A DNA stretch of 64,000 nt, from assembly GCA_029262735.1 (NCBI GenBank), contig JAJCYY010000062.1:1-64000 (forward strand), in the 5' to 3' direction. Numbering within the stretch: the stretch's first letter is position 1; every line of letters starts with the position of its first letter. Below, in pieces: positions 1-64,000 of the stretch. The stretch comes from Chloroflexota bacterium. GTDB taxonomy: Bacteria > Chloroflexota > Dehalococcoidia > Lucifugimonadales > Lucifugimonadaceae. Under the pieces are notes generated by a model. That model ran no database searches. It had not been told where the DNA came from and saw only the letters and a program-made list of their open reading frames with translations. A program made the translations under genes and the position numbers.

Positions 1-398
1 ATGCCTTCAGCTACCAGATCTCCACAGTCAACAATGTAGCGCCCGGAATCGGCACACTCAGAATCTGGCAATGCTGTTGGAATGGCCGTCGTGACTGTGG
101 CCGTGGAGACGCGCGTATTCGTTGAAGTCGCAGGTACTCCAGCTGTGGCAGTCGAGTCGGCCTCGGTCGTTGGCACTGTAGCCTCCCCATCATCCCCTAT
201 CACGTCAATCTCGGCGAGAAAGGGGACGATGAACACGATGAGGCCGACAACTGCGAGAAACGCGGCTACCGATCCCACTTCAGCAGATATAGGACCGACG
301 TTGATCTTGTTGTTGTGCTGTTGATCCCGCTTCGCAGCGAACAGTATCAACCCCGCAAACGCGAAGAGTCCACCTACTATCATCACTGCAATATTCAA
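1..398 (-). CDS. Membrane-anchored protein of unknown function (partial, C-terminus outside window)
   Basis: The frame is open from a TTG start at 398 to the left edge, about 132 codons, so the C-terminus is missing. GAGGGG lies a few bases before the TTG, which is why this start was chosen; internal GTG and ATG codons at 386 and 383 are alternatives. Two hydrophobic segments are visible, about residues 3-22 and 44-62, separated by a polar loop. A long Thr/Ala/Ser/Pro-rich linker follows (about 73-110), then a region with two cysteines (about 114 and 124). The layout suggests two membrane helices and an extracytoplasmic tail on a flexible linker. No family was recognised. The frame was read directly from the minus strand and uses a non-ATG start. 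Confidence 0.6.
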   Translation of the reverse strand, partial: MNIAVMIVGGLFAFAGLILFAAKRDQQHNNKINVGPISAEVGSVAAFLAVVGLIVFIVPFLAEIDVIGDDGEATVPTTEADSTATAGVPATSTNTRVSTATVTTAIPTALPDSECADSGRYIVDCGDLVAEG

Positions 399-717
399 CT
401 CAGCCCCTCGCGCACGAGTACCTACTCCTCGGCTCAATGACTAAGACGACATCCTACCGGATATGAGAGGCATCCCAAAAAAACTAGGCCTGCGTAAGTC
501 CGTCACTGGCGACAAGGTCTTCCAGCACGCCTCGCGAGCCATTGGGCGAACCCCAGGCGGAGGTGTTGAGGCCGTCTATCGAGATTGGGTGGCATGTGTT
601 GCCGTTCAAGAAGTGCTCCTGCTCGTTGATTGGAAGCAGATTGGAAGCTGTTATCGCTGGAACCGCAATCTAGCGTGGTATTTAGAGCGGTGAGGATGAC
701 TTCGTGGGGCGAGGTGC

Positions 718-821
718 GTCATCCCGACCACGGGGTACCCGTTAGTGGGTCGCGGGGATCTTACTGATCTTGAACGGTTGCCCGAGAGATTCTGAATCAA
801 CCCTCCGACAGGCTCAGAATG
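718..821 (+). repeat. Interspersed repeat family A, copy 1
   Basis: It opens with GTCATCCCGACC and has a central GGATCTTACTG block. It ends with an imperfect palindrome built on ATTCTGAATC and CTCAGAATG. It shares order and spacing with the copies at 2250, 14795, 17515 and 36195. The middle carries a GGTACCCGTTAGTGGGTCGC insert that resembles the family B core. Confidence 0.7.
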
Positions 822-849
822 TAGTTAGCTCTGTTGACACGATCGCCAA

Positions 850-983
850 GTCCTCTCTCCCAGATTCGGGTGCCCGTATACGGGCGCGGGTCAGGGTGAG
901 GGTCGTTTCGGCATGGGAGATCAACTTGACTCATTTGCACGAACAACCCACCCTCAAGCTCCCTCCCTATCAGGAAGGGAGAA
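850..983 (-). repeat. Composite repeat family B, copy 1 (inverted)
   Basis: It contains CTCTCTCCC, a GGGTGCCCG/CGGGCGCGGG palindrome and a GGTGAGGGTCGTTTCGGC block. Read on the minus strand, the last block matches the module at about 16339-16400, which includes GAGTCAAGTTGATC, GCCGAAACG and CCCTCACCCT. It is therefore the same composite element in the opposite orientation, somewhat decayed. Confidence 0.55.
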
Positions 984-1174
984 CAGCTACCTGGGCAATG
1001 CATTTCGAATGATGTCAGCAAAGCCAATCAAATTCAGAATGACAAAACTCCTCTCTCATCCTGCGCTCGTTCAGCAGTTGCGCCGGTTGCTTTGACCGTG
1101 CAAGATCGCATCTGCTTGATCAGCGAACGCGCCACCAGCTATCTAACGATCAGTCAAAGCGGAGAACTAAAAAA

Positions 1175-2242
1175 TTGCTTGTCGATTCTCATGTCCACGT
1201 ATTTCCAGACCTGGGCCAGGCCAACGGCTTCGACACTGTCGAAGAGCACATGAGCTACGCCCGGAGCCTGATGTTCCATCGCTCTGTCGGCCGCCGTCTC
1301 AGCGACGGCGCTCCGGTGGTTGGCCGCGATTGGCACAGCGGAGAAAACCCGGATGACCTGAACTTTCGCGGTGGCGACTTCGGCAGGTTCCTGTGGACTG
1401 TAGGCGATGTCGATTACGCTCGGTACTATCTGCCGCCGACAGCACGGCATCTCGATTCACCGCCCGAGCAGATCATCGCTCAGTTGGACTACCTGGGCGC
1501 CAGCAAGGGCGTCATACAGGGCGGCCACACCTATGGCAGGCTCAATGACTACCTCGGTGGAGTGGTCAAGCAGTACCCGGACAGGCTGTATGCGCTGGCC
1601 TCGATCATCGAAGGCACGGCGGACGGCCCGGCGGGAGTTGCCGAGTTGAGGTCTGCAATAGAACGTCACGGCCTGCACGGTCTGTTTTTCGACACGGCGG
1701 GAGTCTCGAAAGCGGGTAAGACCGTGAACGACCCGTCGTACGAGGAGTTCTGGAGCGTGATCAGGGAGCTGGGAATCCCGGTGTTCTGGAACATCACTTC
1801 GGCTTCTCCCGATCTTGCCAACTGGATGGAGGAGCATGCCGCCTTCGAGAAGTGGCTCGAACGCTACCCGGACATTCCCTGCGTCTACACGCACGGCGTA
1901 CCGCTCTATCGCTTCTGGTCGGACGGCAAACTTTCGATTCCTTCCGAAATATGGCCCGCCCTGGAAGCGCCAAACGTGTCCACCGAGGTGCTGATTCCCA
2001 TCCTGATGGGAGGTCTGTGGGACTATCCGTTTACGGAGGCCACTGCGCTCATTCGTGAATACTATGACCGGCTGGGCGCGGAGAAGCTGATCTGGGGATC
2101 GGACATGCCGAATGTCGAACGCCACTGCACCTATACACAGTCACTCCAGTACCTGACGAGATACTGCGATTTCATACCGCAGTCGGCGCTGGACCGAATC
2201 TGTGGCGACAATGTGCTGTCGTTGATCGAAAGGAAAGGGTGA
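1175..2242 (+). CDS. Metal-dependent amidohydrolase family protein (COG2159-like, canonical metal site)
   Basis: This is a 355-residue TIM-barrel amidohydrolase of the amidohydrolase 2/ACMSD-related group, which hydrolyses or decarboxylates small carboxylated substrates in the cytoplasm. Residues 4-8 (DSHVH) give the first-strand HxH metal pair. A histidine follows in YTHGVP near residue 240, and the C-terminal metal aspartate is in GSDMPN at about residue 310. All canonical ligands are present, unlike in the three paralogues at 54.7-58.4 kb. The start is TTG with GGAG about 10 bases upstream. The next gene, 215 bases downstream on the same strand, is a SelA-like PLP enzyme, a pairing that recurs in this window. 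The substrate cannot be read from sequence. Confidence 0.88.
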   Translation: MLVDSHVHVFPDLGQANGFDTVEEHMSYARSLMFHRSVGRRLSDGAPVVGRDWHSGENPDDLNFRGGDFGRFLWTVGDVDYARYYLPPTARHLDSPPEQIIAQLDYLGASKGVIQGGHTYGRLNDYLGGVVKQYPDRLYALASIIEGTADGPAGVAELRSAIERHGLHGLFFDTAGVSKAGKTVNDPSYEEFWSVIRELGIPVFWNITSASPDLANWMEEHAAFEKWLERYPDIPCVYTHGVPLYRFWSDGKLSIPSEIWPALEAPNVSTEVLIPILMGGLWDYPFTEATALIREYYDRLGAEKLIWGSDMPNVERHCTYTQSLQYLTRYCDFIPQSALDRICGDNVLSLIERKG

Positions 2243-2249
2243 TTTTTTT

Positions 2250-2346
2250 GTCATCCCAACCCGGGGTACCCGCTCGCGCGGGTCGCAGGGATCTGACCGA
2301 CCAACAACAGTCACAGAGAGATTCTGAATCGAGTTCAGAATGACAA
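2250..2346 (+). repeat. Interspersed repeat family A, copy 2
   Basis: It starts with GTCATCCCAACC just after a T-run behind the amidohydrolase stop. It contains GGGATCTGACC and ends with GAGATTCTGAATCGAG and TTCAGAATGACAA. ATTCTGAA/TTCAGAAT forms an 8-bp inverted repeat at the right end. Confidence 0.8.
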
Positions 2347-2368
2347 ACTGTCGGCCTCTGGCCGGCAC

Positions 2369-2420
2369 CCCCTCTCTCTGACTCGCGCCCGTGAACGGGC
2401 ACCCGACGAAGGGAGAGAGG
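2369..2420 (+). repeat. Repeat family B, copy 2 (hairpin)
   Basis: CCCCTCTCTCTGACTC and GAAGGGAGAGAGG are inverted arms around a GCGCCCGTGAACGGGCACCC core. The copy lies directly after a family A copy and immediately upstream of the SelA-like gene, so it sits in the leader of that gene. Confidence 0.7.
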
Positions 2421-2457
2421 ATTGGTAGAGAGCCAAACACAGAAAGGTATGCCTGAT

Positions 2458-3585
2458 ATGGATTTGAGCACGGGATCGGCGATATTCGACAGCCTTGGCG
2501 TAAACCGCGTGATCAACGGCCGCGGCTGGATCACCGTCGTTGGCGGTAGCATCATGCCGCCTGAAGTGGCGACAGCAATGAGCGAGGCCACCGACAGCTA
2601 CGTCGATCTGAACGAGCTGAATCTTGCCGCAGGGCGTGCGATCGCCGGTTATACCGGTGCCGAAGCCGGCCTCGTCGTCGCTGGCGCAGGCGCAGGGTTG
2701 ATGTTGCAAGCCGCCGCTTGCATCACCGGCTCTGACCCTGAGTTGAGACAGCGCTTGCCGGACACGGATGGCGTGCCAAACGAAATCCTGATCCACAGCG
2801 GGCATGTCACCAACTACACCGGATGCTATCGGTCCGCCGGTGCGAAGGTTGTCACCTGGGGCGATGGAGATGGACCGGCCGATGAGCAGCTTGAGACCGC
2901 TATCGGTCCGGACACTGCGGCAATCGCATATGTCTTTCACCCCTGGAACTCCTCTCCCTTAACGCTCGAACAGACCGTCACGATAGCGCACGCCCGCGAT
3001 CTGCCTGTGGTTGTTGACGCAGCGGTCATGTTGCCTCCCGCCAGCAGCTTGACGACCTACATTGAGCAGGGCGCGGACATGGTGACCTTTTCCGGCGGCA
3101 AAGGGCTACGGGGGCCGCAGTCGACGGGAATACTCTGTGGCAGGTCCGATCTGATCGAAGCCGCTCGTCTAAACAACGCGCCGAACCACGGCATTGGCCG
3201 ACCGGCAAAGGTCTGCAAAGAGGAGATTGCCGGGCTGATCGCAGCTCTCAACCTATTTGTGAGGACGGATCACGAGGCTGAGTGGGCGGTGTGGCGGGCG
3301 CGGTCGGCGGTGATCGCTTCAGCGGTGAACGACATTCCGGGACTCGAGGTGAAGATCGAGGACAACGACCCGAACCGGGCTGGCCCCGCTGTTGCGGTCT
3401 ACTTCCGTGACGGTTGGGATGGGCCTGACGCGGAGGCTATCCTGGAGCGGCTTGCAGCCAGGAAGCCCTCGATAAGAGCCGGTTCAGGCAACTACGACAA
3501 TGAGCTGTTCATCACTCCGGTCACCCTCAAGGAGGGCGAAGAGCACATTGTGGCGAGCGCGTTGCGCGAGGACCTGCTTGCCTAA
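2458..3585 (+). CDS. SelA-like PLP-dependent enzyme (aminotransferase-fold lyase family)
   Basis: This is a fold-type I PLP enzyme of the SelA-like family (COG1921), which includes D-glucosaminate-6-phosphate ammonia lyase-type enzymes. The internal-aldimine lysine is K215 in FSGGKGLRGPQ. The LPDTDGVPNEILI block and the APNHGIGRPAKV block are family hallmarks, and the latter is nearly identical in the paralogue at 49154. The 375 residues are shorter than true selenocysteine synthase (about 460), so a Sec-biosynthetic role is not claimed. ATG 2458 was chosen because AAAGG lies 10 bases upstream. ATG 2449 is too close to that site, and TTG 2422 falls at the end of a repeat. The gene follows the amidohydrolase at 1175 and may act in the same pathway on an amino- or amide-bearing acid. 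The reaction is unknown. Confidence 0.85.
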   Translation: MDLSTGSAIFDSLGVNRVINGRGWITVVGGSIMPPEVATAMSEATDSYVDLNELNLAAGRAIAGYTGAEAGLVVAGAGAGLMLQAAACITGSDPELRQRLPDTDGVPNEILIHSGHVTNYTGCYRSAGAKVVTWGDGDGPADEQLETAIGPDTAAIAYVFHPWNSSPLTLEQTVTIAHARDLPVVVDAAVMLPPASSLTTYIEQGADMVTFSGGKGLRGPQSTGILCGRSDLIEAARLNNAPNHGIGRPAKVCKEEIAGLIAALNLFVRTDHEAEWAVWRARSAVIASAVNDIPGLEVKIEDNDPNRAGPAVAVYFRDGWDGPDAEAILERLAARKPSIRAGSGNYDNELFITPVTLKEGEEHIVASALREDLLA

Positions 3586-3904
3586 GTTCTCCCGATGGTG
3601 GACAGACCTGAGTTTACAGTGGCCGACTAGCGAAATTCGGCCCGACACTTCCTACAGATCTGTGCCGGAATTGTTAAGAACGAGCCTGCTCATACGTACG
3701 TATTGCTGATCAGGCTGGAAGGTTCAGCCCGGTGAATTGGCCGCTTGCGACAGGTCGTGCATTGCATAGTCGATCCTGGCTGACGCGCCTATCAACATGC
3801 CAGATCATCAAATCCCGTACAGACGCCCCAGAGATGCGAACGCTCTGGCGGCAAGTGGTCTGATGAGCCGAATACGATTCCCGTTCCCTGGATGAATTGA
3901 ACTT
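3586..3904. other. Intergenic stretch before the DUF3179 gene
   Basis: No gene and no family A or B repeat is present. A small hairpin (CCAGAG/CTCTGG, 3828-3848, 9-nt loop) lies about 57 bases before the next start. A promoter is expected here, but no convincing -35/-10 pair was found. Confidence 0.4.
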
Positions 3905-5434
3905 ATGTGGAAACTCCGTCCCCTGGTCGTTGCTGGTGTCCTGGTGACATCTGCAACTCTCGTCGCGTGTGGGAGCAACACTGAAAACCCGGACTCATCG
4001 GCGCCTACGGCCGAGGCCACAAGAACTCCTGAGACTACGGCAACTGCGACACCGTCGGCGGCGATCGCCAGCGCAACCGCAACGCTGCCAACCGTGACTC
4101 CGGAGCTTGAGCCCACGATGACCAACGTCGAAGATGCAGTGCGCATCATGAATTCGATCTTCTTCAGCAGCCGCGAGTTGAACCGGGGTTCGATTATCTC
4201 GGCGGGGCACAACGGAAATGCCGCCCTGGTCCCGGTTCTCGTGGAGGCCGCCAGCCGTACTTTCGATACCGATATTGCACTTGAGATCGCCGATGCGCTG
4301 GACAGGCTGACCGGTGAGAGAGTGGGCGGCGATTTCGTACTGGTGGCACCGTGGTACGAGTGGCTCGGCAACCAGCCCGATTTCAATGAGCTACCGGGCT
4401 TCGATGCCTGGAAGGGCAGTCTCTACGGCGGGATAGACCCTGCGTTCAAGGACTTCTTCTATGAGGGTGTTCCAAGAACGGTTCCACTCTGGACCGTGCA
4501 GTGGGGTGGGGTTGCGAAGGACGGCATACCGCCTCTTGAGATGCCCCAGGTCCTGCATGCCGATGTCGCAACCTACCTGCTACCTGACGAGCCGGTCTTT
4601 GGCGTTGTCGTAAACGGTGAGGCGAGGGCCTACCCGCACCGAATCATGGGTTGGCACGAGATGGCCAACGACATACTGGGCGGCAAGCCGATCTCGGTGG
4701 TGTTTTGAACGCTTTGCGGATCGGGCGTCGTGTACGACGCCGAGGTTAACGGCGAGGTGACCACGTTTGGCACATCTGGCTTCCTGTACCAGAGCAACAA
4801 GCTTATGTACGACAGGGCGACCGACACCCTGTGGCATTCGCTGACGGGGGAGCCGGTGATCGGAAGGCTGGCAAACTCCGGTATCGAGCTGACGAGCCTG
4901 CCTGTCGATGTCGTTACGTGGAGCAACTGGGTGGCTGCGCATCCGGACACGACGGTGCTATCGACTGAGACCGGATTCCGTCGACCGTATCTGCCGCCCA
5001 GCGATCCTGACTCGGCGTACTTCGAATACTTCAACTCACCGAATCGCCTGTTCCCGACGTTCACAGAGGATGAACGGCTGGGAGACAAAGAGGTGGTCCT
5101 GGGCCTGCATTTCGAAAGCAGTGCGAAGGCCTACCAGGTTACGACGCTGGCCGAGAAGGTTGTTGTGAACGATACAGTTGGTGGCCAGGACGTGGTGATA
5201 ATCACCGGGCTGGGATCAGGTGGCGCCAGTGCGTTCGAGCGGGACGGCCTGACTTTCTCTGTTGCGGACGGCGCGGATGAAATTATCGATAGCGACGGCA
5301 CGCGCTGGCGGGTCACAGGAGATGCCCTGGTGACGGTGGATGGCACTCGTACTCTCGATCGGCTGCCATCAAGGGAGCTGTTCTGGCTCGGCTGGTCGGC
5401 GTTTTTCCCGCTGACCGAGTTATATGGGGAGTGA
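3905..5434 (+). CDS. DUF3179 lipoprotein with in-frame TGA at the CxxC motif (candidate selenoprotein, UxxC)
   Basis: Two abutting frames, 3905-4708 and 4730-5434, are the same reading frame interrupted only by TGA at 4706-4708 (codon 268). Read through, they give 509 residues. These are a lipoprotein signal with lipobox LVAC near residue 22, a Thr/Pro-rich spacer, an alpha-helical region, and a DUF3179 domain from about residue 190. In this family a CPLC-type motif follows a GGKP-VSVTF strand. Here the sequence reads GGKPISVVF, TGA, TLCGSGVVYD, so the TGA replaces the first cysteine. Downstream family features (FGTSGFLYQSNKLMYDR, WHSLTGEPVIG) are intact. GGCGTCG/CGACGCC at 4724-4741 forms a 7-bp hairpin with a TGTA loop 22 nt after the TGA, within reported limits for bacterial SECIS elements. 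The alternatives are a one-base nonsense mutation, a sequencing error or a recent pseudogene. The DUF3179 call is firm and Sec decoding is inferred. Confidence 0.75.
4724..4741 (+). promoter_or_regulatory. Candidate bacterial SECIS hairpin
   Basis: The stem is GGCGTCG/CGACGCC, 7 perfect pairs, with loop TGTA (4731-4734) and a G in the second loop position. The loop begins 22 nt after the TGA at 4706. Published criteria for bacterial SECIS elements place the loop about 16-37 nt after the UGA, with a G among the first two loop bases. The stem is encoded by GVVYDA codons, so it could also arise by chance from coding constraints. Confidence 0.5.
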
Positions 5435-5496
5435 GTCCGGGCGGGTGATTGGGGATGTAACTGGTGGGTGGAGTGGGATGAGGGGCGGCATCGTTT

Positions 5497-5662
5497 TCGT
5501 CCCGAAACAGCGCGAGGGACCTGGATGAGGGGCGGCATGCGCGGTTTAGTGGTCTTGTTCGCTGGATGGACCGGGATGCTGTGATGGCTTTAGCTGACGC
5601 AGACGGGGGTTCTGGTGCGTTGCCTCATCCGCCCCGGGTCCCTCACTCCGTTTCGGGACGAA
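5497..5662. mobile_element. MITE-like inverted-repeat element, copy 1
   Basis: A 166-bp non-coding element bounded by perfect 13-bp terminal inverted repeats, TTCGTCCCGAAAC and GTTTCGGGACGAA. Subterminal GAGGGACC and GGATGAGG blocks are also inverted relative to each other. A second element of the same design lies at 17300-17480. Both share an internal TCTGGTGCGTTGCCTCATCC stretch before the right end. There is no transposase frame. It sits between two convergent genes, 15 bases from the stop of the next gene. Confidence 0.7.
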
Positions 5663-5676
5663 GGGACAGCGCTGGT

Positions 5677-6426
5677 TCAGAACTCTCCTGGCACCCAGCC
5701 TCTTGCCCACTCGCTCCAGAGCTCACGGTCGGAGTCACCCGGCTCCTCAAATCTCGGTTCTCCGTACGGGTAGAAGTCCTGTTTGGCCCCGACATCGGTG
5801 TCGAGTGGACCAAGAGTTACTGTGTGCGGCGTGCCGGCCTCCAGGCTCTCTAACGACTCGCAATCGCTGGCCGTCGGGTAGAGACCGCCAATCGTGACCG
5901 GCGGCAACGTCCCTTTCTTGATCGAGTCCAGCAAACTGCCAGCATGCGGGTTGTCGCGCATCGGGATTCGTATCGTGAAATCACCGGGGCTGTCGCTGAG
6001 CTGGAACGTCATCGTGGGCCAGCCTGAGGCGAGGCATTCGTTCCCGCGCGTCCGAATACTCCGTTCGATAGTCTCGTCGGAATCAGTCAGAACCATCGCC
6101 GGTCCGACCATCACCCTGCCGGTCGTCGACCTGCTGCTTAGCGCAATGGTGCCGTCAATCTGAACATACTCCGGCCGCGCCACCACGTCCGATTGCCGGG
6201 AAAAGATCCCACGCACATTTGTTGCGGGATGATAGGTGACGCGGTCGATTGTCATCGCCACGGTGCCGTCATCGAGTTCGCCGAACGTTCCGTAGAAGGT
6301 CACGACGACGTGGTCGGGGTCGGTGAAGACGCGGCTGAGGACGAACACAGCCGAGTAGATGAGGAATCCGCCAACAATGATGACGAGCACTGTAAGTAGC
6401 GGATAACGAGTTACTGTATTGATCAA
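5677..6426 (-). CDS. Membrane-anchored hypothetical protein
   Basis: A 249-residue protein with one hydrophobic helix at about residues 10-31 (LLTVLVIIVGGFLIYSAVFVL). A soluble, beta-rich domain follows, with two cysteines near residues 150 and 207. The N-terminal MINTVTRYP and the lack of a lipobox suggest an uncleaved anchor with the domain outside the cell. No family was recognised. The gene is divergent from the VOC gene at 6637, so the 210-base spacer should hold both promoters. Its stop lies right next to the MITE-like element at 5497-5662. Confidence 0.7.
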   Translation of the reverse strand: MINTVTRYPLLTVLVIIVGGFLIYSAVFVLSRVFTDPDHVVVTFYGTFGELDDGTVAMTIDRVTYHPATNVRGIFSRQSDVVARPEYVQIDGTIALSSRSTTGRVMVGPAMVLTDSDETIERSIRTRGNECLASGWPTMTFQLSDSPGDFTIRIPMRDNPHAGSLLDSIKKGTLPPVTIGGLYPTASDCESLESLEAGTPHTVTLGPLDTDVGAKQDFYPYGEPRFEEPGDSDRELWSEWARGWVPGEF

Positions 6427-6636
6427 CTGTTACGACCTGCTATCGACGTTGGGTTAATTCCGCCTCACAACGGGCGGACCGACGCGGCGCTGGCTTGCCC
6501 GGCGGACCAGCCGGTCGTTCGGTCACCGGGTCTGGTCGTTTTTGGCTATTCTGTGCTCGCCGCCCTGGCCGGGTCGCTGGCACACTGTACGTCTGAAACT
6601 GCACGGCGGTCCCATTAGACGGGAGACTAGATAGAT

Positions 6637-7068
6637 ATGGTAACCAGTTACAACCACACAAGTTTCACAGTTAGCGATATCGATGCCTCGATAGCGTTCT
6701 ATGTTGATCAACTTGGCCTCACGTTGTCGCGGCGGTGGGAGCGCGTCGGCCCGGAGATCGAGGCTCTGACCGGTGTGGTCGGTGCCCGACTGTCGATGGC
6801 GCTGGTCATGCTGGGTGATTTTCAGCTCGAGCTGATCCAGTACGTGGGCGGAGCCGGCGAAGTTCTCAACCCGGTTATCAACAATGCGGGTGCGGCGCAC
6901 ATCGCTTTCCAGGTGGAGGATGTTGACGGTCTGTGCGAGCGCCTGGTTCGCAACGGGGTGAAACTGTACGGCACACCTGCAACACTGCCGTCGCCGAGGG
7001 TGCGCGGTGTCTACATAAGCGACCCAGACGGCATCACGGTGGAGCTTTCCGAACCGAGAATCGACTGA
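6637..7068 (+). CDS. VOC superfamily protein (glyoxalase/epimerase-like)
   Basis: A 143-residue vicinal-oxygen-chelate protein with two beta-alpha-beta-beta-beta repeats. The four expected metal ligands are visible: His in NHTSF (about residue 6), Glu in FQLELIQY (about 68), His in GAAHIAF (about 88) and Glu in ITVELSEP (about 137). The layout fits glyoxalase I and methylmalonyl-CoA epimerase relatives, but the substrate is not readable. GGGAG lies 11 bases before the ATG. The downstream SDR is convergent, so this gene is probably monocistronic. Confidence 0.85.
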   Translation: MVTSYNHTSFTVSDIDASIAFYVDQLGLTLSRRWERVGPEIEALTGVVGARLSMALVMLGDFQLELIQYVGGAGEVLNPVINNAGAAHIAFQVEDVDGLCERLVRNGVKLYGTPATLPSPRVRGVYISDPDGITVELSEPRID

Positions 7069-7088
7069 CCCGCCTACGCGTCGGTTCG

Positions 7089-7841
7089 CTACCGGGCGGT
7101 GAACCCGCCGTCTATCACCAGTTCTGAACCTGTGACCCAGGACGATTCGTCCGATGCCAGGTAGAGGGCTGCGAATGCGATGTCCTCCGGCTGGCCCACT
7201 CTGCCGATTGGGTACGATTCGTCTGCCTTCTTGCGAGAATCGGGATCAGACATTGTTGCCGCTGTCAGATCGGACTCCACTCCGCCGGGGTGTATCGAGT
7301 TGGACCTGACGCCGTAGCTCCCCAGCTGCAACGCCAGGTATTTCGAGAATATGCGGACCACGCCTTTCGACCCTGCGTAGGCGGCGTTTGACGAGTTGCC
7401 AACGAGTGCAGACGTTGATGACATGTTGACGATGGATCCGGTGCGACGGGACTTCATGGCTTCGACAACGGCCTTGGCGCCCAGGAACACTCCGGTGGCG
7501 TTCACTGCCATGATGGCTTCCCAGTCATCCAGCGTGACATCTTCAAACGAAGCCCGGCTTCGCTGAATACCTGCGTTGTTGACAAGGATGTCGATCTGGC
7601 CGTGTGCATCCAGCGTGGCGGCGACCACATCCCGCCAGTCGCCAGGATTCGTGACATCCAGCTTGAGCGCAGTGGCGTCGCCGCCGTCAGCTCGGATTGC
7701 AGCGGCTTTCTCTTCACAGAGATCGGTCAGAACATCGCCGATCACGACCTTGCAGCCTTCTCGGGCGAACAGGGTCGCCGTGGCGCCGCCGATGCCCCGT
7801 GCGCCGCCGGAAATCAGAGCGACCTTGTTTTCCAGCCTCAT
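7089..7841 (-). CDS. SDR family NAD(P)-dependent oxidoreductase
   Basis: A classical short-chain dehydrogenase of 250 residues, the usual length. It has the glycine-rich motif GGARGIGG (about 12-19), NNAGI (about 87-91), the catalytic serine in MSSTS (about 140) and YAGSK (about 153-157). The C-terminal GSELVIDGG is typical. It catalyses reversible alcohol/ketone oxidation of a small cytoplasmic substrate. GAAGGA precedes the ATG. It is the last gene of a leftward run behind the ABC transporter permeases, and probably oxidises the imported compound or its derivative, which is inferred from position only. Confidence 0.92.
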
Positions 7842-7877
7842 GCTGCCGGGTCCTTCTCGCCAGTTATGTCCGGCGGC

Positions 7878-8786
7878 TCAGCGGTCCAGTTGACGTAGCT
7901 TGGGATCAAGCGTGTCTCGGAGCCAGTCACCCAGGAAGTTGAAGGCCAGCACCGTTAGCAACAGCGCGATTCCCGGGAAGAATGCCATCCACCATCCGGT
8001 GGTCAGATAGTTCCTGCCGTCTGAGATCATCGCACCCCACGTTGGGGTCGGGCCGGGAACTCCCACACCGAGGAAACTCAGGATCGACTCGACGAGGATC
8101 ACGGTTCCGATGGTCAGAGTGGCGATGACGACTATCGTCGAGAAAACACCCGGCAAGATGTGTTTGTACATAATGCGAATGTTGGAAGCGCCGGAGATTT
8201 TCGCAAACGCGACGTAATCCATCGTCTTTAGCTGGAGTGTTTCAGCGCGAACCTGGCGCGCGAATGCAGTCCAGAAGAACATGACGAGCAACATGACGAT
8301 GATGTTGAGAGAGTTTTCAAGGATGATAGCGACGACGAGCGCGACGAGAATAAATGGGACCGCGAGCGTGATGTCCACGAGGCGCATCAACAGCTCATCG
8401 ATGTTTCCTCCGAAGAAGCCGGAGATGATTCCAATCGACGTGCCTATTATCCCGCCAAGGATCAGGACGGCTCCGGCGACGAGGAGTGAGACGCGTGTAC
8501 CGAAGATTATGCGGGCCAGAACGTCTCTGCCGATGTGGTCGGTACCGAGGATGTACTTGGTGCTGCCTTCATCGGTCCAGAAGGGGGCTATCTCGTTGTC
8601 GTCGAGGGTCAACGCACGTTCGGGGTCGTGCGCGGTGAGGAACTCTGCGAATACAGCCGCAACGGTCAAGATCAGGATGATCAGAATCGGCAAAACGGGA
8701 TACCGCCGAAACCATCGCCAGCTGGTTCTAAGCCACGGCATGGAGGTATTGGTGACGAAGGTTCGCTTTTCTACGGTCAGTGTCAT
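7878..8786 (-). CDS. ABC transporter permease, DppC/OppC family
   Basis: A 302-residue inner-membrane permease of a peptide/opine-type importer. The N-terminal OppC segment (residues about 25-47, WFRRYPVLPILIILILTVAAVFAEF) and the LGTDHIGRDVLARIIFGTRVSL motif are diagnostic. Several more helices follow, with an EAA loop around YVAFAKISGAS. It lies 9 bases after the DppB-type gene, so the two are translated from one mRNA. No ATP-binding gene lies nearby, so the ATPases must be encoded elsewhere. Confidence 0.93.
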   Translation of the reverse strand: MTLTVEKRTFVTNTSMPWLRTSWRWFRRYPVLPILIILILTVAAVFAEFLTAHDPERALTLDDNEIAPFWTDEGSTKYILGTDHIGRDVLARIIFGTRVSLLVAGAVLILGGIIGTSIGIISGFFGGNIDELLMRLVDITLAVPFILVALVVAIILENSLNIIVMLLVMFFWTAFARQVRAETLQLKTMDYVAFAKISGASNIRIMYKHILPGVFSTIVVIATLTIGTVILVESILSFLGVGVPGPTPTWGAMISDGRNYLTTGWWMAFFPGIALLLTVLAFNFLGDWLRDTLDPKLRQLDR

Positions 8787-8795
8787 GGGGCCTCG

Positions 8796-9713
8796 TCAAC
8801 TGAGTCGAATGCGCGGATCTATAACGGCGTAGAGGATGTCTGTCATGAGATTCACTGCCAGGTATATGACTGTGACAAGGAGGACGACTCCGGTCAAAAC
8901 CGGGAAGTCGTTGTTAAATACCGCCGTGACGGCCAGCCTGCCCAATCCAGGCCACGAGAACACAGTCTCCGTGATAACAGTCCCCGTCAGAAGTCCCCCG
9001 AGCAGGAGCCCGGAATAGGTGAGGGGTCCGATGACGGCGTTTTTCAGGGCGTGTTTCCAGACTATCCAGTTCGCACCGACGCCTTTTGCCCGCGCCATCT
9101 TGATGTACTCGGAGTCGAGGACTTCAAGCATTGAGGAGCGGGTCAGGCGCAGCATTCCGGATGCGGCGCCCCAGCCCAAGGTAACGGCTGGTAGCACGAA
9201 ATGTGTCCAGTCCCCCTTTCTTCCGGACGGCAGCCAGTCGAGCAGGACGGCAAATACAAGGACCAGCATGACGCCAAGCCAGTATGGCGGCAGTGCCTGT
9301 CCTAAAAGGGCCCAGCTCCTCCCCAGGTAGTCCCAAACTGAGCCGCGTTTGACTGCGGATAGAACACCAAGTGGTAAGCCCACGACGATCGCTATTACGA
9401 ACGATCCGACCGTAAGTTGCAGTGTGGCGGGGATTCGTTCCTGGATAACAAGGCGGGCGTTGACGTGGTCACGCAGCGATCTGCCGAAGTCGCCTCGAAG
9501 TGCCTTGCCCATCCAGATTCCGTACTGCACGACGAAAGGCTTGTCCAGCCCGTACTCCTCGCCCCATTTCTCCCAGTCAGCCTGCGTGCTGTACTCGGTG
9601 AGGAATATGAGCCGAGGATCACCAGCCGCTCTCGAAAGCCCGAACACGATCATGCTTGTCACAAACAGAACCGCAACCGAGTAGATCAACCGGCGGGCTA
9701 TGAACTTGGTCAA
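8796..9713 (-). CDS. ABC transporter permease, DppB/OppB family
   Basis: A 305-residue permease partner of the DppC-type gene. The N-terminal FIARRLIYSVAVLFVTSMIVF helix, the GDPR motif, the GLDKPFVVQY segment and the EAA loop EYIKMARAKGVGANWIVWKHALKNA (about residues 204-228) are characteristic. The start is TTG at 9713 with GGAG about 9 bases upstream. It follows the substrate-binding lipoprotein gene after a 209-base gap that contains a strong hairpin. Confidence 0.93.
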   Translation of the reverse strand: MTKFIARRLIYSVAVLFVTSMIVFGLSRAAGDPRLIFLTEYSTQADWEKWGEEYGLDKPFVVQYGIWMGKALRGDFGRSLRDHVNARLVIQERIPATLQLTVGSFVIAIVVGLPLGVLSAVKRGSVWDYLGRSWALLGQALPPYWLGVMLVLVFAVLLDWLPSGRKGDWTHFVLPAVTLGWGAASGMLRLTRSSMLEVLDSEYIKMARAKGVGANWIVWKHALKNAVIGPLTYSGLLLGGLLTGTVITETVFSWPGLGRLAVTAVFNNDFPVLTGVVLLVTVIYLAVNLMTDILYAVIDPRIRLS

Positions 9714-9864
9714 CTTCCGTCGCTCCAGTGTTGCCCCGGCGCTGCATTGGATGGCACGGCACCCGGGTCAACAGCCTCGATGAATCCGAGCAACTCTACA
9801 CCTATTTGCTGGCGTACAAAGTGGCTCCAGTTGAACAGACCGTGTTTTTTAAGGCATACGGGCT

Positions 9865-9894
9865 GCGGTGCTCACGGACGACCGTGAGCACCGC
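9865..9894. other. Strong hairpin between substrate-binding and permease genes
   Basis: GCGGTGCTCACGG and CCGTGAGCACCGC are perfect 13-bp arms around a 4-base loop. No T-run follows on the minus strand, so this is not a standard intrinsic terminator. It sits 28 bases after the binding-protein stop. Such hairpins often protect the upstream message, giving more binding protein than permease. That role is inferred. Confidence 0.6.
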
Positions 9895-9922
9895 TGTCCC
9901 GAAAACGTAACTTCCGTTTCGC

Positions 9923-11752
9923 CTAGTGCGCCATTTTCACCGTTTCGGGTGAGTTGAATACGGCCCATGCCTGCTGGTGAGGCAACCACTCGGCAACTTC
10001 AGGCCGGACCAGCCAGTGCGGCTGCAGCGTGACGGTTGATGCCATCAGCTGCCAGTGGCTCAGGTAGTCCTGAAGTTCGATGTTGTTTTCTATGCGCTTC
10101 CCGAGATCCGGCTCAGTGATGTTCGCGTACCGAAGCACACCGATCTCTTCCGGCAACTCGATTCCGTGGTTGAACCCACCGGTCGGCACAAGGGTTGCTC
10201 CCTTGGTCTCGTCATCCGTCAGGAAGAACGTGTGGTGGGCGAACGGAATGTCGATGGACCGGGCTACCAGCGTTGGTCGCCGGGCAGCGTAGACAGTCTT
10301 TTCAATCGAGGCGTTAACCCCGATGTCCTGCCACATCTGCGCCATCGCCTCGAATGCCTCGGGGTCCACCGCAGCGGTGTTGTCAGGTGAAACCCAGAAG
10401 TCCATGTCAAACCCGTCCGCTACTCCCGCTTCAGCCAACAGCGCCTTCGCGCCCTCGACGTCGTACGGAACTTCCCATTCAGACTTGAACAGCGGGTTGG
10501 TCGGCAGAATGTCCGTGTAGGTGTACGTGAGTACGCCAAGGCCATTGAACACGTTCCGGTTTACCGACTCGCGGTCGATTGCCATCGAAAGCGCCCAGCG
10601 CACTTTCCTGGCGTTCTCCATCGAAGTCGCGTCGTCCGGGTTACCGATCCACGGGTGGTCAGAGTCAGCCTTCAGTCCCTCACGTGGGAATATGTCGGCT
10701 TCGTCCTCGAACTGGTAGGCACGCTTGGCCCAGAAGTTTCCGGAGAAGTAGACCGTCTGCGGCTGGTACTTACCAGTCAACTGCAGCCAGCTGCCATCGA
10801 TGTCGTCATTGGCGTCACCGATGAACTTCAACGGGATGTTGGCCATGTGCGCCTCACCCGTCTTGAGTGCGGCGATCTTGGCGTTGGTTTCCGCAATCTG
10901 GACGACGCGGAACTCATCAATCATGTCCGGCTTTGCCCGCCAGTTACCTGGAACCGGCTCGGAAACTACCTCTTCTTCAGACGTCCACTTCGTGATGTGG
11001 AACGGTCCGGAACCGCAAGGCGTCGTGATGTCGGCATCGCCGCCCGAGTCTGCAAGGGCTTTGCTTACGATCGGGACGCTGCCGCCACCGTGGTTGCCCA
11101 GGGCGAGCTGCCAGCTGGATTCCAGTTTTCCGGGCTCCAGGTGGGCGATCAAGGTCGTGTCGTCCACGGCCTCCCAGCGGTTGACCCACTGTTTGATGCC
11201 AGGTCCGCGCGTGCTCTTCGTGCCTTCGCCCATTGCTTCGGTGAACGAGTAGGCGGCGTCGTGTGCCGTCACCGTTCCGGCCTGATCACAATTGAACTCG
11301 GCATCGGTCCGGATCGTAAAGGTGATCTTTGTGCGGCCGGAATCAAGATCCCAGGCTGTAGCAATTCCACCGTTTCCGACTGCGCCGAAGTCCGGCGGGG
11401 CCGAGTAGTCAGCCCTGAGCAGGAAGTCGTAGAAGCCCCAGTCCTGGAGACCGAAGGCTGAGTGTGCTCCACCTGTGAGCAGAGACGGCCTGAAGGCACG
11501 CGGGCCGATCAGGTCGTTAGCCACAATCAGCGTTCCGCCACCCGCAGGCGCCATAGCGGTCGGAGTCGACGGAACCGAGGTGGCAGTAGATGCCTGACCT
11601 GGTGCCGTCGGCACAGCCGTCGCCGGAGCTGTAGTTGGGTCCTCATCGCTTGATCCGCAGGCGATCGCAGTAGCAGCGATCAGCGCAAACAGCAGACCCA
11701 ATGCTGCCGCGGATGGTTTCCGATGTAGAAACCCTAAATTCCAATTCGTCAT
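9923..11752 (-). CDS. Peptide/opine-type ABC transporter substrate-binding lipoprotein (SBP family 5)
   Basis: A 609-residue exported binding protein that delivers substrate to the permeases encoded just downstream. The signal peptide ends in the lipobox IACG near residue 32, followed by a Thr/Ala/Pro-rich linker (about 37-68). The family 5 fold is seen in TFTIRTDAEFNCDQAGTVTAHDAAYSF and in RKVRWALSMAIDRESVNRNVFNGLG. It has about 570 mature residues, slightly longer than DppA. It is the first gene of the leftward importer operon. The ligand cannot be told from sequence; related systems import peptides, opines, oligosaccharides and nickel. Confidence 0.93.
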   Translation of the reverse strand: MTNWNLGFLHRKPSAAALGLLFALIAATAIACGSSDEDPTTAPATAVPTAPGQASTATSVPSTPTAMAPAGGGTLIVANDLIGPRAFRPSLLTGGAHSAFGLQDWGFYDFLLRADYSAPPDFGAVGNGGIATAWDLDSGRTKITFTIRTDAEFNCDQAGTVTAHDAAYSFTEAMGEGTKSTRGPGIKQWVNRWEAVDDTTLIAHLEPGKLESSWQLALGNHGGGSVPIVSKALADSGGDADITTPCGSGPFHITKWTSEEEVVSEPVPGNWRAKPDMIDEFRVVQIAETNAKIAALKTGEAHMANIPLKFIGDANDDIDGSWLQLTGKYQPQTVYFSGNFWAKRAYQFEDEADIFPREGLKADSDHPWIGNPDDATSMENARKVRWALSMAIDRESVNRNVFNGLGVLTYTYTDILPTNPLFKSEWEVPYDVEGAKALLAEAGVADGFDMDFWVSPDNTAAVDPEAFEAMAQMWQDIGVNASIEKTVYAARRPTLVARSIDIPFAHHTFFLTDDETKGATLVPTGGFNHGIELPEEIGVLRYANITEPDLGKRIENNIELQDYLSHWQLMASTVTLQPHWLVRPEVAEWLPHQQAWAVFNSPETVKMAH

Positions 11753-12151
11753 ATTCAGTCACTCCTGACCCTGTGACGCCTGACACTCGTGGCCGTACAA
11801 AATTATTCGGCATGAACTAACGTTCCGGGCACGCGTGCTGCCGGAACTCGGAGAGGCTATCTCCGTGCATATACATTGTCAACTGCGGAAACGAACGAAT
11901 AAAGTGAATTCGTAATCACGCCAACCGGTACAACACCGTCTTTTCTCGCTCGCTCGAGTCAGGACGAGGTTCTCGTCCGCCTGGTGCGGATTCGACGCTG
12001 AATATCTTCCGCATTCGGCTTGTAAGAGGATGGAACGTGCTGAGCCATGCGCAGGTACCCCTTGATACAACACGCTTTCCGGCCTCGGGCTAGCCAGAGC
12101 GCACGGTCAAGCTCAGACCGGTGAAGACGCTATCTGGCCGGCCGCTGTGAG
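11753..12151. other. Intergenic stretch upstream of the leftward ABC operon
   Basis: No gene is supported; a 64-codon leftward frame here has no family features. It should hold the promoter of the binding-protein operon on the minus strand. No clear operator, riboswitch or family A-F repeat was seen. Confidence 0.4.
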
Positions 12152-13441
12152 TTACCGATCCTGGTCGCCACCAACGTCCTCCAGCTCGTCATCGATCTCC
12201 TGCTGATAGCCGGAGACGGTTCCGTCCACCACATCCGCCAGCCTCACAGGTTTCCTCAGTTGCCCCGATTCGAGTAGACCGTACGCAAAGGCAAGCGCCT
12301 TCATTCCAGCCTCGGCGCCAACCTCCGGCTCACGTTTGGAAAGAATCGCCTCGCCAAAGTCCTGGTACTCGATTGCGATCAGTTTTGCGTCGATCTCAGG
12401 GAATGACATCTCGTAGGAGGCTATTCGCCTTCGGTCGTCCCAGAGCTTCGCCGTCATGTCATCGAGCTGGAAGTCAGGAACCAGCTCAAGCAGCTCGTCA
12501 CCTTCAATCGGGGTGTCGCTCCCCTCCCGCAGAATTTTCGGGCCGCGGCCTGACCTACTTTGGGGCAGCAGCAACGTGCCGGTGGTGCCGTGGACCGAGT
12601 TGACATCTGCGCTGTAGCCGAGCGATGCGCTGGTCAGGGTCACCTGGCCGATGACACCGGATTCAAAACGCACCACTGCCAGTGCAGAGTCTTCGGTGTC
12701 GACCTTGATCTCCTCATCGCCTGTGAACTCATCTTCCACCCTGTGCTGGTAGAACTGCGACAGTTGACCGGCGATTCCGGCCCGCCGTCTGACTTCGGTG
12801 AGGATTCCGGTCTGTGCTGAGATCGAATCGACGTCGCCCAGGAAATAGAGCAGCAGGTCGCAGTCGTGGATGCCATTCTCCAGGATGTGGCTGCCAGCAC
12901 GGCTTTTGAGAGCGCGCCAGCCCGTGTTGTGCATCAGGGTCGTGCCGCCGCCAACAGATAGCTTCACCACGAATTTCGGAGTTCCGATCGCTCCGTTGTC
13001 GATCAAAGCCTTTGTCAACCGGTTCATCGGGTCTCGGCGAAAGTTTTCTGCGACTGCCAGCGTCAGCCCGGACGCCACTGCGACATCCCGCATGGCCCGC
13101 GAAGTCTTCAACGTGATCGCCATCGGCTTTTCGGTCATCACGTGAAACCCGACCCGCAGCGCGGCAAGCCCGAAGGTGTGGTGCATCCTCGTGTCGGTCG
13201 TGATCTCAACTGCGTCGAGCGGCCGCTCTTCATTCAGCATGCGGTTGAAGTCGGTATATACCTTTGGGCGATAGCCGAGCGCGGTTTCGATCTCGCCCGC
13301 GATGTGATTTGCCGCCTCTTCGTGCAGGTCGCAGACGGCGGCCATACGGAAGGTGTCGAACTTCTTTGCCATCTCGATAAAGCCGCGAATATGCCGGAGG
13401 CCCATGCCTCCGCAGCCTACCAACGCGAGTTGCAGCGTCAT
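12152..13441 (-). CDS. Gfo/Idh/MocA family oxidoreductase
   Basis: A 429-residue NAD(P)-dependent dehydrogenase. The Rossmann motif VGCGGMGLRH lies at about residues 8-17. The EKP motif of the family is in VMTEKPMAIT (about 98-107), and the second-domain catalytic region includes GSHILENGIHDCDLLLYFLGD (about 183-203). The family oxidises or reduces sugar and inositol hydroxyls. It lies 143 bases downstream of the enolase-superfamily dehydratase on the same strand. A second Gfo/Idh/MocA gene lies beyond that, so the three probably act on one sugar or sugar acid. The C-terminus ends in an acidic tail. Confidence 0.92.
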   Translation of the reverse strand: MTLQLALVGCGGMGLRHIRGFIEMAKKFDTFRMAAVCDLHEEAANHIAGEIETALGYRPKVYTDFNRMLNEERPLDAVEITTDTRMHHTFGLAALRVGFHVMTEKPMAITLKTSRAMRDVAVASGLTLAVAENFRRDPMNRLTKALIDNGAIGTPKFVVKLSVGGGTTLMHNTGWRALKSRAGSHILENGIHDCDLLLYFLGDVDSISAQTGILTEVRRRAGIAGQLSQFYQHRVEDEFTGDEEIKVDTEDSALAVVRFESGVIGQVTLTSASLGYSADVNSVHGTTGTLLLPQSRSGRGPKILREGSDTPIEGDELLELVPDFQLDDMTAKLWDDRRRIASYEMSFPEIDAKLIAIEYQDFGEAILSKREPEVGAEAGMKALAFAYGLLESGQLRKPVRLADVVDGTVSGYQQEIDDELEDVGGDQDR

Positions 13442-13584
13442 GTTGTCTCTTTCGTGCGTGAGTCGTGTGTGGGTGATAACCGATTTTTCAGGCTCATCGT
13501 AAACCGAGTGGGTGAAGTTTGCGCGGTAAACCAGACAACTTTGTCATATCAAGTGCGGCTGGAGCGGTTTTCGGCACGGATCGG

Positions 13585-14712
13585 CTAGCGCAGTGCGACG
13601 CTGCCGTCGTCGCGTATTGGCGGTGGCACCTGTGCAGGGTCAAACGGGTGCATCGCCACGGCAGCTTCGTTGAACTCCACACCCAGACCCGGGCGTTCTG
13701 ACGGCATATACCAGCCGTTCTCCAGCTTCATGATTTCGTCCACCATGTCACGGCGTGGCGAAAGGTGTTCATCAACGGACTCCTGCACGTCCCATGCGAG
13801 ACAGGATGTTGCCAACGCGATGCATGCTGCGGTGGCGATCGGTCCCTGGAAGTTGTGCGGGCAGATCTTTACGTGATGCGCTTCGGCGATGGTTGCGATC
13901 TTCCGCACGCCGGTGATGCCGCCTGCCACCGCGATATCCGGCTTGAAGAAGGCGCAGTTCGTTAGCTGTGCGTATTCGCGGAACTCCCAGACACCCATAT
14001 TTCGCTCGCCGACCGCGAGAGGAAGCCGCATCTTGGAAGCGACTTCCGACATGGCGAGCACCGAGTCCGGCACGATCGGGTCCTCGATGAAGTACGGCCG
14101 TAAACTGGCGACCTCTTCACAGAATGCGATGGCCTCGGAGGGCTGCATGTTGCGGTGAATCTCGATGCCGATATCGAAGTCCCAGCCGACCTCCTCTCGC
14201 ACCGCTGCCACGAGATCGACGGCATTTCCGATCAGTTTCGTGTAGCGCAGCTCTGCCCAGTTTTTCGGCATCGGCGTGAACTTGAGCGCGGTGAAGCCTG
14301 CCTCTTTTGCCTTTTTGGCATCCCGGACAGCGGCGTCGGCAGATTCTCCGCTGATTCCCTGCGCAATGGCGCGCACGCGCTGCCTGACCTTGCCGCCGAG
14401 CAGGTCCCAGACCGGAGCCTGCAACCGCTTCCCTTTAATGTCCCACAGCGCCATGTCGATAGCGCTCACTGCGCCGCCGATGCTGTTGCCGCGGAAGGCG
14501 GAGTTGTAGCGCCAAACGTAGTGCCAGATGTGCTCGATGTCAGCCGGGTCCATGCCGATCAGCGCATCGGCAAAGCCGTGAATCGTCTGCTCAGCAGCCT
14601 TCGGATACGACCAGTAGCAGGACTCGCCAACGCCCTGGGTGCCGTCATCCGTGGTGATGCGCACAACGAGGTAGCGGGATACAAAGAACGTCTCGATCTT
14701 TTCAATCTTCAT
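13585..14712 (-). CDS. Mandelate racemase/muconate lactonizing enzyme family dehydratase (galactonate dehydratase-like)
   Basis: A 375-residue enolase-superfamily enzyme. It has an N-terminal capping domain (MKIEKIETFFVSRYLVVRITT), a KGKRLQAPVWDLLGGK segment, and the barrel ligands. These are EIHRN at about residues 189-193, EDP near 216 and GERNM near 242, with the catalytic His in CPHNFQGP. Galactonate/gluconate dehydratases use D-x-H at the first position; here it is E-x-H, an unusual but chemically reasonable metal ligand. Such enzymes dehydrate sugar acids to 2-keto-3-deoxy acids. Its neighbours are two Gfo/Idh/MocA oxidoreductases, consistent with non-phosphorylative sugar-acid catabolism. 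The exact sugar is unknown. Confidence 0.9.
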   Translation of the reverse strand: MKIEKIETFFVSRYLVVRITTDDGTQGVGESCYWSYPKAAEQTIHGFADALIGMDPADIEHIWHYVWRYNSAFRGNSIGGAVSAIDMALWDIKGKRLQAPVWDLLGGKVRQRVRAIAQGISGESADAAVRDAKKAKEAGFTALKFTPMPKNWAELRYTKLIGNAVDLVAAVREEVGWDFDIGIEIHRNMQPSEAIAFCEEVASLRPYFIEDPIVPDSVLAMSEVASKMRLPLAVGERNMGVWEFREYAQLTNCAFFKPDIAVAGGITGVRKIATIAEAHHVKICPHNFQGPIATAACIALATSCLAWDVQESVDEHLSPRRDMVDEIMKLENGWYMPSERPGLGVEFNEAAVAMHPFDPAQVPPPIRDDGSVALR

Positions 14713-14735
14713 TTTTTATCTGGCTCCATGCGAAA

Positions 14736-14784
14736 CCCTCTCCCTTGATCGGGTGCCCCGTGGGCGCGGGACTAAGGGGAGAGG
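14736..14784 (+). repeat. Repeat family B, copy 3 (hairpin)
   Basis: CCCTCTCCCTTG and AAGGGGAGAGG are inverted arms around the core GGGTGCCCCGTGGGCGCGGG. It lies just upstream of the enolase-family gene start, within its leader on the minus strand. Confidence 0.65.
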
Positions 14785-14794
14785 ATGATGTTTT

Positions 14795-14873
14795 GTCATC
14801 CCGACCGCAGCGGAGGGATCTGACCAGCCACATGAAGTCACCGGGAGATTCTGAATCAAGTTCAGAATGACAA
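14795..14873 (+). repeat. Interspersed repeat family A, copy 3
   Basis: A clean 79-bp copy: GTCATCCCGACC, GCAGCGGAGGGATC, then GGGAGATTCTGAATCAAG and TTCAGAATGACAA. It directly follows a family B copy, and another family B copy comes after it. B-A-B clustering is seen here. Confidence 0.85.
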
Positions 14874-14897
14874 TTCGTCGGCCGTCCCGGCCGACCG

Positions 14898-14935
14898 CCC
14901 CCTCTCTCTAACTTTCTCCCACGAGGGGAGAGAGG
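14898..14935 (+). repeat. Repeat family B, copy 4 (short hairpin)
   Basis: CCCCCTCTCTCTAAC and GAGGGGAGAGAGG are inverted arms around TTTCTCCCAC. It is a shorter member that lacks the GGGTGCCCG core. Confidence 0.6.
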
Positions 14936-14988
14936 ATTTGAACGAACCGACTCACCTCGAAGCGTTGCCAGGCTCGTCTTCCATTCCC

Positions 14989-16239
14989 CTAAATCCCCCA
15001 GTGTGAGTTGATGCTTGCTTCGTACTGTGCGGTCTGCTCATTCTCTATCTCTTCTACCGTCACCGGGCGTCCGAGGACCGATGATTCCAGTGCTGCGTTG
15101 CAGACTGCCAGGTCCTTCCGGCCGATGTACGCGTCGACTTCGGGCTTCGTGCCGTCTGCTATGCACTGCCCCAGCTCGTAGTACTCGAGCGCCACCAGGA
15201 ACCGGTCCGGGTCCTTCAGCGGTAGCGAGTAGGAGCCGAGGCGGTCGCTGCCGAACAGGCGGGCGGTCAGTTCATCCAGGTGGAAGTCCGGGACAAGCTC
15301 CAGGACTTCGTCCCCGCTGACCGCTCCTACACCGTCGATGGTCAGGGTAAGAGGATCGCCTCGGCGCTGGCGGGCAGGCACCATCGAGCCTTTCGAGCCG
15401 TAGATCATCGAGTAGTTGATAGGCTCGCCGTGGGCCGCGAAGAAGGAGGTCCACTGCCCTACTGCGCCGCTCTTGAACTTCAGCGTCGAGATCACCATGT
15501 CTTCGGCGTCGGCGTCGATCTCGTCCGGCACCTCTTTGGCCCAGCGGTCGTAGAAGTCGTGAACTCCTATGCGGTCGCCCTTGTACCTCTTCGGCTCCCA
15601 GACCTTCGAGACCGCAAAAACCTCCTCGATGTCCCCGAGGTAGTACATCATCTGGTCCACGACGTGAACGCCGGCATCGACGAAGATGCCGCCGATGTTT
15701 TTGTAGTGCCTCCAGGGCAGGATGATGATCGTGTCGCCTCCGGTGGCGGAACCGAGCAGGAACGAATAGGGCTTGCCGATCGCGCCGGAGTCGATAACCG
15801 CCTTGTTGAGGCGGCAGATCGGGTCACGCCGCTCCTGCTCGGCGACGCTGAGTACCTTGCCGCTTTTCTTCCACGCGTCGATCACGCGGTTGCAGCCTCG
15901 GACGGTTAGCGACAGAGGCTTTTCACACAGGACGTGGTAGCCGAGATCGAATGCCATTTCAGCGACGAGGTGGTGCGAGCCGGAGTCGGTTGTGATATCG
16001 ACGGCTTCGATGTCCGGCCGCTGGTTTCTCATGTCCTCCATGGAGGTGAAGACCTGCGGTCGTGAGCCGAGCAACTCCTCAGCGAAGTCTGCGAGGAAGA
16101 TTGCATTCTCTTCCCGAGTGTCGCAGACGGCCTCCAGCTTCACGTTGGCCATGCCGCTTTCGTAGAGGGCGCCGAGTGCCCTGAGATGCCGGCCGCCCAT
16201 GCCGCCGGCGCCGACTATCGCTATCGGAATCTGGACCAT
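14989..16239 (-). CDS. Gfo/Idh/MocA family oxidoreductase
   Basis: A 416-residue NAD(P)-dependent oxidoreductase, paralogous to the gene at 12152. The nucleotide-binding motif is VGAGGMGGRH at about residues 8-17. The EKP motif is in HVLCEKPLSLT (about 98-108), and a GGIFVDAGVHVVDQMMYYLGD segment carries the substrate-domain histidine and aspartate. It is the first gene of the leftward sugar-acid group, 276 bases before the enolase-superfamily gene. Repeats fill that gap, so co-transcription is likely but not certain. Confidence 0.92.
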   Translation of the reverse strand: MVQIPIAIVGAGGMGGRHLRALGALYESGMANVKLEAVCDTREENAIFLADFAEELLGSRPQVFTSMEDMRNQRPDIEAVDITTDSGSHHLVAEMAFDLGYHVLCEKPLSLTVRGCNRVIDAWKKSGKVLSVAEQERRDPICRLNKAVIDSGAIGKPYSFLLGSATGGDTIIILPWRHYKNIGGIFVDAGVHVVDQMMYYLGDIEEVFAVSKVWEPKRYKGDRIGVHDFYDRWAKEVPDEIDADAEDMVISTLKFKSGAVGQWTSFFAAHGEPINYSMIYGSKGSMVPARQRRGDPLTLTIDGVGAVSGDEVLELVPDFHLDELTARLFGSDRLGSYSLPLKDPDRFLVALEYYELGQCIADGTKPEVDAYIGRKDLAVCNAALESSVLGRPVTVEEIENEQTAQYEASINSHWGI

Positions 16240-16602
16240 ATCTGCTCCTGTCTGTGGGTTGTTCTTTCTATTTGAAGTGCGCTTTTTTTGTCATCTTGAC
16301 CGCTGGGTGCCCGTTTTCGAGTGCGGTTTTGAGGGTGTGTCGTTCGTGCGGGAGAGTCAAGTTGATCGGTCAAGCCGAAACGGCCCTCACCCTAACCCTC
16401 TCCCGCAAGCGGGAGAGGGGATTTGGCGTCAGTCTACCGAATTCTGGGTGACTGTCTGTGCCATGATTCACCTGCGTGACCGGCGAGCTACTTTCCGCGG
16501 AACAGGCAGCTAGAATCGGCACGACGGGCTGAATGCCGGGTGTTTGTGCTTGCCAATCTGCGAACGAGAGCCAATAACAATGAAAACTAAAGGAATACAG
16601 CT
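16240..16602. other. Divergent intergenic stretch with a repeat
   Basis: It separates a leftward and a rightward gene, so both promoters should be here. Most of the left half is repeat material (a family A-like start at about 16288 and family B at 16339-16428). The right part carries AAAGGA 8 bases before the start at 16603. Confidence 0.5.
16339..16428 (+). repeat. Composite repeat family B, copy 5
   Basis: The order is CGTTCGTGC, GAGTCAAGTTGATC, GCCGAAACG, CCCTCACCCTAACC and then the hairpin CCTCTCCCGC/GCGGGAGAGG followed by GGATTTGG. The same order appears inverted at 850-983, and the right half appears at 34961-35000. Confidence 0.75.
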
Positions 16603-17280
16603 ATGCAATTGATTCTCGCTGGCTGCGAGTACGTTGGGACGACGACGATCGCCCACGCTATTGACGATTGGATGGCTGCGAAGATGGGCGCTCGTTTTAC
16701 GCTCATCCACGATCACTGGAAGATCCCGCACACATCCGGGCACCCGGACGACACGACTCCCGAGGAGCAGGACTTGCTGCTGCAGGCGAGTCCGAAGATC
16801 AAGGAGATGCACCAGCGGCACAGCCTTTATTACCACGTGCAGCCGGGCAGTTTCAACGCCGACCACATGATGATCGGAGCTCATATCGAGGACGCGGTCT
16901 ATGGACCGATGTACTTCGGCTATGGAGCGAAGGGCGCGGCGCATGACCGCGAGTTGGTGATGCACCAGGTTGAGCGTTCGATGACGCGCTTCACGAATAG
17001 CACCGTCATCGTGCACATCACGGCCGCCACCGATGTCATTGAGAAGCGGATGCGCGACGACCGGCATGTGCACCAGGTGATTGGGGATGGCGATATCGAA
17101 GCGGTGAAGTCACGGTTCAGCGAGCTGGTTGAGTGGTCGCTGCTCGGACGGAAAATCACCATCGATAACAGCGGCCCGTTGGACGAAACAATGGCCGAGT
17201 TCGAGCGCAAGATCGAGCCGCACCTGACGGATACAGACCGCAGCCGATTGCTGGCGCACGGTGTGTTTGGTCGCGACTAG
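16603..17280 (+). CDS. P-loop kinase-like protein lacking the Walker A lysine
   Basis: A 225-residue protein that opens with a beta strand and a P-loop-like turn, LILAGCEYVGTTTIAH (residues 3-18). The GxxxxG pattern is kept, but the usual Lys before Thr is Val-Gly-Thr, so no Walker A lysine is present. A later segment VIVHITAATDVIEKRMRDDRH (about 133-153) resembles the Walker B strand and LID arginines of nucleoside monophosphate kinases. The rest is rich in His and Tyr. AAAGGA lies 8 bases before the ATG. No operon partner is seen; the MITE-like element copy 2 starts 18 bases after its stop. The P-loop assignment is tentative, and it could be a kinase-fold protein with another function. Confidence 0.6.
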   Translation: MQLILAGCEYVGTTTIAHAIDDWMAAKMGARFTLIHDHWKIPHTSGHPDDTTPEEQDLLLQASPKIKEMHQRHSLYYHVQPGSFNADHMMIGAHIEDAVYGPMYFGYGAKGAAHDRELVMHQVERSMTRFTNSTVIVHITAATDVIEKRMRDDRHVHQVIGDGDIEAVKSRFSELVEWSLLGRKITIDNSGPLDETMAEFERKIEPHLTDTDRSRLLAHGVFGRD

Positions 17281-17299
17281 AAGGGCCAGGTGAGATACC

Positions 17300-17480
17300 T
17301 TCGTCCCGAAACGCGGGTGCCCGCTTACGGGCGCGGGTCGTGGATGAGGGGTGGCGCGCACAGTCGGTCGTCTTGTTTACGGCATAAGCAATGCCACAGT
17401 AATGGTCTACGCCATTGCAGAGAGCGGTTCTGGTGCGTTGCCTCATCCACCCCGGATCCCTCACGCTGTTTCGGGACGAA
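17300..17480. mobile_element. MITE-like inverted-repeat element, copy 2
   Basis: A 181-bp element with perfect terminal inverted repeats. In this copy they extend to 15 bp, CCTTCGTCCCGAAAC (17298) and GTTTCGGGACGAAGG (to 17482). It contains a GGGTGCCCGCTTACGGGCGC palindrome near the left end, which copy 1 lacks, and shares GTGGATGAGGGG and GGTGCGTTGCCTCATCC with copy 1. It has no coding capacity. Confidence 0.75.
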
Positions 17481-17514
17481 GGAGGCGGCAGCTCGGACAG
17501 CGGCTGGCTACGTT

Positions 17515-17593
17515 GTCATCTCGACCGCAGCGGAGAGATCTTACCCCCCGCGATAGGTCTCCGAGAGAATCTGAATCAAGTTCAGAATGACAA
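17515..17593 (+). repeat. Interspersed repeat family A, copy 4
   Basis: 79 bp, the same length as copy 3: GTCATCTCGACC, GCAGCGGAGAGATC, GAGAGAATCTGAATCAAG, TTCAGAATGACAA. It lies 34 bases after the MITE-like element. Confidence 0.85.
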
Positions 17594-17611
17594 AACCGTC
17601 CTCTGCGCGGA

Positions 17612-17640
17612 CCGGGCGCTGGAAGCAGCGCCCCTACCAG
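17612..17640 (+). repeat. Repeat family D, copy 1
   Basis: CCGGGCGCTGGAAGCAGCGC followed by CCCTACCAG. GGGCGCT/AGCGCCC forms a hairpin. Related copies lie at 22310, 24437 and 36369. Confidence 0.6.
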
Positions 17641-17708
17641 GGGGGTGGGAACAGTGAGACTGGCGCATACCGCCCTTCGCACGACTGCGTTCACCGTAAC
17701 GAATTCAG

Positions 17709-17732
17709 AAAAAAGCTAGACCGAGTAGGTCT
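17709..17732 (-). terminator. Possible intrinsic terminator of korAB
   Basis: On the minus strand, AGACC/GGTCT forms a 5-bp stem that overlaps the korB stop codon. A run of six T follows two bases later (17714-17709). The stem is short, so this is a weak call. Confidence 0.35.
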
Positions 17733-18579
17733 CCAGCATGTCTTTAACCGACATTCCCGGGTGCTTTTGGCGGACCTCTTCCTGGCGATCTTCCAGCGTC
17801 GGCGAGTCGTCCTGGTAGATGAGGCCGAGCGGCACGCCGGGGCGGTCGATCAGGTCGTCCGCAGACTGGCGGCTCGTCGGGTCGTGGTCCTCCGGCACTA
17901 TCCATGCGGTGCCGGGAATACCCTTCTTGCGGTCGCCCTTCAGAATGTCGTACGTATCGTTGTACGTGGTGCAGGGAGACTGCACGTGGACTATCGAGAA
18001 GCCTCTGTGATCCATGCCCATCTTGATGAACTTCGCCAGGTCGCGGGGCTTGCTGGAGTAGTGAGATGCGATGAAGGAGACGCCCATCGTCATGTATGAC
18101 TTCAGCGGGTGGAGCGGGACCTCGATCTTGCCGAAAGGGGTCGATGTGGTGGTCGCTCCGAAGTTCGTAGTTGGCGAGCTCTGGCCTTTGGTCAGGCCGT
18201 AGACACCGTTATCCATGATGACGCAGGTGATATCGAGGTTGCGGTGGGCAGCCGGGCCGATGTGCTCTGCGCCAATGCTGAGAAAGTCTCCGTCTCCGGC
18301 GACGACTACGGTGTTCAGATCCGGCCTGCCACCCTGGATGCCAAAGGCGATTGGGAGTGTGCGGCCGTGGATGCCGTGGATGCCAAATGGCTGATCGCCT
18401 TCGAGCAGGTGGACCATGTTGCCCGAGCAGCCGATACCGGCGACGATGACGTTATTGCTGTGAGGGATTTCGTTCTCTGTGGTGTAGTCGGCAAGCGCCC
18501 ACTCCAGCGCACGGCGTACGCCAAAGTCACCGCAGCCAGGGCACCATGCAAAGTCGTATTCGGGATTTCTTGCGCTCAT
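17716..18579 (-). CDS. korB: 2-oxoacid:ferredoxin oxidoreductase, beta subunit
   Basis: A 287-residue thiamine-diphosphate-binding subunit. WCPGCGDFGVRRAL (about residues 12-25), GIGCSGNM (about 48-55) and the TPP/Mg motif GDGDFLSIGAEH (about 95-106) are diagnostic. With the alpha subunit it converts 2-oxoglutarate or a related 2-oxoacid plus CoA to acyl-CoA, CO2 and reduced ferredoxin in the cytoplasm. The ATG overlaps the korA stop by four bases (ATGA), indicating translational coupling. Substrate choice between 2-oxoglutarate and branched or pyruvate-type acids is not certain from sequence. Confidence 0.92.
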   Translation of the reverse strand: MSARNPEYDFAWCPGCGDFGVRRALEWALADYTTENEIPHSNNVIVAGIGCSGNMVHLLEGDQPFGIHGIHGRTLPIAFGIQGGRPDLNTVVVAGDGDFLSIGAEHIGPAAHRNLDITCVIMDNGVYGLTKGQSSPTTNFGATTTSTPFGKIEVPLHPLKSYMTMGVSFIASHYSSKPRDLAKFIKMGMDHRGFSIVHVQSPCTTYNDTYDILKGDRKKGIPGTAWIVPEDHDPTSRQSADDLIDRPGVPLGLIYQDDSPTLEDRQEEVRQKHPGMSVKDMLETYSV

Positions 18580-20300
18580 CCTGCTACACCTGCCTTCTCT
18601 GTGACTGCAATCCTCTTTTTGATCTCGTCAACCAGGTCGCCGGGTCTGAACGGCATACCGGTGTACTGGGTTATCGACACCGCTTTGATGCCTTCCTGCC
18701 GCAGCAACCCGGACCACTGGCCCTGGTAGTTGAGTTCAGGGACGATGACGAGCTCTTTTTTCCTGAGTTCTTCGAGAACGTCGTCTGGAAGCGGATTCAG
18801 GGCAACCGAGTAGATCCAGCTGATGTCCACGTCTTCTGCCCGGAGCCGCTCGTAAGCTTCTCGTGCCGGACCCTTCGACGAGCCCCATGTCATGAGTGCG
18901 ACGCTGCCTGTGCCTTCGATTTCGCGGTGGGCGTCTTTGAGCAGGTCCAGCTTCTTGAAGCGGCGTTCAGTAAGGCGGATGTGGTGTCCCGGGAGATGAG
19001 TTGTGTCGCCAATTTCGTCGTGCTCACTGCCGTTTGCGACGTAGGCGCCTGCACCGCCTGGAATCGGCATCGCAGGCAGCGGCTCGGAACCGTCCCATGA
19101 GATGTATCGCTTGTAACCGTTCTCACCGTTGAAGATCGAGCGAGTCTCCTGCTTGATCTTGGACAGATCAGGCTTGCGAATGTTCTCACCGCGCTCTGCC
19201 TGGCCGAACTCAGACATGAGCATCACCGGTCCCTGGTACCGTTCGGCCCAGCTGACTGCCAGCGCCCCTGCATAGAAGCACTCTTCAACTGAGCCGGGGG
19301 CGAGAACCGGCATCTTCACGTCGCCATGTGCGGGGTGAAGGCATGCAAGCAGGTCAGACTGTTCTGACTTCGTTGGCAGACCGGTCGCGGGACCGCCGCG
19401 CTGCACATCGACAACAACAAGCGGTATCTCGGCCATCCATGCAAGGCCAAGTCCTTCGCTCATGAGGGAAACGCCGGGACCGGCGGTGGCTGTCATCGCC
19501 TTCTTGCCCGCGTAGCCAGCACCGACGATTGTGGCGATGGCTTCGAGTTCGGAGGCTACCTGGTAGGTGAACCGATCTTTGCCTACAAGGTTGTTTTCCA
19601 TCCACACAAGGACGGTAGTTGCCGGTGATATTGGATATCCGACATAGAAGTCGAGCCCTGCAGCGACCGCTCCGAGTGAGAGAGCCGCGTTGCCGGTGAT
19701 CATGATCTGCTTGTAGTCAGGGGCGATTGACGGAGCAAGCTGACCGACCTTCTGGCCTGACTGCTCTGCTACTCCTGCGCCAAGCCGTACAGCCTCGATG
19801 TTCGCCTTGATCGTCTCGTCGTCACCGGCACGGCCTCGGGTGAAGCGCTCGGTGATGTACGCGTCGATCTCCGTCAGGGGGAAGTCCATGAGCGAAGCAA
19901 CCGCGCCGATGGTCACCATGTTTGCGGCCCGAGTGTTGCCGGTGGACTTTGCCAGCTCGTCCGCCTTGATGCCGAAGAGGTGGCCGCCCTCCGGCAGGTC
20001 GAACTCCTCGGCGTTGTAGATGGCCACACCGTCTGCGGCGAGGTCTTCGATCCCATGATCGTAGGCGTACTGGTTGAGTGCGACGAGGATATCGACGTTG
20101 TCGCCGTTGCTGAGTACGGGTTTGGTGGAGATGCGAACCTGCGAAGAGGCGGGTCCTCCCATGATCTGGGAGGGGAAGGTCGAGAAGGTCTGAACGTAGT
20201 AGCCGGCGTGTACGGCGGCTCTTGCGAGGGCGTCTGCAGAGGTTACGAGACCCTGTCCACCCTCACCCGCGAATCTGATTACGAAGTCTTCTCTCTGCAA
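18576..20300 (-). CDS. korA: 2-oxoacid:ferredoxin oxidoreductase, fused gamma-alpha subunit
   Basis: A 574-residue subunit. Residues about 1-190 are the gamma domain (FAGEGGQGLVTSADALARAA, IMGGPASSQVRIS). The rest is the alpha/pyrimidine-binding and domain II region (GNAALSLGAVAAGLDFYVGYPISPATTV, TATAGPGVSLMSEGLGLA, VQRGGPATGLPTKSEQSDLL). Fused gamma-alpha architecture is the common form in KorAB enzymes. The start is TTG at 20300, and the first residues QREDFVIRFAGEGGQG support it. It is co-translated with korB. The spacer to the divergent gene at 20771 must hold its promoter. Confidence 0.92.
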   Translation of the reverse strand: MQREDFVIRFAGEGGQGLVTSADALARAAVHAGYYVQTFSTFPSQIMGGPASSQVRISTKPVLSNGDNVDILVALNQYAYDHGIEDLAADGVAIYNAEEFDLPEGGHLFGIKADELAKSTGNTRAANMVTIGAVASLMDFPLTEIDAYITERFTRGRAGDDETIKANIEAVRLGAGVAEQSGQKVGQLAPSIAPDYKQIMITGNAALSLGAVAAGLDFYVGYPISPATTVLVWMENNLVGKDRFTYQVASELEAIATIVGAGYAGKKAMTATAGPGVSLMSEGLGLAWMAEIPLVVVDVQRGGPATGLPTKSEQSDLLACLHPAHGDVKMPVLAPGSVEECFYAGALAVSWAERYQGPVMLMSEFGQAERGENIRKPDLSKIKQETRSIFNGENGYKRYISWDGSEPLPAMPIPGGAGAYVANGSEHDEIGDTTHLPGHHIRLTERRFKKLDLLKDAHREIEGTGSVALMTWGSSKGPAREAYERLRAEDVDISWIYSVALNPLPDDVLEELRKKELVIVPELNYQGQWSGLLRQEGIKAVSITQYTGMPFRPGDLVDEIKKRIAVTEKAGVAG

Positions 20301-20770
20301 TTATGGTCCTGCCGTTGGTCTGTATCGAGTTTTTTGTCGTGTGGAAGTGCCGGGTTAGCGATGGCACGCAATAGGTGATTCTACCTCTTTGAGACGGTCT
20401 ACGGCACAGAGTCTGCTGAAGCACGGTAATTCGCGTTTTTACGCTTTTTGCGCGTGGTAGGCACACTTCATGGTCGAAATGCGGTATCTGGTGTTTCCTT
20501 TAGATGCGGCGCGTGCCCCGGCGGGTCGGGCAAGGCCGCACCGACCTCTCGTTCGTAATCCGAATGCAGATTGCCTGCGCTGGCTGTACTTTTGGACAGC
20601 CGCCAGTAGCCATTTGTCCTCCGCTACGTGCATGCGTTACGGTACTCTTCATTAATTCGGCAGGGTGCGTCGAGAACAGGTGGAGCCGTTTCGCGGTACC
20701 GTACGGCTTCACTTTGTTGACTTTCGGTGTGAACACAGGCCGGAATCTTATTACGAGCTTACGCAGGCAG
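20301..20770. other. Divergent intergenic stretch
   Basis: It lies between korA (leftward) and a GNAT gene (rightward). A frame extends from 20504 into the GNAT gene, but its first 89 codons have no family similarity and no start signal, so they are taken as non-coding. No repeat family or riboswitch was recognised. Confidence 0.45.
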
Positions 20771-21427
20771 ATGCGACGAGAATCCTGGAAAAAACTGTGG
20801 CCGTTCCTGAAGGATCCGGCGGCTGACGGCCGGAACATTCGGCTGGAGGGCGAGAAGGTCGTCCTTCGTTCGAAGCGGATGGAAGACGCCGAGGCCGATT
20901 ACCACTGGCGCGTGGACCCGGAGCTGGCGAAGCTGGATGCCACGCGGCCGATCACGATCACTCTCAAGGAGTACATGCGGTATCACCGCGATGATCTCCA
21001 GTTTCCTTCGCATCGCTCAGTGCGGCTGGCTATCGACACGAACGATGGCTTCCACATTGGCAACTGCATGTACTACGACATCGATACCGAACTCGGGAAG
21101 GCCGAGTTTGGGATCATGATCGGCGACACCCGCTACTGGAACGGCGGCTACGGCACTGATGCGGTCCGTTCCATGCTGAAATATGTGTTTACGAGCACCT
21201 GGCTGCGCTACATATACCTTCACACGCTTATTGCGAACGAGCGAGCGCAGCGGTCGTTTACGAAGGCGGGGTTCATGGTGGACCGCGAAGTTCGTAAGGA
21301 CGGGTTCGATTTCCTTCGAATGGAGATCACTCGTGATCGCTGGGAGAAGCTGGAGGCGGATCGGCGGGTTGAGGCCGGAGAAGAGCCGGAGCCTGCGAAC
21401 ACTCTGCGTTCCCAGCCTGCTGGCTGA
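20771..21427 (+). CDS. GNAT family N-acetyltransferase (RimJ/RimL-like)
   Basis: A 218-residue acetyltransferase of the RimJ/RimL type, which transfers acetyl from acetyl-CoA to an amine. It shows IRLEGEKVVLRSKRMEDAEADYHWRVDPE at the N-terminus and FGIMIGDTRYWNGGYGTDAVRSMLKYVF (about residues 114-141), with the acetyl-CoA-binding R/Q-x-x-G-x-G/A-like loop. LHTLIANERAQRSFTKAGF (about 153-171) is the classic C-terminal motif. ATG 20771 was chosen because family similarity begins right after it; the upstream extension to 20504 is unlike any GNAT. The ribosome binding site is weak. A polar Glu/Pro-rich tail ends the protein. The substrate is unknown. Confidence 0.82.
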   Translation: MRRESWKKLWPFLKDPAADGRNIRLEGEKVVLRSKRMEDAEADYHWRVDPELAKLDATRPITITLKEYMRYHRDDLQFPSHRSVRLAIDTNDGFHIGNCMYYDIDTELGKAEFGIMIGDTRYWNGGYGTDAVRSMLKYVFTSTWLRYIYLHTLIANERAQRSFTKAGFMVDREVRKDGFDFLRMEITRDRWEKLEADRRVEAGEEPEPANTLRSQPAG

Positions 21428-21654
21428 GCATCAGCGTCCGGCAGTTACTTCGAGTAGGTAGCTTCAGGTCGCGGCCGCTGCAAATCGTTGTTTCTTTATC
21501 GTCCCGGTGAAATCACCGCAGGCTTCTTACCGGCGATCCCGGTCCCTCGAGCAGGCTCAGGACAGGGGCGCCTTCAACGCTGATACGATGCGGTCTCTGC
21601 ACTGCTGTCGCCTTGACGCACGCCTCTGAAGCCACGATGTCCCGGAGGACGACG

Positions 21655-22287
21655 ATGAAACTCCTGCTATTGACCGGCGGAAGCCACCCTTACGAAGAGA
21701 CGACGCCCGTTTTGACCGAGTTCCTGCAAGGAGCCGGACACGAGGTTACGGTATCCGAGTCGGCGAACGAGCTTGCCGGCTCGCTGGAGGGCTTCAACGC
21801 GATCGTTCTGAACACTCGACGAAACCCGGCCGCGGACAACGATCTTTCGGACGAGCAGCGAAATGGTTTGAAGGGTTACGTTGAGAACGGCGGCGGGCTG
21901 GTTTCGGTGCACATCTCAGCCGCCTCATGTCCCAATTGGCCTGAGATGAAGAAGATCACCGGAGGCGGCTGGATAGAGGGGGAAAGCTGGCACCCGCCGT
22001 TCGGCTGGTTCGAAGCGATTGTCCATAACCCCGACCACCCGCTTGCAAAGGGCGTCGATGAGAAGTTCTGGACGTACGATGAGTGCTACTGCGGGCTCGA
22101 CATTCAGCCGGGGATCGACGTGTTCATGCACGGTGTCGTCGAGGGCGAAGACAAGCCGCTCGGCTGGTCGCATTCCTACGGCAGCGGCAAAGTTGCGAAC
22201 ATCGCACTGGGGCATGCCGGCTCAAGCCAGCTGCAGCCGAATTTTCAGAAACTGATCCTAAACAGCGTGGAGTACGTGACGGGTTAG
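21655..22287 (+). CDS. ThuA-like domain protein
   Basis: A 210-residue ThuA/glutamine-amidotransferase-fold protein. It shows LLLTGGSHPYEETTPVLTEFLQGAGHEVTV at the N-terminus and the GGGLVSVHISAAS segment (about residues 79-91), where class I amidotransferases would carry the nucleophile. NPDHPLAKGVDEKFWTYDE and the near C-terminal GKVANIALGHAG are typical of ThuA domains, which are linked to sugar metabolism in other bacteria. The start at 21655 has GGAGG six bases upstream; the in-frame start at 21613 does not. It stands alone between repeat-rich spacers. Catalytic activity is unproven for the family. Confidence 0.85.
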   Translation: MKLLLLTGGSHPYEETTPVLTEFLQGAGHEVTVSESANELAGSLEGFNAIVLNTRRNPAADNDLSDEQRNGLKGYVENGGGLVSVHISAASCPNWPEMKKITGGGWIEGESWHPPFGWFEAIVHNPDHPLAKGVDEKFWTYDECYCGLDIQPGIDVFMHGVVEGEDKPLGWSHSYGSGKVANIALGHAGSSQLQPNFQKLILNSVEYVTG

Positions 22288-22309
22288 AGGGCGGGGGCTG
22301 AAGGGACTT

Positions 22310-22341
22310 CTGGCAGGGGCGGGCAGAGATGCTGCGCCCGG
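22310..22341 (-). repeat. Repeat family D, copy 2 (inverted)
   Basis: On the minus strand it reads CCGGGCGCAGCATCTCTGCC then CGCCCCTGCCAG, nearly identical to the copy at 24437. The two copies flank the gamma-glutamyltransferase gene in opposite orientation. Confidence 0.65.
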
Positions 22342-22365
22342 TCCGGTCGAGGGCTGAAACCTGTT

Positions 22366-22532
22366 CCCTGAGCCATATCGAAGGATCTCTGTTGGAGACG
22401 AGTTGTCCTGTCTCAACGGTTTGCAAAGAAGCCGAGTCGTCTTGAGGTGACCGGTACTTTGGGAGACGACTGAACCTGACAGGGCAAGTAACTCGGCGAG
22501 AGATCCTTCGACTTCGTTTCACTTCGCTCAGC
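22366..22532. repeat. Inverted-repeat element F
   Basis: The left arm CCCTGAGC..TCGAAGGATCTCT and right arm GAGAGATCCTTCGA..GCTCAG are inverted copies separated by about 105 bases. Internal GGAGACGAG/CGTCTTGAG-type blocks are also inverted. Short matches of the arm sequence occur near 35018-35045 and 21547-21560. Confidence 0.6.
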
Positions 22533-22597
22533 AAACACCATCTGCTCAGCGGGCCGTCCGCAATGAGCAGCGCCCTACCGAATTGTGAGAGACAAAA

Positions 22598-24307
22598 ATG
22601 CAAATTAGCCGCAGGATTCCCGGGCATGAGGTGATTGAGTCTGCCAGGGGCATGGTCACCACTCAGCATCCGCTAGCGGTGCAGGCTGGTGTCGAGGTGC
22701 TGGAACGAGGCGGGAATGCCGTGGACGCTGCGGTGACGATGGCGTTCGCGATTGGCGTCCTGCAGCCGCTGTGGAACGGCATAGGCGGCGGCGGTCTGAT
22801 AGTCGTCCAACTGAAAAATGACGGGCCGCAGGCGATCGACTACGGGATGCAGCTACCCGGCGTCGCCACACCCGACATGTACGAGCTCGAGGACGATTTC
22901 TCCATCCAGGGCTACTCTCGCAGTTTTTCCGTGCCGGGCGTCAAGGACAAGGCGAACGAGCAGGGCTATCGGTCTGTCTCAATTCCCGGCAACGTGGCCG
23001 GACTTGCGAAGGCGCTGGAGATGTGGGGGACGATCAGCCTCGACCAGGCGCTGCAACCGGCGATTCGTTTCGCGGACGAAGGCTTTGCCGTGGAAGGCAA
23101 CTTCATCCTGGCGACTGTCAACGGGAGCGAGTTGCTGCTTGAGTTCCCTGAGACGCAGCAGATTTATTTACCGAATGGGCCGAAAGGACGGCCGCTCAAG
23201 ATCGGCCAGAGCCTCGTTCAGAAGCAACATGCAGAGTCGTTGCGCAAGATCGCGGCGGGCGGACCTGATGCGTTCTACAAAGGTGACATCGCTGCCCTGA
23301 TCAGTGAGGACATGGAGGCGAACGGCGGATATCTTCGGCCTTCTGACTTCGAGCAGTACGAGCCAATTGTCCACTCAGAAGCTGAAACGATCAGCTATCG
23401 CGGCCACGATGTGAGCACGATGCCGGGGCCGTGTGGCGGACCGACGGTGTTGGAGATCCTGGGAATTCTTGAGCAGTTCGATGTCGGTAGCCTCGAACGC
23501 GGGTCGGCGGAGCAGCTTCACCTGCAGATCGAGGCGACGCGGCTGGCGGCAATCGACCGATTCAGCTACATGGGCGCATCGAAGAACACCGGCTTTCCAA
23601 TCTCGTCATTGACCAATGCGGAGTACGCGAAGACACGTGCTGCAGAGATCGACATGAAAGCCCGCAGAGAGCATGAGTTCGGTGATCCGTGGCCGTTCAC
23701 AGGTATGACTCGGCCAGACGACTTCCCGCAGCCTGCGGGCCAGATGCGTGATCGTGGGACTATCCATCTGTCGGTGGTCGACGCCAATCAGAATGCGGTG
23801 GCGATCACGCAGACGAACATGGGCTACTCGGGCGTCGTGAATCCGGGTGTGGGCGTGATGCTCAACAATGCCATGGGGTGGGCGTGTCCTGCGCCGGGAA
23901 CGGTGAACTCCATCGTCCCGCTGGGGCGTGCCCTGAACAATATGTGCCCGACGATTGTCAGCCGCAACGGTGAGATCAGGGCCGTTGTCGGCGGCTCGGG
24001 CGGTCGGCGAATCTGGCCGGCGATTGCCCAGATTGTTTCGAGCCTGATCGACTACGGGATGAGTCTTCAGGAGGCTATCGAGGTGCCGAGGATGCATGTT
24101 GAGTCGGACGACCCAATGATCGACCGGCGGGTCAGCCCGGATGTGATCGGTGACCTCGACAGGCGCGGTCACACGGTTGCTCTGCCGCCTGAGCACTACC
24201 TGCTGTGGCCGTTTACCGAGGCGAACGGGATCGGAATAACCAGCGGCGGCACGATGCGGTCTGGCGTTGCGCCCGGAAACAAGCCAGCGTTCGCGGGCGG
24301 CGTTTGA
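22598..24307 (+). CDS. Gamma-glutamyltransferase family protein (Ntn hydrolase)
   Basis: A 569-residue autoprocessing Ntn hydrolase. The N-terminal GMVTTQHPLAVQAGVEVLERGGNAVDAAVTMAFAIGV and GIGGGGLIVV segments are typical of the large subunit. The nucleophile is T388 in RGTIHLSVVD, where cleavage would give large and small subunits. GVMLNNAMGW and PTIVSRNGEIRAVVGGSGGRRI complete the small subunit. No signal peptide is visible, so it is probably cytoplasmic and may be a gamma-glutamyl or oxamate-type amidohydrolase rather than the periplasmic glutathione enzyme. ATG 22598 is preceded by GAGAG. It is flanked by inverted family D repeats, and its neighbours do not reveal the substrate. Confidence 0.9.
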   Translation: MQISRRIPGHEVIESARGMVTTQHPLAVQAGVEVLERGGNAVDAAVTMAFAIGVLQPLWNGIGGGGLIVVQLKNDGPQAIDYGMQLPGVATPDMYELEDDFSIQGYSRSFSVPGVKDKANEQGYRSVSIPGNVAGLAKALEMWGTISLDQALQPAIRFADEGFAVEGNFILATVNGSELLLEFPETQQIYLPNGPKGRPLKIGQSLVQKQHAESLRKIAAGGPDAFYKGDIAALISEDMEANGGYLRPSDFEQYEPIVHSEAETISYRGHDVSTMPGPCGGPTVLEILGILEQFDVGSLERGSAEQLHLQIEATRLAAIDRFSYMGASKNTGFPISSLTNAEYAKTRAAEIDMKARREHEFGDPWPFTGMTRPDDFPQPAGQMRDRGTIHLSVVDANQNAVAITQTNMGYSGVVNPGVGVMLNNAMGWACPAPGTVNSIVPLGRALNNMCPTIVSRNGEIRAVVGGSGGRRIWPAIAQIVSSLIDYGMSLQEAIEVPRMHVESDDPMIDRRVSPDVIGDLDRRGHTVALPPEHYLLWPFTEANGIGITSGGTMRSGVAPGNKPAFAGGV

Positions 24308-24312
24308 TTTCT

Positions 24313-24382
24313 TTCTTCGCCCGACTTATGTGGTGACCAGGGGGATTGCCCAGCACTGACGGAAGCCGCCTTTCTTCCCGCT
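24313..24382 (+). repeat. Repeat family E, copy 1
   Basis: TCTTCGCCCGACTTATGTGG, then a GATTGCCCAGCACTGACGG block and AAGCCGCC. The same order is found at 30754-30824 and, inverted, at 29671-29725. Confidence 0.65.
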
Positions 24383-24436
24383 CCCTTTTCAAGGGAGCGA
24401 GCAAGAGGGTTGGTTGTTCCGACGGCTCCGCCGTCA

Positions 24437-24468
24437 CCGGGCGCAGCATCTTTGCCCGCCCCTACCAG
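24437..24468 (+). repeat. Repeat family D, copy 3
   Basis: CCGGGCGCAGCATCTTTGCC then CGCCCCTACCAG. It lies 56 bases downstream of a family E copy, between the convergent gamma-glutamyltransferase and kinase genes. Confidence 0.65.
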
Positions 24469-24529
24469 GAGGCACTCTTCAACGGACTCCGAACGCTGCA
24501 TGGTCAAGAAGAGGTGTCGAAATATTCGT

Positions 24530-26035
24530 CTACTGCTGCTGCCCTGCCTCGAACCAGTCGGCTAGCGCCGGGTAGAGCGAGGTGTATCGGTGATATGCGT
24601 CGTCGTAGGCTGAGGCTTTTTCGGTGTCAGGATCGGTCTGCCCGTCTGTTGTCAGCCACGCCGCTCCGGCCTCTGTGACCGATCCGAAGGCCCCGGCTCC
24701 CACCGCTGCCAGCATCGCAGCTCCCAGCGGTGCGCCCTCAGCCGGACCGACCGTCTTCAGCGGCAGGCCAAGCGCGTCGGCAAGGATCTGGCGCCATGTG
24801 TCGCTGCGCGCTCCACCGCCGACAGCGACTGCGCTATCCGGCACCGCGCCAAGCGGCCGCATCAGCTCGACCGAGTCACGCATTGCGAAGGCAACACCTT
24901 CGAGAACGGCTCGTGTCATGTGCGCCTGTGTGTGGGCAGCGTTCATCCCTGCGAAAACGCCACGTGCATTGGCGTCGCCGTGCGGCGTTCGCTCGCCTGT
25001 GAGATACGGCAGGAACGTCAGGCCGTCGCTGCCGGGCTGCACGTCGGAGGCAGCGGTCACGATCTCGTCGAAGCCAGGTGAATCGCCACTGTCCGCAAGT
25101 GTGCTTCGCCACCATGCGAGCGCGGCCCCCGCTGACAGCACGACTCCCATCAAATACCAGGTGTTCTGCTCGGCGTGGTTCATGGAGTGAATTCGCATGC
25201 CTGGATCGGCGGAAGGCTCGGCGGTTGGTGCGACGACCGCGCCGGAAGTTCCGATGGTGACGAGCATGGTGCGTGGAGCCACCACCCCGGACCCGGCCGC
25301 GGCGCATGCGTTGTCTGCGCCTCCACCGACCACCGGCGTGCCTTCGGGGACGTGTAACAGCGTTGCCGATTCGACGGTGATCTGCCCGGCAACTTCTGAG
25401 GATCGGACAACGGGAGGCAGGATCCAGGGATCAATGCCGATCTTGCTGCAGATCTCGGTCGACCAGCCAAGGCGTCGGATGTCGAACAGAAGCGTGCCCG
25501 CGGCGTCCGATGGCTCGGTGGCAAGCTCGCCGGTCATGCGGAACCTGATGTAGTCCTTGGCGAGCATGGCACCGGCGATGCGGGCAAAGTTTTCGGGCTC
25601 GTGCTGCTTGAGCCAGAGGAGCTTGGTTGCGGTGAAGCCTTCGAGCGGTGGGTTACCTGCGACCTCCATGAGCATCTCCGGGCCGACGCGGTCGAAGATG
25701 AACTCGCACTGTTCGGTTGTGCGGACGTCGTTCCAGAGGATTGCAGGGCGGACGACCTGCTGGGAGCGGTCGAGTGCGACGAGTGAGTGCATCTGGCCGG
25801 AGAGGCCGATGGCGCGGATCTGGGACGGGGATTCGAGTTGGTTGACTGTCGCGGTGACGGCGGCGATGGTCGCCTGCCACCAGTCTTCAGGGTTCTGTTC
25901 CGCCCAGCCGGGCGCGGGCACTGAGACGGATTGCGGTGAGTCAGCGGAGGCGAGGACGACGCCGTCAGCGGAGACCGCAACGGCCTTCACCGAGGAGGTG
26001 CCGACGTCTATACCGAGGTATGTGGGAGGTGGCAT
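24530..26035 (-). CDS. xylB: FGGY-family carbohydrate kinase (xylulokinase-like)
   Basis: A 501-residue sugar kinase. It shows the N-terminal ATP site YLGIDVGTSSVKAVAVSADG (about residues 5-24), GLSGQMHSLVALD (about 73-85), the ATP-site GGGADNACAAAGSG region (about 236-249), and the C-terminal AVGGGARSDTWRQILADALGLPL. MHSLVALD near the sugar site is typical of D-xylulose kinases. It phosphorylates a keto-sugar with ATP, feeding the pentose phosphate pathway. ATG 26035 was chosen because the family N-terminus begins within five residues. A TTG at 26065 would add ten unrelated residues. It is convergent with the gamma-glutamyltransferase gene and stands alone. Specificity for xylulose over other keto-sugars is likely but not certain. 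Confidence 0.88.
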   Translation of the reverse strand: MPPPTYLGIDVGTSSVKAVAVSADGVVLASADSPQSVSVPAPGWAEQNPEDWWQATIAAVTATVNQLESPSQIRAIGLSGQMHSLVALDRSQQVVRPAILWNDVRTTEQCEFIFDRVGPEMLMEVAGNPPLEGFTATKLLWLKQHEPENFARIAGAMLAKDYIRFRMTGELATEPSDAAGTLLFDIRRLGWSTEICSKIGIDPWILPPVVRSSEVAGQITVESATLLHVPEGTPVVGGGADNACAAAGSGVVAPRTMLVTIGTSGAVVAPTAEPSADPGMRIHSMNHAEQNTWYLMGVVLSAGAALAWWRSTLADSGDSPGFDEIVTAASDVQPGSDGLTFLPYLTGERTPHGDANARGVFAGMNAAHTQAHMTRAVLEGVAFAMRDSVELMRPLGAVPDSAVAVGGGARSDTWRQILADALGLPLKTVGPAEGAPLGAAMLAAVGAGAFGSVTEAGAAWLTTDGQTDPDTEKASAYDDAYHRYTSLYPALADWFEAGQQQ

Positions 26036-26154
26036 TTGAGTCTCAATTCGCCGAGTCGTTCTCAATCACGGACACCAATCCCACGGTAGCGTACCCCACC
26101 ATCCGGCCTTGGTATCATGTGCCAGCATGACGGATCTCAGCAGGGAAATATTTC

Positions 26155-26763
26155 ATGACCACCCAGAAACTCAGACTTTTGGAAAACCACGAAGCCGACC
26201 GCCTTGGCCAGACCATGTCAGCGGCATTTTTCAACGACCCGCTGATGCAGTACATGGAGCCCGATGAGACAAAGCGGCTCAAAAAGGGCAACTGGTTCAT
26301 GTCGAAGGGCATTGGCTACTGTGCGAGATGGGGTGAAGTCCATACTGACGATGAATTCAGGGGTGGCGCGGCCTGGCTAATGCCGGGTAACACCACGATG
26401 TCAACGATGCGGATTCTCCGGGTCGGACTGTGGCAGATGCCATTCCGGCTGGGTCTCGGAGCATTCTCAAGGTTTAACAAACTCGATAGCGCGACCAGCA
26501 AGGTCCACAAGAAACATGTGCCCGGAGAACACTGGTACTTGCTTTTGCTCGGGACACCCCCCGAGCACCAGGGAAGTGGAGTCGGATCGGCTGGAATCGA
26601 GATAGGAGCCGGAAAGGCGGCACAAGCCGGACTGCCTGCTTACCTGGAGACCATGACCGAGAGCAATGTTGAGTACTACACGAAGCGTGACTTCAAGGTC
26701 GTGGAAGAGTTCATGATCGACGACCACCTCAAGACGTGGGCGATGGTCAGGCAACCGGGCTAA
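26155..26763 (+). CDS. GNAT family N-acetyltransferase
   Basis: A 202-residue acetyltransferase. The acetyl-CoA-binding core is LLLLGTPPEHQGSGVGSAGIEIGAGKAAQAG (about residues 124-154), with the Q-x-x-G-x-G loop HQGSGVG. YLETMTESNVEYYTKRDFKVVEEF (about 157-180) is the usual strand-helix-strand end. The N-terminus has an aromatic/basic region with FFNDPLMQYMEPDE. It is divergent from the kinase at 24530. Substrate unknown. Confidence 0.88.
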   Translation: MTTQKLRLLENHEADRLGQTMSAAFFNDPLMQYMEPDETKRLKKGNWFMSKGIGYCARWGEVHTDDEFRGGAAWLMPGNTTMSTMRILRVGLWQMPFRLGLGAFSRFNKLDSATSKVHKKHVPGEHWYLLLLGTPPEHQGSGVGSAGIEIGAGKAAQAGLPAYLETMTESNVEYYTKRDFKVVEEFMIDDHLKTWAMVRQPG

Positions 26764-26820
26764 CACTTCCATGGCAGGAGGCGGTCTTCGCTCATTGAGC
26801 GGGGCGATTGCAGGATGCAA

Positions 26821-27627
26821 CTACGGCTTTCTGCCGAGTGCCCAGAACCACGCCAGCAGGTACCAGGCATCGGGATTGTCTGCCCATGCTTCGATATCCT
26901 GCGCGATCGTTTCGATTTTTTCGGCAGTCGCAAAGCCGCTATCGACAGCCTGTCTAACGAAATCAGGCTCACGGATTCGATCAGGCCACGTTGCAGCCTG
27001 TTGGGCCGGATCCGACGAGACATAGAATCCGCCGATTTCTATGTCTGAAAAACCTGCCTGCCGCACAAGTTGCGGTTGTGTCTTCGCCATGTCCGGGTGG
27101 CCACCGTTCTGCTCCCACACCTTCATGTAAAAGTCCAACCCCTCCCCGCCCAACGGCGATTGTGGCGGGTACGCATGCCATGACACGGCGCTGCTGCCAA
27201 CCGCTATGATGCCGCCGGATTTCAGGACTCGATGCCACTCTTTTAGGGCTTGAATCGGATTCGGGATGTGTTCGAGCACTGCAAACGAGAAGACAACGTC
27301 GAATGTGCTGTCGTCGTAGTCGAGGTGCAGCGCGTCACCCTGCAGGAACTCGACGTTTGCAATTCCAGCCTCCAGCGCCGCGCTGTTCGCCAGTTCGACG
27401 TACGGTTGACCGATTTCGACACCGGTCACTTTTCCGGGAGCAACGGCCTCGGCGATACCGAGGGTGATTGTTCCTGGTCCGGGTCCCGCATCCAGCACAC
27501 GCATTCCCGGCTTGAGGTGCGGTAGCAGCCAGTTGGCATGGCTCTGGGCGGAACGTTCGTTCAGTCCAGCGAACGCGGGATTCTTGTAACCGTGGGTGTA
27601 GACAGGGGCTTTTCGTTCGTTAGTCAT
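26821..27627 (-). CDS. Class I SAM-dependent methyltransferase
   Basis: A 268-residue methyltransferase of the UbiE-like group. The SAM motif I is VLDAGPGPGTITLGIAEAV (about residues 43-61). The acidic residue of motif II is in VTGVEIGQPYVELA, and motif III-like FDVVFSFAVLEHIPNPIQALKEWHRVLKSGGII is at about 109-141. ATG 27627 has GAGAGG upstream; the longer frame to 27726 would run into the neighbouring gene. It is paralogous to the methyltransferase at 36409. It lies 95 bases after the double-SDR gene on the same strand. The methyl acceptor is unknown. Confidence 0.88.
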   Translation of the reverse strand: MTNERKAPVYTHGYKNPAFAGLNERSAQSHANWLLPHLKPGMRVLDAGPGPGTITLGIAEAVAPGKVTGVEIGQPYVELANSAALEAGIANVEFLQGDALHLDYDDSTFDVVFSFAVLEHIPNPIQALKEWHRVLKSGGIIAVGSSAVSWHAYPPQSPLGGEGLDFYMKVWEQNGGHPDMAKTQPQLVRQAGFSDIEIGGFYVSSDPAQQAATWPDRIREPDFVRQAVDSGFATAEKIETIAQDIEAWADNPDAWYLLAWFWALGRKP

Positions 27628-27722
27628 TTCTTGCCTCTCGAAACGTGGAAGCTGCCGACGTTCTGGGACCACTGGCCGGGTCGACATTCGTATCAGACAA
27701 CTAACGACTCGGGCAATAACCC

Positions 27723-29555
27723 TCACCCGTCCTGCGGAGGCGCCGGGTTTACCAGGTCGAGGCCTATTGTCTCGGGGATTATTCCGGCGAGTTCCTCCAC
27801 TGTCCAGCGGCCGTCTTTGTGGATTGAGCGCTGCGGCTCCGGGTGGTTCATGACGCTGACCCGGTTGCCGACGGTATGGAAGATCATGCCGGTCACGTCG
27901 GCGGCTTCGTCCGAGGCGAGCCAGGCGATCATCGGCGCAACGTCGTCGGGGTCGTTGGTCAGTGTGCCCTCGGGCGGCGGCAAGAATTCACCACCTCTGC
28001 GCGCCCTTGCCGTATCCGGCACACTGTCCGTCATGCGCGTCGCCGCTCCGGGCGAGATGGCGTTTGCGGTGACCCCGAAACGGGCGAGGTCCTTTGCAAC
28101 AACTCTCGTAAATCCTGCGATGCCGTCCTTCGCCGCGCCGTAGTTCGCCTGCCCGCCGTACCCATAGAGACCAGAGACCGAGCTAAAGGTGATGATGCGG
28201 CCTGTGCCCTGCTCCTTGAAGACCTGCGACGCCGGTTGCACGACCGAGAAAGTGCCCTTGAGGTGAACGGCGATCACGTCGTCCCACTCCTGTTCGGTCA
28301 TGTTGAAGATCATTCGGTCCCGCAGGATGCCTGCCGCGGTGACGACGATATCCAGCCGTCCGAAGGTGTCGATGGCGGTCTTGACGATGTTTGCGCCGCC
28401 TTCCATCTCGGCGACGCTCTCGTAACAGGCGACGGCATTTCCACCGAGCTCGCTGATCTCCTCGACGACCATCGCTGCGGGCGATGTGTCGTTGCCCGCG
28501 CCGTCGAGCGCAGCGCCGATATCAGCGACAACTACCGATGCGCCTTCGGCAGCCAGCTTTTTCGCAACGCCGCGGCCAATTCCGCGCCCCGCACCGGTAA
28601 CCACTGCTACTTTGCCGGTCAGCCGCTTCGCAGGGCCGGGTTTCTGGCCGAGATCTTTTTCCGGAACGAGATAGCGGGGCGTGAGGCGGTCGAGCTCAGG
28701 CAGTTCCCAGCGGCCGGGCGGGTTCGGGTTGTAGATGGTCTTGACCCGGCGCGGGAGCGAGAGGTGCGTGACTGTGCCGCCGTAGACGAGAAAGACCTGC
28801 CCGTTTATCGGCGCAGAGTAGTCAGAAGCGAGAAAAGCAACGAATGGTGCAACGTCTTCCGGCTCCCATGCCATCTCGCCCTTTGCAGGCATCAGACCTT
28901 GCTCTCGCAGTGCGTCTTTCGCTTTGTCAGGTATCGATTCGATCATGCGGGTTGCGGCGCGTGGAGCGATGGAGTTCGAGGTGACGCCGTACTTGCCGAG
29001 GTCTTTGGCGAGAACCTTGGTGAAGCCTGCGATGCCGGATTTGGCCGCGCCGTAGTTGGCCTGCCCTGCAAAGCCGACGAGGCCGGATTCGGAGGAGAAG
29101 GTGATGATGCGGCCGCCTCGCTGCTTGCGGAAGATGGGCGCGGCGTGACGGGCGACGGATGCGGTGCCCTTGAGGTGAACGGCGATAACGTCGTCCCACT
29201 CCTGCTCGGTCATGTTGTAGATCATTCGGTCGCGCAGGATTCCTGCGGCGGTGACGACGATGTCGATGCGGCCGAAGGTGTCGACGGCGGCTTCGACGAT
29301 GCGCTGTCCGCCGTCCCACGTTGCGACGGATTCGAGCACGGGCGCAGCTTCGCCACCGGCGGCTTTGATGGCGGCGACCGTTTCATCTGCAGGTGCTCCC
29401 GAGGCCGCGCTTCCGTCGATGGCGACTCCGGCGTCGTTGACGATGACCTTCGCTCCGTTACGGGCGAGTTCTTCAGCGACGGCACGGCCGATGCCGCGGC
29501 CTGCGCCGGTGACGACGGCGACTTTTCCTGAGAGTGCGGCGTTGGGTTCTGGCAT
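27723..29555 (-). CDS. Double SDR protein (tandem 3-hydroxyacyl-CoA dehydrogenase-like domains)
   Basis: A 610-residue protein made of two complete SDR domains of about 300 residues each. Each has GAGRGIGR (about 17-24 and 320-327), an NMTEQEWDDVIAVHLKGT block, and intact SS and YGAAK catalytic motifs (ANYGAAKSG and ANYGAAKDG). The two halves are very similar, pointing to internal duplication and fusion. The nearest known layout is the two dehydrogenase domains of fungal peroxisomal multifunctional enzyme 2, where hot-dog hydratase domains follow. Here two MaoC hot-dog genes lie just upstream on the same strand, supporting (R)-3-hydroxyacyl-CoA dehydrogenase activity. This function is inferred from context. 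Confidence 0.88.
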   Translation of the reverse strand: MPEPNAALSGKVAVVTGAGRGIGRAVAEELARNGAKVIVNDAGVAIDGSAASGAPADETVAAIKAAGGEAAPVLESVATWDGGQRIVEAAVDTFGRIDIVVTAAGILRDRMIYNMTEQEWDDVIAVHLKGTASVARHAAPIFRKQRGGRIITFSSESGLVGFAGQANYGAAKSGIAGFTKVLAKDLGKYGVTSNSIAPRAATRMIESIPDKAKDALREQGLMPAKGEMAWEPEDVAPFVAFLASDYSAPINGQVFLVYGGTVTHLSLPRRVKTIYNPNPPGRWELPELDRLTPRYLVPEKDLGQKPGPAKRLTGKVAVVTGAGRGIGRGVAKKLAAEGASVVVADIGAALDGAGNDTSPAAMVVEEISELGGNAVACYESVAEMEGGANIVKTAIDTFGRLDIVVTAAGILRDRMIFNMTEQEWDDVIAVHLKGTFSVVQPASQVFKEQGTGRIITFSSVSGLYGYGGQANYGAAKDGIAGFTRVVAKDLARFGVTANAISPGAATRMTDSVPDTARARRGGEFLPPPEGTLTNDPDDVAPMIAWLASDEAADVTGMIFHTVGNRVSVMNHPEPQRSIHKDGRWTVEELAGIIPETIGLDLVNPAPPQDG

Positions 29556-29670
29556 TGTGTGTGGTCCTGTGGGTGCAAGGAAGTTGGGATGAGCGATGGA
29601 GGGATACGAAGACGCAGTTTACCTTCGTGATGGGAGGAGCGAAGGCGTTGGCGCTATTCCGGAAAGAAAG

Positions 29671-29725
29671 CCGCCTTCCGCCAGAACGAGGCAATCGATC
29701 AGATGCGACACAAGTCGGGCGAAGA
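29671..29725 (-). repeat. Repeat family E, copy 2 (inverted)
   Basis: On the minus strand it reads TCTTCGCCCGACTTGTGT, then a GATTGCC block and CTGGCGGAAGGCGG. It matches copy 1 in block order and spacing. It lies in the gap between the MaoC pair and the double-SDR gene. Confidence 0.55.
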
Positions 29726-29796
29726 GAAAGAGAAAAAATCCGTTCTGTACTTCCCTTCGCAAGAGAAGGGAGAGAGCGGTGACATCACGTATTCGC

Positions 29797-30255
29797 TCAA
29801 CGCCGCGGCAGCTCCACCAGCGCTGTTCCCGGTGTTGTGACTGTGCCTGCTTCGTCCTCCAGGCTCAGCTCTAGCTCTACCAGGCCAGCGTCTGCTTCGA
29901 CTCGTTTGCCGATCACGCGGCCGCGACAGGTCTTCTTGCCGATGTAGTCAATGCCGCGGTACTGCACCGAAAACTCTCGCATCCAGCCGGAGTCGCCGAG
30001 CCAGTCGGTGATCAGTTGCGCCAGCCACGCGCTCTTGAGCGCTCCGTGGATGATTACGGCGTCGTGGCCCGCTTTTTGCGCCACGTCCTTGTCGTAGTGA
30101 ATCGGCTGGAAGTCACCGGATGCGCCTGCATACATGACCAGCTGGCGTGTGTCCGGATTGACCTCAAGCGGCGGAATCTCATCGCCCTCGCTGATGTCCT
30201 CGTACCACAGGGTTTTTAGTTTGCCGGGAGATGGAACGTGTTGTGACATGCTCAT
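29797..30255 (-). CDS. MaoC-like hot-dog dehydratase
   Basis: A 152-residue hot-dog protein with the MaoC/R-hydratase signature YAGASGDFQPIHYDKDVAQKAG (about residues 41-62). It contains the catalytic Asp/His pair (D-x-x-x-x-H) followed by IIHGALKSAWLAQLITDW. It would hydrate or dehydrate an enoyl-CoA or (R)-3-hydroxyacyl-CoA. The start codon overlaps the stop of the upstream hot-dog gene (ATGA), so the two are made together and probably form a heteromeric hydratase. Confidence 0.88.
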   Translation of the reverse strand: MSMSQHVPSPGKLKTLWYEDISEGDEIPPLEVNPDTRQLVMYAGASGDFQPIHYDKDVAQKAGHDAVIIHGALKSAWLAQLITDWLGDSGWMREFSVQYRGIDYIGKKTCRGRVIGKRVEADAGLVELELSLEDEAGTVTTPGTALVELPRR

Positions 30256-30749
30256 ACCGTTCCCACGAGCGTGCTGCCCGTTTCCGGATCAGGCTCACCA
30301 AACGTGATCGTCGTCGTCTCTTGCACCGCAACCGTCTGCCCAAGCTGGTTGGTGTAGGTAATCTCCTGCACCTTGAACAGCATCTCGCCAATCCGGCCGG
30401 TCTTGGTGAACAGGTCCTTCAGCAACCGAGTAACGGTTACGGAGTCACCGACCCGCACTGGTTGATAGAAGCGGTAGTTGCTGCCTGCGTCGAGGATGTG
30501 GGCGAACGGCTCAGGGAATGCTTTTGTGGTGCTGCCGGGGAGGAGCGACCGGAGGAACGTTGGCGGTGCGATGAGACCGCCGAACGCGGAGTCTCGTGCG
30601 GCGACTTCGTCTGAGTAGAGTGGATTCGCATCGACGATCGCGCAGACGAAGCGGGCGACGTCGAACCGGGTGATCTCGTAGGTGATCGGTTCAGACGAGA
30701 CTCCGATGTGGGACCGCATCTCATCTGTGATTGTCGTGGAGTCTGTCAT
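30252..30749 (-). CDS. MaoC N-terminal-type hot-dog dehydratase subunit
   Basis: A 165-residue protein of the FAS1-like/MaoC N-terminal hot-dog family. It shows HIGVSSEPITYEITRFDVARFVCAIVDANPLYSDEVAAR and GGLIAPPTFLRSLLPG (about residues 55-70), with no obvious catalytic Asp-His pair. Such subunits usually pair with a catalytic MaoC subunit, here the overlapping next gene. It is the first gene of the leftward acyl-CoA module that continues to the double-SDR protein. Confidence 0.85.
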   Translation of the reverse strand: MTDSTTITDEMRSHIGVSSEPITYEITRFDVARFVCAIVDANPLYSDEVAARDSAFGGLIAPPTFLRSLLPGSTTKAFPEPFAHILDAGSNYRFYQPVRVGDSVTVTRLLKDLFTKTGRIGEMLFKVQEITYTNQLGQTVAVQETTTITFGEPDPETGSTLVGTV

Positions 30750-30753
30750 GCTT

Positions 30754-30824
30754 TTCTTCGCCCGATTTTTTCTTCGCCCGACTTGAGTGGTGATCGATGG
30801 ATTGGTCAGTGCTGGCGGAAGCCG
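30754..30824 (+). repeat. Repeat family E, copy 3
   Basis: TCTTCGCCCGACTTGAGTGG, GATTGGTCAGTGCTGGCGG and AAGCCGG in the same order as copy 1. The first block is partly duplicated in tandem (TCTTCGCCCGATTTTT at 30754). Confidence 0.65.
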
Positions 30825-30891
30825 GTTTCACGCGGCAGGGTTCGGTGAGGACAATCCTGACGCGACCGCCAGTTTAACGCGAACTCTGTTG

Positions 30892-30910
30892 AAAGTAGGA
30901 AGCCTACTTT
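30892..30910. terminator. Hairpin at the stop codon of the membrane-protein gene
   Basis: AAAGTAGG/CCTACTTT form an 8-bp stem with a 3-base loop that overlaps the stop codon at 30904. There is no long T-run on either strand, so terminator function is uncertain. Confidence 0.3.
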
Positions 30911-31491
30911 TTCCTGCGGTTGCGGCCTCTTCTGCGACGGCTGCTCACCAGCGGGGATTCACCCTTCTTCGACTTTACGGCCCCGTTTGCAACTGGCTCT
31001 TCCTGTTTCTTGAAACGCTTGCGGGCGTTGCGGCCCGAGCGCGTGCCGTCTGAGCCTGCGTTTCGTTTCGCAGTACCAGCAGTCCAGCCTGGCTTGCGGT
31101 CACGGCCGAAGAAGAGTGAAACAGATGAGGCCATTGAGAAGATGAGCGAGGGACCGTAGAAGAGGCCGAACGTAGGCAACGATACTGCGGCGAAGCCCAC
31201 CAGCACGACGGTTGCAGCTGCCGAGTTGATTTTGTGGCTGCGCAGCCGCGGTCCGGGTGCCTGCGGCAGCGCGATCAGGGGCGTGGCGAGCACAAACACC
31301 GGCAGAATGAGCAGGATGAGAATGATGGCGCCATCGCGTTCGATCAGCGACACATCGCTGCCGTCCACGCGCTGGGCGATCGGTGCGAACGTCAGCGCAA
31401 TGCTCACTATCAGAGCAGAGATCAGTGCTGAGATCGCAAAGAAGTAGGACCTGTCGAGGCGGCTGAACCACCTCAGTGCGTTGAGAATCAT
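30904..31491 (-). CDS. Multi-pass membrane protein with basic C-terminal tail
   Basis: A 195-residue protein with about four hydrophobic segments (about residues 16-38, 54-76, 88-108 and 111-125). A strongly basic, Lys/Arg-rich cytoplasmic tail follows (about 125-195) and ends in SSRRRRGRNRRKK. No family was recognised. ATG 31491 was chosen because an upstream start at 31584 would overlap the helicase gene and add unrelated residues. It lies 40 bases after the helicase gene on the same strand and may be co-transcribed. The basic tail suggests nucleic acid or ribosome contact, which is a guess. Confidence 0.65.
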   Translation of the reverse strand: MILNALRWFSRLDRSYFFAISALISALIVSIALTFAPIAQRVDGSDVSLIERDGAIILILLILPVFVLATPLIALPQAPGPRLRSHKINSAAATVVLVGFAAVSLPTFGLFYGPSLIFSMASSVSLFFGRDRKPGWTAGTAKRNAGSDGTRSGRNARKRFKKQEEPVANGAVKSKKGESPLVSSRRRRGRNRRKK

Positions 31492-31531
31492 TTGAGCCAG
31501 TTGGTGCGGGCTGTGCTGTAGGCGACGGTGG

Positions 31532-33919
31532 TCACTCGCCACCTTTTTCCGATGTCGATGAGCTGCCGCTATCTGCGCCGACACCGGCGCCGGAACGTTC
31601 GAGCTTTGCGAAGCCGAGCATGAGCCGCTTTACCCCGTTGCCGGAGAAAGCGACCGTGGCCTCGACATCACCGGGCACGGCCTTCACGCTGACCACGACT
31701 CCTTCACCAAAATGCGAATGGCGCACGCGGTCGCCTGCTGCGAACTCCAGTCCTGGCTGCGATGCGGACCTTGCGGCTGCCGGGGCCATGGCAGCGCGAC
31801 GAGACCACATTTCGTCTTTGCGTGTCTCGGTCTGGCTGGCGCGAGAGCGAACGGTCTGGGCGTTGACGAGCGGCTCGGGCAGCTCCATCAGGAAGCGGGA
31901 TGGCATGCTGGGCGAGAGACTCCCCCGGAAGCGACGCTGAAATGTATGCAGCATGTAGAGCCATCGCTTCGCACGCGTCATGCCCACGTAACAGAGCCGC
32001 CGCTCCTCCTCCATCTGCGCCGGATCTTCGACTGAACGGGAGTGTGGCAGCAGCCCTTCCTCCATCCCGACCATGAACACCGCCTCAAACTCCAGGCCTT
32101 TCGCCTGGTGGAGAGTGATCAGCGTGATCGCTTCCTGGCCCACGTCTGCCTGCGTTGCGGCGAACGGGTTTCCGGTGCGCACGCCGTCGACATCGGACAC
32201 GAGTGCGACGTTCTCCAGGAATTCGGCCAGTTGCTCTCTCGGGTCGCCTCCAGAATACTGTTCTGCCGATCCGCGCAACTCACGCAAATTCTCCATGCGC
32301 TCCTCGCCGGTCTCTTTGTCCTCTTGCAGCCAGCGCACGTAGCCGGACCGTTCCATTGCGAGATCGATCAGCTCCTGCGGCTGCAGCGAGAGGCTCTGTT
32401 CGACCAGTCTCTCGACAAGTTCGGCAAATGCGACCACGGAGTTAGCAGCGCGTTTGCTCAGGCTGACGCCGAGCGGATTTTTCTCGTCCTGCACCGAGAG
32501 GACGGCGTCAAGCAGTGGCGTTTCGTGCGTTGCCGCCGCACGCCGTAATTCGGTGACCGAGCGGTCGGATATGCCGCGTGCCGGCACGTTGATGATGCGT
32601 TCGAGAGCGGCGTCATCGGCAGGGTTGAGCACGAGGCGCAGGAAGCTGAGAATGTCCTTGACCTCGCGGCGCTCGTAGAACTTCACACCACCGACGAGGC
32701 GATATGGAACGCCGCTGCGGTTGCATGCGACCTCAAGCGACCGGGATTGGGCGTTGATGCGATACATGACCGCAATCTGGTCACGGCTCAGATCATGCTG
32801 CTTCACCAGCCGGTCGACCTCGTTGATGACCGCCCGCGCTTCGCCCTCCTCGTCATACACCTCGGCCACTGACACGCGGTCGCCGCGCGGGTTCTCGGTC
32901 CAGAGCGTCTTCTCCATGCGGTCCTCGTTGTTGGCGATCACCGCATCGGCCGCTTCCAGGATCACCTGCGTTGAGCGGTAGCTCTGGTCCAGCGTGACGA
33001 TCTTCGCATCGGGGAAGGTCGCACGGAAGTCGGTGAGGTTCGTCGGGTCGGCGTGACGCCACGAATAGATCGATTGGTCAGGGTCGCCGACGACGCAGAT
33101 GTTCTTGTGTTTTGCCGCAAGCAGGCGTGCAATGTTGAACTGCAGCGGGTTCGTGTCCTGGAACTCGTCGACGAGGATGTGCTCGTAGCGTCGCTGGTAC
33201 TTGTCGAGAATCTCGGGCTGATTCTCGAGAAGTTGGAACGCTTTCAGGAGCAGGTCGTCAAAGTCGGCTGCGTTGGAGCGTGATAGCGCTTCCTGGTACT
33301 TCTCGTAGACGCGGCCTGCGACCTCTTCGCGGTAGGTCTCTGCGTTTTGCTGGAACGCCGGCGGCAGGATGTTCTTGTTCTTGGATGAGGAGATTATGGA
33401 GCGCAGTTGGCCGACCGGGAACTGCTTTGGGTCGATGTCCATCTCCTGCAGGATGCGGCGAATGACGCGCGCCTGGTCATCGTCGTCGTAGATGGTGAAT
33501 CCCTGCTTAAGGCCAACGTATTCGCCATCGAAGCGCAGCATGAGCGCGCAGAAGCTGTGGAATGTGAAGACGCGCAGCTGGTCGGCGGCAGTTGGCACGA
33601 GTCGCTGGCAGCGTTCGCGCAGTTCGCGGGCGGCTTTGTTGGTGAAGGTGACTGCGAGGATGCGGTACGGCGGAACGCCTTCTGAGCCGGTGAGGTAGGC
33701 GAGGCGGTGGGCCATGACGCGGGTCTTGCCAGAGCCGGGTCCGGCGACGATGAGCAGCGGACCGTCTGTGTATGACGCGGCCTCTTTCTGGCGGTCAGAG
33801 AGGCCGTCGAGAATGGTGTCTGCAAGAGCTGGTGTGCCGGAATTTCGGGGCGCTGAACGCTTATTTTCAGAACCGGACGCGCCGGATTCCTTGCCAGATG
33901 CCTTAGAGGATGAGGTCAT
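31532..33919 (-). CDS. pcrA: ATP-dependent DNA helicase PcrA/UvrD
   Basis: A 795-residue superfamily 1A helicase. It shows the Q motif LSDRQKEAASY, Walker A GPGSGKTR at about residues 60-67, and motif II VDEFQDTN. Motif III is VGDPDQSIYSWRHAD, motif IV is in LDQSYRST, motif V ITLHQAKGLEFEAVFMVG, and motif VI YVGMTRAK. The C-terminal region GDRVRHSHFGEGVVVS (about 729-744) is the PcrA RNA-polymerase-interacting Tudor-like domain. It unwinds DNA during nucleotide excision repair and replication restart, and displaces stalled RNA polymerase or recombinase. An N-terminal Ser/Gly-rich extension of about 30 residues is unusual but short. Normal length for the family. Confidence 0.96.
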   Translation of the reverse strand: MTSSSKASGKESGASGSENKRSAPRNSGTPALADTILDGLSDRQKEAASYTDGPLLIVAGPGSGKTRVMAHRLAYLTGSEGVPPYRILAVTFTNKAARELRERCQRLVPTAADQLRVFTFHSFCALMLRFDGEYVGLKQGFTIYDDDDQARVIRRILQEMDIDPKQFPVGQLRSIISSSKNKNILPPAFQQNAETYREEVAGRVYEKYQEALSRSNAADFDDLLLKAFQLLENQPEILDKYQRRYEHILVDEFQDTNPLQFNIARLLAAKHKNICVVGDPDQSIYSWRHADPTNLTDFRATFPDAKIVTLDQSYRSTQVILEAADAVIANNEDRMEKTLWTENPRGDRVSVAEVYDEEGEARAVINEVDRLVKQHDLSRDQIAVMYRINAQSRSLEVACNRSGVPYRLVGGVKFYERREVKDILSFLRLVLNPADDAALERIINVPARGISDRSVTELRRAAATHETPLLDAVLSVQDEKNPLGVSLSKRAANSVVAFAELVERLVEQSLSLQPQELIDLAMERSGYVRWLQEDKETGEERMENLRELRGSAEQYSGGDPREQLAEFLENVALVSDVDGVRTGNPFAATQADVGQEAITLITLHQAKGLEFEAVFMVGMEEGLLPHSRSVEDPAQMEEERRLCYVGMTRAKRWLYMLHTFQRRFRGSLSPSMPSRFLMELPEPLVNAQTVRSRASQTETRKDEMWSRRAAMAPAAARSASQPGLEFAAGDRVRHSHFGEGVVVSVKAVPGDVEATVAFSGNGVKRLMLGFAKLERSGAGVGADSGSSSTSEKGGE

Positions 33920-34057
33920 CCGTCCATGCTACCAATGACCGGGGAGAGTGAGGACGAAAACTGGCGGGATCAGGCGGGTGTTTGGCCAATACGCACTGTC
34001 ACACAACTACCTCCTGTGCCACCGCAATTGCGCGTTCCCAGCGAGTTTTCGAAGAGC

Positions 34058-34660
34058 TCACGCCTTTGTCCGGCGAATGATCGATTCTCCGATCAGTTGA
34101 AGATCATCTGCCGTCCACAGTGAGTCGGCGGTTGTTGGGCCGATGCTGACGGTCAGGACCCAGTTGTTTTGCCGCATGACCGTGGTCCGCCCGATTCCAT
34201 CGGTGTCCATGAGCGCGGAGAACCTGTCCGTCAGATCCTCGTCGGCGTTATTGATCTCGGAAATTGGGTGGCTCAGTACGACGAACGCATCCTTGAGCAG
34301 ATCGTAGTGAGCAATGGCCGGGTCATCTGAGTTGAACTTGATCAACGCCACCGTAAGGAAAGGGTCACCGGGGTTTGACGTTTCGTATACGGCCGAGCAC
34401 ATAGAACTGACCTGCTGGGCGTCATCCTGCGCAGTGTTTGTCAACGACTGGGTTCCCAGCATGTGGCCGACAGGTGGCCTCCCGAGTACTCCTTCGCATG
34501 TTCGCGGATCGACTGTCTTGTTCGAGATTGCGGCCTGACCGGCATCGCTGGCTGAGAGCGGCGGCGAAACGATGGGCTCCTGCGCCGCTCCAGAGTCACT
34601 GGTGGCGCAGGCCGAGAATAAGAAAACTGAAAGGCCGACTAGAAACAGATAACGAAACAT
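34058..34660 (-). CDS. Small lipoprotein of unknown function
   Basis: A 200-residue exported protein. The signal is FRYLFLVGLSVFLFSAC, with the lipobox cysteine at about residue 18. The mature part has two further cysteines (near 54 and 86) and a C-terminal alpha/beta segment, VLTVSIGPTTADSLWTADDLQLIGESIIRRTK. ATG 34660 has GGAG seven bases upstream; the longer frame to 34879 runs into repeats. No family was recognised. It is transcribed leftward away from repeat-filled sequence. Confidence 0.75.
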   Translation of the reverse strand: MFRYLFLVGLSVFLFSACATSDSGAAQEPIVSPPLSASDAGQAAISNKTVDPRTCEGVLGRPPVGHMLGTQSLTNTAQDDAQQVSSMCSAVYETSNPGDPFLTVALIKFNSDDPAIAHYDLLKDAFVVLSHPISEINNADEDLTDRFSALMDTDGIGRTTVMRQNNWVLTVSIGPTTADSLWTADDLQLIGESIIRRTKA

Positions 34661-34829
34661 CAGGAAACTCCGTGCCGGTGCTGCATGATTTGGCGTGTTC
34701 GGTACCGACGCATGTGTGGTGACATTTGTTCCACGCACCATAAACTTTGTCAGCGGGAGCCGGTGTGCCGATTCTCTTTCTCTTCGCGAAAGAGAGCTAG
34801 TAAGTGGGGACGGTGCCAGCAGACAGGTT

Positions 34830-34929
34830 TTGTCACGCTGTCCCCTTCCTGAGCGAATCCGAACGGATTGATCCAGCATCGCCCAGGAAACCAGACAACG
34901 AGAGATTCCTGATCGATTTCGGAATGACA
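34830..34929 (+). repeat. Interspersed repeat family A, copy 5 (diverged)
   Basis: TTGTCACGCTGTCCCCTTCC, a middle block, then CGAGAGATTCCTGATCGATT and TCGGAATGACAGG. It has the same ends as the family but many substitutions. Confidence 0.5.
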
Positions 34930-34960
34930 GGTACCCGAAACGACCCTCACACCGGCCTTC

Positions 34961-35000
34961 ACCCTAACCCTCTCCCGCAGGCGGGAGAGGGGATTTGGCG
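34961..35000 (+). repeat. Repeat family B, copy 6 (hairpin)
   Basis: CACCCTAACCCTCTCCCGCA then GGCGGGAGAGGGGATTTGGC, almost identical to 16389-16427. Confidence 0.75.
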
Positions 35001-35075
35001 ATTATGTCAACAGAGCCAATGCCATCCTGAGCTTGTCGAAGGATCAAGTCCGGAATGACAAAACCAACCAGCCCT

Positions 35076-36086
35076 CTACTTGACCAGATCTATCCCCGCC
35101 TCCAGCCCTCGCATGTGGCCGACTGCGTATGACCAGTAGCGGTGGCCCCAGGGTGTGTCGCCGTCCATGCGGATGATGTGGTCAGGGCAGAACGGACCGT
35201 CGAACCCTGTGTCTTTGTAAGCCTTCAGTGTGGCAGCCATGTCTCCCTGGCCCTCGTCCGGCCACGCCTCCCGGAAGTCGTTCACTTCGCCGAGGATGTT
35301 GCGGAAGTCGACTGCGACAATCTTGTTGCGGGAGCCGAAGTAGGTGATCTCCTTGACGAGGTCCACTCCCATCTCGGTGAAGCAGCCCTGGCAGAAGTGA
35401 ATGCCGTTGGCGTCGCTGTCGACGATCTCGGTGGCTCGCCTGAAGGCTTCCGGGCTGCGCATAATGCGGCAGACCTGGCCAATCTGAGGAATCGGCGGAT
35501 CGTCCGGGTGGAGCGCCAGCCGCACACCCGACTCCTCGGCGACCGGGACGACGGCTTTCAGGAAGTAGGCCAGGTTGTCCCAGAGCTGCTCGTCCGAGAC
35601 CGGCCTGCGGTGCTCTTCTGGGATCAGTGAGATGTCAACCTTGCTGGACTCCGCAGTCATGGGTCCGTAGTCCTTGACTATGTTGAAGTCGAACGCTGTG
35701 GCGCGTGATCCGGCTCGGGCAGGCGCTTCTCGGGATGTGCGATAGAAGCGCATGGTGTGCATGTTGTAGGTGAGGATGGGAATGCCAGCGGCGCCCATGT
35801 TGCGGATGTGCTTCTGGAAGTTTTCGATCTGCTCGTCGCGGCCGGGAAGGCCGAGCATCCACTTGAAGGTCCACTCCCAGGGCAGCAGCCTGATCGAGTA
35901 GAGCTTGATGCCGTAGGATTCGACGCGGGTGCGCAGCTCTTTGAGCGTCTGGAGATCGTAGTGGCCATTGTCTTTTTCGGCGGGAGTGGGCGTTGGCATG
36001 CCGTTGACGCCGTCGGCGCCGATCTGCGCTGCGAAACGAAGCCTGTCTTCTGAGAAGTCGTTGCCGACGCCGAGGTAGATTTGCAA
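35076..36086 (-). CDS. Mannonate dehydratase-like TIM-barrel protein
   Basis: A 336-residue protein of the xylose-isomerase-like barrel superfamily, closest to D-mannonate dehydratase (UxuA). It shows LALHPDDPPIP (about residues 192-202), NGIHFCQGCFTEMG (about 232-245) with the metal-region histidine and cysteines, and VAVDFRNILGEVNDFREAWPDEGQGDM (about 259-285). FDGPFCPDHIIRMDGD (about 296-311) is also present. UxuA converts D-mannonate to 2-keto-3-deoxygluconate. TTG 36086 has GGAG seven bases upstream and begins with the family strand LQIYLGVG; ATG 36131 has no such site. It would fit the sugar-acid catabolism seen elsewhere in the window. It stands alone. Confidence 0.85.
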   Translation of the reverse strand: MQIYLGVGNDFSEDRLRFAAQIGADGVNGMPTPTPAEKDNGHYDLQTLKELRTRVESYGIKLYSIRLLPWEWTFKWMLGLPGRDEQIENFQKHIRNMGAAGIPILTYNMHTMRFYRTSREAPARAGSRATAFDFNIVKDYGPMTAESSKVDISLIPEEHRRPVSDEQLWDNLAYFLKAVVPVAEESGVRLALHPDDPPIPQIGQVCRIMRSPEAFRRATEIVDSDANGIHFCQGCFTEMGVDLVKEITYFGSRNKIVAVDFRNILGEVNDFREAWPDEGQGDMAATLKAYKDTGFDGPFCPDHIIRMDGDTPWGHRYWSYAVGHMRGLEAGIDLVK

Positions 36087-36194
36087 GTGGTCGCTCCGGT
36101 GATCGGTCGAGGGTGAGAGTAAGGAGCGCATTCTGCACCAGCGTAGGCGCGTTGTCGAAGGGTGGGCGTCTGAGCACCGACAAGAGTGCCAGAG

Positions 36195-36326
36195 TTGTCA
36201 ATCTGAACTTGATTCAGAATCTCTCCGGTGATCTCAGATGGACGGTGTGATGGTCGGTGTAGTGCTCGAATGAGCAGGCTCAGTCCCGTGTCCAGTAAGA
36301 TCCCTCGGCTTCGCTCGGGATGACAA
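36195..36326 (-). repeat. Interspersed repeat family A, copy 6 (inverted)
   Basis: On the minus strand it begins TTGTCATCCCGAGCGAAGCC and GAGGGATCTTACTGG. It ends GAGAGATTCTGAATCAAG and TTCAGATTGACAA. It is longer than the 79-bp copies owing to an insert between the two halves. Confidence 0.75.
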
Positions 36327-36368
36327 CGCTGCGGTCGAGATGACATGCATGTGCACTTTGCGAGCGCG

Positions 36369-36397
36369 CCGGGCGCAGCAAGCGGCGCCCCTACCAG
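36369..36397 (+). repeat. Repeat family D, copy 4
   Basis: CCGGGCGCAGCAAGCGGCGC then CCCTACCAG, the same pattern as copies 1-3. It lies 12 bases before the stop of the next leftward gene. Confidence 0.6.
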
Positions 36398-36408
36398 AAG
36401 AGAGTTGT

Positions 36409-37221
36409 TCAGCCCCGGTTCTTCCCTATCACCTCTACTTGCGTGAAGGCGAAGAAGGCGTGTGGCTCGGTGATCCAGCTCTTCCAGGCTGTCGAAATCT
36501 CTTCCAACTCGTTCTGCGTTGCGATGTTCTGTTCTAGCGCGCGGCTCGCAATGTTCGAGTGCAGAATGCGTTCCGACCACTGGTCGCCCCACCACTGGAG
36601 ACCGGCTTCGTCGGCGAACGACCATGTCGAGGTCGTGACCTCCAGGTCTTCATACCCGGCGTCGACGAACCAGCCCTTGAGATATCGCCCGGCATCCGCC
36701 TTGCTCCCGTTGGACTCAGACACTGCGAAGTAGACCTCCATAAAGCGGTCTAACGCCGGGTTCGACGGGTAGATGGCAGACGTTCCCCAGTCGACCTCTC
36801 GAACGGCGCAGATGCCGCCGGGCTTTATCACCCGTTTCACCTCCACCAGCGCAGCGACGGGGTCCGAGAGGTGCTGCAGGACCTGGTGCGCGAATGCAAC
36901 GTCGAATTCAGCATCTTCGAAGCCCGTTTCGTAGATGGAGCGGGTATCAAAGGTGACATTTGTTGAGCCGGATTTTTCGGCGTTGGCACGTGCCTCCGCG
37001 ATGACATCTTCGGAAAAGTCGATGCCGACCACTGAGCCGCCTGGCTGCAGGATTTCACCGAGGTCAACTGTGATGGTGCCGGGACCGCAGCCGAAGTCGA
37101 GCAGCCGCATTGGCGAGTTGAGCCGGGGAATCAAGAACGCAGCAGCTTCGCTGGCGCGTCGGGCTGAGTGTGCTAAAACGACCGACGGGTGATGGCCGTG
37201 CGTGTACTGCTGTGTGCTCAT
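36409..37221 (-). CDS. Class I SAM-dependent methyltransferase
   Basis: A 270-residue methyltransferase of the UbiE-like group. SAM motif I is RLLDFGCGPGTITVDLGEIL (about residues 38-57), GIDFSEDVIAEARANAEK follows (about 66-83), and FDVAFAHQVLQHLSDPVAALVEVKRVIKPGGICAVREVDWG is at about 105-145. The His/Tyr-rich N-terminus YTHGHHPSVVLAHSARRA resembles the paralogue at 26821, which has YTHGYKNP. Methyl acceptor unknown. It is transcribed 28 bases after the BioD/DRTGG gene on the same strand. Confidence 0.9.
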   Translation of the reverse strand: MSTQQYTHGHHPSVVLAHSARRASEAAAFLIPRLNSPMRLLDFGCGPGTITVDLGEILQPGGSVVGIDFSEDVIAEARANAEKSGSTNVTFDTRSIYETGFEDAEFDVAFAHQVLQHLSDPVAALVEVKRVIKPGGICAVREVDWGTSAIYPSNPALDRFMEVYFAVSESNGSKADAGRYLKGWFVDAGYEDLEVTTSTWSFADEAGLQWWGDQWSERILHSNIASRALEQNIATQNELEEISTAWKSWITEPHAFFAFTQVEVIGKNRG

Positions 37222-37249
37222 CGATGTCCTTGAAGCCCCGGCACCGAAC

Positions 37250-38239
37250 CTACCGCGTCACGGGTTCCGACAATGCTGAATCCAGAGCATCGAGGTTTAG
37301 CCGTTCGCTGGCCAGTTCACGTATGCGGGCGAGCTTTTCCGGATGGTCGAAGCGCACTTTTGCCTGCAAACCTTCCAACTTTGCAGCCGTCTCTTCTGTC
37401 GAGCCGTCAGTCATCACCAGCGGAACGCCGCGCTGGCCAGCCTCGTAGATCACGTACTCAACGGGCCGAGCGCCTTTCGTGAGGACCATCGCTCGCACCG
37501 TGTCGGTCTGCAGGGCCGAAAGCTGGATGTCTGGCCTGTCGCCCCGGACGACTACCCCGACGTTTTCCTGCGAGCCGAAGTAGAACGGTCCCCAGTCAAG
37601 CACCATGCCGCCAATGAGAAAGTTGTCGATGAGGCGGTCTGCTTGTTCTTCGTTGAGGATGATTTCTGCGGAGAGGTGTTCGGCGACGAGACCGAGAGTT
37701 GGCGCCAGCAGTCGGCGGTCTTCGGGTAGCCAGCCAATGACATTGATGTTGGCCTGTTTGAGTTCCGGGATGATACGGGTCTCAACGTCATGCGACTGGT
37801 AGAGAGGAACGGCGTTAATGACTACCCCGGCGAGCCGTGAGCCATAGGAGCTGGCGGAGTGCAGGATGTCGTCGGCAGGAGTTGCGACGAGGAGGACGAG
37901 GCCATCGGTCTCGTCTGCAAGCGCAAGGTTGTCGGCGTGGAACCCGGTTTTACCTTCGATGATTAGAAGTTTCCCATCCCCGGTGAGCTCATTCGCCTTG
38001 CGGGCGATCTCGGCCGCGGAGCTGGTGCCACTTCCGAGCGATTGGCTCGAGGCGGTGTCTCCCAGGGTGGCGCGCAGGCCGGTGTCACGGTCCGTTTGCC
38101 AGGCGGTCGCAGCGATGACTTTTCGTTGCTTTTCGGTTCCTGTGGCCTGCTCACCGCCAGACATGTGATCTGCAATTGCGGCTGTGAGAGCGGTCTTGCC
38201 TGCGCCGGGAGAGGCTGCTGCGACTATGAGTGTCGGCAT
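37250..38239 (-). CDS. BioD-like P-loop protein with DRTGG domain (phosphotransacetylase-associated family)
   Basis: A 329-residue protein. Residues 1-200 are a dethiobiotin-synthetase-like P-loop domain (LIVAAASPGAGKTALTAAIA at about 4-23, LLIIEGKTGFHADNLALADETDGLVLLV at about 92-119, INVIGWLPEDRRLLAPTLG at about 169-187). The C-terminal part is a DRTGG domain (GPFYFGSQENVGVVVRGDRPDIQLSALQT, about 218-246). The same pair forms the N-terminal region of some phosphate acetyltransferases. As a stand-alone protein it is thought to sense nucleotides or regulate acetyl phosphate metabolism, which is not proven. It shares strand with the methyltransferase at 36409. Confidence 0.85.
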   Translation of the reverse strand: MPTLIVAAASPGAGKTALTAAIADHMSGGEQATGTEKQRKVIAATAWQTDRDTGLRATLGDTASSQSLGSGTSSAAEIARKANELTGDGKLLIIEGKTGFHADNLALADETDGLVLLVATPADDILHSASSYGSRLAGVVINAVPLYQSHDVETRIIPELKQANINVIGWLPEDRRLLAPTLGLVAEHLSAEIILNEEQADRLIDNFLIGGMVLDWGPFYFGSQENVGVVVRGDRPDIQLSALQTDTVRAMVLTKGARPVEYVIYEAGQRGVPLVMTDGSTEETAAKLEGLQAKVRFDHPEKLARIRELASERLNLDALDSALSEPVTR

Positions 38240-38444
38240 GGTGGGTGCGGTTTTCCTGGTGGGGTGCGGGGGCGGAGGGCTGGCGAATGCTAATGCTGTA
38301 GATGGGCGTCATTGCCGTTTGGCGTTGGACGGATTCGCCGCGCTCGTGCGACCTCGTTCATGCAAGTTGATATGTGCGAGCAGAATTATAGCAATGGGCC
38401 GGGCGGGCGTTGGGGGGCGATGGGGGCGATGGGGGCGAGGCAAT

Positions 38445-38507
38445 AGGCGGTCGAGGCGGTCGAGGCGGTCGAGGCGGTCGAGGCGGTCGAGGCGGTCGAG
38501 GCGGTCG
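38445..38507 (+). repeat. 9-bp tandem array (minisatellite), 7 copies
   Basis: AGGCGGTCG is repeated seven times without a mismatch (63 bp). It is preceded at about 38409-38440 by two or three copies of a different 9-mer, GATGGGGGC. The array is non-coding and lies about 280 bases upstream of tRNA-Phe. The perfect identity suggests recent slippage and probably variable copy number. Confidence 0.95.
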
Positions 38508-38691
38508 GAGTCATCGTTGCTTGATAACGGACACCGCGGGGAAACGGCAGGTGCAGACTTTCAGCGAGGAGAAGGCGAATCACAGTGACGTTGGACGTTG
38601 CGGTTCGGCGATGCGGGGAATTGCCGGGAAGGGATGGTCCAGAGACCTACGAACGGAGTCTGAGATTTCCGCCGACCGTATCGAGTGCTGC

Positions 38692-38720
38692 TTGCCTGCG
38701 TGCGATGCAGCGAATACGAT
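38692..38720 (+). promoter_or_regulatory. Candidate sigma-70 promoter for tRNA-Phe
   Basis: TTGCCT (38692-38697) and TACGAT (38715-38720) are separated by 17 bases, each matching four of six consensus positions. Transcription would start near 38727, giving about a 64-base leader before the tRNA. Confidence 0.4.
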
Positions 38721-38790
38721 GGTTTATCGCCCCGCCGAACGCACTGGAGCACCGTTTATCAGCGACGGATCCCGCTCCCAACGGTTCTGG

Positions 38791-38866
38791 GCCGAGGTAG
38801 CTCAGTTGGTAGAGCAATGGACTGAAAATCCATGTGTCGGCGGTTCGAGTCCGCCCCTCGGCACCA
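38791..38866 (+). tRNA. tRNA-Phe (GAA anticodon)
   Basis: A complete cloverleaf of 73 bases plus encoded CCA (38864-38866). Acceptor GCCGAGG/CCTCGGC, D arm GCTC..GAGC, anticodon stem ATGGA/TCCAT with loop CTGAAAA (anticodon GAA), variable loop GTGTC, T arm GGCGG TTCGAGT CCGCC. All stems pair perfectly. Confidence 0.98.
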
Positions 38867-39300
38867 CTTCATCTTTTCTAGTTCAGATATGCTGCCAACC
38901 ACCATGAAGTCAGCCCAAAAAGCCAATTATCTATTTAAGTTGAAACCATGGTGTAGTTTCATTGCTCTGTCGTGGCCGACGGTGCCTCGAAGGATCTCGC
39001 TTGCCCGCACGCGTGAATGTTTTATGACCGCCTGACTCCAGTCTTTCCCTCGAAGTACGATCTCTGTCCTCGTCTTATTGGTTGTCCTGGCCCGGTCTTC
39101 CTGGCGCGTTCCGCAAAATTGAGTGCCCACCGAATCTGTTCGGTATCATACGGCGATGCAAACCTGCACCGTGATAGCATTTCGGAGCATGGGTCTTCAC
39201 TCGATGTGCAGCCACTGTGAACCCGGCCCACGTCAGCACCTCCAGCGGGTCGGTATCCGGCCCAGTTAGTTCTCCATTTAGCTATTGGTAGCAGTTCGGC
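38867..39300. other. Intergenic stretch upstream of the glycan operon
   Basis: No gene is supported. The region is more AT-rich than its neighbours and should hold the promoter of the seven-gene rightward glycan operon. A weak pair, TTGAGT (39120) and TATCAT (39145) with a 19-base spacer, is the best candidate but is not convincing. No repeat family copy was seen. Confidence 0.4.
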
Positions 39301-40227
39301 ATGCCCAGCGTTACGCGCCAGCGAGACAAGCCACTCACGTTCGTTTCCACAACCGGATACTCAAGTGGCAGAAGCTTGCCATCAATACTCGCGGCGTTCG
39401 CAAAAGCCGGTATTTCGGCAGTTGAACTGGGCACGTCTCATCCGCCCGAAAAAGACATGGAAACGTTGCTGCGGAGTTTCGATTTCGACTACTCGGTTCA
39501 CAACTATTTCCCCTTAACCGATCCCGAGCTGGTTCTTAACCTTGCTTCAGCGAACGATGATGTGCGTTCGGCGACGCTGACAGCGGCAAAGCTTGCGATA
39601 GATATCGGAGTGGCCGTCGGAGCCCACTTCTATGGAATACATGCCGGGTTCCTCTCGGACGTGAAGTCAGAGTCACTGGGCAAACCTCTTCAATACGAAA
39701 CTCTGGCTGAGAGGTCTACCGGCTTCTCCAACATGCTTGAGTCTGCGGCCGAGTTGTGTGAGTACGCCAACGGATATGACATGCCGGTGTATTTCGAGAA
39801 CCACGTGCTTGCAGCGTTCAACCTGTCGAGCGATGGAAGATCACCGCTGTTACTTGTTGACGCAAATGAGGCCGTCGACTTCTTCGAGCAGCTTGATCAG
39901 CCCAATGCCGGATTGCTGGTGGATGTTGGGCATCTGAACGTCAGCGCAACGACGCTGGAGTTTGACCGGGGTGAGTACGTTGATACTGTGCGTCCCTGGA
40001 TCAAAGCCCTGCACCTGTCTGACAACGATGGGCTTTCTGACGAGACAAAGGCTTATGACGAGAACGCCTGGTTCTCGACGGTGGTATCCGGTCTGCAAAA
40101 CGTAGATTGCGTGATCGAAAGCGAATTTGAAAGTACTGCTGAGGCGAAACAGATGTCGGCCTATGTGGAAGGGTGGAGGTCTCAAAGCCAACAGCTGTCT
40201 CACCGCGAATCCGTGCAAAAACGATGA
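39301..40227 (+). CDS. Sugar phosphate isomerase/epimerase-like TIM-barrel protein (glycan operon)
   Basis: A 308-residue AP-endonuclease-2/xylose-isomerase-like barrel. It shows FVSTTGYSSGRSLPSILAAFAKAGISAVELGTSH, YFENHVLAAFN (about residues 161-171) with a metal glutamate, LLVDVGHLNVSA (about 202-213) with Asp and His ligands, and IKALHLSDNDG (about 231-241). It is the first gene of a rightward operon, and its stop overlaps the NeuA start by four bases. Its role in glycan precursor synthesis is not known. The operon has no NeuC-type 2-epimerase, so this protein could supply an isomerisation step, but that is speculation. The ATG has only a weak ribosome binding site. Confidence 0.85.
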   Translation: MPSVTRQRDKPLTFVSTTGYSSGRSLPSILAAFAKAGISAVELGTSHPPEKDMETLLRSFDFDYSVHNYFPLTDPELVLNLASANDDVRSATLTAAKLAIDIGVAVGAHFYGIHAGFLSDVKSESLGKPLQYETLAERSTGFSNMLESAAELCEYANGYDMPVYFENHVLAAFNLSSDGRSPLLLVDANEAVDFFEQLDQPNAGLLVDVGHLNVSATTLEFDRGEYVDTVRPWIKALHLSDNDGLSDETKAYDENAWFSTVVSGLQNVDCVIESEFESTAEAKQMSAYVEGWRSQSQQLSHRESVQKR

Positions 40228-40922
40228 GTGTTATTGCAATTATTCCCGCTCGAGGCGGCTCGAAAACGGTTCAACGGAAAAATCTTCTGGAATTTGGTGG
40301 CAGTTCGCTGGTCGCAAATGCCGTGAAGTCGGCCGTTGATTCAAAGGTTTGCGATCGGATAATCGTCTCGACCGATGATGAGGAGATCGCAGCGGTGGCC
40401 GTCGGGGCTGGCGCGGAGGTGCCGTTCATTCGCCCTGCTGAACTCGCCCAAGACGACACTCCGGACACGCCTGTCTGTCTGCATGTCCTGGAGACGCTGT
40501 ACGAGAACGAAGGCGCAATGCCAGACTACGTGGTGTGGCTAAGGCCGACGTCACCGCTCAGATTACCCGAAGACGTCAATGCTGCTGTTCAGATTGCGAT
40601 TGAAAACGGTGCTGACTATGTTCGGTCGGTAACCAGGGCAAAAGAGCACCCTTACTGGTTAAAGCAGTTTGACGGGAAGAAGCTAACAGCATTCATTCCG
40701 GGCAAGGATGAGCGAACCTACTACCAGCGACAGAGTCTGCCACCTGTGTTTCGAATCACAGGCGCCGTCGACGTCTTTAAAATCTCAACACTCATGCTTA
40801 CCAGGAAATTGTACGAGGGTGACATCTACGGCTACGAGATGCCTCCTGAGAGAAGCATAGAGCTGGATGACGAGCTTGACCTGATGTTGATCGATGCCCT
40901 GATGAACCGAGGTGACGGATGA
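40224..40922 (+). CDS. neuA: CMP-nonulosonic acid synthetase (NeuA/CMP-KDO synthetase family)
   Basis: A 232-residue nucleotidyltransferase that activates a nonulosonic (sialic-like) acid as its CMP ester. The N-terminal IAIIPARGGSKTVQRKNLLEFGGSSLV (about residues 4-30) is the nucleotide-binding signature. Also present are RIIVSTDDEEIA (about 46-57), WLRPTSPLRLPEDV (about 108-121), and the C-terminal PERSIELDDELDLMLIDALM (about 209-228) with the metal-binding aspartates. ATG 40224 was chosen because it overlaps the preceding stop (ATGA) and family similarity begins there. The next gene, NeuB, overlaps its stop by four bases. The exact sugar (sialic, legionaminic or pseudaminic) is not decided. 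Confidence 0.92.
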   Translation: MSVIAIIPARGGSKTVQRKNLLEFGGSSLVANAVKSAVDSKVCDRIIVSTDDEEIAAVAVGAGAEVPFIRPAELAQDDTPDTPVCLHVLETLYENEGAMPDYVVWLRPTSPLRLPEDVNAAVQIAIENGADYVRSVTRAKEHPYWLKQFDGKKLTAFIPGKDERTYYQRQSLPPVFRITGAVDVFKISTLMLTRKLYEGDIYGYEMPPERSIELDDELDLMLIDALMNRGDG

Positions 40923-41944
40923 GTTCCTGGCGAGACAAGCAGTCTGATCCGGTTGTTGTTGTTGCCGAAATTGGAGTGAACCACAATGGCGATATCGAAT
41001 TAGCGCACCGCCTTTGTGACGAGGCCAAGAAGGCAAACGCAGACGCGGTCAAGTTCCAGACTTTCCACGCCGATGTACTGGTAAAAGCTGAGACTCCAAG
41101 GGCACCCTATCAACTTCGAGCAGGAAAATCCTCCCAGTATGAGATGCTCGAGGAACTTGAACTTTCCGACTCCGCTTTCCGCGAGATCTTCTCACACTGT
41201 GAAGACATCGGGATCGACTGTTTTTCTACTCCCTATGACGAACAGGCAGTGAACTTTCTGGCAGATGTCGGGGTTTTAAAACTGAAGATCGCGTCCGCAG
41301 ACATCGTGAACCGCCCCTTGCTTGAAGCGGCCCGCGAGACGGGTCTGCCGGTAGTTCAATCGACGGGCATGGCGACGATGACGGAAGTGGCTCGGGCTGT
41401 CGAACTGTTCGATGCGGTAGGAGCGGGAAGCCTTACGCTTCTCCATTGTGTTACTGCGTATCCCCTCGAAGCGTCCCAGGTTAATTTGCAGTGGATGGAT
41501 GCACTTCGTGCGGCATTCGGCCTCCCGGTCGGATACTCAGACCACACAACTGGTATCAGCGTGCCGGTAGCGGCTGTGGCGAGGGGGGCAACTATGATCG
41601 AGAAGCACTTCACCCTGTCGAAAACGCTAAACGGTCCAGATCACGCGGCATCGCTTGAACCGGACGGATTTGCGGCCATGGTGAACGGGATTCGAGAAAC
41701 TGAGCAGTCCATTGGCACGCTACCTTTCGGACGAACTGAATCTGACCTGGCCAACATCTCGCACATGCGGCGTAGTCTTCATGCTCGGTCCGCGCTAAAA
41801 GTCGGCGCCGTGATCGGCAGTGACGATGTTGTTGCGCTGCGACCAGATGAAGGAATTGATCCCTGGCTCAAGGATCTGGTCGTCGGACGGGAGGTCAAGT
41901 CCGAGTTAGCGGCCGGGGATCCGATCACCTGGCTAGTGATATGA
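40919..41944 (+). CDS. neuB: N-acetylneuraminate/nonulosonate synthase (NeuB family)
   Basis: A 341-residue enzyme that condenses an N-acylated hexosamine with phosphoenolpyruvate to make a nonulosonic acid. The barrel begins with VVVVAEIGVNHNGDIELAHRLCDEAKKANADAVKFQTF (about residues 12-49). DCFSTPYDEQAVNFL, LKIASADIVNRPLL, VQSTGMATMTEV and VGYSDHTTGI follow. The C-terminal 55 residues (RRSLHARSALKVGAVI to DPITWLVI) are the SAF antifreeze-like domain that completes the active site. Length is normal. It overlaps NeuA and the acetyltransferase gene by four bases on each side. The hexosamine substrate is unknown because no NeuC-like epimerase is in the operon. Confidence 0.93.
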   Translation: MSSWRDKQSDPVVVVAEIGVNHNGDIELAHRLCDEAKKANADAVKFQTFHADVLVKAETPRAPYQLRAGKSSQYEMLEELELSDSAFREIFSHCEDIGIDCFSTPYDEQAVNFLADVGVLKLKIASADIVNRPLLEAARETGLPVVQSTGMATMTEVARAVELFDAVGAGSLTLLHCVTAYPLEASQVNLQWMDALRAAFGLPVGYSDHTTGISVPVAAVARGATMIEKHFTLSKTLNGPDHAASLEPDGFAAMVNGIRETEQSIGTLPFGRTESDLANISHMRRSLHARSALKVGAVIGSDDVVALRPDEGIDPWLKDLVVGREVKSELAAGDPITWLVI

Positions 41945-42570
41945 ACTCGGTCGTCCTCCTGGGAGCCGGCGGCCATCTCCGCAGTGTCATTGACGTAATT
42001 GAGACGCTCGCCGATCTTCAAATCATCGGCATTAGCGGGACGGAGGAAGAGAAGGGCCGACGCATTCTGAATAAGTACGCCGTTTCTCTTACCGACAGCG
42101 AATTACCATCCGTTTTCGATGACTGTCAAAACGCCCATGTGACCCATGCCGACAACCTGAAACTCAGGAAGCGGCTGGCCGAGGTTTCTGCCGGATTCGG
42201 GTTTAACCTGCTGACGATTGCATCACCACGAGCTCAGATTTCGAACCATGCCAAGGTGTCCGCCGGATGTTTCGTGGCACACAACGTTGTGGTCAACGCG
42301 GCTGCTAAAGTTGGACGGAATACGGTGCTTAACACGTCGTCAGTTGTAGAGCACGACGCAGCGGTTGGCGAACATTCCCATATCGGCCCCGGAGCGTTGA
42401 TCCTCGGCGGAGCAAAAGTAGGTAGCCTGACATTTATCGGCGCCGGAGCCAGCGTGCTGCCGGGCGTGAGCGTTGGCGACAACTGCACCGTTGGGGCCGG
42501 GGCGGTCGTCACCAAGGACGTGCCTCACAATGTGATCGTCGCCGGAGTTCCAGCGCGGGCCCTCGGATAA
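41941..42570 (+). CDS. Sugar O/N-acetyltransferase (NeuD/PglD/PerB family)
   Basis: A 209-residue acetyltransferase. The N-terminal nucleotide-like half is VVLLGAGGHLRSVIDVIETL (about residues 4-23). The C-terminal left-handed beta helix contains hexapeptide repeats from about residue 95: HAKVSAGCFVAHNVVVNAAAKVGRNTVLNTSSVVEHDAAVGEHSHIGPGALILGGAKVGSL. The family includes NeuD, PglD and the perosamine acetyltransferase PerB. The neighbouring perosamine-synthase-like and NeuB genes make both an amino-sugar and a nonulosonate acceptor possible. It starts on the NeuB stop (ATGA). Confidence 0.88.
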   Translation: MNSVVLLGAGGHLRSVIDVIETLADLQIIGISGTEEEKGRRILNKYAVSLTDSELPSVFDDCQNAHVTHADNLKLRKRLAEVSAGFGFNLLTIASPRAQISNHAKVSAGCFVAHNVVVNAAAKVGRNTVLNTSSVVEHDAAVGEHSHIGPGALILGGAKVGSLTFIGAGASVLPGVSVGDNCTVGAGAVVTKDVPHNVIVAGVPARALG

Positions 42571-42576
42571 CCAGAT

Positions 42577-43695
42577 ATGTCGATCAAACACATCCCAATG
42601 GCAGTCCCTGATCTGTCAGGGAACGAACTTGAGTACCTGACCGACTGTGTCGACTCGACCTGGATTTCGGCCAGGGGACCGTACGTCGAAAAATTCGAAA
42701 AGGCATTCGCCGATTTTGTGGGAATCGAACACGCGATCGCGGTCAGCAACGGCACTGTTGCGCTCCACTTGATCTTGCTGGGCCTCGGAGTGGGTCCCGG
42801 CGATGAGGTCATTGTGCCTTCCCTGACCTATATCGCTACTGCAAACGCAGTCAAGTACGTGGGAGCCACTCCCGTATTCGTCGATAGCGATCCGGCAACC
42901 TGGAACATAGATCCGGAAGCTATCGCACGGGCTATCACCGACAAAACTCGAGCGGTTATTCCGGTTCACCTGTACGGGGCGGCGGCGGACATGAAGGAGA
43001 TCAATGCCATCTGCGAAAAGCGTGGCATTGCGGTTATTGAGGATGCTGCCGAAGCCCTTGGGACCTACATCGGTGACGTGCACGCGGGACTACACGGCAC
43101 CAGCGGGTCGTTCAGTTTTTTCGCCAACAAGACTGTGACAACCGGCGAAGGTGGAATGGTCGTTACTCACGATCAGCGTCTCGCGGATCGATTTCGCCTG
43201 TTAATGGACCAGGGGCAATCGCCAGTCAACAAGTATCAACACGATGTAATTGGATATAACTACAGAATTACTAATCTACAGGCGGCGGTTGGCACCGCTC
43301 AAATGGAGAGAGTTGAAAAGTTTATTGCGACCAAACAGCGTATTGCAGGCATTTATAAATCTCGTTTTGGGGATCAACCGGTGCGGTTTGCCGAGATTAA
43401 TGACGGCACGACGCATGCGCAGTGGATGACGTCTATGTTGATCGACGATATGGATCGAGCCAGCCGAGACAGGCTGATATCACGGCTCAACTCTCTCGGC
43501 ATAGAGTCACGTCCCTTCTTTTTCCCGATCCATAAGATGGCGATGTATGAAGATGCCTCTGGTCCAAGTCTCCCGGTTTGCGAAGACCTGGGGAGCCGGG
43601 GCATCAGCCTCCCGAGCTCGGTCACACTTTGTGACGAAGATATAAGCTATGTTTGCGATACGTTTACCTCATTGCTACAGACGCGAGACTTTTAA
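42577..43695 (+). CDS. per: GDP-perosamine synthase-like aminotransferase (DegT/DnrJ family)
   Basis: A 372-residue PLP aminotransferase. It resembles GDP-perosamine synthases in DSTWISARGPYVEKFEKAFADFVGIEHAIAVSNGTVALHL (about residues 24-63), GDEVIVPSLTYIATANAVKYVGATPVFVD (about 73-101), the PLP lysine K185 in FSFFANKTVTTGEGG, and the GYNYRITNLQAAVGTAQME block. Perosamine synthase converts GDP-4-keto-6-deoxymannose to GDP-perosamine. The next gene is a GDP-mannose 4,6-dehydratase, which makes that substrate, supporting the call. LegC/PglE-type activity on a UDP or other sugar is the main alternative. Its stop overlaps the next start (TAATG). Confidence 0.85.
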   Translation: MSIKHIPMAVPDLSGNELEYLTDCVDSTWISARGPYVEKFEKAFADFVGIEHAIAVSNGTVALHLILLGLGVGPGDEVIVPSLTYIATANAVKYVGATPVFVDSDPATWNIDPEAIARAITDKTRAVIPVHLYGAAADMKEINAICEKRGIAVIEDAAEALGTYIGDVHAGLHGTSGSFSFFANKTVTTGEGGMVVTHDQRLADRFRLLMDQGQSPVNKYQHDVIGYNYRITNLQAAVGTAQMERVEKFIATKQRIAGIYKSRFGDQPVRFAEINDGTTHAQWMTSMLIDDMDRASRDRLISRLNSLGIESRPFFFPIHKMAMYEDASGPSLPVCEDLGSRGISLPSSVTLCDEDISYVCDTFTSLLQTRDF

Positions 43696-44756
43696 TGACT
43701 GCACGCTCTGCATTAATCACTGGCATTACCGGCCAGGATGGGTCATACCTTGCCAAATTCCTGTTAGACAAAGGGTATGAAGTTCATGGCCTGAGACGCC
43801 GGGTCAGCCAGCCCCACATTGAGAGGTTGGCCAGTTACGGGTTGAGGGACGAAGGAGCCTCCGGAGGAATAGTACTGCATTATGGAGACATGACCGATTC
43901 GTCCAGCATTAACCGAATAATCTCCGAGGTTCGACCGCACGAAATATACAATCTGGCGGCCCAGAGTCACGTAAGAGTTTCGTTCGATACTGCTGAGTAT
44001 ACGAATAATGTCAATGCAACTGGCACGATGCGTATATTGGATGCTCTGAGAAATGCGCGAGTAGTTGATAAGACACGGTTTTATCAAGCATCTTCGAGCG
44101 AAATGTTCGGAAATGCTGGCCGCATCCCCCAGGATGAGCAGACTCCATTTGAGCCGCAGAGTCCGTATGCGGTTTCCAAGTTGAACGCACACTGGTCCAC
44201 GGTGAATTTCCGAAACGGGTATGGTCTGCACGCCTCGTGCGGGATACTTTTCAACCACGAATCGGCCAGACGGAGTCCTACCTTCGTCACTCGCAAGATA
44301 ACCCGAGCGGTGGCGCGCTACCAGGCAGACCGCGGGCAGACATTGAAGTTAGGAAACCTGGAGGCGCGGCGTGATTGGGGTCATGCCCCGGAATATGTCG
44401 AGGTGATGTGGACGATACTTCAGCAGGAAATTCCGGATGACTACGTGATTGGCACCGGCGAAACACAGTCGGTTCGCACGTTCACAGAACTTGCATTCGA
44501 GGCTGTCGGTAGACAGATCGAGTGGACCGGCGCAGGTGTTGACGAACAAGGTGTCGACGCTTCATCGGGTGAGTTGCTGGTTGCGATCGATCCCTACTAC
44601 TTCCGCCCAACTGAAGTGAACTATCTGCAGGCAAATCCGGCGAAGGCTGAGAGAAAACTACAGTGGAAGGCGTCTACGAAGATCGGTGAACTTGTCAGAA
44701 TCATGGTCGCTGCAGATATCGCGGATCTCGATGCAACGAATGTCGACGAGTCGTAG
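43695..44756 (+). CDS. gmd: GDP-mannose 4,6-dehydratase
   Basis: A 353-residue extended SDR. ALITGITGQDGSYLAKFLLDKGYEVHGLRRR (about residues 5-35) is the family nucleotide-binding signature. The catalytic triad includes SSSEMFG and Y158-x-x-x-K162 in PYAVSKLNAHW. LKLGNLEARRDWGHAPEYVEVMW and GTGETQSVRTFTELAFEAVG (about 254-273) are GMD hallmarks. The C-terminal YFRPTEVNYLQANPAKAERKLQWK is also typical. It makes GDP-4-keto-6-deoxymannose in the cytoplasm. ATG 43695 overlaps the preceding stop by one base; a longer in-frame start at 43653 lies inside that gene. Confidence 0.93.
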   Translation: MTARSALITGITGQDGSYLAKFLLDKGYEVHGLRRRVSQPHIERLASYGLRDEGASGGIVLHYGDMTDSSSINRIISEVRPHEIYNLAAQSHVRVSFDTAEYTNNVNATGTMRILDALRNARVVDKTRFYQASSSEMFGNAGRIPQDEQTPFEPQSPYAVSKLNAHWSTVNFRNGYGLHASCGILFNHESARRSPTFVTRKITRAVARYQADRGQTLKLGNLEARRDWGHAPEYVEVMWTILQQEIPDDYVIGTGETQSVRTFTELAFEAVGRQIEWTGAGVDEQGVDASSGELLVAIDPYYFRPTEVNYLQANPAKAERKLQWKASTKIGELVRIMVAADIADLDATNVDES

Positions 44757-44863
44757 TCTCCGTACCTACTCAACTATGTGAGCTTGATCGCGTCCTACTG
44801 CGGCGATGCTTGCTCTTGAACAAATCAAAAAAATGACCGTTCTGATGCAATTCAGAGCAGATC

Positions 44864-46177
44864 TTGGCAGGCGAATTGACTGAAGCTTTCGCGGGCACCC
44901 TTCTCCTGGTTCCAAACTACAGCGAATCTCTGCGATCAACGTTGGCCCCACTTGCTGCTGGCGCCAGGGCGCGAAACATCAAACCGGTGTTTGTCCTGCG
45001 AGACGGAGATACCAACTCTCTAAGCGCTGCAAACGAGCTCAACCTGGATGTTGAAGTTGTCTCACTACCTCCCCCTAACGAAACGTCCGCGAACGTTCAC
45101 GTTTTGGACTTCACAGGCGCTTTCAGGTGGCTTTTTCAGTTCAGAAAACGCATTAAGGAAGGGCGACGGGTCGCCGACGGTCTGTTCGAAAAACACCAGC
45201 CGTCCGGAGTGATCTGTGTTAGCGAGGCCCCCGAACTGGAGGCCCTTTTGCTTCGTAAAGCACGCTCTAACAACATTCCAGGGTTGCTGGTTCAGTGGGC
45301 TCACACACCGCACAGAGAATTCATCGATGAAGTCCACGCGAACCAGTACTCCACTGCGCTTTCGCAAAACCGGCGAAGATTTGCAAGCGTCTATCTGATC
45401 CGGCGCAAGTTAGCGGGAACTGCGCTCAGCCTGTGGGCGAGACTCAATGGGTCCAGGATTCCTCGCTTTCTTGGCGATGGCGATTCCACGCGCTTTGCGG
45501 TGATAAACGAAAACTACGCCGCAATGTTCAGGCACCAGGGCATACGAGAATCAAAAATCATCGTGACAGGCCATCCCGAGGATGATGGTTTGTTCAGTTA
45601 TAAAAGCTGGTTGAGCGAATCGAGCTCGGAGCGAAACCAGCTCCGTACTGAGCTCGGGATTGGCAAAGACGAAAAGTTGATCGTCTACGCAAGAGAGGCA
45701 ATCCATCATTTTGACCTGATTCCTGTTGATACAGATCAGAGCATCATCCGGCAGGTCTTGAAGGCGTTATCCGCGACCAGCACCGCTCGAATCGTTTTTC
45801 GACCGCATCCCAGGGATCCAGTCAGCCTGTATGAATGGATTAGAGACGAGTTCCCTTCTGTGATCGTTGACGGACCAACCGATCTCAAGTCGCTCATTGC
45901 TGCCAGTGATCTGTACCTTTCGCAGGGCTCATCCACAACCCGCTGGGCGTGGCTGCTGGGAATCCCGATCGTACTGATCGGTTTCGCTCAACTGTCTTCG
46001 ACCAGGAGCATGGCAAACATGATCAGTGTGGAGCCGGTACTTGACAGCGGGCAGTTGAACGATCGTGTAGATGAACTACTGCACCGGTCCTCGCACGAGA
46101 TGGGTGACGTTCAGAACGGCACGCAACTGGACGGCGCTGCGTGTGGAAGAATCCTGGACGCGGCGCTCGACCGGTGA
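44864..46177 (+). CDS. Putative GT-B glycosyltransferase of the glycan operon
   Basis: A 437-residue soluble protein that probably belongs to the GT-B/CDP-glycerophosphotransferase-like group. TLLLVPNYSESLRSTLAPLAAGARARNIKPVFVL (about residues 12-45) looks like a first Rossmann strand, and QPSGVICVSEAPELEALLLRKARSNNIPGLLVQWAHTP (about 111-148) like a second half. KIIVTGHPEDD, KLIVYAREAIHH, RIVFRPHPRDP (about 305-315), and ASDLYLSQGSSTTRWAWLLGIPIVLIG (about 345-371) match the C-terminal donor-binding domain. It is the last gene of the rightward glycan cluster, 107 bases after gmd. The only in-frame start is TTG 44864, because a stop lies 21 bases upstream. Donor and acceptor are not known. Confidence 0.72.
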   Translation: MAGELTEAFAGTLLLVPNYSESLRSTLAPLAAGARARNIKPVFVLRDGDTNSLSAANELNLDVEVVSLPPPNETSANVHVLDFTGAFRWLFQFRKRIKEGRRVADGLFEKHQPSGVICVSEAPELEALLLRKARSNNIPGLLVQWAHTPHREFIDEVHANQYSTALSQNRRRFASVYLIRRKLAGTALSLWARLNGSRIPRFLGDGDSTRFAVINENYAAMFRHQGIRESKIIVTGHPEDDGLFSYKSWLSESSSERNQLRTELGIGKDEKLIVYAREAIHHFDLIPVDTDQSIIRQVLKALSATSTARIVFRPHPRDPVSLYEWIRDEFPSVIVDGPTDLKSLIAASDLYLSQGSSTTRWAWLLGIPIVLIGFAQLSSTRSMANMISVEPVLDSGQLNDRVDELLHRSSHEMGDVQNGTQLDGAACGRILDAALDR

Positions 46178-46260
46178 CGGTGGCGGCCGGACTGGACTAG
46201 CCAATGCGTCATGATTGTGCGCGCTTCTCCCCTTGTGGACGACTACTCATGTACGCACGA

Positions 46261-47616
46261 TCACTCGCCGCCGGTTCGGCAGCGTTCCAACATCTCGACA
46301 GATTTGTCTGTGATTATTCGGCCGGCGTTCTTGGCTAAACGGCTTGAGAACACTGAGCGGTGGGTTTCGTAGCCGCCCTCGTCGAACGCGTGCTCCGTCG
46401 GCACATAGCCGCAGTATCCGTTGCTCAACTCCGAAACGAGTGTCACGTCGAACGGAGACCTTTCTTTTATCTCCAGACCGAACTCAACGAACAGTTCTGC
46501 CGGGTTGGCGGATATCGCGGTGTCTGAGAACGACATCGCGCCGATCTCGACCATGCAGGAGGTGCTGTCGCCTCTACTTTCGACAGCCGCTCTCTCAGCA
46601 GTCCACCGTGCCTCGTCCACCGCCTGGATCCCGGTATCGGTCCCCCGGCACATATCGCCACAGAAGTGGGATTCGGCCAGTGGACGGTCCGGGATCTCGA
46701 TCAGTTCCGACGTAAACCGAAGATCTATTACTGGCTTCCGCGGCACGCTCTTGTAGTGGTCGAGCCAGGCGTCGGCCAGCTTCGTGCCAATACGCCATGC
46801 TGCCGCGGGACCATCGACCGGTGGAGGCTCATTCGGGTCCTGCCAGGCGGTATTGCCGGATGCACCGGCAAGATAGGCGGTCGGTATTGGTACTCCGAGC
46901 TCCCGGCGCAGAACGTCGCCGAAGCGACCACCGAAGTCCCGATGGAAGACCGTCGGCTCCGGACGGCCGGGGACCGGGCTCCCGCCACACACGTGATTGT
47001 GTGCTGAAAAGCTTGTGATCACTGCGATCGGAGTGCCATCCGGCTCTTCGAACAGGATGTAGCCGAGATCATTGTCTGCCGGGCCGGCGGGAGGCCACGA
47101 CGGGTCAAGTGAGTTGGAGAACGACATTTCGACCGACCCGTCGGGACGCAGGTAGCGTCGGTTGAAAGAGATCCCCGTTGTCGGCGCGTTGCCTGCCGCA
47201 ACCGTGGCCGGCTTCATCCCTTCTTTTGCCTCGACCACGGCGCTGGCGATCTTGACCGCCAGCATGTCAACGTACATCGGGTCGGGTCCGTCGTTGTGCA
47301 GGTATCGCCAGCCGGGAGATACAGACGGCGCCACGTGGACGTGGTTTGCGGCGATTGTGATGTGGTCAGCCGGGATGCCGCTCTTGAGCGCCGCCAGTTC
47401 CTGCATGCCCAGGAAGTAGTTGCGAGCGATCATCGTCAAGTCCGTCGAGACGACAGCGCCAATCTCGTTACCGTCTGTCATGACGACTGCATGCGCTAAA
47501 AGATCACTCTCCTCGACCTGGTTCCGGCGCAGCGACTTTCCGCCCCAGTCCAGGGCATCGTCGGGAGTGATGTTTACCGTGCTCGCTCCAACCCGGCCAC
47601 GATTTCCGGCGTTCAT
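46261..47616 (-). CDS. Neutral/alkaline non-lysosomal ceramidase-like protein
   Basis: A 451-residue protein with the ceramidase N-terminal domain pattern. It shows GASTVNITP near residue 10, VVSTDLTMIARNYFLGM (about 55-71), and a HITIAANHVHVAPSVSPGW segment (about 84-102) where ceramidases bind zinc. AVITSFSAHNHVCGG (about 200-214) is a second metal segment, and YLAGASGNTAWQDPN (about 249-263) also fits. There is no signal peptide, so it is probably cytoplasmic and may hydrolyse a substrate other than ceramide. It is leftward and begins a run with the VOC and Hyi genes. Short TIM-barrel and isomerase genes around it suggest sugar or amide catabolism, an inference only. Confidence 0.82.
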   Translation of the reverse strand: MNAGNRGRVGASTVNITPDDALDWGGKSLRRNQVEESDLLAHAVVMTDGNEIGAVVSTDLTMIARNYFLGMQELAALKSGIPADHITIAANHVHVAPSVSPGWRYLHNDGPDPMYVDMLAVKIASAVVEAKEGMKPATVAAGNAPTTGISFNRRYLRPDGSVEMSFSNSLDPSWPPAGPADNDLGYILFEEPDGTPIAVITSFSAHNHVCGGSPVPGRPEPTVFHRDFGGRFGDVLRRELGVPIPTAYLAGASGNTAWQDPNEPPPVDGPAAAWRIGTKLADAWLDHYKSVPRKPVIDLRFTSELIEIPDRPLAESHFCGDMCRGTDTGIQAVDEARWTAERAAVESRGDSTSCMVEIGAMSFSDTAISANPAELFVEFGLEIKERSPFDVTLVSELSNGYCGYVPTEHAFDEGGYETHRSVFSSRLAKNAGRIITDKSVEMLERCRTGGE

Positions 47617-47682
47617 CAGCGCGTTCCTTTGTTAAGTCACCTGGACGCCAGTCACCTGCACTGCGCATACACCGCCGCGCTA

Positions 47683-48075
47683 CTAATTCCAGTCCTCGTA
47701 GTCGGCGCGTCTTGTCTTCCTTGAGAACTGGAGGTGCACGCCATCGGGATCGTAGAAGCTGGCTATCGTTCGGCCTGACCGGGTGCCTTCCTGAGGGGTG
47801 ACGTGGAAGTCGATTCCCGCGTAGAGCCCTTCACGATATGCCGCCTGAACGTCCTCCACTTCGAGCGAGATGTGGTCTATGCCCGTGGGCTGTCCCGGAG
47901 CGGCCTTGTGTATCTCCACTCCCAGCGGCACGCCGCCGTGATGCGTTGACATGTAGACCCCGTCGCCATTGTCATTGGTCCCGTCCGGGAAGAAGCCCAG
48001 CTTCCTGTAGAACTCGACCGATTTCTCGACATCGTTGACCATCAGGTCCATATGTTCCAGTCTGATTAGTCTCAA
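47683..48075 (-). CDS. VOC superfamily protein (glyoxalase-like)
   Basis: A 130-residue VOC protein. The first repeat is LEHMDLMVNDVEKSVEFYRKLGF and the second TGIDHISLEVEDVQAAYREGLYAGIDF. Metal ligands seen are His in EHMDL (about 8), Glu in LGVEIHK and His in IDHISLE. The fourth position, usually Glu in the last strand, is Gln here (VHLQFSRK). TTG 48075 was chosen because GGAGG lies six bases upstream and family similarity begins there. Substrate unknown. Paralogous to the VOC gene at 6637. Confidence 0.82.
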   Translation of the reverse strand: MRLIRLEHMDLMVNDVEKSVEFYRKLGFFPDGTNDNGDGVYMSTHHGGVPLGVEIHKAAPGQPTGIDHISLEVEDVQAAYREGLYAGIDFHVTPQEGTRSGRTIASFYDPDGVHLQFSRKTRRADYEDWN

Positions 48076-48176
48076 AGCCTGCCTCCGGTTACCGCGCAAT
48101 CAGCGCGCTCGTTTTCGAATGATTTCGCCTGACACATGACCGTTCAATAGTTCGGGTAGACCCGACCTGAGCGGGT

Positions 48177-48956
48177 TCAGCGCAGATACCTGGTCGCCCA
48201 GCCGAGCCCGTCTTCGGTCTTTCCGGCAGGAACGTACTCGCACCCGATCCACCCTTCGTAGCCCAGTCCGTCGATATGGGGCAGCAGGTAGTCGAAGTTG
48301 ATCTCACCTGTGCCCGGCTCATGTCGTCCGGGTGTGTCTGCCATCTGGACATGCCCTATCACATCCAGGTTTGACTCGAAGGTCGGCGCCAGGTCTCCTT
48401 CCATGATCTGCATGTGGTAGATGTCGTACTGCAGCCTCACAGCGGGATCGTTCGTCGCCTCGACGGCTGCGCGGCCGTGGGCTGAATCGGATACGAATGT
48501 TCCGGCGACATCCCTCGTGTTGAGAGGTTCCACGAGCACGGTGATTCCGTTGTCTTTGGCCTTCGCAGCTGCGAATTTCAGGTTGTCGACGAATGTCTGC
48601 TGCACGGTGTCACGGGGAACGTTTTGCGGAGTCAGCCCTGCGAGGCATGTGAGCCGTTTGCACTTCAGTACGTCTGCGTATTCGAGCGCCGTTTCGACCC
48701 CATCCTGGAACTCGCCAATCCTGTTCGGGTCGACAGCAATTCCGCGATCACCTGCGGCCCAGTCTCCGGCCGGAAAATCGAACAGGACCTGCTCAAGCCC
48801 GTAGCTTTGGAGCCGATCTGCGATCTCATCTTTGTGAAAATCGTATGGGAAGAGGTATTCGACACCCTTGAATCCCGCCTCCGCGGCCGCTCGAAAGCGG
48901 TCGAGAAAATCGACCTCGTTGAACATGAGGGTCAGGTTGGCGGCCAGTTTGATCAT
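48177..48956 (-). CDS. Hydroxypyruvate isomerase family protein
   Basis: A 259-residue TIM-barrel isomerase. It shows KLAANLTLMFNEVDFLDRFRAAAEAGFKGVEYLFPYDF at the N-terminus, ITVLVEPLNTRDVAGTFVSD (about residues 138-157) with a metal glutamate, VRLQYDIYHMQIMEGDLAPTFESNLDVIGHVQMADTPGRHEPGTGEINFDYLL (about 173-225) and WIGCEYVPAG (about 236-245). These are the Hyi/OtnI family marks. Hyi interconverts hydroxypyruvate and tartronate semialdehyde; OtnI relatives isomerise 2-oxo-tetronates. It is leftward and divergent from the SelA-like gene at 49154, with a 197-base spacer that must carry both promoters. Confidence 0.9.
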   Translation of the reverse strand: MIKLAANLTLMFNEVDFLDRFRAAAEAGFKGVEYLFPYDFHKDEIADRLQSYGLEQVLFDFPAGDWAAGDRGIAVDPNRIGEFQDGVETALEYADVLKCKRLTCLAGLTPQNVPRDTVQQTFVDNLKFAAAKAKDNGITVLVEPLNTRDVAGTFVSDSAHGRAAVEATNDPAVRLQYDIYHMQIMEGDLAPTFESNLDVIGHVQMADTPGRHEPGTGEINFDYLLPHIDGLGYEGWIGCEYVPAGKTEDGLGWATRYLR

Positions 48957-49153
48957 TTACGTGCTTCCTGCTGAAAAACGTGGACCGAATAATCCGGGCC
49001 GAGTAGTGCCCACGGGCCGGTATCCTAAGCTATGGTTTGCACAGGTACAAGTCGAATCGCCGGTATCGTCCCGGCGCGCATGAACGGTTCGCACACCAAC
49101 ACTTATTCGTCAGGCGAGTTTCGTCGCGATACGACCTATATGAGGCTGAATAG

Positions 49154-50326
49154 ATGATCACTCTTGAACAGTTGGAGACCGACCCGTACGCCGCTCTTGG
49201 CGTACGGAAGTTCATCAACGCGACGTGTCATCACACGATGTTCGGCGGTACGTTGATTCCGGAGCCTTCGCTGAGAGCGATGCGCGCCGCTGCGGACCAC
49301 GCCGTTGACATGATGGAGCTTCAGAAGGCGACGGGCCGTGTCATCTCGCAGTACACGCACGCAGACGACGGATTCATCGTTTCGGGATGCGCGGCGGGAA
49401 TGCTCGTTGGCACCGCGGCGATACTGACAGGCTCGTCCCGGGCGAAGATGGAGCAGTTGCCGTACCTCGAGGACGGCAAGAACCTGTGCATCGCCAAGCG
49501 GTTTGCCAGGAAGATCGACCTTAACGACGGGACCGAGTACGTCGACCACGGATACGCGTTAGCGGTGCAGACGGCTGGCGTGAAGTTCGTCGAGGTCGGA
49601 CAAGATGAAGTAGTGACTGCCGAGGAGTTCGATTCTGCGTTCAACGAGAACGTGGCAATGGTGTACTGGGTTGGCTACGCGCCGCCCGGAGATATCGCAC
49701 TCCAGGACGTGATCGAGATTGCCCACGCCCACGATGTCCCGGTGCTCGTCGATGCGTCGAATTCGCTGCCTCCGCGTGAGAATCTGCACCACTTCATTGA
49801 CATGGGTGCGGACCTCGTTTGCTTCTCTGGAGGCAAGGGCCTCCAGGGTCCGCAGGGGGCCGGGATTGTCGCCGGGCGAGCTGATCTAATCGACGCGGTG
49901 GCGATGCAGTCTGCGCCCAATCACGGCATTGGGCGGGTTGCGAAGGTGAGCAAAGAAGAGGTTGTGGCTCAGATCTCGTCCCTGATCTGGTGGGCCGAGC
50001 AGGACGATGAAGATCGTATTACCGAACACCACAGGAAGAGTCAGCTGCTTGCGGGCCGGCTCGACGCATTGCCCGATTGCACAACGGAAGTCGTTTTTCC
50101 CGATCACTATCAGAGGCCATATCCGACGGTTCACGTTACTGTTCCGGTTGGTGGTGACCTTGACGGCGCTCAGTTGATCAAGCTGCTGCGTGAGGGAGAA
50201 CCGGCGATCGCAGCTATGACACACCCGTCTGATCCGAGTGTTGTCCGGCTGGATGTGCGACTTCTGGAAGACTCCGAGATAGAGGCGATCGGCAGGCGGC
50301 TGCAAGAGATTATGAACGGCGCGTGA
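49154..50326 (+). CDS. SelA-like PLP-dependent enzyme
   Basis: A 390-residue fold-type I PLP protein. The aldimine lysine is K228 in VCFSGGKGLQGPQGAG, and QSAPNHGIGRVAKVSKEEVVAQI (about residues 253-275) is nearly identical to a block in the paralogue at 2458. GCAAGMLVGTAAILTGSS is the first PLP-binding glycine segment. The family includes SelA and D-glucosaminate-6-phosphate ammonia lyase; this length and motif set fit the lyase-like branch rather than true SelA. The next gene, 236 bases downstream, is a DppB-type permease, and the importer and amidohydrolase genes follow, so the enzyme probably acts on the imported compound. Confidence 0.87.
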   Translation: MITLEQLETDPYAALGVRKFINATCHHTMFGGTLIPEPSLRAMRAAADHAVDMMELQKATGRVISQYTHADDGFIVSGCAAGMLVGTAAILTGSSRAKMEQLPYLEDGKNLCIAKRFARKIDLNDGTEYVDHGYALAVQTAGVKFVEVGQDEVVTAEEFDSAFNENVAMVYWVGYAPPGDIALQDVIEIAHAHDVPVLVDASNSLPPRENLHHFIDMGADLVCFSGGKGLQGPQGAGIVAGRADLIDAVAMQSAPNHGIGRVAKVSKEEVVAQISSLIWWAEQDDEDRITEHHRKSQLLAGRLDALPDCTTEVVFPDHYQRPYPTVHVTVPVGGDLDGAQLIKLLREGEPAIAAMTHPSDPSVVRLDVRLLEDSEIEAIGRRLQEIMNGA

Positions 50327-50562
50327 AGCGCAAAACGTTGCCCGGGATTTCCAGCTCACGGCACCCGCCCGTAAGGATGCTTGACTGGCAGTCCGCCACT
50401 GACCGTCAGTTGAGTGTTCTTCCGCTTCACAACAGTTGGCGTCTGTGGTCCGTCGATATTCGTCGCACACGACCATTTTGACACTGATTTCTAGTGCGTA
50501 TATGGTTCTGTGTTGTCGTCTGCAGGTACTCGTCAGGTCTGTTTCTCCGAAGGACTGTTTGA

Positions 50563-51516
50563 ATGGCCCGGTTCCTGGCACTCCGCTTCATGTTCGCAAT
50601 CATCACCGTCCTCGCAGCGACGTTGATCGTGTTCACGACTTCGAGGCTGGTGGGCGATCCGAGGCAGTTCCTGATCAGGCCCGAGGGGTACGGCATCTCG
50701 GAGGAGTCCTACGAGGCGATCGGCAAGAAGCTTGGCCTCGATAAGCCGCTGATTGTTCAGTACCTGTCCTGGGTTTCCAAGGTCGTTCGCGGCGATTTCG
50801 GCAACACGCTACTCACGGAACGGCCGGTTATCGATCTCTTCCTGGAGAAAGCGCCGGCCACGATCCAGCTGTCCGCCGTGAGCTGGATCATTGCGACGCT
50901 CATCGGTGTGCCACTGGGCGTTTTGTCAGCGGTCAGCCGCGGCGGTTTCCTGGACTATTCAGCGCGTGGGTTCGCGCTCTTTGGACAGGCAATTCCGGTG
51001 TTCTGGCTGGGCATCATGGCCATCCTGATTTTTTCTGTCCAACTGGGGTGGTTTCCGGCCGGCACAAAGGGGCCGCTTGGTGCGAGCTTTGTTGAGCAGG
51101 CGAAGTTTTTTGTGCTCCCGGCGCTCGTGCTTGGCTGGGGTGGCGCGGCCGGATACACACGCCTGACGCGCTCGGCGATGCTCGAAGTTCTTGACTCAGA
51201 GTTCATCAAACTTGCGCGGGCAAAAGGGGTTTCGTCGAGAGCGACGATCTGGAAACACGCTTTTCGTAACGCCCTGATACCGCCAATCACATTCTCCGCA
51301 CTTTTGCTGGCATTTTTTCTGAACGGGCAGGTCGTGATCGAGGTGGTGTTCGGGTGGCCCGGCCTCGGCAGGTTGGCGACAGAGTCCGTATTTCAGAACG
51401 ACTTCAACACCTTGAGCACGGCCGTCCTGTTCTTCGCCGCGCTGTTCGCGACCATGGCATTCCTCGCTGACACGCTATATGCGCTGGTGGATCCACGAAT
51501 CAGGTACTCGAAGTAG
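50563..51516 (+). CDS. ABC transporter permease, DppB/OppB family
   Basis: A 317-residue permease. FLALRFMFAIITVLAATLIVFTTSRLVGDPRQF is the N-terminal helix and GDPR motif, KLGLDKPLIVQYLSWVSKVVRGDFG follows, and the EAA loop is EFIKLARAKGVSSRATIWKHAFRNA (about residues 209-233). It forms the membrane channel with the next gene product, 14 bases downstream. This second importer is ordered B-C-binding protein, the opposite of the one at 7.9-11.8 kb. Neither has ATPase genes nearby. Confidence 0.93.
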   Translation: MARFLALRFMFAIITVLAATLIVFTTSRLVGDPRQFLIRPEGYGISEESYEAIGKKLGLDKPLIVQYLSWVSKVVRGDFGNTLLTERPVIDLFLEKAPATIQLSAVSWIIATLIGVPLGVLSAVSRGGFLDYSARGFALFGQAIPVFWLGIMAILIFSVQLGWFPAGTKGPLGASFVEQAKFFVLPALVLGWGGAAGYTRLTRSAMLEVLDSEFIKLARAKGVSSRATIWKHAFRNALIPPITFSALLLAFFLNGQVVIEVVFGWPGLGRLATESVFQNDFNTLSTAVLFFAALFATMAFLADTLYALVDPRIRYSK

Positions 51517-51530
51517 CGGTTGGCACAAGT

Positions 51531-52442
51531 TTGGCAGTAGTAACAACACAAGCAGAGACCATCCCGGGAAGACGCAACGCCGCGCCACTTCGGCAAGTCC
51601 TGGCGTTCTGGGATTTCCTTCGCCGCTGGCCAGTGATACCGGGAGTGATCCTGTCTGTCCTGATCATCTGCGCCATCTTTGCCAGCCAGATAGCTCCGCA
51701 CAACTTTCGACAGACAGATCTGCGCCAGCGTAATGCTCCGCCAATCTGGTTGGACGGCGGTAGCAGCGAGCGTATTCTCGGCGGCGATGTTGTTGGCCGG
51801 GACATCCTGAGCCGCCTGATTCACGGGGCGCGGATCTCGATCATGGTGGCGGTGATCTCACTCACTTCAGGCGCAGTGGTCGGAACTGCGATCGGCCTGG
51901 TGGCGGGCTACTACGGCGGAATATTCGACGAGGCCCTGATGCGACTCGTCGACATCTGGTTCTCTATTCCGTTCATATTGTTCGCGCTGGTTGTCGTACT
52001 GGCTTTTGATCCGAGCCTGACTGTGATCCTGGCGCTTCTTGCGATTCTGGCCTGGAGCGCGTTCGTGAGGAATGTCCGCGCCGAGATTTTGCTGTTGAAG
52101 ACAACGGACTACGTGGCCTCGGCACGCGTCTCAGGCGCGTCAACTCTGCGCCTCATGATTCGTCACCTGCTGCCCGGTGTGTTCAACACAATCATGGTGA
52201 TTGCGAGTCTCAGGGTGGGTCAGCTCATTCTCGCTGAAGCCTCGCTCAGTTTCCTCGGGGCGGGAATACCGGCGCCGATCCCCGCATGGGGCCTCATGGT
52301 CTCGGACGGTCGCAACTATCTTGATAGCGCGTGGTGGGTCTCGACGTTCCCCGGAATCGCCATCCTTCTGACGGTGCTGTCGTTCAACTTCATAGGTGAC
52401 TGGCTCAGAGACCGCCTCGACCCACGTCTTCGCCAGATTTAG
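51531..52442 (+). CDS. ABC transporter permease, DppC/OppC family
   Basis: A 303-residue permease. It has the N-terminal OppC segment (about residues 30-55), the GGDVVGRDILSRLIHGARISIMVAVISL motif (about 84-111), an EAA-like loop VASARVSGASTLRLMIRHLLPGVFNTI, and the C-terminal GDWLRDRLDPRLRQI. The start is TTG 51531, which has weak flanking signals but is supported by the family N-terminus. It is co-transcribed with the DppB gene. Confidence 0.93.
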   Translation: MAVVTTQAETIPGRRNAAPLRQVLAFWDFLRRWPVIPGVILSVLIICAIFASQIAPHNFRQTDLRQRNAPPIWLDGGSSERILGGDVVGRDILSRLIHGARISIMVAVISLTSGAVVGTAIGLVAGYYGGIFDEALMRLVDIWFSIPFILFALVVVLAFDPSLTVILALLAILAWSAFVRNVRAEILLLKTTDYVASARVSGASTLRLMIRHLLPGVFNTIMVIASLRVGQLILAEASLSFLGAGIPAPIPAWGLMVSDGRNYLDSAWWVSTFPGIAILLTVLSFNFIGDWLRDRLDPRLRQI

Positions 52443-52714
52443 CTGCGAAACAACGTCCCGATCGCCTCTTTGGTCCCGTGTAACCCGGATACTTCCTGCA
52501 TTCACGTCTTGTGACCGAAATCACACTCCTGATGGCGTCTTTCATCAAGAGACATCGAGATTCTCTTGGTTATCGTTTTCTGAGTTGTCACTGCACACTT
52601 ATTCGCATATCATCCGCCAGTCAGTTACGAGATACCGCAGCGGACCAGCGCCGACACCGCTTGACGCACGCACCCGGGTGGCGTGGCTTGCCGGGCCTAT
52701 ATCGGAGAACAAAA

Positions 52715-54604
52715 ATGATGAATGATCGATCGCACGGCTGGCTGAAACTACGTCTCTTATTTTTATTCGCTGCGACTGCATTGGCTGCAGTTGCCGTAGC
52801 CTGCGGATCAAGTGACGACCCGGCTGCGACAAGCACCAGTGCCCCGCCGACTGTGCAGCCGACGGCGACTTCGCCGACATCCGCAACTCCGCCAACATCC
52901 GCTACTGCGACTACGGCGGCGCCAACGGCAACGGCAACGAATGTGCCTCCTTCCGGCGATGTGCCGTCTCCAAACAGTCCGGCGAAGACACTGACATTTG
53001 CGATGTTGGATGTCGGCAAGGGTGTTGGAATCAACAGCGCAGGTTCGACCAACTACCGTTGGGGCATTACCGAGACGCCTTTCATGACCAACTTCCCTGA
53101 CGACATCGTGGGGATGCTGGTCGAGTCATGGGAGCGAAACGGCGATGAGTTGCTTTTGCACGTGAGGGACGGAATCGAGTTCCACGATGGCTGGGGACCG
53201 TTCACGGCACAGGACCTGGCCTGGAACCTGACCGACACCAATGCCAGCACTAACGAGGAGTCGATCTCATTCAACGCCGGTGACTACGCGGCCCTGTTCA
53301 CCTCTCATCAGGCTATCGATGACACGACGGTCAAAATCACGGTCAACAACTGGGACGTTCGCTGGAACGCTAACCAGTTGAACAACCAGGGTCAGACGAT
53401 GGAGGTGTTCTCCAAGAAGGCGTTTGATGACATGGGACGGGACTGGATGATTCGGAACATCATCGGAACCGGACCGCTTGAAGTGGTTGAGTTCCGAGAC
53501 GACGAGAGAATCGTTGTCGATGCGGTCCAGGGGCACTGGCGCAAGACGCCGGAGGCCGAGCGGATCACATACCTGGAGGTTCCAGAGGCAGCGACTCGTA
53601 AAGCGATGATGCTCAACGGTGACGCAGACGCTGCCGAGTTGACGCTTCCAGACCGCAAGGACCTGCGGGAGCGCGGCTTCGCATGGGCGGGCGCTCACTC
53701 GGGTAAAGAGCAGGTGGTGATATTCGGCGGGAACTACTGGGAGGAGAACCACGCGGACAGTGGAGAAGCCCTCAATCCCTGGGATCTTGAGGGCTACGGC
53801 GAGGATCTGCCCTGGGTCGGTTGCCCGTGGGAAGACAAGTGCGGATACACAGACACTGACAATCCCCCCGGAATGACGGACATGGAGCAGGCACGGCTGG
53901 TGCGATGGGCGATGGCGATGGCTTACGACCGAGACCTGATCAACGAGACGATTTTCGCTGGACAGGCCGAGCCGGATCACATCTCGATGTTCATCCCTTC
54001 ACTGCCCGAGTTCCAGGACAAGTGGGAGGTACCGTTCGATCCCGACAAGGCCGAAGAGTACCTGGACATGGCGGGTTACCCGAAGGGATCCGGGGGCATT
54101 CGCTTCTCTCACCGGTTCATTACGTTCGCAGGATTTGGCGAGGAGATTCTTCAGGGCATCGCCGGGTTCTGGGAGAACATCGGCATTGAGACCGAGTCCC
54201 AGATAGTTGACTACGGCGGTGTGTTCAGGCCCACGGTAGTGGACCGCAGCAACTCGCTTGTTTACATCCAGGGTTGCCGGCACCACAACGGCCTGCCGTT
54301 CGACTGGCCAAGAGGTCCGCAGAACACCAGCCTCACCAGGGGCGGCTTCGGATGCGGTATCGAGATGCCGTGGATTGCCGAGGCGTTCCTCGAAGCCAAC
54401 CTGCACGATGACGCGGCCGAACGAATTGCCATCAACACCGAAGTGGCCGACCAGATGCACTTCTGGATGCCGCAGTCAGGGATAGCAGTTGTTCCCAACG
54501 GCATGGTGTACAACCCCCGGTCCATAGCGGCCTGGGAGATGAGGGATGGATTCGAAGCGCCGAACTTCCAGGGACCCGAACTTATTGAGCTTGTAAACAG
54601 GTAG
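52715..54604 (+). CDS. Peptide/opine-type ABC transporter substrate-binding lipoprotein (SBP family 5)
   Basis: A 629-residue exported binding protein. The signal peptide LKLRLLFLFAATALAAVAVACG ends in the lipobox AVAC at about residue 29, and a Thr/Ala/Pro-rich linker follows to about residue 85. Family 5 features are LLLHVRDGIEFHDGWGPFTAQDLAWNL (about 144-170), FNAGDYAALFTSHQ, and LVRWAMAMAYDRDLINETIFAGQAEP. ATG 52715 was chosen because GGAG lies seven bases upstream; the frame from 52511 has no signal sequence. A clear intrinsic terminator follows at 54662. It is about the same length as the binding protein at 9923 but in the opposite gene order. Confidence 0.93.
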   Translation: MMNDRSHGWLKLRLLFLFAATALAAVAVACGSSDDPAATSTSAPPTVQPTATSPTSATPPTSATATTAAPTATATNVPPSGDVPSPNSPAKTLTFAMLDVGKGVGINSAGSTNYRWGITETPFMTNFPDDIVGMLVESWERNGDELLLHVRDGIEFHDGWGPFTAQDLAWNLTDTNASTNEESISFNAGDYAALFTSHQAIDDTTVKITVNNWDVRWNANQLNNQGQTMEVFSKKAFDDMGRDWMIRNIIGTGPLEVVEFRDDERIVVDAVQGHWRKTPEAERITYLEVPEAATRKAMMLNGDADAAELTLPDRKDLRERGFAWAGAHSGKEQVVIFGGNYWEENHADSGEALNPWDLEGYGEDLPWVGCPWEDKCGYTDTDNPPGMTDMEQARLVRWAMAMAYDRDLINETIFAGQAEPDHISMFIPSLPEFQDKWEVPFDPDKAEEYLDMAGYPKGSGGIRFSHRFITFAGFGEEILQGIAGFWENIGIETESQIVDYGGVFRPTVVDRSNSLVYIQGCRHHNGLPFDWPRGPQNTSLTRGGFGCGIEMPWIAEAFLEANLHDDAAERIAINTEVADQMHFWMPQSGIAVVPNGMVYNPRSIAAWEMRDGFEAPNFQGPELIELVNR

Positions 54605-54661
54605 AGGACTCTGAACATTCCGGTGATTGACCACTCTGCTGACCCAAATTGATCGATTAAG

Positions 54662-54704
54662 CCGGCGGGCCGACGGAACCGAGTTCTGTGAGCCCGCCGG
54701 TTTT
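54662..54704 (+). terminator. Intrinsic terminator of the second importer operon
   Basis: CCGGCGGGC (54662-54670) pairs perfectly with GCCCGCCGG (54692-54700) and is followed by TTTTG. The loop is 21 bases. It lies 57 bases after the binding-protein stop, so the amidohydrolase genes downstream are probably a separate unit or partly read through. Confidence 0.75.
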
Positions 54705-54748
54705 GATTCCTACTACTTTCAAAACTGGCGAAACTGGTTGAGATTGAC

Positions 54749-55519
54749 ATGATCTGCGATGCACACGCATACCTTGGAAACAGTCCCGGCTGGGGCCAGA
54801 TGGGCCTGCCGGTCCCGCTCGACGCTCCGGCCTGGGTTGAGATGATGGACAGGTCGGGAGTGGACCGGGCGCTTGTCGCTCCTCCAGGTGTTGGGGCAGG
54901 TGAGGACTACAAGCCCGATATGGACCGGATAGCGCAGGGTATGAAGGACTTCCCTGACCGGCTGTTCGGCTTCTATCGGGTCAAGCCGCGCCGCGGTGCC
55001 GTGGCGCTGGACGAGATGCGCTTCCGGGTTGAAGAACAGGGTTTCCGCGCAATGAAAATGAACACCCTGGATGACAACTACCGGCTCGATGATCGAAGGC
55101 TCCTCGATCCGGTGATCCAGTCAGCGGCCGACCTCGGGCTGGTCATTTTCTTCCACACCGGCGATACGCACGGCGAGACTTGCCAGCCGTCCATGGTGGC
55201 GAAGATCGCCGCCGACTTTCCAGATACCACGTTCATCATCGGCCACTGCGGCTACGTTGGCTGGGACGACCAGACGGTGCCTGCGTTGAAATCGGCCAGC
55301 AACACAGTGTGCGAGACCGCAGGCGTTATGTCGCCATCGAAGATCCAGGGAATCGTCGACGAGGTCGGGGCGGAGCGCGTCTTGATGGGAACGAACGGAC
55401 CGAACACGCCGATTGAGCTTCCTCACATCATGATCAACAGGCACATGAATAAGCTGACCGCTCCGGAAAAAGCGTTGATAACGGGCGGGAACTTCGAGCG
55501 AGTCCTTGGATTGAACTGA
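54749..55519 (+). CDS. Amidohydrolase-family protein with altered metal site (paralogue 1 of 3)
   Basis: A 256-residue TIM-barrel protein of the COG2159 amidohydrolase group. The first of three paralogues in this cluster. Family features are intact: H136 in FFHTGDT and H166 in IIGHCGY. However, the canonical HxH in strand 1 is HxY (H6-x-Y8 in DAHAYLG), and the metal/catalytic aspartate of GSDxP is N216 in GTNGPN. Both changes recur in the two paralogues, so they are conserved, not errors. Compared with ACMSD-type enzymes this leaves two histidines, a tyrosine and an asparagine at the expected metal positions. Function unknown; metal-independent or altered-metal chemistry is possible. It follows the importer terminator by 44 bases. 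Confidence 0.85.
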   Translation: MICDAHAYLGNSPGWGQMGLPVPLDAPAWVEMMDRSGVDRALVAPPGVGAGEDYKPDMDRIAQGMKDFPDRLFGFYRVKPRRGAVALDEMRFRVEEQGFRAMKMNTLDDNYRLDDRRLLDPVIQSAADLGLVIFFHTGDTHGETCQPSMVAKIAADFPDTTFIIGHCGYVGWDDQTVPALKSASNTVCETAGVMSPSKIQGIVDEVGAERVLMGTNGPNTPIELPHIMINRHMNKLTAPEKALITGGNFERVLGLN

Positions 55520-55556
55520 GTTATCGAGTTCGGAGTTCAGAACTGGACGCCAATAC

Positions 55557-56345
55557 ATGATCTACGACACGCACGCATACCTCGGGAACAACCCGATATG
55601 GAAACAGCACGGACTTCCGGTCCCGCTGGAAGCCGATGCCTGGATTGAGATGCTGGACGAAGCTGGCGTCGATGGCGCGCTGGTGGCGCCGCCCGGCAAC
55701 GGTGCCGCAGAGGATTTTAAGCCTGACATGGACCGAATCGGCTCTGCCGTGGCGAAGTATCCGAAGCGACTGTTTGGCTTCGCACGCGTGAAACCGCGCC
55801 AGGGGAGTGTGGCCATTGAAGAGTTGCGGAAGCGAGTTACCGACCAGGGTTTCCGTGCATTGAAGCTGAACACGATGGACGACGACTATCGACTTGACGA
55901 CCGCAAGTTGATCGACCCGGTTATCGATGCTGCTGCCAAGCTGGGCATCGTGGTGTTTTTTCACACGGGCGATACGAGCTATCAGTCCTGCACTCCGAAT
56001 ATGGTCGCTGACATTGCTGTCGATTACCCGGAGACCACCTTCATCATTGGCCACATGGGCTTTGGTGGAGTGAACGGATTCCCGGGGGCTCCGGAGGAGC
56101 TTGTGCCAGCGATGCAACGGGCGCCAAACACCGTTACGGAAACAGCAGGCGTGTTCAAGCCAGAGTTCATCCAGACGGTGATCGATAGTGTCGGCGCCGA
56201 ACGAGTCTTGATGGGATCTAACGGGCCGTATATGCCGGTCGAGATAGTCCGGATCATGATCCAAAAAAACATGAACCGACTGTCCGACGGTGAGAAAGCG
56301 CTCGTAACCGGCGGCGACTTCGAGCGCATCTTCAAACTCAATTGA
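55557..56345 (+). CDS. Amidohydrolase-family protein with altered metal site (paralogue 2 of 3)
   Basis: A 262-residue paralogue of the preceding gene, with the same VPLEADAWIEMLDEAGVDGALVAPPGNGAAEDFKPDMDRI block. H136 is in FFHTGDTS and H166 in IIGHMGF. The first-strand motif is DTHAY (H6, Y8) and the C-terminal aspartate is N222 in GSNGPY. It is 37 bases after paralogue 1 and 65 bases before a SelA-like gene on the same strand. It is slightly longer owing to a GGVNGFPGAPEEL insertion near residue 170. Local duplication of the gene is likely. Confidence 0.85.
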   Translation: MIYDTHAYLGNNPIWKQHGLPVPLEADAWIEMLDEAGVDGALVAPPGNGAAEDFKPDMDRIGSAVAKYPKRLFGFARVKPRQGSVAIEELRKRVTDQGFRALKLNTMDDDYRLDDRKLIDPVIDAAAKLGIVVFFHTGDTSYQSCTPNMVADIAVDYPETTFIIGHMGFGGVNGFPGAPEELVPAMQRAPNTVTETAGVFKPEFIQTVIDSVGAERVLMGSNGPYMPVEIVRIMIQKNMNRLSDGEKALVTGGDFERIFKLN

Positions 56346-56410
56346 CCGGCACAACGCGCTCAGACTCCGGCGAACGACCAACAGCATCCTCGAATTCGAG
56401 CAGATAAGAG

Positions 56411-57658
56411 TTGTCTACCATCGAAAGAACCGGCAAAGAAGCTGACTGGGGCTCGATGTATCGAGATCTCGGCGTAGAGCCGGTCGTCAACGCCATTGGC
56501 AACGTGTCGGTGCTTGGCGGCTCAACCGCAAGTCCCGCTGTTCGCGCTGCGATGGAAAGTGCAAGCGATTCGTTCGCTCCCATGCTGGCAGTGGCGGAAA
56601 ACGCGTCCCGGGCGGTTGCCGAGATGCTGGGTGTCGAAGCGGCCTGGATCACCTCGGGCGCTGGTTCGGCGATCAGCCTCGCTGCCGCAGCGTGCATTGC
56701 TCGTGACGATGTCGGGGCCGTCGCCAAAATCCCGGACACTACCGGCATGCCAAACGAGATTCTGATCCAGAAGCGCCAGCGATATTCGTACGACCGTTGC
56801 CTGGAGCTGGCTGGCGGCGTGCTGGTGGAGGTTACCGGGGGCAGAGTTCCTGAAGAGGGAGAGTACAAGCCCGCTCTTGGACCGGCGCACAAGGCTGACG
56901 CGGACAGTGTGCCGGGCACAACTGCCGAGTCGCTTGCTGCCGCCATTGGTGAAAACACCGCGGCGATTCACTACGTTGCAGACGAACGCGCCAGGGACGA
57001 CACGATTCTCGGCTTCGACGAGATCCTGAAGGTGGCCCACGAGCACGATATTCCGCTGATAGTCGATGCCGCCGGTCAGGTCTTTCCTACCGACAACCTC
57101 TCGAAGTACGCTCGCGCCGGGGCCGACTTCGTCTGCTACGGAGCGAAATACATCGGAGCGCCACACTCGACCGGGTTCGTCGTCGGCAAGAAAGTGTGGG
57201 TCGACAGGCTGAAGCTGCACAGTTTCGTGGCGTTCGAGTCGCTTGGAATGCGTTCCTGGGGCCGACCGCACAAGGTCGACAGACAGGAGATGGTCGGCGT
57301 GGTTGCCGCTGTGCGGGAATGGGTGACCGCTAACCATGAGGAGCGGTTCGCTGAATACGACCAACGAATAGGCGTATTGCAGGACCGACTGGGCTCGTTG
57401 CGGGGTGTTACGACGACTGCCGTGCGGTCAACCGTCGGAGGCTCGTCCTATGGCTTGATCCTGGAGCTGGATTCGGACGTGGCGGGAGTGACTCTGCAAG
57501 AACTGGTGGACCGACTGAAGGAAGGCAGCCCTTCGATCTGGACACGAGTGGTCGGCGGTACGATGCTATTAGCCGTAAACTGCCTTGCGCCCTGTGAGGA
57601 CGCCATCGTTGGTGATCGAATCGCCTCCGTGCTTGCAGGCAGCCCGGGACAGGCTTAA
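56411..57658 (+). CDS. SelA-like PLP-dependent enzyme (divergent)
   Basis: A 415-residue PLP protein related to SelA-like enzymes at 2458 and 49154. It keeps KIPDTTGMPNEILIQKRQRYSYDRC. The aldimine lysine is K246 in YGAKYIGAPHSTG, where the others have SGGKGLxGPQ, so the phosphate-binding loop has diverged. It lies between two amidohydrolase paralogues on the same strand with gaps of 65 and 16 bases. The start is TTG 56411; ATG 56456 is an alternative that would remove 15 residues. Function in the module is unknown. Confidence 0.8.
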   Translation: MSTIERTGKEADWGSMYRDLGVEPVVNAIGNVSVLGGSTASPAVRAAMESASDSFAPMLAVAENASRAVAEMLGVEAAWITSGAGSAISLAAAACIARDDVGAVAKIPDTTGMPNEILIQKRQRYSYDRCLELAGGVLVEVTGGRVPEEGEYKPALGPAHKADADSVPGTTAESLAAAIGENTAAIHYVADERARDDTILGFDEILKVAHEHDIPLIVDAAGQVFPTDNLSKYARAGADFVCYGAKYIGAPHSTGFVVGKKVWVDRLKLHSFVAFESLGMRSWGRPHKVDRQEMVGVVAAVREWVTANHEERFAEYDQRIGVLQDRLGSLRGVTTTAVRSTVGGSSYGLILELDSDVAGVTLQELVDRLKEGSPSIWTRVVGGTMLLAVNCLAPCEDAIVGDRIASVLAGSPGQA

Positions 57659-57674
57659 TCCTCGAGGAGAACAA

Positions 57675-58448
57675 GTGATATACGACGCTCACGGCTATCT
57701 TGGACACAACGCCCAGTTCGCAACCTACGGTGTGCCTGAATATCTGAGCCAGGACGAGTGGCTGCGCATCATGGATAGCTGCGGGATGCAGGGAGCGCTG
57801 GTGGCACCACCGGGAGTGGGCACAGTCGACGACTTCAAGCCGGACATGGAGTTGATTGCACAGGCGGTGAAGTCGCATCCCGACAGGTTCTTCGGCTACA
57901 CGCGGGTAAAGCCTCGCCGCGGTCAGGCTGCACTGGACGATCTGCGTTACTGGATAGAGGAACGCGGCTTACACGCGGTCAAGATGAACTCGCTTGACGA
58001 TGACTATCGGTTTGACGACCGTGCGCTGATGGACCCGGTCATGGAGGTGGTTTCAGAACTGGGGATTCCGGTCCTTTTCCACACCGGCGACTCGCACGGC
58101 GAGACGTGCACGCCGAACATGGTCGCCGATATCGCTGTCGACTTTCCGGACATCACCTTCATCATCGGTCACATGGGTTATCCCGGCGGCGACCACATGC
58201 TGATAGACGCGATGAACCGTGCGCCGAACACGGTGGCAGAGACCGCATCCGTGTTCAGGCGCGTCGTTATCCAGGAGACGGTCGATGCCGTTGGCGTCGA
58301 GCGGATCTTGATGGGGACGAACGGACCGTACTCGCCTATCGAGATGGGTCCGATGATGTTTCGTGACTACATGGGGTCGCTGAACGACGAAGCGAAGGCG
58401 GCGATCCTGGGAGCAAACCTTGTGCGGGTGCTGGGGGTGGCGTCTTGA
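57675..58448 (+). CDS. Amidohydrolase-family protein with altered metal site (paralogue 3 of 3)
   Basis: A 257-residue paralogue of the genes at 54749 and 55557. H136 is in LFHTGDSHGE and H166 in IIGHMGY. The first strand is DAHGYLG (H6, Y8), and the usual aspartate is N216 in GTNGPY. GTG 57675 has GAGGAG five bases upstream and gives the same N-terminus as the paralogues; an in-frame start at 57585 lies inside the preceding gene. Its stop overlaps the next start by four bases (TTGA), so the isomerase is co-translated with it. Confidence 0.87.
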   Translation: MIYDAHGYLGHNAQFATYGVPEYLSQDEWLRIMDSCGMQGALVAPPGVGTVDDFKPDMELIAQAVKSHPDRFFGYTRVKPRRGQAALDDLRYWIEERGLHAVKMNSLDDDYRFDDRALMDPVMEVVSELGIPVLFHTGDSHGETCTPNMVADIAVDFPDITFIIGHMGYPGGDHMLIDAMNRAPNTVAETASVFRRVVIQETVDAVGVERILMGTNGPYSPIEMGPMMFRDYMGSLNDEAKAAILGANLVRVLGVAS

Positions 58449-59365
58449 CGCTTCAGGTCGGCCTCGCCACGGGAATGTCAGATGTTGAGCAGATCATCGC
58501 TCGGTGCCGGGAGCTTGACGTAGCACTGGTAACCCTGCGGGCGCAGTCGCTGCCGGGGTACGAGGAGCACCACGCTCCTGAGCTTGCGGCGCTGCGTGAG
58601 ATGCACGGTCAGCTCGCCGATGCCGGGATCACCGTCGCCGCACTGATCCAGTGGTTTGGCAGCGACGCAGATCTCGTGCTGAACCCCGCCGCCCACCGGC
58701 GCGATGTGGACGGGATGCTGAGGACGCTCGAGGTGCAGGGCGAGCTCGGGATAGCGAGGCAACTCCACTACGTCGATGTCCCTGAGCCTGCCGACGAGGC
58801 CGAGGACGAGGCGTACTGGGAAGGTATGTTGTCGATCTACCGCGAGACCGTCGCGCAGGCTGAAAACTCCAAGGTGAAGATCGCAAATCACGGTATTTGG
58901 CGTTGCCTGACGGATGATCTACGCGAACAGGCGCTGGCAGACGGCGTGACCGAGGCGGGATATCGCGCATACAGGGAGGATGGATGGGCCGGACCTTACC
59001 TGGTCCGCACAGCCGATCACGTCCACAGAATTGTGGATGCGGTCCCGAGTGAGTTTCACGGCTACGCGTTGTGCACAGGGCTGTACATCACCGGCGGTGA
59101 TCCCATAGCCGAGATCGATCGGTTTCGAGGGAAGATAAACTTCGTGCAGATTCGTGATCTTGACGGAAGATGGCCCGCGGCTCGAGAGGTGTTCCCCGGC
59201 ACTGGAGACCTGGATTTCGCCGCCATTCTTGGCGCACTCAACTCCGCGGGCTACTCCGGATTTCTTCACCCGGAGCACCTCGGCCATCCTCGTCACACCG
59301 GCGAGGATATCGAAGCGGAAGCAACGAAGTTGCTGAAGACGTGGGTGGCGCAGGCTGGGGGATAG
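58445..59365 (+). CDS. Sugar isomerase/epimerase-like TIM-barrel protein
   Basis: A 306-residue xylose-isomerase-like barrel protein. KVKIANHGIW (about residues 143-152), VPSEFHGYALCTGLYITGGDPIAEIDRFRGKINFVQIRDLDGRW (about 199-242) and VFPGTGDLDFAAILGALNSAGYSGFLHPEHLGHPRH (about 248-283) contain the histidines and acidic residues expected at the metal site and resemble mannonate dehydratase-type barrels. It is co-translated with paralogue 3. It probably isomerises or dehydrates a sugar or sugar acid in the same pathway; the reaction is unknown. Confidence 0.85.
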   Translation: MTLQVGLATGMSDVEQIIARCRELDVALVTLRAQSLPGYEEHHAPELAALREMHGQLADAGITVAALIQWFGSDADLVLNPAAHRRDVDGMLRTLEVQGELGIARQLHYVDVPEPADEAEDEAYWEGMLSIYRETVAQAENSKVKIANHGIWRCLTDDLREQALADGVTEAGYRAYREDGWAGPYLVRTADHVHRIVDAVPSEFHGYALCTGLYITGGDPIAEIDRFRGKINFVQIRDLDGRWPAAREVFPGTGDLDFAAILGALNSAGYSGFLHPEHLGHPRHTGEDIEAEATKLLKTWVAQAGG

Positions 59366-59479
59366 CCGCCCGGTCGCGGGACCGGTCATTTGCAATCGGC
59401 CGGAATCGGCGTTGAAACACCGATAGAACTCGAATGATGTCACCGGACCTCGTCATCGCAGTGAGAAGAGAAAAGATCC

Positions 59480-60709
59480 GTGGCTGTACCGCCTGCTGAA
59501 AACCCTGATCCGGAAACTGTCACCCAGGAGCTTCTTAACTCCATTCACGTCACCCCGAAGCTGATCTTCAATCCGTTCCCGGCCTATGCCGGAAAGTATC
59601 TGCCCTTCGCTATGGCATCGAGCATGGAAGCGACGCTCGGAGGAAGACTGTGGACCTGCTGGGCGGGTGGCGAGGACGGTCCCAACGCCTATTTGCTGGC
59701 CTCATACAGCGATGACCGGGGCGAATCGTGGCGCGACCCGGTGTTCGTGATCGACCCGCGGGCACACGGTCTGCCAATGGGAACCCGACTCGGTGCCTTC
59801 TGGCTGGATCCAGTAGGCCGGCTCTGGCTCTTCTTCCACCAATCGGTCGGGATGTTCGACGGCAGTTGCTCGAACTGGTTCGTACGTTGCGACGAGCCTG
59901 ACGCAGAGAGCCCAGCCTGGACGGAACCTGTCTACATCGGCTTCGGAGCATCGCTGAACAAACCGATTGTGCGCGGGAACGGCGAATGGATTCTGCCGGT
60001 CTCGTTGTGGGAACGCTGGCACATCGACAAGCCTTACGCCGACTGCTACCGCGAACTCGATGCCGTGCGCGGTTCGAACGTGTTCGTCTCGGACGACGAG
60101 GGCGGGCACTGGCGCTACCGCGGCGGCATCAAATTCAGCGACAGCTGCTTCAACGAGCACTCGGTGGTCGAACTGCGTGACGGCCGACTCTGGATGCTAT
60201 CGCGCTGCAAGACAGAGACCGCGCAAAGTTTCTCCGACGACGGCGGCCGGAGTTGGCAGGCGCAGTCGACCTTGTTCCCGCACGTCAACAGCAAGGCGGT
60301 GTTCCGAAAGCTGCGCTCAGGGAACATCCTGCTCATTCGCCACGGACAGGACATGACGAAGGCGACGGGAGATCGCCGTGAACTTTCTGCGTTCCTCTCC
60401 GCCGACGATGGCGAGACCTGGTCGTCCGGTCTGCTGCTCGATGAGCGCTTTCGTGAGGTCGGCGCAGACGGCACCTGGACCACGACTGGCGTTTCGTACC
60501 CTGACATCGCCCAGCCTCCGAACGGCGAGGTCTACGTTAACTATGACCACAACCGCAATACAGATGCGGAGATTCTGTTCGCCCACTTCCGCGAGGAGGA
60601 CGTGATGGCCGGCAAGATGGTGTCCGATGGGGCCGCGCTCAAGAACCTCGTCAAAAGCAAGCAGGGCATGAAGCGCAGCCCGGAAGCCAATGCGACGCTC
60701 GCCGACTGA
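59480..60709 (+). CDS. Asp-box beta-propeller protein (sialidase-like)
   Basis: A 409-residue BNR/sialidase-superfamily protein. Four Asp boxes, S-x-D-x-G-x-x-W, are visible: SDDRGESW (about residue 77), SDDEGGHW (about 205), SDDGGRSW (about 253) and SADDGETW (about 308). Their spacing fits a six-bladed propeller. The sialidase RIP motif is not seen, and no signal peptide is present, so true sialidase activity is uncertain. It is the last gene of the catabolic run, starting at GTG 59480 after a purine-rich GAAGAGAAAAG. It might act on an imported glycoside or sugar acid. Confidence 0.75.
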   Translation: MAVPPAENPDPETVTQELLNSIHVTPKLIFNPFPAYAGKYLPFAMASSMEATLGGRLWTCWAGGEDGPNAYLLASYSDDRGESWRDPVFVIDPRAHGLPMGTRLGAFWLDPVGRLWLFFHQSVGMFDGSCSNWFVRCDEPDAESPAWTEPVYIGFGASLNKPIVRGNGEWILPVSLWERWHIDKPYADCYRELDAVRGSNVFVSDDEGGHWRYRGGIKFSDSCFNEHSVVELRDGRLWMLSRCKTETAQSFSDDGGRSWQAQSTLFPHVNSKAVFRKLRSGNILLIRHGQDMTKATGDRRELSAFLSADDGETWSSGLLLDERFREVGADGTWTTTGVSYPDIAQPPNGEVYVNYDHNRNTDAEILFAHFREEDVMAGKMVSDGAALKNLVKSKQGMKRSPEANATLAD

Positions 60710-60807
60710 CCCGAGATGCGTTGAACGGAACGATTCAGCTGGCAGACGATGACGCCGCGGAACGCCTGTGTGAATGTTCAATGTTCGCGGTGTGATGTAG
60801 GTATTAA

Positions 60808-60842
60808 TGTTACAATTGGCATATTGATCTTGGTTGACCAAG
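60808..60842 (+). promoter_or_regulatory. Candidate promoter and inverted repeat upstream of the RRM gene
   Basis: TGTTACAAT (60808-60816) matches an extended -10 element. Just downstream, CTTGG/CCAAG (60829-60842) forms a small inverted repeat around TTGA. Transcription would start near 60823, giving about a 107-base leader before the RRM gene. Cold-induced RNA-binding protein genes in other bacteria often have long regulatory leaders. Confidence 0.35.
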
Positions 60843-60929
60843 TTTGCGCTCCCGCTTCATTCCTAACAGCCTGAACGGGCCTTTCTCTGTCCAATCCAGG
60901 CTTACCTTTAGTGCTTTTAGGAGCGCAAC

Positions 60930-61217
60930 GTGAATATCTTTGTAGGAAACCTCAGTTTTGATACCCGTGATGACGGGCTGCGTGAGGCATTTGCTGCCTA
61001 CGGCGCAGTTGACACATCCCAGGTCGTGATGGATCGGGACACCGGTCGATCACGCGGGTTCGGCTTCGTAGAGATGCCGGACGCTGGCGAAGCGAATGCG
61101 GCCATTGCGGCCCTCAACGGTTCCGACCTCGGCGGTCGCCCGCTGACGGTTAACGAGGCCAGGCCTCGTGCACCACGCGGAAATGGCGGCGGCGGTGGTG
61201 GTGGCAGGCGCTGGTAG
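60930..61217 (+). CDS. RNA-binding protein with one RRM domain
   Basis: A 95-residue RRM protein. RNP2 is IFVGNL at residues 3-8 and RNP1 is RGFGFVEM at 42-49, the classic four-stranded RNA-binding face. The C-terminus is Gly/Arg-rich (RAPRGNGGGGGGGRRW), as in bacterial and plant glycine-rich cold-shock RNA-binding proteins. GTG 60930 has AGGAG six bases upstream. A strong intrinsic terminator follows, so it is monocistronic. It probably binds single-stranded RNA and may act as a cold-induced RNA chaperone. Confidence 0.93.
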   Translation: MNIFVGNLSFDTRDDGLREAFAAYGAVDTSQVVMDRDTGRSRGFGFVEMPDAGEANAAIAALNGSDLGGRPLTVNEARPRAPRGNGGGGGGGRRW

Positions 61218-61248
61218 TCCAGGCAGCGTACTGAACTTGTGATAATTA

Positions 61249-61280
61249 GCCCTCTGGTGTTGAGTGCCAGAGGGCTTTTT
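61249..61280 (+). terminator. Intrinsic terminator after the RRM gene
   Basis: GCCCTCTGG and CCAGAGGGC form a perfect 9-bp stem with a 9-base loop, followed by TTTTT. It is 31 bases after the RRM stop. Confidence 0.92.
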
Positions 61281-61360
61281 GCACCCCCCGGAATTAAGTC
61301 GGGATTTACAGCTCAACAGAAGACCAGAGTTGTTGAGCTGTTCCGAATAGCAAACGTTCC

Positions 61361-62923
<1,563 letters not shown>

Positions 62924-63319
62924 GCAGGCTCATGCCGCAGCGCGGACATTCGTCGTCCAGATCATCAGAGTGGGTGCGGGATTTTCGTGAGCGAGGCCGT
63001 TTCGTCCCAGATCAGGCGAGTGGTTTTGTAGCGTTATGTCTGAGATCAGACCGGTAGCGGGCAACTTAATTCGGCCCGTACGCTCGCAACTCCCAGGGCA
63101 CGCTCACTCTCGTTGACGAGCGTCTTGCCAACCTATCGCAAACCTCTGCCCTGCTGTTGACCTACCTACTTCCAGCACACTGGTAACACACTGGTAAAAA
63201 GCTTTTGAATTGGCGGTCGGCTTTACGTTGAAGCCTGAACTGCTTGTGATGCGAGCAGATGTCCTGTCAATCCAATGGCTCTTTGATTCAGTTTGCTGAT
63301 GGAAAACGGTGGTGATTTC
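62924..63319. other. Intergenic stretch with an 11-bp tandem repeat
   Basis: No gene is supported. CACACTGGTAA occurs twice in tandem at 63176-63186 and 63187-63197. TTGACC at 63157 could be a -35 element for the pseudopilin gene, but no good -10 lies at the correct spacing. Confidence 0.5.
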
Positions 63320-63694
63320 ATGGTTTCTGGAACTAAACAGCAGGGATTCACCCTGGTTGAGTTGCTGGTTGTCATCGGGATTCTTGCCGCCCTCTTTGGC
63401 GTCGTCGTCACGAACGTGACCGGTTTCTATGGATCAGGCGACGACGAAGCGAACACTGCAGAGTTTCGGGCAATAACGACCGCTATCGAGGTTCTGATGG
63501 CGGACAACGCCATCCTTGCGATTGCACCAAGCACGGCCCCAACAAGCGACTTTTCGGCGTTTGACTTTGACCCCGGCGCCGGCACGGTTACTCTGTACGC
63601 TGCCACCGGGATAACATACCTGCAACAAAATCCTGCGAAGTGCTCCTACGAGTGGGTCGCATCAGGTCAGGTTTCGTCTCAGACCGGCTGTTGA
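63320..63694 (+). CDS. Type IV pilin/pseudopilin-like protein
   Basis: A 124-residue protein with a class III prepilin signal. The cleavage/methylation motif GFTLVELLVV is at about residues 9-18, with the +5 glutamate intact. A hydrophobic helix (GILAALFGVVVTNVTGFY) follows. The mature C-terminus is small and has two cysteines (in AKCSYEW and near the end, QTGC) that may form a disulfide. ATG 63320 was chosen because GGTGGTGA lies just upstream; ATG 63299 and TTG 63293 are alternatives. No prepilin peptidase or assembly genes are in the window. Confidence 0.85.
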   Translation: MVSGTKQQGFTLVELLVVIGILAALFGVVVTNVTGFYGSGDDEANTAEFRAITTAIEVLMADNAILAIAPSTAPTSDFSAFDFDPGAGTVTLYAATGITYLQQNPAKCSYEWVASGQVSSQTGC

Positions 63695-63714
63695 CCATCC
63701 TGTCGATCAACCAG

Positions 63715-64000
63715 CTAGCTCACGGTGATCTCTTTTTCGACTGACAGGTCACGACGCCGTTTCCGGGCGAGTACGCCCTTTACGCTCCACTGCAGGGATG
63801 TCTTGCTGATGACGGTGCTTCGGGATGGCTCCGTTGGGAGATCCAGTGAAAATCGCCACTCCTGGCTGCGGTTAGCTGACAATGAAACGTCCTGTTCAAG
63901 GACCATGCTGTCCGCAGCAACCTGACTCTTCTTGTCACCGGCCTTCTCACTGAGAACCAGCTCCACTCGTACTTCCGAGAAATCGCAGTCCTCCACGGCG
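63715..64000 (-). CDS. C-terminal part of an unidentified protein (partial)
   Basis: The frame is open from the right edge (64000) down to a stop at 63715, about 94 codons, so the N-terminus is outside the window. A GTG at 63996 is probably internal. The visible part is beta-rich with several charged strands: VRVELVLSEKAG, SQEWRFSLDLP, SLQWSVKGVLARKRRRDLSVEKEITVS. The final strand pattern weakly recalls arrestin-like or Spo0M-type domains, but this is not firm. Confidence 0.5.
   Translation of the reverse strand, partial: AVEDCDFSEVRVELVLSEKAGDKKSQVAADSMVLEQDVSLSANRSQEWRFSLDLPTEPSRSTVISKTSLQWSVKGVLARKRRRDLSVEKEITVS

Follow-up and report, generated by a model that had tools for sequence, protein, structure and literature searches.

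A gene for a predicted DUF3179 lipoprotein of a Chloroflexota bacterium with an in-frame UGA that is very probably read as selenocysteine

DUF3179 proteins with selenocysteine (Sec) have already been recorded in surveys of bacterial selenoproteins. The "DUF3179 domain-containing protein" (pfam11376), with the motif UxxC/T, is tabulated as a selenoprotein family in PMC9312934, and DUF3179 (UxxC/T) is tabulated again in PMC13188914, which credits it to a 2007 study of the Olavius algarvensis symbiont. The first-pass annotation of the locus described here had proposed a new selenoprotein family, which is wrong in view of these tables. The tabulated proteins have the Pfam family and the UxxC type of motif in common with the present gene; they are likened by family and motif only, and the present case differs in its host group, marine Dehalococcoidia, and in the presence of eight Sec paralogues in one genome. 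In Nitrososphaerota, Acidobacteriota, Pseudomonadota and other groups, the DUF3179 proteins with Cys are alike in domain and in the position of the motif, but TGC or TGT stands in place of TGA and no hairpin is kept beyond what the protein code demands. In a 2026 account, the selenoprotein-richest bacteria are mostly anaerobic Thermodesulfobacteriota, Synergistota and Clostridia, and Chloroflexota are unmentioned among them (PMC13188914). In an incomplete coverage of the literature, few papers mention DUF3179, and no work joining SAR202 with selenoproteins and no description of eight Sec DUF3179 paralogues in one marine Dehalococcoidia genome was found. The scale of Sec DUF3179 in marine Dehalococcoidia may therefore be undescribed so far.

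The gene is located in a 64-kb window (the whole stretch of DNA that was analysed) of a draft genome of 4.29 Mb in 115 contigs, 90% complete and with 6% contamination. Its features are collected in Table 1. The TGA at codon 268 is, as first noticed, the sole internal stop of an otherwise open frame that ends at a TGA at 5432-5434, and turns the motif into U-T-L-C. Standard ORF calling cuts this frame into two pieces of 267 and 234 residues; the automatic annotation, which splits the DUF3179 gene into two ORFs there and misses the Sec residue, is thus corrected. The Pfam match to DUF3179 (PF11376) runs unbroken over the TGA with an E-value of 4.3e-79, and the score of the protein (266.4 bits against a curated cut-off of 27) places it in the family, in agreement with the initial identification. 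At its N-terminus the protein has a hydrophobic segment followed by L-V-A-C, and the N-termini of its relatives are similar, both of which fit its proposed nature as a lipoprotein. Beyond the lipobox, the only Cys is Cys271, and the full set of Cys and Sec residues in the protein is C22, U268 and C271.

Table 1. Features of the DUF3179 gene and its product (positions in the window)
Feature	Position	Strand	Basis or remark
Putative DUF3179 seleno-lipoprotein gene	3905..5434	+	509 residues if UGA 268 = Sec
Putative signal peptide with lipobox L-V-A-C (residues 19-22, Cys22)	3905..3970	+	by-eye reading of the sequence
N-terminal all-helical region, residues 74-183	4124..4453	+	AlphaFold2 model
DUF3179 domain, residues 205-504	4517..5416	+	Pfam
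First Rieske-like beta domain, residues 237-342, bears UxxC	4613..4930	+	VIA-align, predicted model
His251 codon	4655..4657	+	no variation in alignments of 47 and 39 homologues
TGA codon 268, putative Sec	4706..4708	+	relatives have TGA or Cys in the column
Cys271, partner of Sec268 in U-T-L-C	4715..4717	+	invariant in homologue alignments
Putative SECIS hairpin, 7 bp, loop UGUA	4724..4741	+	covariation, synonymous shuffles, invariant loop G
Second Rieske-like beta domain, no conserved Cys, residues 403-494	5111..5386	+	VIA-align, full model

The genome contains 11 DUF3179 genes, eight of which carry a single in-frame TGA, in every case at the column of codon 268. The motifs of these eight are UTLC (two), UILC (two), UPLC (one) and UPIC (three), while two of the remaining paralogues (on contigs C9 and C102) have Cys at this position and a degenerate one (C83) has Trp. 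The domains are 24-55% identical among all eleven and 26-55% among the Sec paralogues, a level so low that the eight cannot be assembly duplicates. Within the same GTDB family, 120 homologue rows were compared at this codon: 73 have TGA (66 distinct Sec loci, as seven were fetched twice), 42 TGC or TGT, four Ser and one Trp. A scan of GTDB species genomes gave 80 wider relatives, ranging from Chloroflexota to Nitrososphaerota and sharing some genomes with the family set, with TGA in 23, Cys in 57 and nothing else. At a single column, some 90 loci with Sec and numerous ones with Cys show the exchange of TGA and Cys, which supports the proposal that TGA replaces the first Cys of CxxC. Could the TGA instead stem from faulty sequencing, or mark a gene that is decaying after a nonsense mutation? 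The draft state of the genome and the 6% contamination of its bin would leave room for this, but the same column carries TGA in the 66 family loci, in the 23 wider relatives and in seven paralogues of the same genome, and both the hairpin (below) and the downstream frame, whose loss in relatives would have pointed to decay, are conserved. A read error is implausible because the TGA recurs in many genomes, and error or pseudogene was rejected as having virtually no likelihood. Two relatives (L133 and L087) have Cys at the motif and a single in-frame TGA elsewhere, where their relatives have Trp; these are possibly sequence errors or early decay.

The nearest relatives of the gene come from MAGs labelled as marine Dehalococcoidia and SAR202. 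A tree of 134 rows contains seven Sec/Cys exchanges, at least five of them forced by starred branches; only such coarse counts were used, since the tree was built quickly and leaves many forks open. Its branching joins the gene to four Sec genes from other genera (support 99); the genome's own paralogues are spread over several separate Sec subfamilies. Closely related Sec and Cys copies of DUF3179 also adjoin on one contig of another genome (L086 and L155, G031:C25:9817-11811).

The four components of the Sec machinery sought after the first-pass annotation are all encoded in the genome: tRNA-Sec (68.5 bits, with the anticodon tca according to ARAGORN), selB (338 bits), selA (543 bits) and selD (370 bits). 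The last has an in-frame TGA within ACAGUAGK, so that SelD is itself of the Sec type. UGA also acts as an ordinary stop: in the window, where no further convincing Sec candidate was found, it ends 24 of 48 large ORFs that do not overlap. This usage speaks against the codon being decoded as a different residue, such as Trp, through general recoding or a suppressor tRNA. The Trp of the degenerate C83 paralogue would fit such recoding, yet the alternative residue among relatives is nearly always Cys, and the genome has both the machinery for Sec and a hairpin resembling a SECIS; recoding was rejected on the TGA stops and the Cys alternatives, and its likelihood is negligible. Among genomes with a TGA copy of DUF3179, selB is found in 31 of 33, a co-occurrence that discriminates weakly because relatives lacking selB mostly lack any DUF3179. 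Of the two without selB, one (G038, 56% complete) has tRNA-Sec and the other (G002, 76% complete) has neither selB nor tRNA-Sec at strength.

The window encodes three SelA-like PLP enzymes (2422-3585, 49154-50326 and 56411-57658), one of them directly upstream of the selenoprotein gene. They score 21.8-46.9 bits against a selA cut-off of 267.9 and are probably catabolic enzymes prone to misannotation as SelA. The Cys-type DUF3179 gene on contig C9 (L040, C9:36398-37345) lies about 6-12 kb from selB (C9:28470-30314), and a Cys-type copy near selB on the same contig is also seen in many genomes of the family. The genome is larger than those of its congeners (4.29 Mb vs 2.3-3.3 Mb) and, with its 6% contamination, may be a mixed bin.

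A hairpin with a 7-bp stem and a G in its loop (GGCGUCG-UGUA-CGACGCC) is present where it was first proposed, although its start had been misplaced: counted from the T of TGA, the hairpin begins 18 nt downstream, with 15 nt between, and the reported 22 nt is what separates the end of TGA from the apical loop (4731). Taken singly the hairpin is unremarkable, with a z of -1.25, 23 of 200 shuffles equally stable and no Rfam family matching at its position; it becomes convincing only through comparison of sequences. The loop G (4732) is nt 27 counted from the U of UGA and occupies a third codon position, where G is found in 73/73 distinct Sec sequences vs 26/92 Cys sequences. In the register of the window, 22 distinct Sec sequences show compensatory changes, with both sides changed in four of the seven pairs (14 cells). 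The covariation score is 0.288, compared with 0.087 in shuffles (0/500 as high) and at most 0.074 in slid versions, counts that are inflated by related rows and do not represent a probability. In one such exchange, GGC-GUC/GAC-GCC becomes GCC-GUC/GAC-GGC, by which Gly and Ala swap sides and the stem is kept. Stability was further compared, in two subfamily groups, with a null of synonymous shuffles in which the protein is kept. The mean z is -1.65 and -1.40 for Sec genes and -0.28 and -0.13 for Cys genes (Mann-Whitney p 4e-7 and 5e-10, values that are optimistic because related genes are not independent), and the gene in the window has a z of -2.1. Other subfamilies have stems of their own (CUGGAAU-CGGGU-AUUCCAG, GGGAUCG-GGUU-CGAUCCC and CCGGUC-UCGUGCAC-GACCGG) with the loop at the same position.

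Together, the machinery, the TGA/Cys column and the comparative support for a SECIS element bear out the original selenoprotein reading, and it is very probable from these sequence comparisons that UGA 268 is read as Sec. The codon would be decoded by tRNA-Sec and SelB, with SelB binding the hairpin through its loop (G4732/U4733). In known selenoprotein systems, Sec insertion faces competition from termination, which would allow the UGA to be a regulated stop, with the 267-residue product as the main functional form and only occasional insertion of Sec. The short form, however, would be without most of the DUF3179 domain, and the part downstream of the UGA is conserved across relatives, which makes a regulated stop very improbable. 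The favoured interpretation, given a probability of about 0.8, is a lipid-anchored exported DUF3179 selenoprotein with Sec268 and Cys271 as a redox pair, one of eight Sec paralogues.

What might such a protein do? Its function is most likely that of a lipid-anchored extracytoplasmic redox protein with a Sec-x-x-Cys pair. After export and lipid anchoring, Sec268 and Cys271 would form, as the UxxC motif suggests, a selenenylsulfide/selenol redox pair on the outer side of the cytoplasmic membrane, possibly assisted by the invariant His251, and the pair may reduce a substrate or relay electrons to it. Glu252, Asn255 and Asp256 are likewise invariant in the homologue alignments, and with His251 they probably line the site. 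The neighbours of four orthologues are not kept as a set, and no operon or partner gene was found among them; scans for promoters and terminators gave nothing above chance. Just downstream of the selenoprotein gene lies an inverted repeat with 29-nt arms (TTCGTCCCGAAAC...) at 5496-5662, also present at 17300-17482. Whole or partial relatives of about 170 bp occur at dozens of sites in the genome (65 matches), and the repeat resembles a non-autonomous MITE or a palindromic repeat.

A search by sequence found no solved structures, and the fold was predicted with AlphaFold2, giving a pLDDT of 86.7 overall (mostly above 90 in the DUF3179 domain) for the full model and of 94.3 for residues 201-353 alone. 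The N-terminal region matches helical-repeat structures with Z up to 7.8, a range usual for helical repeats. Within the full model, both beta domains match Rieske proteins in VIA-align, the second one in this setting only (Z up to 7.4). With the first domain alone, all 50 matches listed are Rieske-fold proteins, from a best Z of 8.7 over 98/106 residues to 6.8 at rank 50, where VIA-align quotes a Z of 4-5 for models without a clear match. Foldseek matches to this domain are weak (best E 0.04), and no thioredoxin fold is among the matches listed by either program, an absence from a list that is not an exclusion. The predicted fold of both beta domains is thus like that of Rieske ferredoxins and NirD-type Rieske domains, from which the protein differs in having neither the cluster ligands (C-x-H...C-x-x-H) nor significant profile similarity. 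Homology to Rieske proteins by sequence was rejected, since hhalign gave no significant profile match (P 0.019, probability 2.4%) to a set of 20 Rieske sequences drawn from the same GTDB family and a permissive Pfam scan gave no Rieske match. For these reasons the protein is called Rieske-like in predicted fold, and not a Rieske protein. Such a scaffold, together with the invariance of His251 and Cys271, could suggest that a metal ion is coordinated by Sec268, Cys271 and His251 and that no redox pair is formed; with the Rieske pattern absent and Sec268 and Cys271 the only chalcogen ligands left, metal binding is unlikely, and the redox pair is preferred. More speculatively, and with the odds somewhat against it, DUF3179 may be a tandem Rieske-type scaffold in which the Fe-S site was replaced by Sec-x-x-Cys, and which expanded to at least eight lipid-anchored surface selenoproteins in marine Dehalococcoidia.

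As to what DUF3179 does, the predicted Rieske-like fold is the first clue from structure found in this analysis. With eight Sec paralogues of a single family in one genome, marine Dehalococcoidia would join the selenoprotein-rich lineages known, and the many natural Sec/Cys pairs, some of them neighbours in one genome, provide material for asking why Sec is kept.
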